From Panax quinquefolius (taxonomy: Eukaryota; Streptophyta; Magnoliopsida; Apiales; Araliaceae), in NCBI GenBank assembly GCA_020205615.1, contig JAINUW010000482.1, forward strand, positions 479,501 to 543,500: a stretch of DNA of 64,000 nt, given 5' to 3'. Of the stretch, positions 1 to 64,000 are shown piece by piece. Position numbers and translations under genes: made by a program. Each line of letters opens with the position of its first letter. Positions within the stretch are counted from its first letter, which is position 1. The notes under the pieces are model-generated. The model ran no database searches, was not told where the DNA came from, and was given only the letters and a program-made list of their open reading frames with translations.

Positions 1-1258
1 TGTCAACAACTCCAGCTGTAGGCGGCAATGAGTGAAACCCTCCACAACAGAGACCTCCACTAGTATGGAATGATGCCATCTCTGTCCTCGTGGATAGGTA
101 TCTAAGCCTAACACACTCACAGGATGCAAACATGGGAGCCTCTCATAGGCCAGAACTGTCAATGTAAAGACAAACATCTGCTGCCAGTTAACACTCTTAA
201 CCTATATATGGGAAAAGATAAGTGAAATACTCACCAGCAGAAACAAGTAGAATCCTAACCAAGCCTCGGTTAAGCTCTGCAAGTGCATACACATTCCCCT
301 GAGGAAATAGGCGAAGGTGTAGGAACCCCAATCATACTCTCTGATACAGTCCACGTGTTGAGTGGCGCTGATCAAAGCGAAGGACACCGTAGAAGAGTTA
401 TCTACTATGAAGCAACCCCTAATGATCATCAGGAATAATCACCAAAGAATGTGATCCCTGACACTCACATCATCGGGTATAGGCTCACTCAACAGCCCAT
501 TCATAGCATCTACGCTCAAAGGACCCGCACGTATAGTCCTGCCCTTGAGCGCCTCCACCGGAACTCCTAGCAAGAATCTGACGGCAGTAGGGTTAATATC
601 CGCGCATACAAGACACCGGTACCCCTCCAAACTCCATACCTGTGATAAACCACCAATCCATCGGCATCATCATCACCTCACGATCCGTGAATGGGTGACT
701 GAGTGCAGTGAAACCAGCTCGAGACAATTCCCTGAGGTAACCCCAGGGACAACAGCGGGGAAGGATGGAAAAGAACGCCTCAAATCCCCAGCCATGTACA
801 ATCACTCTATAGTCATCATGTAGAGCCTGATACATAGAGTGGATCTTTGAACCGATTCCCCGAGTACATTTAAAAGCGGGAACCTACACCAAATGCAGAT
901 CAACATCAGAATCCTTTACTCATCATCAATAGGAAAGAAGGAAGATTAAGATCTAACTTTATACCTCATTTACATGCAGGTAAATTGAAGGGTGTCAACT
1001 CAAATCGCCCAGAAGCTTTGGGTTCACTACCTGAATGTCTGGCAAATTCCTAAAAGGAATAGATGCAGCAGGAGCGGCATCCGCAACCGGAACATCATCC
1101 TCCTCGTCCTCGACGTCCGGCATAACTTGGACTGGACGTATCACCGCCTCCACCAAACGACGAGGCTATCTAACAGAATGGGGTTGAGGCACTTAGGAAG
1201 CCCTCCTCCATACACCAGGAGTGGTCCTGCATGAACTACTCGGCTGATCTAGATCCAT
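1..1258 (-). pseudogene. Antisense plant-mobile-domain (PMD) gene, T1 copy, cut by window edge
   Basis: The minus-strand gene model starts at ATG 1258. Exon 1 is 1258-965, with intron 964-884 (GTATAA...GTAG). Exon 2 is 883-235, with intron 234-156 (GTGAGT...ACAG). Exon 3 is 155 to the window edge. The intron positions match the T2 copy exactly. Exon 1 encodes an acidic linker (DVEDEEDD). Exon 2 shows the PMD hallmarks MMMPMDWWFITGMEFGG and DWGSYTFAYFLRGM. PMD proteins occur in plants both as host genes and in transposons; their molecular role is poorly known. The copy is broken: there are stops in exon 1, a frameshift after MEFGGVPV near position 620, and a TGA before LFLMIIRGC that T2 shares. 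Product assignment comes from motif recognition. Confidence 0.7.
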
Positions 1259-2285
1259 AATATCTGGACAATAAGTCTTCAAATCACCCCACAAGGGGTG
1301 TGGAAATGTTTAATCTGGAGCTTTTCAAAATTCATTTTATGACTACATGCATGCGTATTATTTTAACATACGTCTACAGTAGAGTTAAAAATACATGACT
1401 ACCCAATGCCTATATTTTGGAAATTTTTTGACGTAGTCCCCTTTGTAAATAGGACTATCCACATTCACATAGGCATGACTAGGTGGCCATTCAGTAGCAC
1501 ACTTGCACACAGTCATATACATCCTACATGCATTAATACATCATAGTAAAAAAATTTATAAGTGTAGTCTAATTACCAGAATTATTTTGTTTTTCTACCT
1601 TTACTCATTTGTCCTCAAGTAGGATAAGAAATGACAGTAAAAGGTGCCAATTTGACTGTTTTAAAAGTCAAATTTTTTCACATCATTATGTTCAGCATGG
1701 TTTAATACTAACATCTACTATGTTGAATATTTTTTATAAAGTCATATCAGCATACATATTCACTACTATGTGTTTAGATGCATTTCATGTGATAAGTCAT
1801 TTTTCAATGGATAAAATCTGGAAAAGAATACATGCATATGTTACCAAGACAGTGTAGAACACTTGTATGGTGGTAGAATTTTTAGAAAGTCGCTCGAACT
1901 CAGTCAGATCTGAAGAAGAGCTCTCGGATTTCCTTCGTGGCGCCACTTAAAAATGACTTATGAAAGCAACCTGCAGCTTTTTAATACTCACGGTTAGCCG
2001 CAGGTCCATCTGCGGCTACTGCAGGTGTACCTATGACTCCCCTACATGGGTCCCACCCCTATATCTTAGTTTAGTTTGATTTGCAAAGGAGGTCTCACAA
2101 ACTAAAAAGGCCAAATCAGGAATAAAAATGCTACACAACTGAGCAGAATAGCCTCAAATCCTGGTTGTCACAAGTCAAATTATGGCTTTACATATCACTC
2201 ATTGGTATTCACCTAAATGCAAGGTACACTATACCGATGATCTCAGCTTTTGCAAATCATACTCGGCAATGCCTCACATAGATCT
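1259..2285. other. Non-coding spacer upstream of the T1 PMD gene
   Basis: This stretch aligns with 42957-43926 of T2 and holds no coding frame I can support. A minus-strand TATAAAAA at 1738-1731 is kept in T2 (43436-43429) and could serve the antisense PMD gene about 470 bp downstream, but this is weak. At 2008-2037 a 30-bp motif with the core GCAGGTGTACCT resembles a motif just upstream of the LTR TATA box (see findings). Confidence 0.5.
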
Positions 2286-2309
2286 GATGCCGCCAAATAC
2301 AAGGTCACA

Positions 2310-2460
2310 ATGCAGATTTCATTCATTGATAACCTTCCCCTGCGGGGGTCATAACGCAGATTTTATTCATTGATAACCTTCCCCGGCGGGGGTTATAACG
2401 CATTATTCGTCTATGAACGAATACCCGGTGGGGGTTACAATGCGTGTCTATCCGTTGATA
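2310..2460. repeat. Short tandem repeats with CCCC(N)GGGG hairpins, T1
   Basis: About three degenerate units of roughly 50 bp, each carrying a palindromic core such as CCCCTGCGGGGG or CCCCGGCGGGGG followed by TYATAACGC. T2 has an expanded version of about six units at 45585-45835. Tandem repeats between coding sequence and 3' LTR are common in Tat-lineage elements. Confidence 0.75.
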
Positions 2461-2465
2461 CGCAC

Positions 2466-2553
2466 ATCAATGAAGGTCAAGTAGCCTTGACAGTTTACCT
2501 AACAGGGATCTATCCGGTGATACACACATCAACGAAGGTCAGGCAGCCCTGAC
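2466..2553. repeat. Two covarying hairpin repeats, T1
   Basis: Two copies of a unit reading RCACATCAAYGAAGGTC... end in perfect 6-bp hairpins with 4-nt loops. The first is GTCAAG/CTTGAC (2476-2491) and the second GTCAGG/CCTGAC (2538-2553). The A-T to G-C change in the stem is compensated. T2 shows the same pair at 45864-45879 and 45926-45941. Confidence 0.8.
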
Positions 2554-3016
2554 AATACATATTGTTGGTAGTAACTCCAATAGGACCGTGGTATATGTTA
2601 GTGACACAAACCAGGGAAGACCATCCTCATCGAAGAGGACCGGTGATGGAATATGTTATACACATCCTCAAACAGACAAAGCTTTATCCCCACAGATCTC
2701 TTGCATACGAGAGACACATCTTTAGAGTAAAGTTTGTATCAAGGATTCAAGACTTTGGTGATAACCCCAACGTTAACATCCTAGAAGACTTAGATCACAC
2801 GTCCAGGACATCACTGATTGTCATCCCCGGCAGGATTAACAGGGAACCGGCAATCATCCCATCATGTTGGAAAATAATCCAACAAAACACATGCATCATG
2901 CATTTACATCATGTTGCTGCACATGGCATCATGTTTATCTTGTTGCATTTCAAGTGTCTAGGATTCTTTATCCTATCCATGCCTTGCATTGCATGAATAT
3001 GATAAAGAGGGGCATC
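2554..3016 (+). promoter_or_regulatory. 3' untranslated stretch and polypurine tract of T1
   Basis: This non-coding stretch matches 45942-46319 of T2. It ends in the purine-rich ATAAAGAGGGG (about 3002-3012), followed by CATC and the LTR start TGTAGACACTC at 3017. The position directly before a TG-starting LTR is that of the primer for plus-strand DNA synthesis. Confidence 0.75.
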
Positions 3017-3067
3017 TGTAGACACTCAAATTTTACTTTTTATTACTTAACATTGCGGGGAGGCGAT

Positions 3068-3462
3068 TCGTCTTTCAGAGATAACCCTGGAAGACATCTC
3101 ATATACATTCTGGATACCACCGAAAGTTCAGTCTCAACCCTGGAACACACACCGCGAGAATCAATTCCAACCTCGGAGATAACCTCGAGTTTCATCCTTG
3201 GAGATAACCCCAAGGAATGTCGTTACAGTTCTGGCAATAACCCTAGAAATGTTTGTTTCAAATGCATGCAATCAGCTTCAACCTCGGAACTCCCGTCGAG
3301 GCAGTCACTCCAAAGACCCAGAGATAACGTCAGGAGGACAGGCACACTTAAAGATGACCCTGAGGAATTCAAACACTTGCTGCAGTCCAATCTCAGAGAT
3401 AAACCTGAGCAACGTCTGTTTTATCAGCCTAAACTGGAGATAAGCCCGGTGAGGGGTAAAAT
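3068..3462. repeat. Array of short hairpins with AGATAACC loops (U3 of T1)
   Basis: Around nine units spaced 25-60 bp apart, each a 5-6 bp stem with an 8-nt loop close to AGATAACC. Clear cases are CCTTGG/CCAAGG (3196-3215), CTCAG/CTGAG and ACTGG/CCGGT. Stems differ in sequence yet mostly stay paired. The array repeats in both LTRs of T2. Confidence 0.75.
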
Positions 3463-3869
3463 TGTCATCTTGCCACCCCAACCACATTGCGCCATCTCAA
3501 CATCTCATATATACATTTCTACACAACAATGTCCCACAAGAGCCAAGGAGTTACAATCCCGAGTGACTATTACGCATGGCAACACAACGGATAGAATTTG
3601 AAGCTTGAAGACCATGGGCATGGTCCCCTCTTCCTGACTCTGTATAACCTCTAATCCCATGTCATTGCGTAACTCTCGACAACGACGGTCCAAAAAAGGT
3701 CTTATACACCTCAATCGGATGCTCAGATTGATGTTACGCAAGTTGACGGACATCACGGTGCTGCACGCAGTGAGCGTGCTTTGAGATGGCGGGGACTGCA
3801 GAGCAGGGCACCCCGGGCACCCCGTGATGCATCTGTGGCTACCGCAGGTACACCTGCGGCCACCAGCTT

Positions 3870-3877
3870 TATAAATA
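3870..3877 (+). promoter_or_regulatory. TATA box of the T1 LTR
   Basis: TATAAATA lies about 850 bp into the LTR, just after the palindromic GCAGGTACACCTGC region. It is kept at 18777-18784 and 47214-47221 in T2. It probably marks the U3/R boundary about 30 bp downstream. Confidence 0.65.
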
Positions 3878-4189
3878 TAGAGCTTGGGGTGGCCATAATT
3901 CAAGAAAAAAAAGGCAAGGAAGCCCTATCAAATTTTCTCTGTACACCCCCTATATTGAGTGTTTTGTCATTTTAAGCACTTGTTAGCTCACATATAGCTA
4001 TATTTTTACCGATAGGAGTCGAGTGTTCATCCACTTAGAATCATATAAGTCTTCTTTGGCAGCCCACTGTAAGCCTTCTTACACTCTATAAAGCCTTTCT
4101 CTTCATCTTTGCACACATTATTTTTCACATTGAGAGTCGTGTGGTGTGTGTATGCCAAGACTTCTGTCTGTGGTTTTCATTTCTGTCTG

Positions 4190-4442
4190 TATATATATAC
4201 TTATATATGTATATATTTATATATATGGACTAACATTATCGAGTTATGCCTCGATTGAGCTAGACTTATGTCTGGAGCGATTACTTGCTTATATATATAT
4301 ATATATGAACTATTGTCGGATTATGTCCGATGAGCCTGAATTTTACATCCGGTGCATTTACTGCTTTCATATATATGTAGAGAGACAAATCTATGAAATG
4401 ATAAACCGAGCCGGGATTGAGAAATATCCTGTGCGTTTATCA

Positions 4443-4489
<47 letters not shown>

Positions 4490-4636
4490 TTATTTCATTT
4501 GGAGTTTACTTGTTGGCCTTTTACTACTTTTTATTTACATTAGTCCACTTTGGAGTTTACTTCGTGGCAGTTGATCGCATTTATTACTTTATTTACCTTT
4601 CAGATCCCCCATGGAGGTGCTTCGTGGTGGTTGATC

Positions 4637-4673
<37 letters not shown>

Positions 4674-4790
4674 CCGCTTTTATATATTTACATTTCTGAT
4701 CCCCCGTGGAGGTGCATCGTGGTGGCTGATCATGTTTGTATATATATATATTTACAGTTTTTATATATATAACTGCTTACGCTTTTCATA
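4190..4790. repeat. TA-microsatellite modules in the T1 LTR
   Basis: About seven diverged modules of 60-100 bp are separated by (TA)n tracts, the longest at about 4445-4482 and 4639-4670. Early modules contain hairpins (ATCGAG/CTCGAT at 4238-4255, TCGGA/TCCGA at 4316-4330). Later modules share GATCCCCCRTGGAGGTGC and CGTGGTGGYTGATCA. Confidence 0.8.
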
Positions 4791-5206
4791 TAAACTGCGG
4801 CATCATGTGAGCCTAGGAATCGTGTGATCACAGATTCAGTCCACTGAATCTAGATTCGATTCTCGTGATGGACATTTCAGCTGTAAGCAGCTTGAAAATT
4901 ATTCACAGTGTTTGAATTTCCTTAGATGGATTTAATGTCCATGAGGAATTCGGCACTGCTATATATTATTTTCTCGAAGATGCTTCGCATCTCGAAAATA
5001 AAAGAAATCAAGCCGAACATTTAATAATAAAAAGGAAGTATGAAAATGTCTCAATTACTATTGAGCACAGGGTTTGAAAAAACCTCTTTTACAAAACCTC
5101 ACTGCTATATCATGTTGAAAACTGAATTTGTCATACAAATTCAAACCCTTTGTATATAGGAGCGAACGAGGTCTAGCACTACTTCCAAATAAATTACACA
5201 TTGATC

Positions 5207-5228
5207 CACACACACACACACACACACA
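5207..5228. repeat. (CA)n microsatellite in the T1 LTR
   Basis: Eleven CA units. The T2 3' LTR has a shorter tract near 48515-48531, and the T2 5' LTR has only a remnant near 20459. Confidence 0.9.
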
Positions 5229-5569
5229 TTCATATAATAGTTTCTTGAAAAGTGGCGGTCACCGTGGTAACATGGATGTCGGGGGGTGCCTAACACCTTC
5301 CCTCCGCATAATCAAGCCCCCGAACCCAAATGAATGTCAGTTTCACAGACTCGTTTAGCAGTGTCATATCACTGGGTCAATATGCAAACCTTTTCTCGGT
5401 TGCGTTGGTGCAACCAGTTAGAAACACCAACTGGCGACTCTTACAGTCAAATCATCGACATATACATGTCGGACCTTTTTTACTTATTTTTTCAAACAAA
5501 TCTCACATAACATGAGAACACCAAAGAACAAGAACAGAAAAGGGACAAATAAAAATCCCGACGTCGACA

Positions 5570-7960
5570 TGAATCAAGTCCATAGCAGTTCTAGATGATA
5601 AGCTATTCATGGTCAAACATGATTTTTCAGGCCTTAGATCTTGCAATTGTTAAGTTGTTAGGCCATGTAAGTGTATAACTTTTGTAGTCTGACATATGAA
5701 CTACCAAACCATGACACTAGAACACCTAACAGGACTGGGTTGACCAACTACCTGGGTTGAGTTTTTGGAAAATCCAGATTTCTCAAGAACAGTTTCTGGT
5801 TGGTACTTTTACTAAGCCAGATCTTGCTTCTATGATGTTGTTAAGCTACAAAAGTGTATTATTTTTGTACCTTGACATACATACTACATAACTACGACAC
5901 TTTAACACACTAACAAACCATAATCCAAGTTATTAAGGCTTAAAAAGGGACCCTTGACATTGTCTAAGTTTCTGGGCAACCCAGAAACTAAAGAACAGCT
6001 CTAACATGATTTTTGATGGCTTATAACTTCTTCATATGATATAGTTTGACCCTGCAATTGGTTTGTGCATGTAGTATTACATCAATATTACATAGCTAGT
6101 ACACTTTCATGCCCAGAAAGCATCATGAACATAAAATTAGAAGTGGTCAAACTAGGCACCTAGGCACTGAACATCAATGTTCTTGAAGGATCAAAAACAC
6201 CTATAGCGATAGTTTTGTCGTGATAGACCCCTTTGGCGACAGTTTTATTAAAAATGAATTATTTAATTTAAATAATTAGAATAAAATGGAAAATAATTAT
6301 GAAAAATTCATAATTAATTTTTAAAAATTATTTGATGGTATAAAAATTAACTTTTAATAATTTGAGATATATTTCATAAATATTTTAATTTATTTAAATA
6401 TTAATGATATTAAATTTATTTAATAATTATATTAAATAAATTACTTAAAAATGATTTTAATATTTTAAAAATCATTTGAAAATATATTAAAGTGTTAGAA
6501 AATATTTTAAGTTATTTTGAATGACTTTTAATATTTTGGGATGAATTTCATTAATAATTTAATATTAATGATAATAAATTTATTTAATAATTGTATTAAA
6601 TAAATTATGGAAAATGGTTTTAATGTTTTAAAAATCATATAAAAATGATTTAAAAGCGTTTTAAAAATGTTTTAAGTTATAATATATAACTTTTAGTATT
6701 TTGTCATGAAATACATTAATATTTTAATATTAATGGCGACTAATTAATAATGGTTTTAAATATTTTAAAATCATTTAAAGCGATATTAAGGTATTAAAAC
6801 TACTTTGAGATATTATAAATAACTTATAATATTTTGACATGGATTTCATAAATATTTGAAATTTATTAAATATTAATGATAATGGAATTATCTGATATTT
6901 AAATCATTTAAAAGGATAATAATGATTAAAAATCATTATAAATGATCATAATTACTTGAAAATTATTATGAGCTTTTGAAAAATGTTTTGACTAGTAATT
7001 AACTTATCTAAAATAATATTGAAGCAGTTAAGTAGAGTCTTATTGAAAATAGGCTCGATAGTTATCTGATTAGACAATCGAGATGTCGAAATAGTATTGA
7101 ACTCAACTCAAACTGAAATAGTTTGACTTCATACCGAGTCTTATGTGTTTTAGTGACTATTAGGAATATGTGCTTATGTGTTTAAGTTATATTATAACTG
7201 TAATTAAAAGTTTTATATGTGATGAAATTATTCTAATTGAGCGATCGATATTATCAATAATAGGTCTTTCAACATCAGCTAAAATATATTGTGTAACAGC
7301 AGTCGATGATACATGCAAGTTCTTGTACTTTTGTTGTGCAAGTTCTCAAACTCAAACTTGAGTTATTATTTCAAAGCATGCTTATGGTTAATCATTGTTA
7401 ATTATATCACATCTTTGATTATTGATTCGAACGTTGTGCATATTGCATATGATTAATGATCACCTTCATTACCATTTGGTTCAGTTAAATTATTCATGTT
7501 CATTGTTGGCCATTCATTATTATTGACTCGGTCATTCAGTTATGAAAATTGATTCATGTTCTTTCATAATTATTATATTGTTAAAAGTTTGTCATCTTAT
7601 TATTCTTTTCAATCATGATATATCTTTCTTTGAACTTAAACTTGTTTGGCAAACTTGTTGTTCACCCTTGCTATATCATGATAAACATTTTAGATTAAGA
7701 CGAAACTTCGGATGCAGGCAAAGACAAAGACAAGTTCTAGGATTAGATTATTTTACAGTTAAAAGTGTAATAATATAGGAGGCAAATAACATTATAAGTC
7801 CTGTAGGATATGACTTTATGTATTAAATTAAGGTTATCGACCTTGGGGAGTATGTGTAAAGGTATTTGTATAAACAATTTATATTTATATCTTTCACAGT
7901 AGTTATAAAAATGATGTACCAGGTTCGTGGTGAATAGTACCCAAATTTGGGGATGTCACA
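5570..7960. repeat. X: LTR fragment of an unidentified element
   Basis: Non-coding, very AT-rich sequence bounded on the left by T1 and on the right by GGGGATGTCACA, after which minus-strand T0 reverse transcriptase begins abruptly. The CA terminus and the GGGGRYGTCACA end resemble the LTR ends of the chromoviruses further right (GGGGGCGTCACA), so I read X as an LTR that landed in T0 and was later cut by T1. At 6250-6900 there are about four degenerate tandem units of 140-200 bp (TTTTAATATTTTAAAAATCAT starts). Orientation and family are not certain. Confidence 0.5.
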
Positions 7961-8230
7961 CGCACCTTCCCTCTAGGTTTAGGCACGAGGACTATATTGG
8001 ATAGCCACTCAGGGTATGTTAATACCATGATGATGCCGGCTTAAAATTATTTCAAAATTCTTCTTTGACTTTCAAACTCCACTCAGGTTTTAATCGCCTG
8101 ATTTTCTATCTGACTGGCTTGAATCCTCTCTGATGGAAAGGCGATGAATGACGATGTAAGTGGACAAACTGACCATGTCTTCATGAGACCATGCAAACAA
8201 ATTCTAGAATTGTGTCAATAGAGTAACCAT
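7961..8230 (-). pseudogene. T0 reverse transcriptase, N-terminal remnant
   Basis: The minus strand reads HQRGFKPVR, then LKPEWSLKVKEEF, then after a one-base shift YPEWLSNIVLVPKPRGKVR. This is the typical entry into Ty3/Tat reverse transcriptase, just before the first conserved catalytic block. The frame stops where X begins at 7960, so the palm domain with its catalytic aspartates is missing from this piece. A stop (EEF*) and a frameshift show decay. Confidence 0.75.
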
Positions 8231-9109
8231 GTTATTCCTTTGTCTTGGAGTAAGGTATGTACCAATCTGGATTTATTTGGGGTTTTTCTGAGGTTCTGAG
8301 GTTAAAAGAGGTGGTTGGATCAAGATTTGGCTTGGGTTTATCTTCGACCCATTCTTTGATCTCCTGAGGCACCTTATAGTGCTTTTAATCTCCATCAAGT
8401 CAGAGTCCAACTTTACATCAAAGTTGTAGTCCTATTGAAGAATATGCATTCCATCAGAAAATTTAGGCACATCTAACTTTAGAGTCCTGAAACAAAATGC
8501 TTTCACTTTATATATGAAACTGTTTAATCATACAGAGTGTTAGCATGAAATAACAAAAACAATTGCTAATACTATGCAACAAAAGTAAGCAATTATTGTT
8601 ATCTATCGGGACAGAGGGAGTTTTTACCCTTTTTATACTTTTCGGCAAATACAAGGAGTGGTGCTCCAATTGTCAAGGGTTAAGTCTTAGTGGACAGTTG
8701 TGATGAAGGGGTTGTTATCTTCCTCCTTCGCTTGAATGATGACCATGATTTCTAAGCAGTCATCATCTAAGATATCCTTGTTCATACCCTCAGTATGTGC
8801 CAGGAAGTACATCTTCGATAACCGCCTCTTAATGTTTTGTTTATACCTGATTCCCTTCCTCTATGTTTGGGTCTAGAATCAAGACTTCCTTTCCTTTAAT
8901 CGGTATCAGCTTAGGAAATAACATAGCTACCACAGAGGCAGGAACCTTGGTGAAGGCCATCTGAGAATCGATGTTGTCGGTTTAGGCAAAAAGCTTGTAG
9001 ATGAAAGGAAAGGTGTATACTTGTCTTTGGTTCTATATTTGAACCAGGAGGAGTAGCCTAGTCCAGATGTCTCTGTCTTGCTAGGAACTTGAATTGGGCA
9101 TTTGATTCC
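8231..9109 (-). pseudogene. T0 linker between G-patch and reverse transcriptase, decayed
   Basis: This stretch should continue the T0 pol frame on the minus strand, but I find only short broken frames and no domain I can name. I see no other gene here. Confidence 0.4.
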
Positions 9110-9935
9110 CTATTGATTCTTTCCTAACCCTTGTCCAGGTTGGAAACCTAAGGATATCATTTCTTGAGTTGCCGACATTACTTTGGCAGAAACTCTGGGT
9201 TTCAAAGCTAGAGGCCCAATGGGTTGGTAGTGAGTGTTACTCACCTCAAGGTCTTGGAAGCTGACAAACTCAACTTCTGTATTGAAACTGATGAGAGGTA
9301 TATCACTTTGGACAAGATACTCTGGCTCAGCATTAACAGTGACCAGATTATTGTTGATGATATACTTAAGCTGTTGATGAAGAGTGGATGGGACGGCTCC
9401 CGCCATATAGATCCAAGGTCTTCCCAATAGTAAGTTATATCCTATAGTGATTTTTAGCACTTGAAATGATATGTAGAATGTATGTGGACCAATTTCCACT
9501 GGTAATTTAATCTCTCCGGTAGAATTTCACCGAAATCCATCAAAAACTTTGATGATTGTATGGTTGGTTCAAATCATGTTGAGATTGATGTTCATTTTCT
9601 CTAATGTGGTATAGGGGCAGATTTTTAGGGATAATCATCCATCTATTAGTACTCCTCCGACCACATATCTGGAAGACAACACCGCTATGTGCAATGACTT
9701 AAAATGACCTGTCCCTTCAGGAGGTATATCATCATCAGTGAAGGATATAACATTACTATTAAAGATGTGATCTACCAGATGATGAAAGTTTTCAACATAC
9801 ATTGTCTTTGGCAAGTGGGCTTCTTCTAATATTTTCAATAAGACCCTCCAGTGATCTTCTGAACAGAAAACCAAGTCCAGAGTATAGATCAATTGTGGAG
9901 CTTCTTTCAAGCTTTGAACCACCTTGGTTTCATTT
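9110..9935 (-). pseudogene. T0 aspartic protease and G-patch region
   Basis: The first frame (9922-9635) holds EEAHLPKTMYVENFHHLVDHI-type sequence and FTDDDIPPEGTGHFKSLHI and ends at VLIDG, where a stop falls inside the protease active-site motif. After further stops the second frame (9499-9110) shows IGPHTFYISFQ, LLGRPWIYMAGAVPSTLHQQ and a terminal G-patch GFQPGQGLGKNQ. A protease followed by LLGRPW and a G-patch is characteristic of the Tat lineage. The protease cannot be active: the catalytic Asp is followed directly by Gly and a stop. Confidence 0.8.
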
Positions 9936-11094
9936 TATCCCATGTTGCGGAGGAATTTTTCAATCTTCTCCCTGGGCACTTTCCCTTTAGATCTGATAAT
10001 AGGCTTCATCTCTCGTTGAGGGAGATATAGTGAATTTTCGTTAGACACTACAGCAGTTGTGTTTGATGTTGATCCTTCAGCCTCTCCATAATTCCATGGG
10101 ACTTTTTTATGCCTGGTGATATGATATTGTGGCTTAAATGGAAATATGATTGGCTTTGGTGCAACCATTTTCAAAGGGTTTTTAACTCCTTTGAGCTTGA
10201 TTGGTTGAATTGTAAATGATGTGGCAACCAAATCTCCCTCAGAGAATATAACTTCTACGACTTCCTTCCATCCTGGAGGAAATATGTTCCTACTCTCATG
10301 TGATACAGCGTCATCGTTTGCCATTTATAGGTCACCGTTGTTAATCATGTTTTGGATAAGATGGCGGAGTACCCAATATTCCTCAGTGTTATGACCACGA
10401 GAGTGGGAGTGGTATTGACATACTCTAGTAGCATCAAATCATTTTGAGCATAGATTGACTGGAGGTAGTAGTGCTATGATTTTTCCATCATTAATCAGCA
10501 TCTGCAATATTTCTTCCATCGGTTAGCCTAAATAGGTGAATTCCCTTTTGTTGGCAAAATCCCGATGGGCTTTAGCTCTTACTTTTTTGGAAAGCTTTTC
10601 CTCTAAGGATTCACTTTCTTGGGTAAGTGGGGTAGCATTTGTGATAAGAGAAAGGAGGCTGGCATGCTCCTGACTGAACAACTGTCGTATGACTTGGTGT
10701 TGATGAATCACCAGTTCTGCCAGTTGATTGACTTGTTCTCCAAGAGACTTTAACTCTTGTTCCATCATGAACTGAAACTCTGAATAATTCCATTTGTCAA
10801 CATTATCCTTGTTGGTTTGAGAAGAACCCCCAACATATTTGAGGTACATAGAGCTCTCTCCACTGCAACTATTGATCATGTTAACCTCCTCTTTCTGGTG
10901 TTGAGGAAGAGGGTTGTCTTGAACATATGGTTGCTCGGGCTTGGTCACCATGATCTCACCACAGTCAATTAACTCTTGGATTTTATGTTTAAGGGCCCAA
11001 AATTCTTGAGTATCGTGGCCTGGAGCTCCAGAATGGTAAGCACAAGTCTTGCTTGTATTGAAACCATTTCCACTTGGATTTTGCTGATGGAAGG
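9936..11094 (-). pseudogene. T0 gag C-terminal half
   Basis: The frames at 11094-10523 and 10324-9935 carry CAYHSGAPGHDTQEFWALKH, the nucleocapsid-like block of Tat gag. Here the last metal-ligand position reads Phe (QEFW), so the finger is broken. Further on are KIQELIDCGEIMV, a possible coiled coil (about 10760-10640) and the KVPWNYGEAE block before the protease. The ORF N-terminus that starts at 11128 comes from the Copia LTR and is artificial: true gag sequence begins at FHQQNPSGNG and its upstream half is at 62222-63397. Confidence 0.8.
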
Positions 11095-12954
11095 TGTTAG
11101 GTTTTGTGAAAATCAAAGTAGCAATCAAATTGCAAAAATAGCGGAAGCAAAATAAAATTAGATTTTAAAATTTTTCACAAACCAATTACCCGGATCATCC
11201 TTTATGTATATTATTAATTAAAACAAAGAATAAGAAGTTATGGAATCATACCTTTGTAGATACGAGCTTCCACAGGTACAAGTTCACCTCCTACTTCTCT
11301 GCGATCTCCTTGAATCTCTAGGTAGATTCCTTCCTTTGATCAATGTTAGCCACCCAAGTGTATGGCCTCTAGAGGTGATCTACCAAGGGAGAACAATTTT
11401 TAAGAAGAAGGGTGTATTGGCTCAAACCCTAGTTTTTCCTATATTTATAGAAAAAGGGGCGTACTCTCCAACTATTAGAATTGCGCATATATTTTTGATA
11501 TCTGATATAAGACTCCTCTTATAAAGATTAGGTATCCCTATTAAAATAAGGTATTATTTATTTAATTAAACTCTTTTAATTAAATGGGCTCTGTAATCCT
11601 GTTAGGGATAATTAATTAAACTCATTTAACTAATTTTCCATCCTAATCCTATTAGGAATAAATGAAAGTACTTATATTAAATTAATTCCTAAACTCTTTT
11701 AGAAATTAAAATAATAATAATTATAATAATATTAATAAGACTCCTCTTATTAATTTATATTTAATATTTCAAAATATTAAATAATAAATATTAAGCTATT
11801 TAATTTATTCTATCACCATAGATTAAATTAAATATACTTAACTATATTATTACGATTATGACATTAACTTCTTAAATAATTATTCTTCCTTTTTTATGGT
11901 GTGACCCTTTAGGTTCTCCATATTAATAGGTTGTGAATAAATCAATAAGAATAATTGTAATCTTATTTAAATAAATAAATTAAACGATTAATTTATTTAA
12001 ATAAATAAAATTTATTCTACAATAGGGATAAGCCTCCCTAGCGATCAATGACTTTTCGGATAATATAGATTTCAACATTAATCATAAAAAAGAACCTTTG
12101 AGTTAATAGTTACAAGTACAATTCAATCCTTCCACCATACTGATGTCCCAATTAAATATAAGACATAGAATTACTGTTAAGTCTTATTTTATTTAATTAT
12201 ATGTATTTTGATTCCTAAATGCACAACTCCTAATGAATGCAAATTAGAAACTACTTTCTAATTTCATTCCACTTTGGCCAAGGATTCCTGGGTTGTCATT
12301 TATCGAATCACATAGGACATGTCTCTTCTTTTACTAGAAGAGGTAGATTCTTTATTGATTATTCACTATCTTCATATATAACTTATTACACCCAAGCATA
12401 CCCTTTGATATACTCTAAGAGTCTTAAGGAATAAGTCAAAGTGTAATTCATTATATATAAGATAATATGATGATCTCAAGTCTAAGGATCATTTGTACTA
12501 CTATCACTACTGAGAATTCTATTGATGAGCAAGTAAAACTCCATTAGGTATTCCTTAGCGAGTCACGTTCAGTGAACTTATTCTCTAATAAGCACCTACA
12601 TACTTGCTTTAGTGTCTCCACACAAATGATCATGAGATCAATCATCCTCATCCAATGAGCAAGCAACGTATGTATCAATCTACCCGGACTCACTAATCCC
12701 ATTTTTAGTAATCCATTGATTAGGAACATTTTAGTTTTAAGCTATCTAAGAATTTAGATCTCATTAGCATGATCTCATCATGATTCTAAAAGCATTGCTT
12801 AAAACTATGGGTTTATCACATATTATTAAAACAGCACCATGTAGATAATAAATGCCTTTAATATATAATTATTTTATTAATAAACAAATAAGATTGATTA
12901 CAAAGTATATGCTTTATCATCATACTTGATTGGCTTGTATGCATACTACTTTCA
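11095..12954 (-). repeat. Copia-A 3' LTR
   Basis: 1860 bp from TGTTAGGTTTTG to CATACTACTTTCA on the plus strand, i.e. TGAAAG...CTAACA in element orientation. It matches 49712-51257 plus 61904-62216. Short frames such as 12237-12434 recur in every copy but only because the DNA recurs; I see no selection on them. Confidence 0.9.
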
Positions 12955-12967
12955 ATCTCCCACTTGC
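12955..12967 (-). promoter_or_regulatory. Copia-A polypurine tract
   Basis: The minus strand reads GCAAGTGGGAGAT directly before the 3' LTR. The same sequence stands at 54709-54721 in Copia-B. Confidence 0.75.
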
Positions 12968-12986
12968 ACTAAAGCCAATCGTCGTG

Positions 12987-13880
12987 CTATCTCATACCCA
13001 TCTTCTCTAAGTGACGATTAAACTGCTGTTGTGTTAACACTTTAGTAAATAGATCTGCAATATTGTCTTAAGAGTCCACACGCGCTGGGGTGGCGTCTCC
13101 TCTTTCAATGATCTCTACGATCAAATGAAATCATGCATGACACGTGTTTGGATTTACGATGAGACACAGGTTCCTTAGCTTTGTATAATGACTCCAATGT
13201 TGTCACGAGAATAAAGGCCTTTGGTCTGTAATGCTAGGAACCACACCAAGTTTGGTAATGAACTTCTTCATCCAAACAGCTTCCTTTGCATCTTCACTTG
13301 TAGCTATGTCTTTATGCCTCATCCTTTGAATCAACAACTATTTGTTGTTTGGAACTCTTCCAACTCACTGCGCCACCGTTTAAGGTAAACACATACCCCA
13401 AAATGGATTTACTGTCATCTTGGTCTATTTGAAAACTTGAGTCTATGAAGCCCTCCAGTTTCAATTCAGACCCACCGCAGATAAGATATACATCCTTAGT
13501 TCTTCTTAAGTACTTTAGGATATTTTTCAATGCCTTCCAGTGTTCTTCTCCTGGATTCGACTGATATCTGCTTGTTACACTAAGTGCATGAGTGACATCT
13601 GGTCTAGTACATATCATACCGTACATGATAGATCCTATTGCTGAAGCATAAGGAATCTTACTCATACGGTCTCTCTCCTCAGGTGTCTTTGGGTCCTGTT
13701 TCTTGGAGAGATCTATTCCATGGCTCATCGGTATGAGACCTCTTTTGGAATCTTCCATGCTAAACCTCTTTAGCATCGAGTTAATGTACGTTCCTTGGGA
13801 CAAGCCAAGCATCCTTTTAGATCTATCTCTATAGATCTTTATCCCCAAAATATAGGATGTTTCTTCCATGTCCTTCATGG
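12987..13880 (-). pseudogene. Copia-A RNase H and pol C-terminus
   Basis: The long frame 13878-13312 begins after RT with TSYILGIKIYRDRSKRMLGL, the usual link in Copia pol. It continues through IPYASAIGSIMYGMICTRPD and the RNase H parts LEGFIDSSFQIDQDDSKS and GGAVSWKSSKQQ. After a shift the tail reads DNIADLFTKVL to a final MGMR and the natural stop at 12989-12987, only 20 bases before the polypurine tract. The enzyme would remove RNA from RNA-DNA hybrids. Frameshifts after DSKDEA make it non-functional. Confidence 0.85.
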
Positions 13881-14650
13881 AGAAGTGTTTAGATAACCAA
13901 ATTTTAATTGATTATAGAATAGGAATATCATTCTCTATCAGTAATATATCATCAACATATAATACGAGGAATGAATCGCTCCCACTAACCTTCTTGTACA
14001 CACATGGTTCATCCTCATTTTTGATAAAATCAAACTCTTTGATTGTCTCATCAAAATGGATGTTCCATCTACGAGAAGCTTGCTTCAATCCATAAATGGA
14101 TTGTTGTAGCTTACAGACTTGATTTGTTCCAACCTTTGAAACAAATCCCTCTGGCTGTGTCATATACACATCTTCCTCAGGTTTCCCATTGAGGAAGGCC
14201 GTTTTCACATCCATCTGCCAGATTTCGTAATCATGGTAAGCTGTAATCGCAGGCAAAATCCGAATGGACTTGAGCATTGCTACTGGTGAAAAGGTTTTGT
14301 CATAGTCAACTCCTTATCTTTGTTTGAAACCTTTTGCGACCAGTCAGGCCTTATAGGTCTCTACCTTGTAAAATGCGCTCCGATCTTTCTTTTGAAGACC
14401 CATTTACACCCAATAGGCTTAATGCCTTCAGGTGGTGAAACCAAAGTCCATACTTAGTTCTCATACATGGAGTCCAGCTCGGATTTCATGGCTTCTTGCC
14501 ACTTCTCTAAGTCTTTATTACTTATAGCATGTTCATAATTCAATGGATCATCATCATCTATGATGCGTATCGTCATCCTCTATGACAAGTCCATACCTCT
14601 CAGGTATCTTTGGTACTCTTCCAGATTTACGAATAGGGTGTGGTACAAAA
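13881..14650 (-). pseudogene. Copia-A reverse transcriptase
   Basis: The best frame is 14277-13912, with WQMDVKTAFLNGKPEEDVYM, the Copia QSIYGLKQASRRW block and the catalytic LYVDDILLI with both aspartates present. Upstream, KTFSPVAMLKS is recognisable but separated by a TAA near 14315 and other breaks up to 14650. The active centre is intact while the domain as a whole is not. Confidence 0.88.
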
Positions 14651-15600
14651 GGAATCTCTACTTTGTTAGGTACCTCAGTTTGATCTGTAGTATTTTATCG
14701 TTCTTGAACCTCTTCAAGATATATCTTATTCCCACTGACCCCTTCAAGGATAAACTCCTTTTCCAAGAAAGCAGCATGTGTCGCAACAAATATATTTTGA
14801 TCAGTTGGATGATATAAATAATACCCCGATGTTTCTTTATGGTATCCCACAAATCTACATTTGTCAGATCTAGTCTGTTGCTTATTGTTTTTAAACTTTT
14901 TGACATAAGCTGGACAACCCCAAGTCTTAACATGCTTAAGATTTGGTTTCCTCCCTGTCCATAACTCATATGGGGTCTTAGGGATGGATTTTGTAGGTAC
15001 CTTGTTAAGTAGGTATGTAGACGATTCCAGGGCATATCCCCAGAAGGAAACTAGAAGGTCGCTAAAGCTCATCATGGATCAAACCATGTCCAACAATGTT
15101 CGATTTCTCCTTTCAGATACACCATTCATCTGTGGTGTCCCTGGTGGAGTCCATTGTGAGATTATACCATTTTCTTTGAAACAATTGAGAAACTTACCAC
15201 TTAAGTATTCTCCTCCTCGATCAGATCAAAGAATCTTAATAGTCTTACCATTTTGCTTCTCTACTTCACTTCTGAACTCTTTGAACTTTTCAAATGATTC
15301 AGATTTGTATTTCATTAAATAGACATATCCAAATCTTGAGTGATCGTCAGTGAATGTAATAAAATAATAATACCCTCCTCGTACAGTCGTTGTCATAGGT
15401 TCACATACATCTGTGTGTACCAACGCTAACAACTCTGTAACTCTTTCTCCTTTTCCACTAAATGGAGATTTAGTCATTTTTCCCATGAGACAAGATTCAC
15501 AAGTTGGATATGATTCATAATTCGATAGCTCTAGGAGCCCATCTTTATGCAACTTGGATAATCTTGTTTCATTAATATAATAGAAGTCTACGATTGCCAC
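14651..15600 (-). pseudogene. Copia-A integrase
   Basis: Frame 15600-15226 holds the pre-integrase/zinc-binding part (CESCLMGKMTKSPF) and the start of the catalytic core (LALVHTDVCEPM, ITFTDDHSRFGYVY). Between 15225 and 15076 the frame is broken. Frame 15075-14695 continues with TYLLNKVPTKSIPKTPYELW and the Copia-specific GCPAYVK and FVGYHKETSGYYLY. Integrase joins the element DNA to the target; the 5-bp duplication around Copia-A is its footprint. Confidence 0.85.
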
Positions 15601-16058
15601 ATGAAGGTATAATTAACATCATCTCTTTTCCTTTTCTTAGTTTGTTCAATTTGAAGTATATTTTCATGCAAGTCAAGTATATAAAGTCCATTTAACAAAT
15701 TACCAACACCATATAAAACATTATCATTATAAATAGAACAACTGTTGTTCTTTATTATAATCTTAAAACCATCCATATCCAATATAGAGATAGAAATAAT
15801 GTTTCTAATGATATTTGGAACAAAATAACAATTATTTAAATTAATGAACTTGCCCGTAGGCAGTGCTAAACAATAAGTTCCTACAGCTAATGCAGTAACC
15901 TTTGCTCCATTTCCCACTCGTAGGACGACCTCATCCTTGCTCAACTTTCTACTTCTAACCAGTCCCTGCATATTATTACATATGTGAGAACCACAACCGG
16001 TATCCAATACCCAAGTAGAAGATTGACTTTCAAAAAAATTAATTTCAATCATCAACAA
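15588..16058 (-). pseudogene. Copia-A aspartic protease and pre-integrase linker
   Basis: WVLDTGCGSHICNN near the N-terminus is the Copia protease active site with Asp-Thr-Gly intact. It is followed by LRVGNGAKVTALAVGTYCL and NIISISILDMDGFKIIIKNN. The frame overlaps the integrase frame by a few bases in another phase, so a shift separates them. A related stretch in Copia-B (56446-56649) is more decayed. Confidence 0.85.
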
Positions 16059-16094
16059 ACCTTGATTAGGATTCGAAGTTTCTCTAAGCTTCTT

Positions 16095-16910
16095 CTACTT
16101 TTGTTCCACAAGATAATCCTTGTACTTCCTCATCCAGTGACCCGGCTTGTTGCAATGGAAGCAAATTCCTTTGCTAGCTGGATCAGGATTCTTTTGATCC
16201 TTCATTTTCGCCTTTCCCTTAGCCTTCTTGGATTTCTTCTTTTCAGAAGATACCTTGGGCCTCTTCCTTTTCTTGGAAGAATCATCCACCAGTAAGACAT
16301 GGTTCTTCTTGGATGGGAAGTGACCTTCAACAGTTTTAAACATGTTAAGTAATTCAGGCAAGCTGACATCTAACTTATTCATGTGAAAATTCACAACAAA
16401 TTGTGAGAAGGTGTCTGAGAGTGACTACAAGACTAAATCTTTACTCAACTCCCCATCCATGACAAACCCAAGCTGTCCAAGACATTCAATCAGATTTATC
16501 ATCTTTAAGACATGAGTCTCAACGATAGTGTTCTCGGTCATCCGAGATCGGAAGAGCTCCTTAGATATTTCATATCTAGCAGTCCTACTTTGCTCACCAT
16601 ACAACTCTTGAAGGTGCAGTAGCATAGTAGGAGCATCCATGGTTTCATGCTTATGCTGAAGCTCGTTACTCATGGATGCGAGCATGATGCATTGAGCCAC
16701 AGATGCATCATCTTGCCACTGTTTAAAAGTAGCAATCTCTTCCTCAGAGGCTGTCTCTGTAACTTTTACAGGTACGGCCGAATTTAGGACATAAGAAATC
16801 TTTTCAGCAGTGAGAACAATTCTCAGATTCCTTAACCAGTCCGTGTAGTTTGGTTCGGTCAGTTTGTTAGCATCAAGTATGCTACGCAGTGAAATTAGTG
16901 AATGTGACAT
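16095..16910 (-). pseudogene. Copia-A gag
   Basis: The start is chosen at ATG 16910 (MSHSLISLRSILDANKL), the usual start context of Copia gag with LTEPNYTDWLRNLRIVL, rather than the upstream ATG at 16949. Frame 16910-16425 then shows the gag fold (EEIATFKQWQDDASVAQCIM, LYGEQSRTARYEI). After a stop near 16424 the second frame (16394-16095) has a lysine-rich stretch and a zinc knuckle CFHCNKPGHWMRKY in which the last Cys is Tyr. Gag would form the particle and bind RNA through the knuckle; here both frame and knuckle are broken. Confidence 0.85.
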
Positions 16911-17907
16911 TTTCAAAATTCTGCATGTAAAAAGACAATATTTTAGCAAACATTCATTTAATTAATTACCAAAATAAATTGGGTCTTATTTTATATTGGT
17001 ATCTCCCACTATTTTCTTCAAACTATATTACCCTCGTTTATATAGTTGGGCAAAATTTAATTAAAATTTTTGCTAGTGAGAATAAGGATCTCATTTCAAA
17101 TATATATAGCCTTGTGGTGACACAACAAACTATATATAAATAAATAGGTAGACAACTCCTTGTCAATTACATCATCATGTAACTCCTTATGTTTTGCCTC
17201 TTAGATTATTTTGATCAAGTGGTGGCACATCCGAATGAAAATTATCTAAGTTAAGTCCAACCTAGCACTTCCATATATTCAAAAAAGAAAAATATTGTCC
17301 TTGTGGTGACACAACAAAACAATATTGTTCAATTTTTTTTATAAGCATCAAATGTGATAAATTAACATCTTAAATATTTAATACTTGTCTTGTGGTGACA
17401 CAACAAACTCATATTAAATATTTAATACTCTATTAATTTTATCATGCTAGAAGGCAACGTTCGATATTCTAAATATCTTTGAACGCTTAAGACTTAATAT
17501 ATAAAAACTTTGAGGGATTTGTAATTATTAGTCTCATCTTGTTTAGCGCGCATGCAAATATATATATAAAATACGTGTCATATTATTAAACATGCGAAGC
17601 ATGTTTGCATAATATATAATATATATAATACTAGCATGCACATATAGAATACTATATTCTACCCGCATTGATTATGGACTTTTATTCTAGTTTGGTTAAC
17701 TAGAGCCACCAAGTGAACCAAAAGGTCAAACCCTAGGGTGCATGAACAAACATTTCAATATAACTATTACATTTAAACCCAGGATCCATTACAAACGGGT
17801 CTTCGAGCGCTCCTTTCTCCTTGATCTCCGACTCTTCAAAAAATTCTAACTAATCCTATTACATTAAAATATTTAATTTAAATAGAAACCTTGATCAGCT
17901 GTCAAGG
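16911..17907 (-). other. Copia-A leader, part next to gag
   Basis: Untranslated leader between primer site and gag, continued at 48880-49711 beyond T2. It matches 57691-58692 of Copia-B. It contains three structured hairpins (17101-17138, 17291-17326, 17370-17425) and a compact hairpin AACATGC-GAA-GCATGTT (17589-17605), all kept in Copia-B. No coding frame is convincing. Confidence 0.8.
17101..17425. repeat. Three nested hairpins sharing the core CTTGTGGTGACACAACAAA
   Basis: Each copy holds an inner 5-bp stem TTGTG/CACAA (loop GTGA on the plus strand, TCAC on the element strand). It is flanked by a perfect outer stem that differs every time: TATATATAG/CTATATATA (9 bp, 17101-17138), AATATTGT/ACAATATT (8 bp, 17291-17326) and a 14-bp stem starting TTAAATATTT (17370-17383 with 17412-17425). 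Confidence 0.85.
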
Positions 17908-17912
17908 GGAAG
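17908..17912. repeat. Target-site duplication of T2 (left copy)
   Basis: GGAAG directly before the LTR start; the right copy is 48875-48879. Copia-B keeps the unoccupied site GGAAGTACATAGG at 58693. Confidence 0.9.
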
Positions 17913-18776
17913 TGTACACACTCAAAATTTTCTGCACACCTGTTACTAACATTGCAGGAGGGCAGATTCATCTTTCGAATATAACACTAGAAGACAGCTC
18001 ACATCCATTCCAGATAATACTGGAAGTTCAGTCTCAACCCCGGAACACACCCCGGGAGTATCATTTCCAACCTCGGAGAGAACCCCGAGTTTCGTCCTTG
18101 GAGATAACCCCAAGGAATGTTGTTGCAGTTCCAGCGATAACTCCGAAAATACTTGTTTCAAATGCATGCTATCAGCTTCAATCTCAGACCTCCTGTCGAG
18201 GCACTCATACCTTAGACCCAGAGCTAACACCGGGCAGACAGGCACATTTACAGATGACCATGCAGCATTTAAACACTTGCAGCAGTCCAATCTCAGATGT
18301 AATCCTGAGCAACGTCTACTTTCAACTCAAACCGGAGATAACCCTGGTGAGGAGTAAAACGTCATCTTTCCACCTCAACACCTGCGCATCATCTCAACAC
18401 TTCATACATACATACATACAACAATGTCCTACAAGAACCAAGGAGTTCCAACTCGAAAGTGGTGACTATTGCATGGCGACACCGGATAAATTTAAAGCTT
18501 GAAGACCATGGGCATGGTCCCCTCTTTCTGACTTCGTACAACCTCTAATCCCATGTTATAGCGTAACTCTCAACACAAGCATTCCGAAGAAGGTCTTATA
18601 TACCTCGTTCGGATGCTCGAATTGAAGTTCTGTAAGTTTAAGCGGACATTCTGATTGCTGCAGTGCATGTACTTGAGACGATGGAACGCGTGGCAGGGGC
18701 ACCGGGCGGCAATGATGCATCTGCGGCGACCACAGTGCATCTGCGGTGCCGAGGGTAAATACCTATGGCTACCCTT

Positions 18777-18784
18777 TATAAATA
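18777..18784 (+). promoter_or_regulatory. TATA box of the T2 5' LTR
   Basis: TATAAATA at the same relative place as in the T1 LTR, about 860 bp after the LTR start. Confidence 0.65.
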
Positions 18785-19355
18785 TAGGGCTTGGGTGGCC
18801 ATTTAAGAAAAAAAAAGAGGCGAGGAAGCCCTATCCAATTTGCACTGTACACACCCCATATTGAGTGTTTCCTCATTTTAAACATCTGTTAGCTCACATA
18901 TAGCTATATTTTTACTGGTGGGAGCTAAGTGTTTATCCATATAGAGTCATAGAAGCCTGCATTGGCAGCCCACTATAAGCCTTCTCACACTCTATAAAGC
19001 CTTTCTCTTTATCTTTACACACACTATTATACACATTGAGAGTCGTGTTGTGTGCGTATGCCCGGACTTCGGTCCGTGATTTTTATTTGTCTGTATATAT
19101 ATACTTATATATGTATATATTTATATATGGACTAACATTTTCGAGTTATGCCTCGATTGAGCCTACACTTATGTCTCGAGCGTTTACTTGCTTATATATA
19201 TATATATATATAACTGTTGTCAGACATATCTGATGAGCCTAGATGTTATATCCGGAGCGTTTACCTGCTTTTATAAATATATATATACTTATATATATAT
19301 AATTGTTGTCGAACATACGATGAGCACTGGATTTTATATATCAGTGCGTTCTTTG

Positions 19356-19407
<52 letters not shown>

Positions 19408-19573
19408 CATTTTTACAGTTTACTTGAGGCCTTTTAGAACTGGAGTTTACTTGAGGCCTTTTCTTACCGCTTTACATTTAGTCCGCTTAGAGTTTATTTA
19501 GTGGCGATTGATCACATTCTTTGCTTTATTTACTTTTACGATCCCCTATGGAGTTGCTTCGTGGTGGTTGATC

Positions 19574-19625
<52 letters not shown>

Positions 19626-19631
19626 GGTCAG

Positions 19632-19865
19632 GATCAAGTCATACCCTTATCTTACTCACCGTGCTCACCCCCTTTAGCAAGCGGACACGGTGGCGATTAT
19701 TCGGCCATACAATACAACCGTAAATACATACTTTTAATGACGCTATATGTTGTCCGTCCGTCGCTAAAAGTATGAACGACTTGTTGTATGATCAAAACCG
19801 TTCTTAGGGTCCGTCGCTAAAGGGGGGTGAGCACGAGTGAGTAAGATAAGGGTATGCACTTGATC
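19632..19865. mobile_element. MITE-like element with ~45-bp terminal inverted repeats
   Basis: The left arm (GATCAAGTCATACCCTTATC...CCCCCTTTAGC, 19632-19678) is the near-perfect reverse complement of the right arm (GCTAAAGGGGGG...GCACTTGATC, about 19816-19865). The interior repeats CCGTCGCTAAA twice. At 234 bp and without coding capacity it fits a non-autonomous DNA element. It sits in a (TA)n tract, so the target duplication cannot be read and the superfamily is open. T1 and the T2 3' LTR lack it. Confidence 0.8.
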
Positions 19866-19878
19866 TGCTATATATATA

Positions 19879-19930
<52 letters not shown>

Positions 19931-20637
19931 GCTTTTATATATTTACATTTTCGATCCCCCATGGAGTTGCTTCATGGTGGTTGACCATGTCTGTATATAT
20001 ATATTTACAACTTTTATATATATAACTGCTTACTACTTTTCATATAAACTGCGGTATCATATGAACCTAGGAATCATGTGATCACATATTCATTCTATTG
20101 AATCTAGATTCGGTTCCCGTGATAGACATTTTCACCTGTAAGCAGCTTGTATATTATTTACAGTGTCTGAATTTCCTTGGATGGCTATAATGCCCATGAG
20201 GAGTTCGACATTGTTGTATATTATTTTCTCGAAGATACCTCGCATCTCAAAAATAAAAGCAAATAAGCTGAACATCTAATAATAAAATGGAAGTATCAAA
20301 GGCCTCAATTACTATTGAGCACAGGGTTTGAAAAACCTCTTTTATAAAACCTCATTGATATATCTTGTTTAAAATTGAATTTTTATATAAATTTAAACCC
20401 TCTGCATATAGGTACGAATGAGGCATAGCACTACTTCTAAATAATTGCACATTGATCCACACACACATACATTCATATAATAGTTTCTTGAAAAGTGTCG
20501 ATCACCGTGGCAACACAGATGTCGGGGGGTGCCTAACACCTTCCCTCTGCATAATCAAGCCCCCGAACCTAAATGAATCTCGGTTTCACAGACCCGTTTA
20601 ATAGTGTCATATCATTGGGTCAATGTGCAAACCTTTT

Positions 20638-20643
20638 TTGGTA
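20638..20643. other. Deletion junction T2 / G1 with GGT microhomology
   Basis: The T2 3' LTR reads CCTTTTTCGGTTGCG and the complete G1 LTR reads GAGAGGTAGCAG (37882). The junction here is CCTTTTTTGGTAGCAG, so GGT is common to both parents. Confidence 0.8.
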
Positions 20644-21920
20644 GCAGACTTCTCTTCTTCTTTCTCTCTATAATTTCTCTCTATAATAATTGCTATATAG
20701 CTTTAGTGAATTGGTGAGAAATGATGGAAGAATGAGCTTCTATTTATAGGAAAATATAGTTTCGATAATTGCACGTTTTGGGGCTCAAAATATTACAATA
20801 CAATACCTTCAACTTTTCTTTCATTTTTAATTTAGTCCTGCAAGTATTATCAAACTTGCACCACCTCCCCTAATAGTTAATAATGTGAATCAATAGTTCA
20901 ATCATGTGAATCAATAGTTATAATCATGTGAAAATACGAATTACAGTATAGTACCTCCATCTATACCTCCATTTTTAACTTAGTCATGCAAGTATTATCA
21001 ATCTTGCACCAACTCCCCTAATAGTACAAGAATGTGAATCAATAGTACACACGTGTGAACAAATAGTTATAATCATGTGAATTAATAGCAATTAATTGCT
21101 CATTTATCCCAAGTTAATTACCCATTGGTTAGTATAACTTCCAGACATCAATTAATATCGAAATAAATGTCGATTTCCACTAACACTAATAATTCCAACA
21201 CAATGGAACTATCAATTTCATCTTTAATCAACACGAACTTATTCATCATTAATATTGTAACTCACAATATTTAACAACCAGGTCGTTCCCAGGAAAGAGG
21301 GGGCTTTTCGATAAGGATTTCTCCTTATTGGCGCGCAATTAGATGACCAAACCTCTCCTTGACAAAACTTCTAGACATTGTAAATATTGTAATTTAATAA
21401 TATGAATAACTTTGTCGTCTCAATTATTGATTTAATAATATATCATATTATGTAGATGATACTGTGATAATAAATGAATCAATAATATGAGAGATATGAT
21501 GCAGCAATTACTGAAGCAATAATTGAGTATAAATGAGTGACTTCTCACGTAAGCATTAATAATCAATACCGTGTGCTACTATCCAACCACGCGTATTATT
21601 CTTTGTACTTTTACTCTAGGGTAGTTCAAGCGGTTTAACAGTAAAACTTCCATAGTTATTTTTATAAAAGATAATTATGTCATTTTCTAACTACGACAAT
21701 ACTCCGTTGTAGGGTCCACTAATGATGTGTGATTGTCATTATGAATATTCCCTTAAAACTAATATTCCCAGACCAATCGAATATTATATAACCACTTGCT
21801 TATTTTGCAAAATTTGTAAATATTACCCACAACTATAACATTATATCAAATCCACACCATAATATTCAAATATATATTTCGAGAAAATTATTCTTTATTC
21901 ATAAAAGGTGGGGTCTTACA
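20641..21920 (-). repeat. G1 3' LTR, distal part deleted
   Basis: It matches 37887-39161 of the 5' LTR closely (start GTAGCAGACTTCTC, end GGGGTCTTACA). The rest of the LTR, equal to 26753-27831 plus about 60 bp, is absent. It is followed at 21921 by the complement of a polypurine tract (ACCTCCCCTTCTTAT). Confidence 0.88.
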
Positions 21921-21931
21921 ACCTCCCCTTC

Positions 21932-22402
21932 TTATGAAATTTCGTCTTCGAAATTAGGGTGCGTACTTGGTATGTCGAAGAGGTGAGGATACCTTGATTT
22001 CATCTCAGATTCTAACTCCCAGGTCATTTCCTTCACATCGTGGTTTCTCCATAAAACTTTGACTTGAGGTATAACTTTAGAGTGTAGAATATGATCCTTC
22101 TTATCCAAGATTTTAACAGGTAACTTTTCATACGTTAAATCTTTGTCTATCTCGTCTGGTTCTAATTTAATACTATGGTTCGGGTCTTTCACATATTTAC
22201 GTAACATAGATATGTGAAAAATGTTATGAACATGAGACATACTTGACTGTAAGGCGAGTCTATAGGCCACAGTTCCTACTCGATCAAGGATTAAAAATGG
22301 GCCAATGAACCTAGGATTGAGCTTTCCTCTCTTTCCAAATCTTATAACTCCTTTCCATGGAGCAACACGTAACAACACATGATCTCCAATATTGAATTCC
22401 AT
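21932..22402 (-). pseudogene. G1 integrase C-terminus and chromodomain
   Basis: The frame opens with IGDHVLLRVAPWKGVIRFG and the GKLNPRFIGPFLILDRVG block, the conserved C-terminal integrase module of Ty3 elements. Then comes HVHNIFHISMLRKYV and a chromodomain-like end, VKVLWRNHDVKEMTWELESE. Such chromodomains bind modified histones and steer insertion into heterochromatin. The frame itself is open to its natural end at 21932, but the stretch between it and the main integrase frame (22403-22651) contains breaks. Confidence 0.85.
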
Positions 22403-22651
22403 GTCTTTTCGATGAATATCATCATAACTCTTTTGTCGATCTTATGAGGTTTTTATACGTTATCGGATCGTTTTAATCTTTTCTATAGTCATACGTACCA
22501 AATCTGGTCCCAACAATATTGCTTCACCAACCTCATCCCAACATACTGGAGAACGACACTTTCTTCCATATAACGCCTCAAATGGAGCCATGCCAATACT
22601 TGCTTGATAACTATTGTTGTAGGAAAACTCCACTAATGGTAAGAACTTGTC

Positions 22652-23750
22652 CTAACTTCCCTTGAAGTCAAGGACACAGAGTCTTAATAAATCTTCAAGT
22701 GTTTGAATAGTCCTTTCCGACTGCCCATCCGTTTGAGGATGATATGCCGAACTAAATCGTAAATCCGTGCCCATAGCTTTTTGCAAACTAACCCAAAATC
22801 TTGAAGTGAATCTTGGGTCTCGATCAGAAACTATGGATACTGGCATACCATGCAATCTTACAATCTCGTTTATGTACATACTAGCAAGACGTTCAAGTGT
22901 ATAAGTTTCTCGTATCGGTAAGAAATGAGTAGACTTGGTTAATCTATCAATAATGACCCAAATCGCATCTATGCCTTGAGAAACCTTGGGAAGACCAGTA
23001 ACAAAATCCATGGTAATGTGCTCCCACTTCCATTCTAGAATTTTAAGTGGTTGCAATGGACCTTTTGGCACTTGATGCTCTTCCATAACTCGTTGACAAG
23101 TTAGACACCTTGAGATAAACCCCGCTATCTCTCTCTTCTTATTGCTCCACCAAAATGTATGTCGAAGATCACGATACATTTTGGTACTCCTAGGATGGAT
23201 TGCAAACGGTTTGTTGTGCGCCTCCATCATGATTTTATACTTCAAGTCTAAATCTTTAGGAACACAATGTCTGGAGTTGACTCGAAGTATTCCTTCTTCA
23301 TCGATTCTTGCTTCTGAAATAGCACCTTCTTGCACTTTCTTCCTCATACGCATCAGCTCCAGGTCTGTAGCTTGAGCAGCTTTAACTTTATCGATTAAAG
23401 TTGGTTCCACTCTTATATTCGCCATCATCACATGGGTCGCTGGAGTCTTTAACTCTATTTCCATCCTTTCTAAGTCATGCAAAATGGGTCTTTGTGTTGA
23501 CAATATTACACTCGTACCCGCATATGATCTTCTACTCAATGCGTCAGTTACTTTCGCTTTTCTAGGATGGTATTGGATGGTATGATCATAATCTTTCAAC
23601 AACTCAAGCCATCGTCGTTGCCGCATGTTGAGTTCCTTTTGAGTGAAGAAATATTTGAGGCTTTTATGATCCGTATAGATCTCCACCTTCTCTCCATACA
23701 GGTAATGCCTCCAAATCATAAGCGCAAAAATGACTGCTGCCAACTCTAGA
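22652..23750 (-). CDS. G1 RNase H - integrase open frame
   Basis: The longest open frame of the window (363 codons). Residues 1-75 are RNase H ([46 protein letters not shown]). Residues 165-235 hold the zinc-binding part of integrase, ending in CLTCQR. The core keeps all three acidic residues: [19 protein letters not shown] and DGQSERTIQ. The frame ends at LDFKGS by a stop just before the C-terminal module. The start codon is internal, so it was always part of a polyprotein. Its integrity contrasts with the dead RT upstream. Confidence 0.8.
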
Positions 23751-24181
23751 TCATGAGTAGGATAATTCCTCTCATATTCTTTGAGTTATCAAGAGGCATA
23801 GGCTATGACTTTCCCATGTTGCATGAGAACACATCCTAACCCTTTGCCTGAAGCATCACTGTAGATGACAAATCCCTCCTGGCCAGATGGTATTTTCAGA
23901 ACAAATGCTGAAATGAGTCTCCTCTTGAGTTCTTGAAAACTCTTTTCACATTCCTCACTCCAACCGAATTTTGTATCTTTTTGAGTCAGCTGAGTTAATG
24001 GAGTAGCAATTCGAGAAAACTCTTCTACGAATCTCTGATAATAACCAGCTAAGCTGAGAAAGCTACGTACTTTGGTTACTGACTTTGGTTACTCCCAGCT
24101 TTAAATTGCTTCAATCTTTGCCGGGTCAACAGATATTCAATGATTTGATATCACGTGCCCAAGGAATGCAACTTCCTCAAG
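23751..24181 (-). pseudogene. G1 RT/RNase H connection, broken
   Basis: Minus-strand sequence that is open in other chromoviruses but carries stops and shifts here. It aligns with 32240-32668 of G2. The plus strand at 24060-24080 repeats the phrase ACTTTGGTTAC, a small local duplication absent from G2. Confidence 0.6.
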
Positions 24182-24730
24182 CTAGAACTCACATTTCTTC
24201 AACTTGGCATAAAGCTTGTTTTCACGAAGATTTTGGAGTATTAGCCTCAAGTTTTGTTCATGGTCTTCGTGGGTTTTAGAGTATATGAGGATGTCATTAA
24301 TAAAGACGACCACAAAGTGATCCAAATATTCCTTGAATACTCGATTCATCATATCCATGAAGGCAGCAAGAGCATTAGTCAATCCAAAAGACATGACTAG
24401 GAATTCATAATGCCCGTACCGAGTTATAAAAGCAGTCTTTGGAATGTCATCAGTTTTAATCTTCAACTGATGATATCCAGAATGAAGATCAATCTTTGAA
24501 AAGAATTTAGCTCCTTGCAACTAGTCAAACAGGTCATCAATGCGAGGCAACGGGTACCTATTTTTTATGGTGACATGATTCAACTCCCGATAATAAATAC
24601 AAAGTCGCATACTTCCATCTTTCTTCTTTTCTGAATAGAACATGAGCACCCCAAGGAGGCGTATTTAGGGACGAATGAAACCGATGTCTAACAATTCTCA
24701 GAGTTGGGTTTTAACTCCTAAAGTTCAATA
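24182..24730 (-). pseudogene. G1 reverse transcriptase with altered catalytic motif
   Basis: Frame 24520-24182 shows [20 protein letters not shown], the [19 protein letters not shown] block and [12 protein letters not shown]. In the catalytic motif the first aspartate is Asn (FIND); G2 has FIDDILIYY at the same place. The N-terminal part to 24730 is recognisable but frameshifted. Losing one of two metal-binding aspartates would abolish polymerisation even if the frame were whole. Confidence 0.85.
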
Positions 24731-25112
24731 GGAGCCATTCGATATGAGGCTTTGGAAATGGGTTTTGTGCGATTCAAGGTCGATACAAAATTCAATTTCA
24801 CGCTCCGGGGTAGGCCGGAAGTTCTTGAGGGAATACGTGTGAAATTTATTAACAATAGAAATATCATTCAAATCTGACGTATTTTTATTTAAATCCGTGA
24901 CATGGGCTAAGAAAGCTTGACATCCGTTTTCAATAAACGAATAGCTTTATGACTTGATATGACAGTGATTGATTTTCGTGGTTTGGTTGCTTGAATTCAC
25001 ATAATATGTTAGTTAGGAATATGAAATCTAACAACCTTACGAAAATAATCGATTTTAGCATGATGAGTAGTTAACCAATCAATCCCTAAAATCACATCAA
25101 ATGCAAGTATTT

Positions 25113-25430
25113 TCAAGGAAATAAGATCGGCCGAAGTAGCGTGTGGTTACCGATTTGAATCAAACAAGACTTATAAACCGTGGATGTAATGAAGGTTTCT
25201 CCCAACGGAGTTTTAACAGATAAGTCAAAGTCTAATTTCTCCGAGTCAAATTTAAGCGTTGAGCGCAAGTAGGAGAAATAAAGGAATAGGTAGAACCCAG
25301 TATCAAATAAAGTATAAACTTCGCTAGAGTTTATGATTAGCTTACCAGTGATCAACTCGTTCGGATTCCTCACTTTTTGGGAGGTTACGACAAACACTCT
25401 CCCTTGAACTACCGGTTTTGTCTTGTCAGG
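25113..25430 (-). pseudogene. G1 aspartic protease
   Basis: Reads NPNELITGKLIINSSEVYTL, then FDTG at the active site, but the following conserved stretch is replaced by FYLFLYF; G2 has LLDTGATHSFIS there. LDFDLSVKTPLGETFITS follows. The stretch 24731-25112 downstream is decayed linker to RT. Confidence 0.8.
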
Positions 25431-26564
25431 ACACCCTTTGATGCCTCCATCCCAATTTGGACTTGACTTTGGTGCACAACAAAATCGGGCTAGGTGACCT
25501 TTCTTTCCACAACTATAACACGCTTTGGTGCATTATGCGGTTTGGACTTATGTGTCCTTCCCTCCACATTTGTAACATGTCGACCAGGTGGTCGTTCTCC
25601 TTCCTTAACAACAGGTGTTGGTGCTGATGTCTTTCCATCCTTGTTGAATCTCCACTTCTTAAAATGTCCTCTCTTATTGTCATGGCCATGATTACCACCG
25701 AAGTGATTATCATTTCTGGCATGTTGATTCCCTCCACGTTTGTTGTCACCGCTTCGATGATTGCTACCCTTTGGTATTATCGACTTGTCGGTTGCTCTCT
25801 CTTGGTTGGGTTGACTCATTATCGCGCTCCAATAACTGAGCCCTATTCACAACATCTGAATACAAACACAGTTTGTGAGAAATTAGGTATTGACGTATCT
25901 CTGGTTTTAAACCTCTTAGAAACATCCGCGTCATTCTCTCCTCATCATCAACCAAGTGGGACGCAAACTGAGACAACTCGGAAAACTTAGCTTCGTACTG
26001 TGCCACGGTCATATTATTTTGCTCAAGCTTGATGAACTCTACCTCCTTCATGTGACAAATACTTTCAGGAAAGTACTTGTCATTGAATAGCTCTTGGAAC
26101 TTCTCCCAAGACATTTTGAAAGCGGCGGAGTTGAGTACGCTTCTGATTCCCACCGATGAATCGCCTCTGCTGCACTTAACATGAAGGTCGCCAAAGGGAA
26201 CCTTTTGCTCCTCGGAGCATCCCAAGACATCAAATATCTTGTTGATCTGCTTTATCCACGTCTCCACCTTAAGTGGTTTTGGCTCTCCAAAAAACTCTGG
26301 TGGTCCCAGCTCCTTGAACTGCTTAGCGGTGACCGTCCAAGAGTTGTCAGTGTTTCCACCTGCATTTTGGACAGGAGCCGCTTTTGCCTGATGTTGCATG
26401 AATTGCATAGATCCTCTGAACATCCCATCGTTCACCATTTCATCAGTGTTATTGTTTACATGAGGATTATTGTCTTCCTGTTGCACATTATCCTGGGCAT
26501 TAATCTGTGGTGACTCAATGGTCTCATGTGCTTCATTGTTTATCTCAACATTTTTAGATGCCAT
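25431..26564 (-). pseudogene. G1 gag
   Basis: The start is at ATG 26564 (MASKNVEINNEAHETIES). Residues 80-240 are the capsid-like gag domain (FKELGPPEFFGEPKPLKVE, VEFIKLEQNNMTVAQYEAKF, MTRMFLRGLKPEIRQYL). A basic Gly/Asn/His-rich stretch follows in another frame. Two zinc knuckles come next: the first is shifted and lacks its last Cys, the second (CYSCGKKGHLARFC) is intact. Gag would assemble particles and bind the element RNA. Confidence 0.85.
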
Positions 26565-26738
26565 TTTTAAATACTACCACAAAACAAGGGTTAATTAATA
26601 TATCACATATTATCCCTATACTCTGACCGACCAATTAAATACCAAATAAACTTAGGTAGGTCATACTAGCGAAGGAATTCCCCGTCTCTCCCCTCCTAGT
26701 TCTTGTCTCACATCCCAGCCATGGATCATATCCCTAAG

Positions 26739-26752
26739 CTTTGATACCAACT
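26739..26752 (-). promoter_or_regulatory. G1 primer-binding site
   Basis: Directly after the 5' LTR the minus strand reads GTTGGTATCAAAGC, complementary to the 3' end of initiator tRNA-Met apart from one change. G2 has the unchanged form. Confidence 0.8.
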
Positions 26753-27831
26753 GTGACGCCCCCAAAATAGGTATACATCACCCATCTTGAGTTGTCAAAT
26801 TACAAAATTCAAATACAACTTAATTATACAACAGTCATGTAAAATACGACAAAACATAATCTAAGAGTTTTAATAAGAATATTTTCATCTAGACAATATC
26901 CACACTCAATGGAGTCCTCATTACATTTATTGTCACACTATTTAACAAAATAGTGAGGACTACTAATGCTTTCATCTGGACCATCACTCCATTCCCCGAC
27001 TAGTCCCGGCTACGTTCTCATTTCCTGAAGCGAACAGTGAAAGAAAGGGTGAGCTCAACTAGCCCAGTAAGAAATATTATGACTAAGATAATGCAGAATA
27101 AATTATTATTAGTCTTCAACAATGTTAAATTGATAAAATACAATAGACATCAAGTTTAACTGCAGCAGAATAAGCAATCCATTAGAAGAGTCAAGTAGAT
27201 CATGATATCTACTATCTTCTATGATTTAAAATGTTTTCATCATTTTTTATCGTTGAGACTCATCTTAAAAAATAAACCACATCATCAAGTCATCCCTGCA
27301 CTACGGGCCAAGGATATTCATTAAATCATCAATGGTCATGACTATACCAAATAATCCCTGGTCATAATCATACCAAAAACTATCCATCAATGCACTACAG
27401 GTTACTGAGGACTTTTACCACATCATTTAGAACATTACAGGTCTTGATTATACCGAATAATCCCTGGTCATAATCATACCAAGTCCATCTATTCACGTAA
27501 ACCAAAGATGACTTTCATCATAATATATGCATGAGGATGATGAGAATGACATAATAATTCAATAAAACAAGTTCAAGAATAAATTTTAAAGATTTATAAG
27601 TTAATTTATCTTGAAATCAATTACGTCCAAATTGTCAACATGATACTGCTTTGTGGAGTAAAATTCAAGAATGCTCAGAAAAATATTTCCATGAAAAGAT
27701 ATCGGATGAAGCCCAAATATCCAGGATATTCTACTGATTTCATGGAGTATAGAAGCCAAAACTTTAACCAAATGAGTATTATATTCACCCGCCACGTAGA
27801 CAGATCATTTTCACAATTTAATAAGGACTGA
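26753..27831 (-). repeat. G1 5' LTR, inner part
   Basis: Starts TGTGACGCCCCCAAAATAGG and is related to the G2 LTR along its length. Interrupted at 27831 by G2, it resumes at 37830. It contains a diverged version of the G2 hairpin repeat (ATCCCTG...CCAAGGAT near 27294) and CCTGGTCATAATCATACC repeated at 27357 and 27462. Confidence 0.88.
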
Positions 27832-30404
27832 TGTGATGCCCCCAAAATAGGTATACATCATCCATTTTGAGTCGTCAATAACATGGTACAGAAATAACTA
27901 CAGCTTTATTAATACAACATAAAAACTGTGAATTTAAATACAAATATTGCCATCTAGACAATATTCACACCCAAATAAGTCCTCATTACAATTATTGGTA
28001 GATTATTTTATAAAAATGGTGAGGACTAATAAAACAACTTTCTAGAACCATCATTCCTCACCCCGACTAGAACTAGCTACATTCTCGCCTCCTGAGAAGA
28101 AAAATGGAACAAAAAGGAAAAGGGTGAGCTCAACTAGCCCAGTAAAGAATATTATGACTAAGATAATATAGAACAAATTATCATTAGTCTTCAACAGGAA
28201 AAAATCTGATAAAATACAATAGACAACAAATTTCAGATCAATATTCGCAGCGGAAATAATAATTCATAGATGAGTTACGTAGAGAATGAAATCTACTATA
28301 ATCTATGAATTTAAAAGTCCATCATCAATATTTTATCCTTGTAACATCAATCAATATTCATCTTGAATCAAATATTCATCTTTGCACTACAGGCCAAAGA
28401 TATTCATCAGTTGGTCATGTTCATCTCAACACCTGTACATCTTTGCACTACGGGCCAAAGATATTCATAACAAAATCAACCATCTTTGCACTATAGGCCA
28501 AAGATATTCAGTAATATCATCATTTAGGACTGAGGATGATGACAAATATTTTAAAAAGCGAATCCGGTAGAATAAAAGAATAAATTTTAAGGATTCGTAC
28601 TTCAAACAATCCAAGTTCAAAAATACTTCATAAATAATCGTGGTGAAGTAAAATTCAAGAATGATCAAAACATGGATACAATCAAAGCTAGTATCCATAA
28701 TAGGTAATTTGGACAAAAAATGAAAATTTAATTTTTTTGTGAATAGTGCCGTATTCGTGAATAGTGTCGTATACGTGAATAGTAAGTCCGACACTAAAAG
28801 ACAAGAATTTCACAAGAAAAATCTTACCAATATTCCGGCATAATTATATTAGAAGAAATAATATCATTTTAAAAAAAAATAACATCCCTTACCTTGAAAA
28901 GAATAGTACTTCTGGCTGGAATATCAGATATAACGCTGAAGGAACTTGCACCGTATAGCAACACTCAAAATATCAAAATACTCACAAGAATATGCTCGAT
29001 AATATAGAGAGAGAAAATTTCAGTTTCTGGTGTGATTTTCAATTCAAACCTAAGCACCCTATTTATAGGAAAATGCTTAGAACACCAAAACAGAAAATTT
29101 AATAAAATATTAATATTTTTAATAAATCTTCACGCCCACCTCTTGAATCTAAATTCATCATGTTTTCAATACTAGTGGGGCCCACCAACAATAACAAAAA
29201 CGTTTTTCTTAAAAAAAATAATTAAAACTTCCAAAAATCAATTATTTCAGAACTTCGGAACTTCAATAATTCATAATAAATAGCCCTTTTGTCGAAAAAT
29301 TCAAACCTTATGTTTTTTCCATAGGAAATTCCATTATCTAAAACTTTACAGAAGAAATTTTTTCCAAATTCCAAACAGAAATTGACCGAAATTCACAAAC
29401 GGGCGATTTTACAGGCTATAATCAAATTTCAGTCAAAAAATGGGCCCACAGACATGTTTAACATGTTTTAAACAATTTTTGCAACAAAAATACTCTTCCT
29501 CCTCATATATTCATATATCCCACATTCATTGTAAAAATATCACCATTATTATATTATTAAAATATAATAATATTTTTAAATGAATTATTTATCAGAAAAG
29601 ATAAAATATCAATTTTTCAATAATTGTCACTTTAAAATTTTCTCAATCTATATCCACATAAAATGAATATTTTCCTTATCATATAAATCAATAATTAATT
29701 ATTCACAAAAATAATATTACAGAATCACAATCATCGGCAACCGGTAGTCCTCAGAAAGAGGAGGCTTTCAATAAGGATTTCTCCTTCTTGGTAGCATGCA
29801 ATTAGGTGACCAAACCTCTCCTTAGACAGAACTTTCTAGACATTGCCAATAATGTTATCTAATAATATTATTCAAATAATATGAATTATTAATCTGATAA
29901 TGAAAATATTGTGTAATGACAATTATTGAAACAACAACAATATAAAATATCAACGTAGCAATTATTGAATCAATAAAATAAAATATTGAACAGTAACTAC
30001 TGTAACAATTATTGAGTAGTGCCTTCTTACGTAAGAATCAATAATTGATGAAATACTGCAGGTGTCTTCTTGTGTGTTTTAACCACCGGGTATTTCAACG
30101 AAGATAATTGATAATAACTACTGCAGTTATTTATAAACAACTTATACTTGTCGTTTTCTTCATTCAATCGCATTCTGTTATGGGGCCCACACAAGGCTGC
30201 GCCGTCGTACGAATATTCCCCGACAATAAGAATATTCCATGACCAAACGAATATTCCCCGACAACAAAAAATATTTTATAACCACTTGCTTATGTGAAAT
30301 ATTTACGCATTTTACCCATAACTAACCACATTAATCAAATCAACCCTTACTATTTCAAAATAGAGGAAATTCAATTTCATTTAATAATAAGTTGGGGTCT
30401 TACA
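27832..30404 (-). repeat. G2 3' LTR
   Basis: 2573 bp, TGTGATGCC to GGGGTCTTACA on the plus strand. It carries three copies of the hairpin repeat ATCTTTG...CAAAGAT (28378, 28438 and 28482) and a short tandem array CGTGAATAGTGYCGTAT at 28740-28785. It is followed by the complement of the polypurine tract (30405-30419). Confidence 0.92.
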
Positions 30405-30415
30405 ACCTCCCCTCC

Positions 30416-30886
30416 TTATGAAATTTCGTCCTCAAAATTGACGTACATACCCGGTGTTTCGAAAAGGTGAGGATACCTCGCTTTCATTTCCGTTTCCAAC
30501 TCCCAGGTCATTTCCTCTATAGCATGGTTCCTGCACAAAACTTTGACTTGTGGTATGACCTTTGTGCGTAGGACATGCTCTTTCCTATCCAAGATCTTGA
30601 TAGGTACCTCCTCGTACGTTAAGTCTTTGGCTATCTCGTCTGGTTCTAACTCAATAACATGGTTCGGGTCTTTCACATATTTACGTAGCACAGATATATG
30701 AAAAATATTATGAACACGAGACATACTTGGAGGTAATGCGAGTCTATAGGCCACATTTTTTACTCGGTCAAGAATTTGAAATGGACCAATAAATCGTGGA
30801 TTGAGCTTTCCTCTTTTCCCAAATCTTGTAACTCCCTTCCATGGGGCAACACGCAACAATACATGATCCCCAATACTAAATTCCAC
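30416..30886 (-). pseudogene. G2 integrase C-terminus and chromodomain
   Basis: Same arrangement as 21932-22402: IGDHVLLRVAPWKG, LNPRFIGPFQILDRV, VHNIFHISVLRKYVKDPNH, then a chromodomain-like end. The aromatic position after VKVL is Cys (VKVLCRNH) where G1 keeps Trp, so one aromatic residue of the chromodomain is changed. The frame is open but detached from the rest of integrase. Confidence 0.85.
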
Positions 30887-31840
30887 GTCCTTTCGATGAA
30901 GATCCGCATAACTCTTTTGTCGATCCTATGCCGTTTGTATACGTTGTCGAATCATTTGGATCTTTTCTGTAGTCATACGTACCAACTCGGGTCCCAACAA
31001 TGTTGCTTCACCCACCTCATCCCAACATATTGGAGATAGACACTTTCATCCATATAATGCTTCGAATGGAGTTACACCTATACTTGCCTGATAACTGTTG
31101 TTGTAGGAGAATTCCACCAATGGTAAATACTTATCCCAACTCCCTTTGAAATCTAGGACACAGAGTCATAATAGATCTACAAGAGTTTGAATAGTCCTCT
31201 CTGATTGTCCGTCCATTTAAGGATGGTATGCCGAACTGAATCATTAATCCGTGCCCATAGCTTTTTACAAACTAACCCAAAATCATGAAGTGAATCTTGG
31301 GTCACGATCCAAAACTATGGATACTGGCATGCCATGCAATCTCATAATCTCATTTATATACATATTAGCAAGATGTTCAAGGGAATAAGTCTCCCGTATC
31401 GGCAAGAAATGAGCAGACTTGGTTAATCTATCAACAATAACCCAAATAGCATTTATACCTTGAGAAACCGTGGGAAGACCCGTAACAAAATCCATGGTAA
31501 TGTGTTCCCACTTCCATTTCGGAATCTCAAGTGGTTGCAATGGACCCTTAGGCACTTGATGCTCCACCTTTACACGTTGACAAGTTAAACACCTCGAGAT
31601 AAACTTTGCAATCTCTCTCTTCATATTGTTCCACCAAAATGTATGTTGAAGATCACGATACATTTTCATACTTCCAGGATGGATTGCAAACGGTGTATTA
31701 TGTGCCTCCGTTATGATCTTGTACTTCAAATCAAAATCGTTAGGAACACAAAGTCTGGAGTGGACTCGAAGTATTCCTTCTTCATCGATTCTCGCTTCCG
31801 AAATAGCACCTTCTTGTACTTTCTTCTTTATACGCATCAG
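30887..31840 (-). pseudogene. G2 integrase
   Basis: Frame 31837-31283 carries [59 protein letters not shown]-type sequence and [10 protein letters not shown]. Two of three acidic residues are in this frame; the glutamate region (31200-31250) lies past a stop. Compared with G1, where the core is one open frame, this copy is more decayed. Confidence 0.85.
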
Positions 31841-32668
31841 CTTCGGGTCGGTGGCTTGAGCAACTTTAACTTTTTATATTAAAGTTCGCTCTATACGTAT
31901 ACTTGACATCATCATATGGGTACCTGGAGTCTTGAATTCTATCTTCATCTTTTGTAAATCACACAAAATGGGCCTTTGTGTTGACAACATCGCACTTGTT
32001 CCCGCATATGATCTTCTACTCAACGCGTCAGCTACCACATTCGCTTTTCCAGGATGGTATTGAATGGTGTGGTCATAATCTTTTAACAGCTCGAGCCAAC
32101 GTCGTTGCCGTATGTTGAGTTCCTTTTGGGTGAAGAAATATTTGAGGCTTTTATGGTCTGATTATATCTCCACTTTCTCTCCATATAGATAGTGCCTCCA
32201 GATCTTTAGCACGAAAACAACTGCTGCTAACTCTAGATCATGAGTAGGATAATTCCTCTCATACCCTGTAAGTTGTCACGAGGCATAGGCTATGAATTTC
32301 CCACGTTGCATGAGAACATATCCTAACCCTTTGCCTGAAGCATCGCTGTAGATAACAAATCCATCCGAACCAGATGGTATTGTCAGAACAGGTGCCGAAA
32401 TGAGTCTCCTCTTAAGCTCTTGGAAACTCTTTTCGTATTCCTCGCTCCATACGAATTGTGTATCTTTCCGAGTCAGCTTAGTTAATGGAGTAGAGATTCA
32501 AGAAAATCCTTCCATGAATCTCCGATAATAACCAGCTAAGCCCAGAAAGCTACGTACTTCGATTACCGACTTCGGTTGCTCCCAACTTTGTATTGCTTCA
32601 ATCTTCGCCGGGTCAACAGATACTCCATGTTTTGACACCACGTGCCCAAGGAATGCTACTTCCTCAAG
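31841..32668 (-). pseudogene. G2 RNase H and RT/RNase H connection
   Basis: Aligns with 23500-24181 of G1 (the plus-strand phrases CTCAACGCGTCAGCTACCAC and AAATATTTGAGGC are recognisable). Stops interrupt every minus-strand frame, so only DNA-level homology supports it. Confidence 0.7.
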
Positions 32669-33178
32669 CTAGAACTCGCATTTCTTCAACTTGGCATATA
32701 GCTTGTTTTCACGAAGCCTTTGGAGTACCAGCTTCAAATGGTGCTCATGATCTTCACGGCTTTTGTAATATATGAGGATATCATCAATAAAGACAACAAC
32801 GAACTGATCCAAATATTCCTTAAATATCCAGTTCATTATATCCGTGAAAGCCGTAGGAGCATTAGTCAATCAAAAAGACATGACTATGAATTCATAATGC
32901 TCGTACTGAGTTCTGAAGGCAATCTTTGGAATATCCTCAGTTCTAATCTTCAGCTGATGATATCCAAAACGAAGATCGATCTTTGAAAAGAATTGTGCTC
33001 CTTGCAACTGGTTAAACAGGTCATCAATACGAAATAGCGGATACCTATTCTTGATGGTGACATGGTTCAATTCCCGATAGTCAATACAAAGTCGCATACT
33101 CCCGTCTTTCTTCTTTACAAATAAAACAGGAGCACCCCAAGGAGATGTACTAGGACGAATGAAACCGATGTCCAACAA
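32669..33178 (-). pseudogene. G2 reverse transcriptase
   Basis: Frames 33178-32870 and 32869-32669 are split by a stop. The first holds [36 protein letters not shown] and [15 protein letters not shown]. The second holds [19 protein letters not shown] with both catalytic aspartates. It is the best-preserved RT of the window. Confidence 0.88.
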
Positions 33179-33181
33179 CTC

Positions 33182-33862
33182 CTATAGTTGGACCTTTAAC
33201 TCTTGAAGTTCAATAGGAGCCATTCGATATGGGGTTTTAGAAATGGGCTTTGTACTAGGTTCAAGATCAATAAAGAATTTAACTTCACGCTCTCGGGGTA
33301 GACCGGGAAGTTCTTCAAGAAATACGTCAGGAAATTTACTAACAACACGAATATTATTCAAATCCGACGTGTCTTTATTCAAATCCATAACATGGGATAA
33401 GAAAGCTTGACATCCATTTTTCAATAAATGAATAGTTTTATGACTTGATATTACAGTGATCGATTTTAGTGGTTTAGTTGCTTGAATTCGTACAACAGGT
33501 TGGTTAGGAATATGAAAACTAACAACCTTACGAAAACAATTAATTTTGGCATGATGAGTAGTTAACTAATCAATCCCTCAAATCACATCAAAATCAAGTA
33601 TCTTTAAAGAGATAAGGTCAACAGGTAATGTGATGGTGCCAACTTGGATCAGACAAGATTTATAAACAATGGATGTGATGAAAGTTTCTCCTAACGGAGT
33701 CTCCACAGATAAATCAAAGTCTAATTTCTCCGGAGTCAAGTTTAAACATTGAGCACAAGCAGGAGAGATAAATGAATGGGTAGCACCGGTATCTAGTAAG
33801 GTATAAACTTCGCAAGAATTTATGATTAGCTTACACGTGATCACCTCATTTGGGTTCCTCAC
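33182..33862 (-). pseudogene. G2 aspartic protease and linker to RT
   Basis: Frame 33862-33578 shows the protease with its active site intact (VYTLLDTGATHSFISPA), followed by LDFDLSVETPLGETFITS. Frame 33424-33182 is the linker to RT with FPDVFLEELPGLPRER and KPISKTPYRMAPIEL, a block typical of Ty3 pol. The two are separated by shifts near 33430-33577. Confidence 0.85.
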
Positions 33863-33865
33863 ATT

Positions 33866-35051
33866 TTAACCAGTCACAACAAACGTTCTTCCAGGAACCG
33901 TTGACTTTGACTTTTCTGGGACAGCCTTTTGAGTCACCATCGTTGTTGGACTTGGTTTCGCTACTGTACAATCTTGAGCGATATGTCCTTCCTTTCCATA
34001 ATTATAACATACCTTGAACTGTTGTGGGCAGTTTGGGCTGATATGTCCCTCTTTCCCGTATTTATAGCATACGACCGGTGGTCGTTCTCCTCCCTTAGAA
34101 CCAGTTGCTGCTGGTGATGACGTCTTCGCGTTATCATTGTTGAATCTTCTCTTTTTAAAATCACCCCCTGACTCGCTTCTTCTATTTTCATGGCCATGAT
34201 TACCACCAGAGTGGTTACCGCCTTTGTCCATATTTTTCTTTCTCCGTTGGTTATCGTTATTCTGATAATTGTTGTCACTGGTATGATCCTGGTTATGGTC
34301 CCTCGGTTGAGCGTACTCGTTATCTCACTCTAATAATTGAGCCTTGTTGACAACATCTAAATAAAGAGTTATGAGAAATGAGATATTGACGTACGTCGGG
34401 TTTCAAACCTCTCAGAAACATCCGCGTCATACGTTCCTCATTCTCCACCAAATGAGGTGCAAACCTGGATAACTCTGCAAACTTCGCCTCGTACTGGGAC
34501 ACCGTCATATTGTTTTGTTCCAATCTAATAAACTCCACTTCCTTCATATGATGAATACTTTTAGGAAAGTACTTGTCATTGAACAGTTTTTGAAACGTCT
34601 CCCAAGACATGCTGAGTGCGGCTGGATGGGTACGCTTCACAGATTCCCACCAGTAATCTGCCTCATTACGGTACATAAAGGTGGCGAATGGATCCTTCTG
34701 TTCCTCCGTGCATCCCAAGACATCGAATATCTTGGTAATTTGTTTGACCCACGTTTCTGCCTTAATCGGATTTGGCTTTCCCCAGAATTCTGGTGGTCCC
34801 AACTCTTTGAACTGCTTGGCTGTGACAAACCGTGCATTGTTATCATTTCCACATGTATTTTGTGCACGAGTCTCCCTCGTCTGATTTTGCATGAACTACA
34901 AAAAGCTTCTAAACATTTTGTCATTCATTGTCTGATCAGTGGTGTTGTTTACAGGAGGAACATTGTCGGCCTGTTGCACGTTCTCCTCATTAGTGAGTAA
35001 AGGAGTCTCCACGGTCTCATTTACCCCACTGTTAACATTCTCAGTCGACAT
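33866..35051 (-). pseudogene. G2 gag
   Basis: The start is inferred at ATG 35051 (MSTENV), with a TAG near 34895 where G1 has Gln. The capsid-like domain runs 34892-34380 (FKELGPPEFWGKPNPIKAET, VEFIRLEQNNMTVSQYEAKF). A shift at about 34370 destroys the end. The C-terminal frame (34231-33866) has a basic stretch and two zinc knuckles, CYKYGKEGHISPNC and CYNYGKEGHIAQDC; in both the second Cys is Tyr. Confidence 0.85.
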
Positions 35052-35225
35052 TCTCAAATACTGCCATAAAACAAGGGTTAATTAAAGAAATCAACATATC
35101 ACATAATATCCATATATACTGATCAGCCAAAAAATAAGCTTAGGTAAGACACACTAGCAAAAGTTTTACTTGTCTCTCCCCTCCTAGTTCTATTCACCGA
35201 TCTATGCCAGAGATCATATCCCTAA

Positions 35226-35239
35226 GCTCTGATACCAAC
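35226..35239 (-). promoter_or_regulatory. G2 primer-binding site
   Basis: The minus strand reads TTGGTATCAGAGC right after the 5' LTR, matching the 3' end of initiator tRNA-Met. Confidence 0.85.
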
Positions 35240-37824
35240 TGTGACGCCCCCAAAATAGGTATACATCACCCATTTTGAGTCCTCAATAACATGGTACAGA
35301 AACAACTACAACTTTATTAATACAACATAAAAACTATGAGTTTAATTACAAATATTGCCATCTAAACAATATTCACACCCAAATAAGTCCTCATTACAAT
35401 TATTGGTAGATTATTTTACAAAAATGGTGAGGACTACTAAAACAACTTTCTAGAACCATCATTCCACACCCCGACTAGAACACGCTACATTCTCGCCTCC
35501 TGAGAAGAAAAATGGAACAAAAAGGAAAAGGGTGAGCTCAACTAGCCCAGTAAAGAATATTATGACTAAGATAATATAGAACAAATTATCGTTAGTCTTC
35601 AACAGGAAAAATCGATAAAATACAATAGACAACAAATTTCAGATCAATATTCGCAATGAAATAATAATTCATAGATGAGTTACGTAGAGAATGAAATCTA
35701 CTATAATCTATGAATTTAAAAGTCCATCATCAATATTTTATCCTTGTAACATCAATCAATATTCATCTTGAATCAAATATTCATCTTTTGCTCTGAGCCA
35801 AAGATATTCATCGATTTGGTCATGTTCATCTCAACACTGTACATCTTTTGCACTACTGGGCCAAAGATATTCATAAGAAAATCAACCATCTTTGCACTAT
35901 AGGCCATGAGATATTCGGTAATATCAACATTTAGGATCGAGGATGATGACAAATATTTTAAAGAAAGCGAATCCAAAGTGAAACAAAAAAGAATAAATTT
36001 TAAGGATTCGTACTTCAAACAATCCAAGTTCAAAAATACTTCATAAATAATCGTGGTGAAGTAAAATTCAAGAATGATCAAAACATGGATACAATCAAAG
36101 CTAGTATCCATAATAGATATTTTGGACAAAAATGAAAATTTAATTTTTCTGTGAATAGTGTCGTATTCGTGAATAGTGCCGTATACGTGAATAGTGTCGT
36201 ATACGTGAATAGTAACTCCGACACTAAAAGATAAGAATTTCACAAGAAAAATCTTACCAATATTCCGGCATAATGATATTAGAAGAAATAATATCATTTT
36301 AAAAAAATAACATCCCTTACCTTGAAAAGAATAGTACTTCTGGCTGGAATATCAGATATAACGCTGAAGGAACTTGCACCGTATAGCAACACTCAAAATA
36401 TCAAAATACTCACAAGAATACGCTCGATAATATAGAGAGAGAAAACTTCAATTTCTGGTGTGATTTTCAATTCTAACCTAAGCACCCTATTTATAGGAAA
36501 ATGCTTAGAACACCAAAATAGAAAATTTAATAAAATATTAATATTTTTAATAAATCTTCATGCCCACCTCTTGTATCTGAATTCATCATGTTTTCAATAC
36601 TAGTGGGGCCCACCAACAATAACAAAAACATTTTTCTTAAAAAAAATAATTAAAACTTCCAAAAATCAATTATTTCTGAACTTCGAAACTTCAATAATTC
36701 ATAATAAATAGCCCTTTTGTCAGAAAAATTCGAACCTTATGTCTTTCCATAGGAAATTCCATTATCTAAAACTTTACAGAAGAAAGTTTTTTCAAATCCC
36801 AAACAAAAATTGATAAAGAAATTCACAACAGAAGCGATTTTATTGTTTATAATCAAATTTCGGTCAAGAAATGGGCCTGAGACATGATTAACATGTTTTA
36901 TACAACTTTTGCAACAAAAATACTCTTCCTCCTCATATATTCATATATCTCACATTCATTGTAAAAATATCACCATTATTATATTATTAAAATATAATAA
37001 TATATTTAAATGAATTATTTATCAAAAAAGATAAAATATCAATTTTTCAACAATTGTCACTTTAAAATTTTCTCCATCTATATCCACATAAAATGAATAT
37101 TTTTCTTATCATATAAATCAATAATTAATTATTCACAAATAATATTATAGAATCGCAAATCGCAACTGCAATGCATTCGAGGAAATAGGGGCTTTCCAAT
37201 AAGGATTTCTCCTAACTGGCGCACAATTAGGTGACCAAATCTCTCCTTAGACAGAACTTTCTAGACATTTCCAATAATGTTATCTAATAATATTATTCAA
37301 ATAATATGAATTATTGATCTGATAATGAAAATACTGTGTAGTGACAATTATTGAAACAACAACAATATAAAATATCAACGTATGATTATTGAATCAATAA
37401 AATAAAATATTGAGCAAGAATTATCGTAACAATTATTGAGTAGTGTCTTCTTACGTAAGAATCAATAAGCGATGTAATACCGTGTGCTCACTCGTATTTT
37501 TAACCAAGGGTATTTTAACAAGATACTTGGTAACAACTACTGTTTGTTATTTATAAACAACTTATACTTGTCATTTTCTTCATCCAATCGCTTTCTGTTA
37601 TGGGGCCCACACAAGGCTGTGCCATCGTATGAATATTCCCCGACAGTAAGAATATTCCACAACCAAACGAATATTCCCCAACAACAAAGAATATTTTATA
37701 AACACTTGCTTATTTGAAATATTTGCGCATTTTACCCATAACTAACCACATTAATCATATCAACCCTTACTATTTCAAAATAGAGGAAATTCAATTTCAT
37801 TTAATAATAAGTTGGGTTCTTACA
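35240..37824 (-). repeat. G2 5' LTR
   Basis: 2585 bp, near-identical to the 3' LTR with scattered changes. The 18-bp array at 36150-36212 has four CGTGAATAGT units against three in the 3' LTR. The segment 37150-37200 differs most. Confidence 0.92.
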
Positions 37825-39161
37825 AATGAATACAAAAGAAATAATACCCCTTACCGTAGAAAGAATCTGGATACTGGAGTAGAGAGGTAGCAGACTTCTC
37901 TTCTTCTTTCTCTCTATAATTTCTCTCTATAATAATTGCTCTATTGCTTTAGAGAATTGGTGAGAAATGAAGGAAGAATGAGCTTCTATTTATAGGAAAA
38001 TATAGTTTTGATAATTGCACGCTTTGGGGCTCAAAATATTACAGTACAATACCTTCAACTTTTCTTTCATTTTTAATTTAGTCATGCAAGTATTATCAAA
38101 CTTGCACCACCTCCCCTAATAGTAAATAATGTGAATCAATAGTTCAATCATGTGAATCAATAGTTATAATCAGGTGAAAATAGGAATTACACTATAGTAC
38201 CTCCATCTATACCTCCATTTTTAACTTAGTCATGCAAGTATTATCAATCTCGCACCAACTCCCCTAATAGTACAAGAATGTGAATCAATAGTACACACAT
38301 GTTTTCAAATAGTTATAATCATGTGAATTAATAGCAATTAATTGCTCATTTATCCGATTAATTACCCGACTGGTCAGTATAACTTCCAGACATCAATTAA
38401 TATCGAAATAAATGTCGATTTCCACTAACACTAATAATTCCAACACAATGGAACTATCAATTTCATCTTTAATCAACACGAACTTATTCATCATTAATAT
38501 TATAACTCACAATATTTAACAACCAGGTTGTTCCTAGGAAAGAGGGGGCTTTCCAATAAGGATTTCTCCTTATCGGCGCGCAATTAGATGACCAAACCTC
38601 TCCTTGATAGAACTTCTAGACATTGTAAATATTGCAATTTAATAATATGAATAACTTTTTCGTCTCAATTATTGATTTAATAATATATCATATTATGCAG
38701 ATGACACTATGACAATAATCGAATCAATAATATGAGAGATATGATGCAGCAATTATTGTAGCAATAATTGAGTATAACTGAGTGACATCTCACGTAAGCA
38801 TCAATAATCAATATTGTGTACTACTATACAACCACGCATATTACTGTACTTTTACTACCGGATAGTTCAACAGTTTAACGGTAAAACTTCCGCCGCTATT
38901 TTTATAAAAAGATAATTATGTCATTTTCTGACTACGACAATACTTCCATTGTGGGGTCCACCAATGATTGTGACGTCGTACGAATATTCCCTGTTAAAAT
39001 GAATATTCCCCGAGTAATCGAATATTATATAACCACTTGCTTACTTTGCAAAATTTATAAATATTACCCACAACTATAACATTATATCAAATTCACACCA
39101 TAATATTCAAAAATATATTTCGAGAAAATTATTCTTTATTCATAAAAGTTGGGGTCTTACA
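37825..39161 (-). repeat. G1 5' LTR, outer part
   Basis: Continues 26753-27831 after the G2 insertion. It matches the truncated 3' LTR (20641-21920) from 37887 on and ends GGGGTCTTACA at 39161. Bases 37825-37829 are the right copy of the G2 target duplication. Confidence 0.88.
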
Positions 39162-39162
39162 A

Positions 39163-39293
39163 GACAAGTATCACCAATTGTCTCTAATAGACGAAAGGCG
39201 AACCGTGGCTATCTTCCATGGTACTATGTCTGATGATATCATCAAGCGAACATCCTGGTATAGATCATCCAATCACCAGTCATTTCGGTTTTG
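39163..39293 (+). pseudogene. T2 integrase, C-terminal remnant
   Basis: Directly right of G1 the plus strand reads DKYHQLSLIDERRTVAIFHG and runs to a TGA at 39291-39293. The block QLSLIDERRTVAIFHG resembles the stretch after the catalytic core in Tat-lineage integrases. It shows that G1 landed in the pol gene of T2 and fixes the plus orientation of T2. Everything upstream in this reading frame has been deleted. The match is by eye over about 20 residues. Confidence 0.6.
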
Positions 39294-39900
39294 AACCCTT
39301 TCTTTTTACAAACTCTTCTGCCCCTCAGGGAAACATACACTTCAAACCAGCAGCCTGGTTTTACCTCAGTTCAAATAGTTCACACAATTTCGATTATCCT
39401 GAAGACGGGATTGAACCTTTCAAACCTGCAGTTTATCCTAAAGACGAGATTAAACTTTTCTACGCTTGCAGTTTGTCCTGAGGACGGGATCAATTTTTTT
39501 TTAACACTTGTTGTTTGTTCCAATCATGGGATCAAACTTTCTTCTCCCCGCAGTATAGCCTACACATGGGATTCACACTTCTCTTTGGCTACAATTCATC
39601 TTGAGGGGTGAACTACATCGACTTGATCTCCCTGATACACAGGAGTACGTAGGCAACCATATGCTATATGGCCCGGTCGCAATAAACAAAAAACAACAAA
39701 AACATTTCTGCCCATTCTCTACAAAAACAAAAACAACAAAAATCCTTCTACACCCTTCTTCATTAATAAACTTTCTACACCTATCTGCGTTTCACATTCA
39801 GCGTTGAACCTCTTACACCAGGTTCGAACTATGCAGACTTGATCTCCTCTTCAAAAGGAGTATGTAGGCAGCCATTTACGGTTTAGTCTAACCCCTACCA
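39294..39900. repeat. T2 region after pol: tandem units and TACGTAGGCAACC motif
   Basis: At 39395-39545 there are about four units of 40 bp (CCTGARGACGGGATYAA...CTGCAGTTT). A further motif, GAACTAYRYNGACTTGATCTC followed by GGAGTAYGTAGGCARCCA, occurs at about 39608-39660 and again at 39827-39872. I know this motif from other Tat-type elements, where it lies outside the coding frames; its function is not known to me. Confidence 0.65.
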
Positions 39901-40990
39901 GAACAAAAATACTTGTCACACGGTACTGGGATCAAACTTCAATCCACCACATTTCATCGGCTTCAGACCAAAGGGATGGAATTATCCAACCTCTCTTCAC
40001 AAATAGATGATTCGGTGACCATCTAAGCTGCGGTTGTGCCTCAAAGAGAAACACCAATCCATAAGTGATGGAATTAACTAGGCTTCTCACAAATAGAAGT
40101 ATTGGCGACCATCTGTGGTGCAGTCAATCTCAGAGAGGAAAAGCCACCCTCTTCTCCACATTTCCATACAGATACCAGTCCCAAGACACCAAATATGGTA
40201 GGGATATACAGAGATCAATGATCCATTCTGAGAGATCCTGTGACGTCTCAATGACCACCTATCAAGGATAAGTTTAAAATGCATCAAGATCACAAGTCCT
40301 GAAGAAACAGGAAAATATCAAGCAATGTACCACCCTGTGCCTCAATCCGGTAAGGGTCATGAACTGCCTACTCATGTCTCCAATCGCCATGTGCATGCAA
40401 GGTCTGTCCAACAGAAGCATTGTCAACCGTGCATACTCCTCCAGAGTATCAGTCAACTCCTGGGTCTCGAATTAGAAAACATGTCTCTCCAGTACCTAAT
40501 GCTCTAGCATACCCTCCACGAATCCTGTGGGAACTTAAAACATCAATAGAGTCATAGTATGCTGTAACAAATGATCTATAGTCACCCTGTCTGATGGTGA
40601 TATGTTATCATACCACGATCGCATGCCCGATGCCACCAAAAATGGTGGGGTATGATCAATACGGCTAACTGTCGAAGAAGACATCTGTACGGGCTGTGCC
40701 ACAAGACCATCCAGGGGTCAATGATGAATATCTTTGGACATACATACATATGCATAATATAGTAACATGCATGATACAATAGATGTCAATATGATATAGG
40801 GAATGGAAAACTGTACATACATTCCTAAGTATATCATCATCTAATACATCTCTATACAGCTAAAATACATGGAAATGGGGCGAAGCTACCCAACAACTAA
40901 CAGAGGCCTATTAAAAGATATAGCAAAAATGGGGCAAAGCTACCCAATGTCTAACAGAGGCTTATCAAAAGAGATAACAATAAATATACA
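39901..40990. other. T2 non-coding stretch downstream of the PMD gene
   Basis: No coding frame I can support. There are two direct duplications: a unit of about 85 bp (39975-40060 and 40066-40145, sharing CACAAATAGA and GACCATCTR) and a unit of 58 bp (40869-40926 and 40927-40978, sharing ATGGGGCRAAGCTACCCAA). Confidence 0.6.
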
Positions 40991-42956
40991 TCAGAAGAAG
41001 TCAATGGTATCGATGTCTACATCGTCAATCCTGTCCACCTGATGTAACTCCTCTTGAGTCACTGGATCTCTATCTACAGGGATGTCAGGCCTATACAAGG
41101 GAGGATCTGCACCGGCAAAGCCATATGGGTCACCTGAGGGGCCAGCGCCAGAGATAGAAGGATCAAAAGTGTCTGCCTCTGAAGGATCTCTACCCAAATG
41201 CCGGATAAAGATATGTGACCGGTCCAACTGTCGGGTCAAACTGTCAATCTGTGTCACATGGGTTGGATCTCTGACACAGGCTAGACAATCCGTCATCATC
41301 ACAGATCCTGGAACCATATCCCCCATAAACTGTGTGGCGTAGGTCTAAGCTCCAATGGTATGAGGGAACCACCAATGCTGGAACATCTCCTGAGTGCAGG
41401 GACCCTCTGATAATGTGAAACTGTCAACCCCCAACAATGGGATATCAATGACAGGTGACTGCAAAATACGCCAATAACGCCTGGCAGGAGGCAAGATCGG
41501 CATGCGAATCTCTCCTGTAGTGTTCCTGATAACACACTCTCCTAAATAGAGCTCCCATCCTCCATCTGTGAAGAGAGGAATCCTACAGGTGGAAATAACC
41601 TACTCAACTCCAGTCGAGTACCCATCCTCAAATCCAACACTCAAGTGCTCCCCAGAATAGGGACCCCATGTGATGATATCCACTGTTAACAACTCCAGTT
41701 GTAGGCGGCAATGAGTGAAACCCTCAGCAATAGGGACCTTCGCCAGTATAGAATGATGCCATCTCCGTCCTCTTGGATAGGTGTTTAAACCTAACACGCT
41801 CACAGGACGCAAACATGGAAGCCTTTCATAGGCCCAAAACTGCCAACACAAAGGCAACATCTACTATCAGGCAACACTCTTAACCTATACATTGGAAAAG
41901 ACAAGAGAAATACTCACCAGCAGAAATGGGTAGAATCCTAACCAAGCCTCGGTCAAGCCCTACGATCGCATGCGCATTCCCCTGAGGAAGTAGGCAAAGG
42001 TGTAGGAACCCCAATCATAGTCTCCTATATGGTCCACGTGTCGAGTGGCGCTGATCAAAGCGAAGGACACCATAGAAGATTTATCTGCTATGAAGCAGCC
42101 CCTAATGATCATCAGGAACAATCACCGATGAATGCGATCCCTAACTCTCACATCATCGAGTATAGGCTCACTTAACAGCCCGCTCATAGCATCTATGCTC
42201 AAAGGACCTATACGTATAGTCCTGCCCTTGAGCGCCTCTGCCGGAACTCCCAACAAAGATCAGACGGTAGTAGGGGTTATATCCACCGTAAAAGGCACTA
42301 GATCTCCTCCAAACTCCATACCTGTGATAAACCACCAATCCATTGGCGTCATCATCACCTCACAGTCCAAAGAATAGAGTGGATCGAGTCTAGTGAAACC
42401 AAAGATTCGAGACAATGCCCCGAGGTAACCCGAGGGGGACAACGACGGGGAAGAATAGAAAAGAACATCCACGAATCTCCGGCCATGTACATGATAATCG
42501 CTATAGTCAGTCGTCGCAAAGCTTCGATACATAGAGTGGATGTGAACGATTCCCTCGAGGCTGTGTAAAGTCGGGGACCTACATCAAATGCAGATCAACA
42601 TCAGAACCCTTTGATCCTCATCAATAGGAAATAAGGAAGATTAAGATCTATCTTCATACCTCGTTTGCGTGTAGGTAGTTTGAAGGATGCCGACTCAAGT
42701 CACCCAGAAGATCTAGGTTTGCCACTTGAATACCTGGCAAATCCCTGCGGGGAACACGTGCAGCAGGAGTAGGAACCTCAATCGGTACATCCTCCTCCTC
42801 GTCCTCGACATCCGGCACTTCAACCCGGATAGGACGTATCACCACCTCCACCAAATGATGAGGCTGTCTAACTGAACGAGGTTAAGGCACTTCAGAAGCC
42901 CTCTTCCATACACCATAAGTGGTCCTGCGAAAACTACTCGGCTAATCCAGATCCAT
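40991..42956 (-). pseudogene. Antisense plant-mobile-domain (PMD) gene, T2 copy
   Basis: Full-length model: exon 1 42956-42660 (99 codons, starts MDLD, acidic VEDEEEDVPIEVP), intron 42659-42579 (81 bp, GTATGA...GTAG), exon 2 42578-41918, intron 41917-41840 (78 bp, GTGAGT...GCAG), exon 3 41839-40991. Total about 600 codons. PMD signatures: MMTPMDWWFITGMEFGG, LKGRTIRIGPLSIDAMSG, DYDWGSYTFAYFLRGM and, across the second intron, FYPFLL/FWAYERLPCLRPV. The C-terminus is acidic (DRIDDVDIDTIDFF). It runs against the element, between pol and the 3' LTR. Breaks: TAG at codon 5, TAA in exon 1, one extra base early in exon 2, TGA after ITPTTV, TGA before LFLMI, TAG codons later. PMD identity is by motif. 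Confidence 0.75.
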
Positions 42957-43926
42957 AATATCTGGACAACAAGTCTCCAAATCACCTCAGAAAGGGTGTG
43001 ATAAATTCTTACCTGGAGCTTTTCAAAATGCATTTTTATGACTACATGCATGCATGCAATTTTTTAACATACATCTACAGTAGAGTTAAAATTGCATGAC
43101 TACCCAATGCCTACGTTTTGGAAAATTTTGACATAGCCCATTTGTAAATGGGACTATCCACATGCACATAGGCATGACTAAGTAGCCATTTAGTAGCACA
43201 CCTATCTACAGTCATATACATCCTACGTGCATTAATACATCATAATAAAAATCTGTAAGTGTAGTCTAATTACCAGGATTATTTTTACTTCTCTACCTTT
43301 ATTCATTTGTCCTCAAATAAGATAAGAAATGAAAGTAAAAGGTGCCAATTTGACTGTGTCAAACGTTAAATTTTTTCATATCATTATGTTCAGCATGGTT
43401 TAATACTAACATTTACTGTATTGAATATTTTTTATAAAACCATATCAGCATTCATATTCACTGTTATGTGTTTAAGTGCATTTCATGTGATAAGTCATTT
43501 TCCAAAGGATAGAAATTGGAAAAAAATACATGCATATGTTACCAAGACAGTGAAGAACACTTGTACGGTACCAGAATATGCAGAAAGTTGCCCGAACTCA
43601 GCAGGTCTGAAGAAGAACTCTCAGATTTCCTTCGCAGTGCAGTTTAAAAATGACTTATGAAAGTAACCTGCAAGCTTTACATAGCCATAGTTAGCCACAG
43701 GTCCACATGCAGCTATTGCAGGTGTACCTGTGGCACCCCTATGTGGGTCCCACACCTCCGGCTCACTCCAGTTAGAGTTGCAAAGGAGGTCTCACAAGCT
43801 GAAAATGCCAAATCAGGACTAAAAATGCTACGTGATTAAGCGGAATAGCCTGGAATCCTGGGTTCCATGGGCCAAAGCTCTGGCTCCACATCTAACTCAT
43901 TGGTATTCGCCTGAATACAATGTATA
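42957..43926. other. T2 spacer upstream of the PMD gene
   Basis: Aligns with 1259-2220 of T1 and is non-coding. It holds a minus-strand TATAAAAA (43436-43429) and the motif with GCAGGTGTACCTG (43705-43734) that resembles the LTR promoter region. The short plus-strand frame 43421-43660 differs from its T1 counterpart mostly by amino-acid changes, so I do not call it a gene. GTATA at 43922-43926 is the left target duplication of the solo LTR. Confidence 0.5.
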
Positions 43927-45492
43927 TGATGAGTGAGTTTTATACACATGAATTGGATACATTCGGGCTTAACTTATTGTTGTTCTCAAGTCTTTTAGAT
44001 TAGTTTTTAAGTGTTTATGTCTATTCAAGCATGTTTTATGTTGTTTTGTAGGAATTGGGATAAAAGTTACATGGATCGACGTTAGGGGTGGCTAGATTCG
44101 CGTTTTCGGCTTGCCATTTACATAGCAGTCACTTCAGAGACAATTTGAGTATTTCTACAGACCTTATTTCGAAAATCTTAAAGAATGAAAGTTGTAGATC
44201 TACTTTTTCGCTTTTCGAATCATCTTGAATCATCTAAATCGAAGTTCGGAAGAAGAAGTTATGGCCATTTTCCCAAAGGACGTCGGAGCAGAAAATGTCA
44301 GAAAAAGTGGTAGCGCCGGGGCACTAATTTTTGGCTTATTTGCAGTATACAAAGGCTTATAAGGCGATGTCTGAGCATCGTGCCCAGTGAGTCAAGGCCT
44401 GGGAAGAGGTTGGGTGCGGCACGGACGCTGCGTTTTAATAATTTTGACACATTTTTGACTCCAAATTGGATTGGGTTTGTTCCTAAGCTAAAAATTGGAC
44501 TTGTAACCTATAAATACATGATGTAAGGCATAAAATAAAGAGAGATTACATAGATTAGACTAGATTAAACACTCCATTATATTAGAATCTAAACCCTAGT
44601 TCTTATTTAGCCATTGGAGATTGAAGCAAATTGAATAACACTGAAGATCAAGAGCAAGAGCAAGAGGGGAGCATCAGATTTGCTGACAACAGATTCTATT
44701 CTCTTCTCTTCTCTTACTTTTATCTTTTAATGTCTATTCAATTGTGGATCCTTGGTTTTAATTCATTAATTATGAACTAACTCTTTTATAAAGATTTCAA
44801 TTGAACCTTTTATGGTTATGAATTGATTATTTGATTTATTCCAATCATTTATGTTGAAGTGAATTGTTCATCATGCCTTGTATTTATTGATTAATTATCT
44901 GGCCAATAATTACCATGTTACTCTATAAGGAATTGAGAAAGGAATTCTAGGGTTAGAACTGGGCAGGGTGACATGTGACTTAGTTATTTGCACAGTGAAT
45001 AATTAGGTTTGTGAATAGAATGAGAATATCTAATTGTCGCATGTAACACATAAGGAATTGGGATTGTAACGAGTTTAATTCAATTGTTTTGCATAGAGAT
45101 ATAGCAAAATTAATCTGGGTTAAATAGAAGGCAATTGATCACTCGAGAGAGGGCTTTTGGCATTTGAGAATTCACATTAACAATTTGATGAGACATAATA
45201 ATTGGGATAATTGGATAATTGGTTTATAGTTCATAATTGGGGATATTGGAGTCTTAGCCTTTATTTATTTGAATTCATTTATAAAGTAACCTAGTTTTAA
45301 TTAGTTAATTTAGTTTTCTTAATTAGAAAATTCACAATTTGCTATTGTTTAAATAAAATTGATTTGATTAAGAGTTAGTAATTGGTAATTTTTATTAAAT
45401 AATTCCTCGTGGGAACAATACTCTACTTTCACTTTATTACTTGTTGACCGTGTATACTTGCACGTATTCCTTGATTGCGAAATCGATCAACA
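43927..45492 (+). mobile_element. Solo LTR of an unrelated retrotransposon
   Basis: 1566 bp starting TGATGAGTGAG and ending GATCAACA, flanked by GTATA on both sides (43922-43926, 45493-45497). T1 shows the empty site at about 2224. A TATA box (TATAAATA, 44509-44516) and the end TATACTTGCACGTATTC suggest plus orientation and a Ty3-type family, possibly near Athila, but no internal sequence remains to prove it. Confidence 0.88.
44509..44516 (+). promoter_or_regulatory. TATA box in the solo LTR
   Basis: TATAAATA about 580 bp into the LTR, followed by an A-rich stretch; a likely promoter remnant. Confidence 0.5.
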
Positions 45493-45584
45493 GTATACTA
45501 TACCAATGGCCTCAGATTTTACAAATCATACTCGGCAATATCTCACAAAGGTCCGATGCCGTCAGTGCAGGGTCACAGCCCTAA

Positions 45585-45835
45585 CATGTATCCCCGGCGG
45601 GGGTTACAACGCCGAAGTTATGAACTAATAATGTATCCCGATTGGGGGGTTCTAACGCCGGTTACTAATCGATGATGTATCCCCATGGGGTTACAACGTC
45701 GAAGTTATTTAATCGATGATATATCATGGGGGTTACAATTGTTGAAGTTATAAGTTGACAAAGTATCCCCAACGGGGGTCACAACGCAAGTCTTTCAAGC
45801 ATCCACGTATCCCCGGCGGGGGTTACATCGCATTC
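45585..45835. repeat. Tandem repeats with CCCC(N)GGGG hairpins, T2
   Basis: About six units of 40-55 bp, each TATCCCC-(GGC/AAC/AT)-GGGGGTTACAACGC followed by a variable CGAAGTTAT tail. Expanded relative to the three units of T1 (2310-2460). Confidence 0.8.
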
Positions 45836-45850
45836 TTAACCATTAACACA

Positions 45851-45941
45851 CACGTCAATGAAGGTCAAGCAGCCTTGACAATACACCAAGCAGGGATCTA
45901 TCCGGTGATACACACATCAGCGGAGGTCAGGCAGCCCTGAC
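45851..45941. repeat. Two covarying hairpin repeats, T2
   Basis: GTCAAG-CAGC-CTTGAC (45864-45879) and GTCAGG-CAGC-CCTGAC (45926-45941), the counterparts of 2476-2491 and 2538-2553. Confidence 0.8.
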
Positions 45942-46319
45942 AATACATACTATTGGCAGTAACTCCGACAGGATGATGGGATATGTTATACACATCCTCA
46001 ACATACAAAGCTTTATCCCCACAGATCTCTTGTACACAAGAGGCACCTCTATGGAATAAAAGTCAGTGTCTAGGATTCAAGACTTTGGTGATAGCCCCAA
46101 CGTCAAAATCCTTGAAGACTTGGATCCCATGTCCAAGACATTACTGAATGTCATCCCAACAGGATTAACAGGGAACCGTCAATCATTTTCATCATGCATC
46201 ATACATTTGCATCATATTGCTGCATATAGCATCATGTTTATCTTGTTGCATTTCAAGTGTCTAGGATTCTTTATCCTACCCATGCCTTGCATTGCATGAA
46301 TATGATAAAGAGGGGCATC
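45942..46319 (+). promoter_or_regulatory. 3' untranslated stretch and polypurine tract of T2
   Basis: Non-coding, matches 2554-3016. The purine run ATAAAGAGGGG ends just before CATC and the LTR start at 46320. Confidence 0.75.
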
Positions 46320-46439
46320 TGTAGACACTCAAAATTTTCTACACACCTGTTACTAACATTACAGGAGGGCAGATTCGTCTTTCGGAGAAAACACTAGAAG
46401 ATAGCTCACATCCATTTCGGATACTACCGAAAGTTCAGT

Positions 46440-46755
46440 CTCAACCCCGGAACACACCCCGAGAGTATCATTTCCAACCTCGGAGATAACCCCGAGTTTT
46501 GTCCTTGGAGATAATCCCAAGGAATGTTGTTGCAGTTCCGGCGATAACTCCAGAAATGCTTGTTTCAAATGTATGCTATCAGCTTCAATCTCAAACCTCC
46601 TGCCGAGGCACTCATACCTCAGACCCGGAGCTAACACCGGGCAGACAGGCACATTTATAGATGACCTTGCGGCATTCAAACACTTGCAGCAGTCTAATCT
46701 CAGATGTAACCCTGAGCAACGTCTGCTTTTAACTAAAACCGGAGATAACCCTGGT
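46440..46755. repeat. Array of short hairpins with AGATAACC loops (U3 of T2)
   Basis: Paired stems: CTCGG/CCGAG (46479-46496), CCTTGG/CCAAGG (46503-46522), CCCGG/CCGGG (46624-46641), CTCAG/CTGAG (46699-46716) and ACCGG/CTGGT (46738-46755). The loops are 8 nt and close to AGATAACC. Stem sequences differ but stay complementary. Confidence 0.85.
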
Positions 46756-47213
46756 GAGGAGTCAAACATCATCTTGCCACCTCAACACCTGCGCGTCGTC
46801 TCAACACTTCATACTTACATACATACAACAATGTCGTACAAGAACCAAGGAGTTTCAATCCCGAGTGACTATTGCGCGTGGCAGCACACGAGATAGAATT
46901 TGAAGCTTGAAGACCATGGGCATGGTCCCCTCTTCCTGAATTCATACAACCTCTAATCTCATGTCATTGTGTAACTATCGACACAAGCGGTCCGAAGAAG
47001 GTCTTATATACCTCGTTTGGATGCTTGGATTGAAGTTCTATAAGTTCGAGCGGACATTCAAGATATCTGAGTGTATCGTGCTTGAGATGATGAGAACTGC
47101 GGATCTGGGGCACCCGGGCATTGTGAGTTCATCTGCTGCTACTGCAGTACACTGCTGCCACTGGCAGCAGTACACACCATAGTCGCCATGAAGTACACTG
47201 CGCGCTCCCCACA

Positions 47214-47221
47214 TATAAATA
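47214..47221 (+). promoter_or_regulatory. TATA box of the T2 3' LTR
   Basis: TATAAATA in the same context (followed by GAGGG) as in the other T-family LTRs. Confidence 0.6.
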
Positions 47222-47639
47222 GAGGGCTGGGGGTGGCCATTTGAGAAAAAAAGATAGGCGAGGAAGCCCTGTCCAATTTGCTCTATACACACCTCATATT
47301 GAGTGTTTCCTCATTTTAAACATCTGTTAGCTCACATATAGCTATATTTTTACCGGCGGGAGCCGGCGGGAGTTGAGTGTTTATCCATATAGAGTCATAG
47401 AAGCCTGCATTGGCAACCCACTGTAAGCCTTCTCACACTCTATAAAGTCTTTCTCTTCATCTTTGCACACACTATTCTACACATTGAGAGTCGTGTTGTG
47501 TGTGTATGCCCGGACTTTGGTCCGTGGTTTTCATTTTTGTCTGTATATATATACTTATATATATATATATTTGAATATGGACTAACATTATCGAGTTATG
47601 CCTCAATTGAGCCTAGACTTATGTTTAGAGCGTTTACTT

Positions 47640-47684
<45 letters not shown>

Positions 47685-47737
47685 TGCTGTTGTATACATA
47701 TCGATGAGCCTGGATTTTATATTCAAGCGTTTTTTTG

Positions 47738-47796
<59 letters not shown>

Positions 47797-47950
47797 TTAC
47801 ACCCGCCTGGAGTTTACTTCGTGGCGGTTGATCGTCTTTACTTCTTTCTTTACATTTAGTCCCGCCTGGAGTTTACTTCATGGCAGTTGATCGTATTTAC
47901 TACTTTATTTACTTTTCTGATCCCCCATGGAGTTGCTTCGTGGTGGTGGT

Positions 47951-47987
<37 letters not shown>

Positions 47988-48879
47988 GCTTTTATATACT
48001 TACATTTTCGATCCCCCATGGAGTTGCTTCGTGGTGGTTGATCATGTTTGTATATATATATTCTGACTTTTATATATATAATCGCTATCGCTTTTCATAT
48101 AAACTGCGGTATCATGTGAGCCTAGGAATCATGTGATCACAGATTCATTCTATTGAATCTAGATTCGATTCCCGTGATGGACATTTTCAGCTGTAAGCAG
48201 CTTGTATATTATTTACAATGTCTAAATTTCCTTGGATGGCTGTCATGCCCATGAGGAGTTCGGCATTGCTGTATATTATTTTCTCGAAGATACTTCGCAT
48301 CTCAAAAATAAAAGCAAACAAGCCGAACATCTAATAATAAAATGGAAGTATCAAAGGCCTCAATTACTATTGAGCACATGGTTTGAAAAACCTCTTTTAC
48401 AAAACCTCATTGCTATATCTTGTTTAAAATTGAATTTTTATATAAATTCAAACCCTCTGCATATAGGTACGAATGAGGCATAGCACTACTTCCAAATAAT
48501 TGCACAATGATCCACACACACACACACACACATTCATATAACAGTTTCTTGAAAAGTGACGGTCACCATGGCAACATGGATGTCGGGGGGTGCCTAACAC
48601 TTTCCCTCCGCATAATCAAGCCACCGAACCCAAATGAATCTCGGTTTCACAGACTCGTTTAATAGTGTCATTTCACTGGGTCAATGTACAAACCTTTTTC
48701 GGTTGCGTTGGTGCAACCAGTTAAAAACACCAATTGGCGACTCTTAAAGTCAAATCGTCGACATTACACATGTCGGACCTTTTTCACTTGTTTTTTCAAA
48801 CAAATCTCACATAATAATGAGAACACTAAAGAACAAGTAACGAAAAGGGACAGCTAAAAATTCCGACGTCGACAGGAAG

Positions 48880-49467
48880 TACATAGGAGAGAGATAGAAT
48901 TTACATCATGAAGAAAATCAGAAAAGATGAGGTACGCAGACCCTATTTAATAAAATTCAGTCATTCAAACATCCAACCAAAATAAATCCAATCACATTGG
49001 TCAATAGTCTATAATCAATCACATTTATTATTATACATATCATCATATGTATCATTAAATAAAAATATTTTATATATATATGAATATCATTTATGGGCAT
49101 TATTATTATTATGGGCATTCCAATTTCAACATTCCATATATATATATATATATATATTATCATACTAACGGAATTCGCGTGGCACCAGATCTATTGTTTC
49201 CTAAATCACCTTATATGAATCTTGTTTATTATTATAAACATGTATATAATATATATATTAATATATATCATATAGATTTCCAACATATTCCATGAAGTTG
49301 CAGGAGGAATTGGCTTTCCACGTGACCATGCAAACTATCTTATTTATAATATTATATAATTCTCGTGGCCCAAGAAAAAAACATGTTAACATAACTATCA
49401 CATTATATATATAAGGTTTCCGGGAGATTTGATATTAAATGATGATCCTGGTCATGCCACTAACGTG

Positions 49468-49523
<56 letters not shown>

Positions 49524-49711
49524 CAATTCACCCACGGATTGATAAAAAAACGGTTTCGAAAACAGTTTTTGGTAAAAATAATTTATTTTTTCATAAAATA
49601 ATAATTTTATACAATAAATTATGCTCAATAAATTATTCAAAATACATATCCATATATATATATGGAATCAAAAGAATTAATAATTTGCATAAAGTTTGGC
49701 TTTGATATCAC
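48880..49711 (-). other. Copia-A leader, part next to the 5' LTR
   Basis: Continues 17907-16911 beyond T2 and matches 58698-59989 of Copia-B, which is longer. It holds a 60-bp perfect palindrome of (TA)n with TGAATT/AATTCA ends (49466-49525). The primer site is at 49699-49711 (GTGATATCAAAGCC on the minus strand, initiator tRNA-Met type with two changes). No coding frame. Confidence 0.8.
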
Positions 49712-51257
49712 TGTTAGGTTTTGTGAAAATCAAAGTAGCAATCAAATTGCAAAAATAGCGGAAGCAAAATAAAATTAGATTTTAAAATTTTTCACAAACC
49801 AATTATTCGGATTATCCTTTATGCATATTATTAATTAAAACGAAGAATAAGAAGTTATGGAATCATACCCTTGTAAATACGAGCTTCCACAGGTACGAGT
49901 TCACCTCTTAGTTTCTCCGTGATCTCCTTGAATCTCCGGGTAGATTCCTTCATTTGATCAATGTTAGCTACCCAAGTGTATGGCCTCTAGAGGTGATCCA
50001 TCAAAGAAGAACAATCTTCAATAAGAAGGGTGTATTGGCTCAAACCCTAGTTTTTCCTATATCTATAGAAAAAGGGGCGTACTCTCCAACTATTGGAATT
50101 AAGTATATATTTTTGATATCTGATATAAGACTCCTCTTATAAAGATATCAGGTAACCCTATTAAAATAAGGTATTATTTATTTAATTAAACTCTTTTAAT
50201 TAAATGGGCTCCCTAATCCTATTAGGGATAATTAATTAAACTTCTTTAACTAATTTTCCCTACTAATCCTATTAGAAATAAATGAGAATACTTATATTAA
50301 ATTAATTCCTAAACTCTTTTAGAAATTAAAATAATAATAATTGTAATAATATTAATAAGACTCCTCTTATTAATTTATATTTAATATTTTTAAAATATTA
50401 AATAATAAATATTAAGCTATTTAATCTATTCTATCACCATAGATTAAATTAAATATACTTGATATATTATTACGATTATATCATTAACTTCTTAAATAAT
50501 TATTCTTCCTTTTATGGTGTGACCCTTTAGGTTCTCCATATTAAACCTAGGTTGTGAATAAATCAATTAGAATAATTCTAATCTTATTTAAATAAATAAA
50601 TTAAGCGATTAATTTATTTAAATAAATAATATTTATTCTACAATAGGATAAGCCTCCCAATGATCGGCGACTTTCCGAGATAATATAGATTTCAACATTA
50701 ATCATAAAATAACCTTTGAGTTAATAGTTACTGTACAATTCAATCCTTCCACCATCTGATGTTTCAATTAAATATAAGACATGGAATTCTTCACAAGTCT
50801 TATTTTATTTAATTATATATATTTTGATTCCTAAATGCACAACTCCTAATGAATGCAAATTAGAAACTACTTTCTAATTTCATTCCACCTTAGCCAAGGA
50901 TTCCTGGGTTGTCATTTATCGAATCACATAGGACATTTATCTTCTTTTACTAGAAGTGGTAGATTTTTTATTGATTATTCACTATCTTCATATTTAACTT
51001 ATTACACCCAAGCATTCCCTTTGATATACTCTAAGAGTCTTAAGGAATAAGTCAAAGTGTAATTCATTATATATAAGATAATATGATTAACTCAAGTCTA
51101 AGGATCATTTGTACTACAATCACTACAGAAATTCCTATTGACAGACAAGTAAAACTCCATTAGGTATTTCTTAGCGAGTCACGTTCAGTGAACTTATTCT
51201 CTAATAAGCACCTACATACTTGCTTTAGTGTCTCCACACAAATGATCATGAGATCAA
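49712..51257 (-). repeat. Copia-A 5' LTR, inner part
   Basis: Starts TGTTAGGTTTTGTG and ends at AGATCAA, where Copia-B was inserted; the rest is at 61904-62216. ATCAA at 51253-51257 is the left target duplication of Copia-B. Confidence 0.9.
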
Positions 51258-52822
51258 TGTTAGGTTTGTAATATTCAAGAACGCAATCAAATTGCAAAAT
51301 AATGCGGAAACGTGGAAAAATCAGAGTTTAAAAATTTTACAAACCATATACCCGGATCACCCTTTCGGCACAATTATTAATTAAACGAAAAAGATAACGA
51401 ATGAGAATCATACCCTTGAAGATCGAGCTTCCTCGTGTACAAGTTCACCTCCAATCCTTTTTCGCGTTCAACTTGAATCCACCGGGCTTGGTTCCTTCCT
51501 TTGATCGGCGTTAGCCACCCAAGTGTTTGGCCTCTCAGAGGTGATCCACCAAGGAATAATAAAGATTCAAGAAATGGGTATTTGGCTCAAACCCTAGTTT
51601 TCTATCTCTATAGAAAAGAACGTACTCTCCAACAAATTAGAATTATGTCGTATGTTGAAAAAGTCAACAACCCCACACCCATAATAAGACTCCTCTTATT
51701 TATAGATGTGGGCAACCCACCTTAACAATTAAGGAATTGGGATTTATTTAATTAATTAAATTCTTTTAATTAATTAAGCTCCCTAATCTTATTAGGGATA
51801 ATTAATTAAACTCCTTTAACTAATTTTTCTTCCTAATCCAATTAGGAATAAATGAGAGTACTTATATTAAATTAATTCCTCAACTCTTTTAGAAATTAAA
51901 ATAATAATAATTGTAATAATATTAATAAGACTCCTTATTAATTTATATTTAATATTTCTAAAATATTAAATAATAAATATTAAGCTATTTAATTTATTCT
52001 ATCACCATAGATTAAATTAAATATACATAACATATTATTACGATTATGCCATTAACTTCTTAAATAATTATTCTTCCTTTTATGGTGTGACCCTTTAGGT
52101 TCTCCATATTAAACCGGTTGTGAATAAATCAATTAGAATAATTCTAATCTTATTTAAATAAATAAATTAAACGATTAATTTATTTAAATAAATAATATTT
52201 ATTCTGATAGGATAAGCCTCCCCAAATGATCAACGACTTTCCAGATAATATAGATTTTAACATTAATCATAAAATAACCTTTGAGTTAATAGTTACCGTA
52301 CAATTCAATCCTTCCACCATACAATGTTCCAATTAAATATAAGACATGGAATTACTGTCAAGTCTTATTTTATTTAATTATATATATTTTGATTCCTAAA
52401 TGCACAACTCCTAATGAATGCAAATTAGAAACTACTTTCTAATTTCATTCTACCTTAGCCAAGGATTCCTGGGTTGTCATTTATCGAATCACATAGGACA
52501 TTTATCTTCTTTTACTAGAAGTGGTAGATTTTTTATTGATTATTCACTATCTTCATATTTAACTTATTACACCCAAGCATTCCCTTTGATATACTCTAAG
52601 AGTCTTAAGGAATAAGTCAAAGTGTAATTCATTATATATAAGATACTATGATTAACTCAAGTCTAAGGATCATTTGTACTACTATCACTACAGAAATTCC
52701 TATTGACAGACAAGTAAAACTCCATTAGGTATTTCTTAGCGAGTCACGTTCAGTGAACTTATTCTCTAATAAGCACCTACATACTTGCTTTAGTGTCTCC
52801 ACACAAATGATCATGAGATCAA
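51258..52822 (-). repeat. Chimeric B/A LTR, truncated
   Basis: The left part is B-like (TGTTAGGTTTGTAATATTC, GATTATGCC at about 52044). From about 52135 on it is A-like (AGAATAATTC, CATAAAATAACC, CACAACTCCTAATGAATGC). It ends at AGATCAA exactly where the interrupted A LTR ends at 51257. Length 1565 bp. Confidence 0.88.
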
Positions 52823-54708
52823 TGTTAGTTTGTAATATTCACGAACGCAATCAAATTGCAAAATAATGCGGAAACGTGGAAAAATCAGAGTTTAAAAATT
52901 TTACAAACCATATACCCGGATCACCCTTTCTGCACAATTATTAATTAAACAAAAAAGATAACGAATGAGAATCATACCCTTGAAGATCGAGCTTCCTCAG
53001 GTACAAGTTCACCTCCAATCCTTTTCGCGTTCAACTTGAATCCACCGGGCTTGGTTCCTTCCTTTGATCAACGTTAGCCACCCAAGTGTTTGGCCTCTAG
53101 AGGTGATCCACCAAGGAATAATAAAGATTCAAGAAATGGATATTTGGCTCAAACCCTAGTTTTCTATCTCTATAGAAAAGAACGTACTCTCAACAAATTG
53201 GAATTATGTCGTATATTGAAAAAGTCGACAACCCCACACCCATAATAAGACTCCTCTTATTTATAGATGTGGCATGACCCACCTAAACAATTAAGGAATT
53301 GGGATTTATTTAATTAATTAAATTCTTTTAATTAATTAAGCTCCCTAATCTTATTAGGGATAATTAATTAAACTCCTTTAACTAATTTTCCTCCTAATCC
53401 AATTAGGAATAAATGAGAGTACTTATATTAAATTAATTCCTCAACTCTTTTAGAAATTAAAATAATAATAATTGTAATAATATTAATAAGACTCCTCTTA
53501 TTAATTTATATTTAATATTTCTAAAATATTAAATAATAAATATTAAGCTATTTAATTTATTCTATCACCATAGATTAAATTAAATATACATAACTTTATA
53601 TTATTACGATTATGCCATTAACTTCTTAAATAATTATTCTTCTTTTTTATGGTGTGACCCTTTAGGTTCTCCATATTAAATAGGTTGTGAATAAATCAAT
53701 TAGAACAATTCTAATCTTATTTAAATAAATAAATTAAACAATTAATTTATTTAAATAAATAATATTTATTCTCTGATAGGGATAAGCCTCCACTAGCGAT
53801 CAGCGACTTTCCGGATAATATAGATTTTAACATTAATCATTAAAGAACCTTTGAGTAAATAGTTTCAAATACAATTCAATCCTTCCACCATCTGATGTCC
53901 CAATTAAATATAAGATATGGAATTCTTTGTCAAGTCTTATTTTATTTAATTATATGTATTTCGATCCTTAAATGCCTGACACCAAATAATGCAAATTAGA
54001 AACTCCTTTCTAATTTCATTACGCTTAAGCCAAGGACTATTGGGTTGTCATTTATCGAATCACATAGGTCATTTCTCTTCTTTTAATAGAAGTGGTAGAT
54101 TCTTTATTGATCATACATTATCTCCATATACAACTTATTATACCCAAACATACCCTTTGATATACCCTAAGGGTCTTAAGGAATAAGTCAAAGTATAACT
54201 CATCATACACAAGATACTATGATGATCTCAAGTCCAAGGATCACTTGTACTACTATCACTATAGGAATTCCTATTGACAGGCAAGTAAAACTCCATTAGG
54301 TATTCCTTAGCGAGCCACGTTCAGTGAACTTATTCTTTAATAAGCACCTACATACTTGCTTTAGTGTCTCCACACAAATGATCATGAGATCAATCATCCT
54401 CATCAATGAGCAAACAGCGTATGTACCAATCTATCCGGATTCACTAATCCCCAATTTAGTAATCAATGATTGGGAACTATTTTAGTTTTAAGCTTTCTAA
54501 GAATTTAGATCTCATTAGAATGATCATCATCATTATTCTAAAAGCATTGCTTAAAACTATGGGTTTATCACATATTATAAAAACGACATCATGTAAATAA
54601 TTAAAAGCCTTTAATAAATTAATACTTTTTATTAATAAATGAATAAGATTGTTACAAAGTATATGCTTTATCATCAAACATGATTGGCTTGTGTGCATAC
54701 TACTTTCA
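52823..54708 (-). repeat. Copia-B 3' LTR
   Basis: 1886 bp, TGTTAGTTTGTAATATTC to CATACTACTTTCA, B-like throughout (GATCCTTAAATGC). It is followed by the polypurine tract complement ATCTCCCACTTGC. Confidence 0.9.
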
Positions 54709-54721
54709 ATCTCCCACTTGC

Positions 54722-56440
54722 ACTAAACCCGATCGTCATGGTATCTCATACTCTTCTTCTCTAAGTGGCGATTATCCTGCTTTGTTGGATAAGCTTTAGT
54801 TAATGGATATGTAATGTTGTTCATGAGAGTCCACTATCTCTATAGTGATTTTCCATCTTTCAATGATTCTAATAATCAAATGAAAGTGCCACTGACACAT
54901 GTTTAGATCCAAGATGAGACTTAGGAACTATTCTAGTTACGTAATGAACTTATCATCCAAACAATCAACTTGCGACTTTATTTATAGCTATATACTTTGT
55001 CTTTATCACTAAACCGGGAACTCTTTCTTTGTTTGGAACCTTTCAATTCACTACACCAGCATTCAAGGTAACCCTTTACCTTAAAGTGGATTTTTTCTGT
55101 CGTCTTGAGTGCATGCGAAAAACTTGAGTGCATTAAGCCCTCTAGTTTTAATTTAGACCCACCATGAATATGATCACATCCTTAGTCTTGGGTTAAGCAC
55201 TTTAAGATGTTTTCAGCGACTCATAGTGAACTTCTCCATAATATGATTGATCAACATCGGTCTCGTACATTTCATTGCATTCATGATTGTCACTCATGCG
55301 ACCTCTTTTTCGAGAGTGCGTGGGGACTATTAAGAGATACACTCCATAGCTCATCGACATGAGACATCTCTTGAGTTTGCCATGCTAAGCGACTTTAGCA
55401 TCAAATGAATATCGTTCTTTGGGTTAAGTCGAGCATCCTCTTAAATCTATCTATATAGATTTATATCCCCAATTAAGATACTCTTCCCAAATCATTCGTG
55501 GAAGAATGTTTAGACAACTTTATCTTTCTTGATTGTAGCATTGGTATGTTATTCCTCATAGTAGTAGTATATCAACATATAATACTAGAAATTTCACGAC
55601 GCTCCCCTTGACCCTTTTGTACACACTAGAAGTCTTACATCATCGCATGTAACTCGGATCATCATCTTCTATGATCGTACCTCATCATCATCATCATCCA
55701 TGATGAATCCATACCTCTGGGTATCTTGATCTTATTCGATTCTGATTGGTTGTGGTACAATAGGTACATCTCTGAGTTCCTCTTATTTGACTTATAGTAT
55801 TTTGTAGTTCTTGAACTCTTCAAGATCTATTATCCTCCCACTAGCCCCTTTAATAATAAACACATTTATCTTAGAAGGCAGCATGTTTCGCAACAAACAC
55901 CTTTTGCTAAGTAGGATTATAGAACATATACCCTAAACTTACTTTAAGATGTCCCACAAATCTGTACATGTCAAATCTTGTCCCAAGCTTATCCTTTGAA
56001 ACCTTTTCACATAAGTTGAACAACCCCTTGTCTTAACATACTTAAGATTAGGAATCCTCCCATCCATAACTTTTATGGAGTCTTGAAATTTGGATTTTGA
56101 GGTTACCTTTTCGTAGAATGTCGACCATGTATCAGGACATGATCCTAGAAGGATCTTTGGAATGTCGGTAAAATCATTTTGGACCGTACCATGTTCATCA
56201 AGGTATGATTTTTCCTTTCGGATACATCAATCAATTATTACGTATCATGAGGTGTCCATTATGAGAAAAACCATTTGAGATGATCTAGAAACTTATTGCA
56301 CAAGTATTTATTCCTTGATCTAATCAAAGAATCTTAATACTTTGCCAATTTGTTTCACTTACGAATTCTTTGAACCTTTCAAATAATTCACACTTGTATT
56401 CAACAAATACATACATTCAACTCTTTGAATGATCATCTCC
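54722..56440 (-). pseudogene. Copia-B RNase H, RT and integrase remnants
   Basis: DNA-level homology to 12968-15600 of Copia-A in the same order, but no long frame survives. It is shorter than the A counterpart by about 900 bp, and the alignment of the RT part (13880-14560 in A) is largely missing around 55600-55690, so an internal deletion removed much of RT including its catalytic motif. I cannot give exact domain limits. Confidence 0.7.
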
Positions 56441-57690
56441 TTTTCTTATACTAGTTTGTTCAATTTACAAAATAATTTTTCACGTAAGTCAAGTATACAA
56501 AATCCATTAAATAATCTTTCGGTTCTATCTGAAACATTATTATTATAAATAAAACAACAATTGTTCTTAATTATAATACCAAAGATTTCATTGTCCAACA
56601 ATAAAATGGAAATAATATTTTTTAACAAGAAGCTGGAATACAATAACAACTTATTGACTTAATAGATTTGCCGTAGGCTTTGCTAAATTATAAGTTTCTA
56701 TGGCTAATATGGCAACCTTTGCTACATTTCCACATATAGGATTACTTATATTTGTTTAGCTTTCTATACGCTTGGTCCCTTCATAAATCTATATTTATGA
56801 TAACCAAAGTCGATATCCAATACCCAAGTAGAACCTTGACTTAAAGAAAATTTATTTCAATCATGAACAAAAGCGTATTATGGCAAGAAACTTCACTAAG
56901 CTTCTTTGGTTAGCCTCTGCAAGATGCTTCATGATTTCTTTCCGGTGTCGGGCTTATTGCGGTGGAAGCAAGCTCCTTTGCTATCCGTGTCGGTTTTGTT
57001 CTTATTATCTTTTGTTTATGCCTTTCTATTTACCTTCTTTGAATCGATCTTCTTTTCAGAAGATCCTTTGGCCCCTACCAGTAAGACTTGATCTTTCTTG
57101 GTTGGAATGTGACTCTCAACATTTTTCAATATGTTAAGCAAATCAGCGAGGCTGATATCTAGCTTGTGCATATGAAAAATTCACAACAATTGTGAAAGGA
57201 GTCCGAGAGTGAGTGCAAGATCAAATCTTGGCTCAACTCTCCATCCATGACAAAACCAGTTGTCCTAAATGATCAATCAAATTGATTATGTTAAGAAATT
57301 TTTTATACATACTATAGTGCCATTGGCCATTCTAGATCGGAAGAGCTCCTTAGATATCTGATATCTATCAGTCCTACTTTCCTCACCATCAACTACTTGA
57401 TGTGCAGGAATATAGTAGGAGCATCCATAGTTTCATGCTGACGCTGAAGCTCGTTACTAATGGATGCGAGCATGATGCATTGAGCCAACTATACATCATC
57501 TTGCCACTTTCTAAAAGTAGAAATGTCTTCCTCGGAGGCATTATGCGCAACCATTGTGAGGATAGGCGTATTAAGGACATAAGATAGCTTTTCACTATGA
57601 GAACTATTCTCAAATTCCTTAACCAATCCGTTTAATTGATTGCGGTTAATTTAGCATCTAATATGCTTCGCATGATGATAGTAATTTTAG
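56441..57690 (-). pseudogene. Copia-B protease and gag remnants
   Basis: Frame 56649-56446 reads NIISILLLDNEIFGIIIKNN, the post-protease block of Copia-A. The DNA at 56780-57690 follows the knuckle and gag regions of A (plus-strand phrases GATCGGAAGAGCTCCTTAGAT and CATCTTGCCACT occur in both). Frames are broken throughout. Confidence 0.75.
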
Positions 57691-59545
57691 ACATTGTAAA
57701 ATTACGTAAATGAATTTGTAATTAACAACATTTTAACATACATTCTTTTATTAATTACCAAAATAAATTAGGTCTTGTTTTAAATTGGTATCTCCACTAT
57801 TTTCTTCAAACTATATTACCCTCACTTATATAGTTCGGCAAAATCTAATTAAAGATTTGCTAGTGAGAATAAGGATCCCATTTCAAATGTATATAGCCTT
57901 GTGGTACACACAACAAACTATATATAAATAAATAGGTAGACAACTTTTGTCAATTACATCAACTATGCAACTCCTTTTCATTTGCCTCTTAGATTATTTT
58001 GATCAAGTGGTGGCACATCCGAATCAAAATTATCCAAGTTAAGTCAGACCTAGCACTCCATATATTCAAAAAAGAAAAATATCATCCTTGTGGTGACCTG
58101 ACAAAACAATATTGTTCAATTTTCTTTATAAGCATCAAATGTGATAAATTAACATCTTAAATACTTAATACTTACCTTGTGGTGACACAACAAACTCATA
58201 TTAAATATTTAATACTCTATTAATTTTATCATGCTAGAAAGGCGACGTTCGATATTCCAAATATATTTGAGCGCTTAGGACTTAATATAAAAAATTGAGG
58301 GTTTGTTATTAATTTGTCTCATCTATTTTAGCGCGTGCACATATATATATATAAAATACGCAATATATTAATGAACATGCTGAAGCATGTTTGCATAATA
58401 TATAATATATATAGTATAAGCATGCACATATAGAATACTATATTCTACTCGAATTGATTATGGACTTTTATTCTAGTTTGGTTCACTAGAGCCACCAAGT
58501 GAACAAAAAAGGTGGCTCCCTAGGGGTGCAAGAAATAATATTTAAATATAACTATTACATTTAAACCCGGGCTCCATTACAAACAGGTCTTCTAGCGCTC
58601 CTTGCTCCTTGATCTCCAATTTTTTAAAATTAATTCTAACTATTCCTATTACAAAACTATTTAAAATAAATAGAAACCTTGATCGTGATCGAGGGAAGTA
58701 CATAGGAGGAGATAGAATTTACATTAAGAAAAAATTAGAGAAAGGCAGCACTGTGAGACCCCATTTAATAAAACCCATACATTCATGCATCCAACTAAAA
58801 TAAAATCCAATCACATTGGTCGATAGTCCATAATCAATCCCATTTATTATCATACACATCACCATATGCATCGATAAATAACATTCATCTTATGAATAAT
58901 AAACATTTAATATATATATTGATATCATTTAATGGGCAAATTTAGTTAGTATAAAATCTAATTTTGAATCAAAATAAACTCCTTTATTTTAATCCAAATT
59001 TAAATCAAAATAAAACTATTTTATTTTAATTTATCCAATTTTGAATAAAATAAACTATTTTATTTTAATCAAAAAATAAACTCCTTTATTTTAATTAATT
59101 ACGGAATCAATTCCATGTAAAAAAATTATTATTAAAGGAAACACGAATTCTTTTCCTATTCACAAATAAACTTCTTTATTTTGAATAATATGAAATCTTA
59201 TTTCATATTTAAATAAACTCCTTTATTTAAAAAAACGGATTTTCTTTCCTATTCACAAATAAACTCTTTTATTTTGAATAATATGAAATCTTATTTCATA
59301 TTTAAATAAACTCCTTTATTTAAGGAAATTAGGATTCTCTTTCTATTCACAAATAAACTCCTTTATTTTAGGAAACATGGAATCCAATTTCAACTCCAAT
59401 TAGTTATCATGGAATCCAATTCCAACTCTAATTAGTTAGCATGAATTTTAATTTTAAAATTAAAATAAACTTTTATTTTAAGATTAAGATAAACCTTTTA
59501 TTTTAAAATTAAAATAAGCTTTTATTTTAATTATAAAATAATTAA

Positions 59546-59587
<42 letters not shown>

Positions 59588-59989
59588 CTATATATATATA
59601 TATAATATAATAACCAATATATATAAATATATATATTATATAAAGACCGTTTGAGGAAAAAAAAAATTTAATCAAACTTCCATAATAATATTATATATAT
59701 AATATTCAAGAACAGTTTTATATATAATATAAAAATAACTTCTGATGGTTTTTATATTGCGTTCTTGAATGGTTCTTGAATATATAAAAGATCGTTATTC
59801 CTTTGGAGGATTCAGCAATCACGGATTCAGCAAAATTATAATCGGCATCCGCGATTTATTTTATTTTATTTTTTTAATAAATTTTATCTGATAAAATTAT
59901 GCCCAATTAAATTGTTCTAAACACATATCAATATACATACTAAATTAAAATAATTAATAATTAGCATAAAAGTTTGGCTCGATGCCCTT
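57691..59989 (-). other. Copia-B leader
   Basis: Matches both leader parts of Copia-A and shows the site where T2 entered Copia-A, still empty (58693-58705). The three core hairpins recur at about 57889-57924, 58074-58118 and 58157-58214, more worn. The compact hairpin is AACATGC-TGAA-GCATGTT (58374-58391). A 500-bp array of AAATAAA/TTTATTT hairpins (59040-59525) and a (TA)n tract (59551-59585) are extra to Copia-A. The primer site next to the LTR is badly mutated. Confidence 0.8.
59040..59525. repeat. Array of AAATAAA-NNNN-TTTATTT hairpins
   Basis: About ten units such as AAATAAACTCCTTTATTT (59089, 59209, 59309, 59353), AAATAAACTTCTTTATTT (59166) and AAATAAACTCTTTTATTT (59266). Arms are nearly constant and loops vary by one or two bases. 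Units are separated by 20-45 bp of partly repeated spacer (ATATGAAATCTTATTTCATAT). Confidence 0.8.
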
Positions 59990-61898
59990 TATTAGGTTTG
60001 TAATATTCAAGAATGCAATCAAATTGCAAAATAATGCGGAAGCGTGGGAAAATCGAGTTTAAAAATTTTACAAACCATATACGGATCACCCTTTATGCAC
60101 AATTATTAATTAAACAAAAAGATAACGAATGAGAATCATACCCTTGAAGATCGAGCTTCTTGGTACAAGTTCACCTCAATCCTTTTAGCGTTCAACTTGA
60201 ATCCACCGGGTTTGGTTCCTTCCTTTGATCGGCGTTAGCCACCCAAGTGTTTGGCCTCTAGAGGTGATCCACCAAGGAATAATAAAGATTCAAGAAATGG
60301 GTATTTGGCTCAAACCCTAGTTTTCTATCTCTATAGAAAAGCTCAAACCCTAGTTTTCTATCTCTATAGAAAAGAACGTACTCTCCAACAAATTGGAATT
60401 ATGTCGTATGTTGAAAAAGTCAACAACCCCACACCCATAATAAGACTCCTCTTATTTATAGATGTGGGCAACCCACCTTAACAATTAAGGAATTGAGATT
60501 TATTTAATTAATTAAATTCTTTTAATTAATTAAGCTCCCTAATCTTATTAGGGATAATTAATTAAACTCCTTTAACTAATTTTCCTTCCTAATTCAATTA
60601 GGAATAAATGAGAGTACTTATATTAAATTAATTCTTAAACTCTTTTAGAAATTAAAATAATAATAATTGTAATAATATTAATAAGACTCCTCTTATTAAT
60701 TTATATTTAATATTTCTAAAATATTAAATAATAAATATTAAGCTATTTAATTTTTTCTATCACCATAGATTAAATTAAATATACATAACATATTATTACG
60801 ATTATGCCATTAACTTCTTAAATAATTATTCTTCCTTTTATGGTGTGACCCTTTAGGTTCTCCATATTAACCAGGTTGTGAATAAATCAATTAGAACAAT
60901 TCTAATCTTATTTAAATAAATAAATTAAACAATTAATTTATTTAAATAAATAATATTTATTCTGATAGGGATAAGTCTCTCCTAGCGATCAGCGACTTTC
61001 CGGATAATATAGATTTCAACATTAATCATTAAAGAACCTTTGAGTAAATAGTTACCAAATACAATTCAATCCTTCCACCATCTGATGTCCCAATTAAATA
61101 TAAGACATGGAATTCTTGTCAAGTCTTATTTTATTTAATTATATGTATTTCGATCCTTAAATGCACAACACAAATAATGCAAATTAGAAACTCCTTTCTA
61201 ATTTCATTACGCCTTAACCCAAGGACTCTTTGGGTTGTCATTTATCGAATCACATAGGTCATTTCTCTTCTTTTAATAGAAGTGGTAGATTCTTTATTGA
61301 TCATACATTATCTCCATATATAACTTATTATACCCAAGCATACCCTTTGATATACCCTAATGGTCTTAAGGAATAAGTCAAAGTATAACTCATCATACAC
61401 AAGATACTATGATGATCTCAAGTCAAGGATCACTTGTACTACTATCACTCTGAGAATTTCTATTGTGAAGCAAGTAAAACTCCATTAGGTATTCCTTAGC
61501 GAGCCACGTCGAGTGAACTTATTCTCTAATAAGCACCTACATACTTGCTTTAGTGTCTCCACACAAATGATCATGAGATCAATCATCCTCATCCAATGAA
61601 GCAAGCAACGTATGTACCAATCTATCCGGATTCACTAATCCCCAATTTAGTAGTCCAATGATTGGGAACTAATTTAGTTTTAAGCTTTTAAGAATTTAGA
61701 TCTCATTAGAATGATCATCATCATTATTCTAAAAGCATTGCTTAAAACTATGGGTTTATCACATATTATAAAATAGCATCATGTAGATAATTAAAAGCCT
61801 TTAATAAATTAATACTTTTTATTAATAAATGAATAAGATTGTTACAAAGTATATGCTTTATCATCAAACATGATTGGCTTGTGTGCATACTACTTTCA
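59990..61898 (-). repeat. Copia-B 5' LTR
   Basis: 1909 bp, start TATTAGG (mutated from TGTTAGG), end CATACTACTTTCA. It carries a direct duplication of about 36 bp (CTCAAACCCTAGTTTTCTAT, 60308 and 60343) absent from the other LTRs. Confidence 0.9.
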
Positions 61899-61903
61899 AT
61901 CAA

Positions 61904-62216
61904 TCATCCTCATCCAATGAGCAAGCAACGTGCGTACCAATATATCCAGATTTACTAATCCCCTTTTTAGTAATCCATTGATTAGGAATATTTTAGTTTT
62001 AAGGTATCTAAGAATTTAAATTTCATTAGCATGATATCATCATGATTCTAAAAGCATTGCTTAAAACTATGGGTTTATCATATATTATTAAAATAGCACC
62101 ATGTAGATAATAAATGCCTTTAATAAATATTTCTTTTATTAATAAACAAATAAGATTGATTACAAAGTATATGTTTTATCATCATACTTGATTGGCTTGT
62201 ATGCATACTACTTTCA
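61904..62216 (-). repeat. Copia-A 5' LTR, outer part
   Basis: Begins TCATCCTCATCCAATGAGC, which follows AGATCAA in the uninterrupted 3' LTR (12633), and ends CATACTACTTTCA. It completes 49712-51257. Confidence 0.9.
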
Positions 62217-62221
62217 GAAGG
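62217..62221. repeat. Target-site duplication of Copia-A (right copy)
   Basis: GAAGG; the left copy is 11090-11094. Confidence 0.9.
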
Positions 62222-63397
62222 ATATGAGTGATTTTCTTTTAAGCTGTCATAAATTTGAAAATGTTTTTGAGTGAATCCCCTAAGGGTGTGAACACTCTTG
62301 AACGTTTGACCTCTCCACTCTTTGGCAAGGGGGGATTTGAAGACTGTGCTTGAAAAGGGGAATAGTTTTTCCTCTTAATAGGCAAGTTTTGATTGCCTTT
62401 TTGTCCTTGCAGTATCAAGGAAATATCCTCTTCTTTATTCTTATGGACCCTCCGAGGGTTATTCCCATAACTTCTAGATTGGATGTGCTCAGCTACGGCT
62501 TTTAAAGCGGTGAGGTCTTGAATCCCCATACTTCAATCCCATTTCTGTTATTTCTCCGTGCTTGATCATTTCTGAGATTGGCTTTCCTATTCCAGCTAGG
62601 ACTCTCTCATAAAATTGAGCTTCTTGAATATCTATAAAGGTCATCACCATTTTAGACTCTGTCATGGATGGGATAACTTGAGCATCCTGACGCCTCCATC
62701 TTTGCGTATACTCTCTAAATGACTCATAGACTTATTTCTTGACTTTGGTAATTTGATACTGGTCTGGAGCCATTTGAGTTTAAAAGTTGTATTGACTGAG
62801 GAAAGCATGGGCTAACTCCTCCCAACTGTAAATTTTGGAGTTATCCAATCTTGTGTACCATGCTTTGACTTCTCCAGTCAAACTTTTCCAAAATAGCTTC
62901 ATCCTCAGCTTTTCATCCTCGGTATAGGACCCGAGCTCTCCAATGAACACTTTTAAGTGGGTGTAAGGATCTCCCAATCCATCATATTTCTCAAAACCGG
63001 GGGTCTTAAATTTCTCCGAATAGTGAACCCCGGGGAAGATGCAAAGGTCTGAATATGAAACACTTCTGTTTGTTTCAATCCCTTTGATGGACCGAATTGT
63101 CTCTTCGATTTGTAGAACTTTCTTCTGAATATCACCGGTGTCTTGATCTTCTTTAAGATAGGTGATTTTAGGGGTTTTGTTGGTCTTCTTAATCTGAGAC
63201 TCAGGTGTTGGAACTTATCTATCCGGACCCTGGATTCCTCCATATATAGAGGGTTCTGTGTGGATGGGTATTTGTGGACCCTGAGTTGATTTGTGAAGTT
63301 CTTTGAGTAGAACAACCAACTCTGTAATTTGATTTCTTAATCCTTCGAACTCCTCGTGAGAGATAGAAGTAGGATTAGGCTGGCCACTTGTAGCCAT
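62222..63397 (-). pseudogene. T0 gag, N-terminal half
   Basis: Starts at ATG 63397 (MATSGQPNPTSISHEEFEGL), with a leucine-rich segment LRNQITELVVLLKEL that may form a coiled coil. After a stop and a shift come FEKYDG-type sequence, MGDPYTHLKVFIGELGSYTE and DEKLRMKLFWKSLTGEVKAW, the capsid core of Tat gag. The frame continues broken to 62529-62239 (VFTPLGDSLKNIF). The last codons before Copia-A read SLKENHSYP and join FHQQNPSGNG at 11094. Gag packages element RNA; at least five breaks make this copy dead. Confidence 0.82.
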
Positions 63398-64000
63398 GTC
63401 TGGCTGTAAGCTTAATGCCTTTTTAGACTTTGAATGGGTAACGAGACCAATCGTTTCCCTACAAAAAGACTTATGTAGTTTAGTTTGGGAAACATGGAAA
63501 TGTTACATGCTATGTAATATGTCCATTTTTTAGGAGTATTATCCTACAAAATGGATGTCAGTTGTTTTGATGACAGGATAGCATGACAGGTTTTGATATG
63601 AAAAGGAAAGCATGTTCACATTCTCTTTTATATTTTCCATTACTTTGAGATTGACATGGAAATTAAATTACAAGTAATTAAAATTACAGGTAATTGAAAA
63701 TGGGAAGGCATGAAGAGACTTCCATCCGCGTTTGGTTTATCAGATGCTAACCTATCTTAGGCTACTCTCGCTGCTTTTTGGCACGAAGGTCCCCAGATCA
63801 TCGTAATTTACTTGATGGGAAGTTGATCTGATCATTCAACTGGAGCGAATCTGGGTTGTCCCTTTCCTGAGCCTCATGGAATTAGTCTCCTGATGAGTCC
63901 AGTAATCAAACACCGACGGGATAGCCTCCTGGTGGAGGGACCACACAACATACATTCACATACATCACGTCTCACTATATAGAAATGATGACATGTGCGA
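63398..64000 (-). other. T0 leader upstream of gag
   Basis: Non-coding sequence on the 5' side of T0 gag, presumably its untranslated leader. I see no LTR boundary or primer site before the window ends, and no other gene. Confidence 0.5.

Follow-up and report, generated by a model that had tools for sequence, protein, structure and literature searches.

A tandem array of short hairpins with changing but complementary arms in the LTRs of Panax quinquefolius retrotransposons

RESULTS

Host element and location of the array

The window, the whole stretch of DNA that was analyzed, comprises 64,000 nt of Panax quinquefolius contig JAINUW010000482.1 (positions 479,501 to 543,500, forward strand; genome assembly of 3.57 Gb). 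It contains three related long terminal repeats (LTRs) of about 2.5 kb, T1, T2, and T3, with a TG start and the tract AAAGAGGGGCATC; the T3 LTR begins TGTAGACACTC after this polypurine tract. The main features are as follows.

3017-5573: T1 LTR; the ends are those of its match to T3
3071..3450, + strand: T1 array (units u1 to u11), from the alignment with T2 and T3
17913-20645: T2 LTR; the ends are those of its match to T3
17971..18348, + strand: T2 array (in a 5′ LTR according to the original prediction), from the alignment with T1 and T3
41600..41860, − strand: antisense reading-frame piece like the Plant mobile domain (PF10536)
46320..48878, + strand: T3 LTR (3′ LTR), U3 first; matches T2 and T1 and ends where the T1 match stops
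47214..47221, + strand: likely TATA box TATAAATA; the array lies about 460 bp upstream

The position of TATAAATA likely puts the array in U3, about 460 to 840 bp upstream of the TATA-like box. Downstream of this box, between TA runs, the T3 LTR carries a 59-nt tandem repeat (47788 to 47916). Tandem repeats of 44 nt lie upstream of the polypurine tract (45586 to 45830 and 2303 to 2402), and palindromes like CCCC(N3)GGGG and TAAC motifs can be seen in them by eye. The Tat lineage of Ty3/gypsy elements is marked by its reverse transcriptase phylogeny, by an archaeal-type second RNase H, and by a long region with antisense coding between pol and the 3′ LTR. Among three short antisense pieces, one resembles PF10536 below threshold (24.9 bits, with a curated cutoff of 34.9), and the antisense TRP28 domain of the Retand type was not found in any of them. 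Rfam 15 gave no match at gathering score in positions 46000 to 47500 of the window or in five further loci.

Alignment of the three window copies yields 11 hairpin units in the U3 of the T-family LTRs, irregularly spaced and mostly formed by short arms around an 8-nt loop near AGATAACC. In T3, they are arranged as follows.

46378..46401, + strand: u1, TCTTTCGG/CTAGAAGA; TCTTTC(A/G)G/CTGGAAGA with a standing T·G in the group majorities
46415..46432, + strand: u2, TTTCGG/CCGAAA with the 6-nt loop ATACTA; TTCCAG/CTGGAA in T2
46446..46463, + strand: u3, CCCGG, loop AACACACC, CCGAG; perfect in T2 and both majorities but not in T3
46479..46496, + strand: u4, CTCGG agataacc CCGAG
46502..46523, + strand: u5, TCCTTGG agataatc CCAAGGA
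46536..46555, + strand: u6, TTCCGG cgataact CCAGAA, mismatched at one position in T3; the T3-group majority has TTCCGG/CCGGAA
46589..46608, + strand: u7, broken in T3 and the T3-group majority; CCTCGG aactcccg CCGAGG in the T1-group majority
46624..46641, + strand: u8, CCCGG agctaaca CCGGG
46654..46671, + strand: u9, loop AGATGACC; arms unpaired in T3
46699..46716, + strand: u10, CTCAG atgtaacc CTGAG
46738..46755, + strand: u11, ACCGG agataacc CTGGT, with one G·T

The original prediction had placed five stems between 46440 and 46755, and these coordinates and stems (u4, u5, u8, u10, and u11, the last with one G·T) are correct, as is the equivalent array that it saw in T1 and T2. The array is larger than that span, with 11 units of which the first lies at 46378. 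The predicted run of at least five units in a row holds insofar as the five stems exist, but the run is interrupted by u6, u7, and u9, whose pairing in T3 is imperfect. The loop, said to be constant, is not: T3 loops include AGATAACC, AGATAATC, AGCTAACA, and ATGTAACC.

Counts of perfect Watson-Crick stems (minimum 5 bp, loop of exactly 8 nt) are four in T3, two in T1, and four in T2; 500 dinucleotide shuffles gave means of 0.20, 0.28, and 0.24 and maxima of 2, 3, and 2. The array of the T1 window copy is partly decayed, and its two stems do not exceed its shuffle maximum of 3. With any loop of 4 to 12 nt, the counts of perfect stems (4, 3, and 4, against 2.1, 2.9, and 2.1 in shuffles) are not above chance, so the signal sits in the fixed loop length. 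A scan of the whole window for at least three perfect stems sharing one loop length of 4 to 12 nt within 400 nt found clusters only for the 8-nt class, in T2 and T3, with none in T1.

Arms match within units in the subfamily majorities

Majority sequences were built from 40 T1-group and 38 T3-group copies, namely T1, T2, and T3 and 75 nonduplicate genome loci. The genome copies came from 38 of 40 and 40 of 40 places in two lists; three loci that were the window copies again (L001, L007, and L029) were left out of the copy and majority counts, and L079 to L108 are not in the counts. The T1-group majority reads TTCAG/CTGGA, TCCGG/CCGGA (6-nt loop), CCCGG/CCGGG, CTCGG/CCGAG, CTTGG/CCAAG, and TCCGG/CCAGA for u1 to u6 and CTCGG/CCGAG, CCCGG/CCGGG, CTTAA/CTGAG, CTCAG/CTGAG, and ACCGG/CCGGT for u7 to u11, and 8 of its 11 loops are within one change of AGATAACC. 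In the subfamily majorities, 8 of 11 stems are perfect over 5 bp, with eight different 5′ arms among the 11 units of each T group.

Watson-Crick pairs occupy 51 of 55 core positions in the T1-group majority and 48 of 55 in the T3-group majority. When arms were permuted between units, the means fell to 35.2 and 34.0, and the observed values were reached in 0 of 20,000 permutations; in single copies, the real pairing exceeded all 200 permutations in 75 of 78 cases. An open scan of majorities from 30 and 28 copies, admitting stems of at least 4 bp and loops of 6 to 9 nt, retrieved seven and nine perfect hairpins, all with 8-nt loops except for one of 6 nt.

No paired change separates the T1-group from the T3-group majority, and u6 (T1 group), u7 and u9 (T3 group), u9 in part (T1 group), and u11 (L115 family) are broken in their majorities. 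The broken u6, u7, and u9 and the missing paired change between the T majorities count against strict upkeep. The T1, T3, L113-type, and L115 majorities all have a T·G pair at u1.

Copies of one subfamily mostly record decay

The tree of the 78 nonduplicate arrays is star-like. In 58 copies, single changes at majority Watson-Crick pairs gave 187 A·C, 170 G·U, and 56 other mismatches, and these 413 unmatched single changes compare with 42 double changes that keep pairing. Stem sites vary more than loop sites, mainly at CG and CHG sites, where stem change rates within subfamilies are 0.12 to 0.15 against 0.02 to 0.03 elsewhere in stems. We read the differences within subfamilies as neutral decay of dead copies after insertion. 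Paired cells are only slightly above shuffles that leave relatedness uncontrolled (1592 versus 1586.1 in the T1 group, with 31 of 500 shuffles as high; 1470 versus 1459.9 in the T3 group, with 0 of 500), and double changes are in weak excess (29 versus 21.9, with 23 of 500 shuffles as high; 19 versus 11.8, with 8 of 500). This slight excess is compatible with a fold in active elements without proving one.

Since the copies differ by postinsertion decay on a star-like tree, a covariation test across the copies of one family, the check proposed with the original prediction, is nearly uninformative. The outcome named as refuting the prediction, stem breaks as frequent as loop changes, does occur among copies, but this is the wrong level for the question.

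In L010 and L025, u3 is tandemly duplicated (about 34 nt), showing how an array can grow.

Covariation across divergent families

The pattern CNNNGAGATAACCCNNNG has 32,882 matches (16,344 + 16,538) in the 3.57-Gb genome, against 96 (51 + 45) for the reversed control, and a pattern with the G-C class at one arm pair has 7,477 against 0. Among the first 100 listed matches of CNNNGAGATAACCCNNNG, 51 have Watson-Crick pairs at all three free positions, compared with a mean of 21.9 and a maximum of 34 over 5,000 permutations of their arms.

From the first 100 of the 32,882 places, 20 loci (L109 to L128) were picked by hand, all on contig C1 and mostly where matches cluster. BLAST matched 18 of them to the T1/T3 LTR at 64 to 88% identity; L109 matches the 3′ untranslated region alone, and L122 has no reported BLAST match. 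Their arrays comprise up to 13 listed units, with frequent steps of 31 to 35, 41 to 46, and 65 nt. Most loops of L122 are AGACAACC in place of AGATAACC, and in L116, near position 355, some units pair better around a 9-nt loop (CCCAG agataaccc CTGG), an alternative register.

These loci hold 158 units whose loop is within one change of AGATAACC. Watson-Crick pairs at positions 2, 4, and 5 (110, 123, and 131) far exceed the permuted means of 75.3, 73.0, and 82.0. Pair 3 (109, mean 95.1) and pair 6 (72, mean 56.8) remain below their permuted maxima of 111 and 76, pair 1 shows almost no variation (127 versus 123.5), and pairs 7 and 8 are without covariation. A second alignment (A2) comprises 110 units from the 20 loci that lie outside the selection by the search pattern and were chosen by the loop alone, the conservation of the loop there being due to that selection. 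Its 106 distinct units have 80.0% of cells paired (70.4 ± 1.1 in shuffles) and 94 doubly changed cells (45.8 ± 4.8), with a covariation of 0.500 against 0.321 ± 0.018 for shuffled units, which do not control for relatedness, and at most 0.268 for slid registers, which do so in part. The covariation test for a kept fold thus gives a value above shuffles and in register.

Family majorities agree with this. The 14 counted units of the L115 family (14 copies) are Watson-Crick at 66 of 70 core pairs, with 0 of 20,000 permutations as high, and the nine units of the L117 family (9 copies) at 42 of 45, with 1 of 20,000; the units of both were read with an 8-nt loop, which fixes that length by construction. 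Two further groups, f113 and f111, consist of five and three mixed copies. Of the 225 pairs in the T1-group, T3-group, L115, and L117 majorities taken together, 207 are Watson-Crick, the remainder consisting of 10 G·U, 4 A·C, and 4 of other kinds; units with divergent loops were noticed in part because they pair.

Units were matched between families as orthologs from BLAST alignments and their spacing, and three of them differ by paired changes. In u5, CCTTGG/CCAAGG of the T families corresponds to CCTCGG/CCGAGG in L115 (T-A to C-G). In u8, CCCGG/CCGGG of T corresponds to CCTGG/CCAGG in the L117 family (C-G to T-A). In u9, CCTCAG/CTGAGG, present in 9 of 23 aligned rows, corresponds to CCTCAA/TTGAGG in L113 and L116, both single copies (G-C to A-T). 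One-sided changes, G·U as well as A·C, are also present at orthologous pairs. The proposal that paired changes mark a selected fold stands in part: the changes are real, exceed permuted arms, shuffles, and slid registers, and occur across divergent families, with a few at orthologous u5, u8, and u9, but the T1- and T3-group majorities lack a paired change and some stems are broken.

Small contigs aside, arrays of the T1/T3 type occur, among the best 40 matches per search, on large contigs C2 to C9, C11, C13, C18, and C23, with one on C16. The best matches of the L115/L117 type, again 40 per search, are on C1, C10, C12, C14, C15, C17, C19 to C22, and C24, with several on C16 and one on C9. This split looks like the two subgenomes of an allotetraploid.

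A related hairpin outside the LTR

One further unit, u0, precedes the LTR.

2751..2774, + strand: u0 of T1, 266 nt upstream of the LTR
46081..46104, + strand: u0 of T3, GACTTTGG tgatagcc CCAACGTC, 7 of 8 pairs, in the 3′ untranslated region 239 nt before the LTR

Across loci it takes the form GACTTTGG tgataacc CCAACGTC, with one internal mismatch and a loop nearly that of the array. Of 46 entries examined, duplicates included, 24 have u0, 18 have an LTR-array unit as best match, and 4 have no match; 14 of the 24 pair at 7 of 8 positions. In 22 nonduplicate loci, among them L111 and L113, which belong to other families, u0 lies 208 to 266 nt before the LTR. Neither 5′ nor solo LTRs are expected to bear u0, and a promoter element is not expected at its place outside the LTR. 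At the RNA level, u0 is a close neighbor of the array at the 3′ end; at the DNA level, it does not belong to the promoter of the 5′ LTR.

Comparison of the two strands

A preference for G·U over A·C, which would mark pairing in RNA, is not significant in the family majorities, where 10 G·U face 4 A·C (binomial P = 0.18; Fisher test against copies, P = 0.10) and shared ancestry inflates the 10. Copies have 170 G·U against 187 A·C, and pairs 1 to 5 of the 158 units have 67 against 62. The T3 array folds only weakly better than shuffles in sense (z = −1.43), an unremarkable value, and does better in antisense (z = −3.15). The RNA, cruciform, and dyad readings of the original prediction are not separated by these results, although a dyad with fixed half-sites fits worst because the arms vary. 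Arm diversity, with eight distinct 5′ arms among the 11 units of either T group, speaks against a protein-bound dyad with conserved symmetric half-sites, which is rejected.

DISCUSSION

Stems that remain paired while differing in sequence across thousands of copies suggest that the folded shape itself is kept by some process. Complementary arms that change around a recurrent asymmetric loop suggest a fold together with recognition of the loop. The best reading, to which we give a probability of roughly 0.4, is that hairpins repeated at the RNA 3′ end present loops that a protein of the element would bind. This reading is also favored by the T·G pair of u1 in the four majorities and by the lack of exact inverted loops in the 20 loci. 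The units, the favored loop length, the pairing kept despite arm change, its presence in several divergent families, and the position of u0 outside the LTR are directly supported; what we infer is that RNA rather than DNA is the folded molecule, that selection keeps its pairing, and which protein is the partner. The tandem short hairpins, most with an 8-nt loop near AGAUAACC, lie in U3, apart from one in the neighboring 3′ untranslated region, and a full-length RNA would gather them at its 3′ end. There, the element RNA would fold the units, and an RNA-binding protein, most likely the element's own Gag or nucleocapsid, would bind the many loops. This binding may aid packaging, dimerization, or reverse transcription. 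It is conceivable, though doubtful, that in a large group of plant LTR retrotransposons some 9 to 14 such hairpins are multivalent docking sites that act through the loop AGAUAACC as a packaging or dimerization array. The missing clear wobble bias, the weak sense fold, the broken majority units, and the location in U3, which is the usual place of enhancers, are evidence against the RNA reading.

A rather unlikely alternative is a regulatory array at the DNA level, in which repeated U3 enhancer sites are bound as a duplex, for example by a GATA-type factor on AGATAA, or are extruded as cruciforms. The AGATAA of the array loop fits the GATA-factor motif WGATAR. The distance of about 460 to 840 bp to the TATA-like box, the common unit steps of 31 to 35, 41 to 46, and 65 nt, and copies without G·U preference all suit enhancer sites, and the consulted parts of the literature describe tandem repeats in U3, including those of Tnt1 (PMC3601003), whose BII boxes bind defense-induced factors (PMC3316501). 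A dimer on fixed half-sites would, however, not yield arms that vary between units yet remain complementary. Moreover, units whose loops lack the GATA core (AAACAACA, CAAAAGCC, and AACACACC) keep perfect stems, although they were noticed partly because they pair, and u0 lies outside the LTR. The position of u0 and the pattern of arms and loops are why the reading with folded RNA and a loop-binding element protein is preferred.

Pairing could also be kept without use to the element. An old palindromic unit may have multiplied in tandem, with its arms rematched by template switching during reverse transcription or replication. This explanation, which was absent from the original prediction, is already in print, at least in the part of the source consulted: template switching is reported to be able to generate and sustain hairpins that bear compensatory changes (PMC8794818). 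Also in its favor are the tandem duplications of u3 in L010 and L025 and the weak excess of double changes within subfamilies (29 versus 21.9; 19 versus 11.8). Against it, exact loop inversions, a possible by-product of switching, number 0 in the 20 loci holding 158 units, the T·G of u1 is left uncorrected across families, and unmatched single changes outnumber matched double changes in genomic copies (413 versus 42). We regard neutral upkeep as unlikely, yet as a serious rival in view of that published account.

That correlated decay of CG and CHG sites in GC-rich arms mimics pairing is highly improbable, since this can account for single-copy changes, which do cluster at such sites within subfamilies, but cannot yield different complementary arms in subfamily majorities or the in-register covariation peak of 106 distinct units. 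Chance or composition as the source of the array is excluded by the shuffles, the window scan, the arm permutation, and the unit covariation test.

Several known systems share single traits with the array. The BII boxes of Tnt1 are likewise short motifs repeated in U3; in the accessible parts of their descriptions, they are factor-binding boxes with no mention of covarying stems (PMC3316501, PMC3601003), whereas the varying arms here pair around a kept loop. Retand elements, as far as the consulted part of their description goes, likewise have repeats toward the 3′ end, along with antisense coding in that region, which the below-threshold PF10536-like piece here may parallel, but their arrays lie in the internal region rather than in U3, and their LTRs, at 315 to 1,194 bp, are shorter than the LTRs of about 2.5 kb described here, which fall outside the Retand length range (PMC11963269). 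The words "hairpin" and "secondary structure" are absent from the text of that paper. The packaging and dimerization stem-loops of Ty1 are also short hairpins near an RNA end, which according to the part consulted is the 5′ end (PMC5454406), whereas up to 13 to 14 units lie here in U3, at the 3′ end. Template-switch hairpins show multibase compensatory stem changes, as here, but the excerpted account places them in RNA genes, without a tandem array of fixed 8-nt loops (PMC8794818). In the portions seen of the open-license literature on Tat, Ogre, LTR or U3 hairpins, and tandem repeats, no covarying hairpin array in LTRs was found, and a text search of that literature for the motif gave no LTR-titled paper among the matches listed.

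LTR retrotransposons make up a large share of plant genomes, and to our knowledge, the cis-acting RNA structures of those in plants are little studied. If the RNA reading is true, which for this particular role we consider unlikely on present evidence, the units would form a 3′-terminal packaging or dimerization array of a kind that was not found described for plant retroelements in the open-license literature. An array that keeps its fold while its sequence changes offers a direct handle, with many natural stem variants around one loop, and it also permits a test, on natural sequences, of the extent to which hairpins can stay matched through template switching rather than selection.
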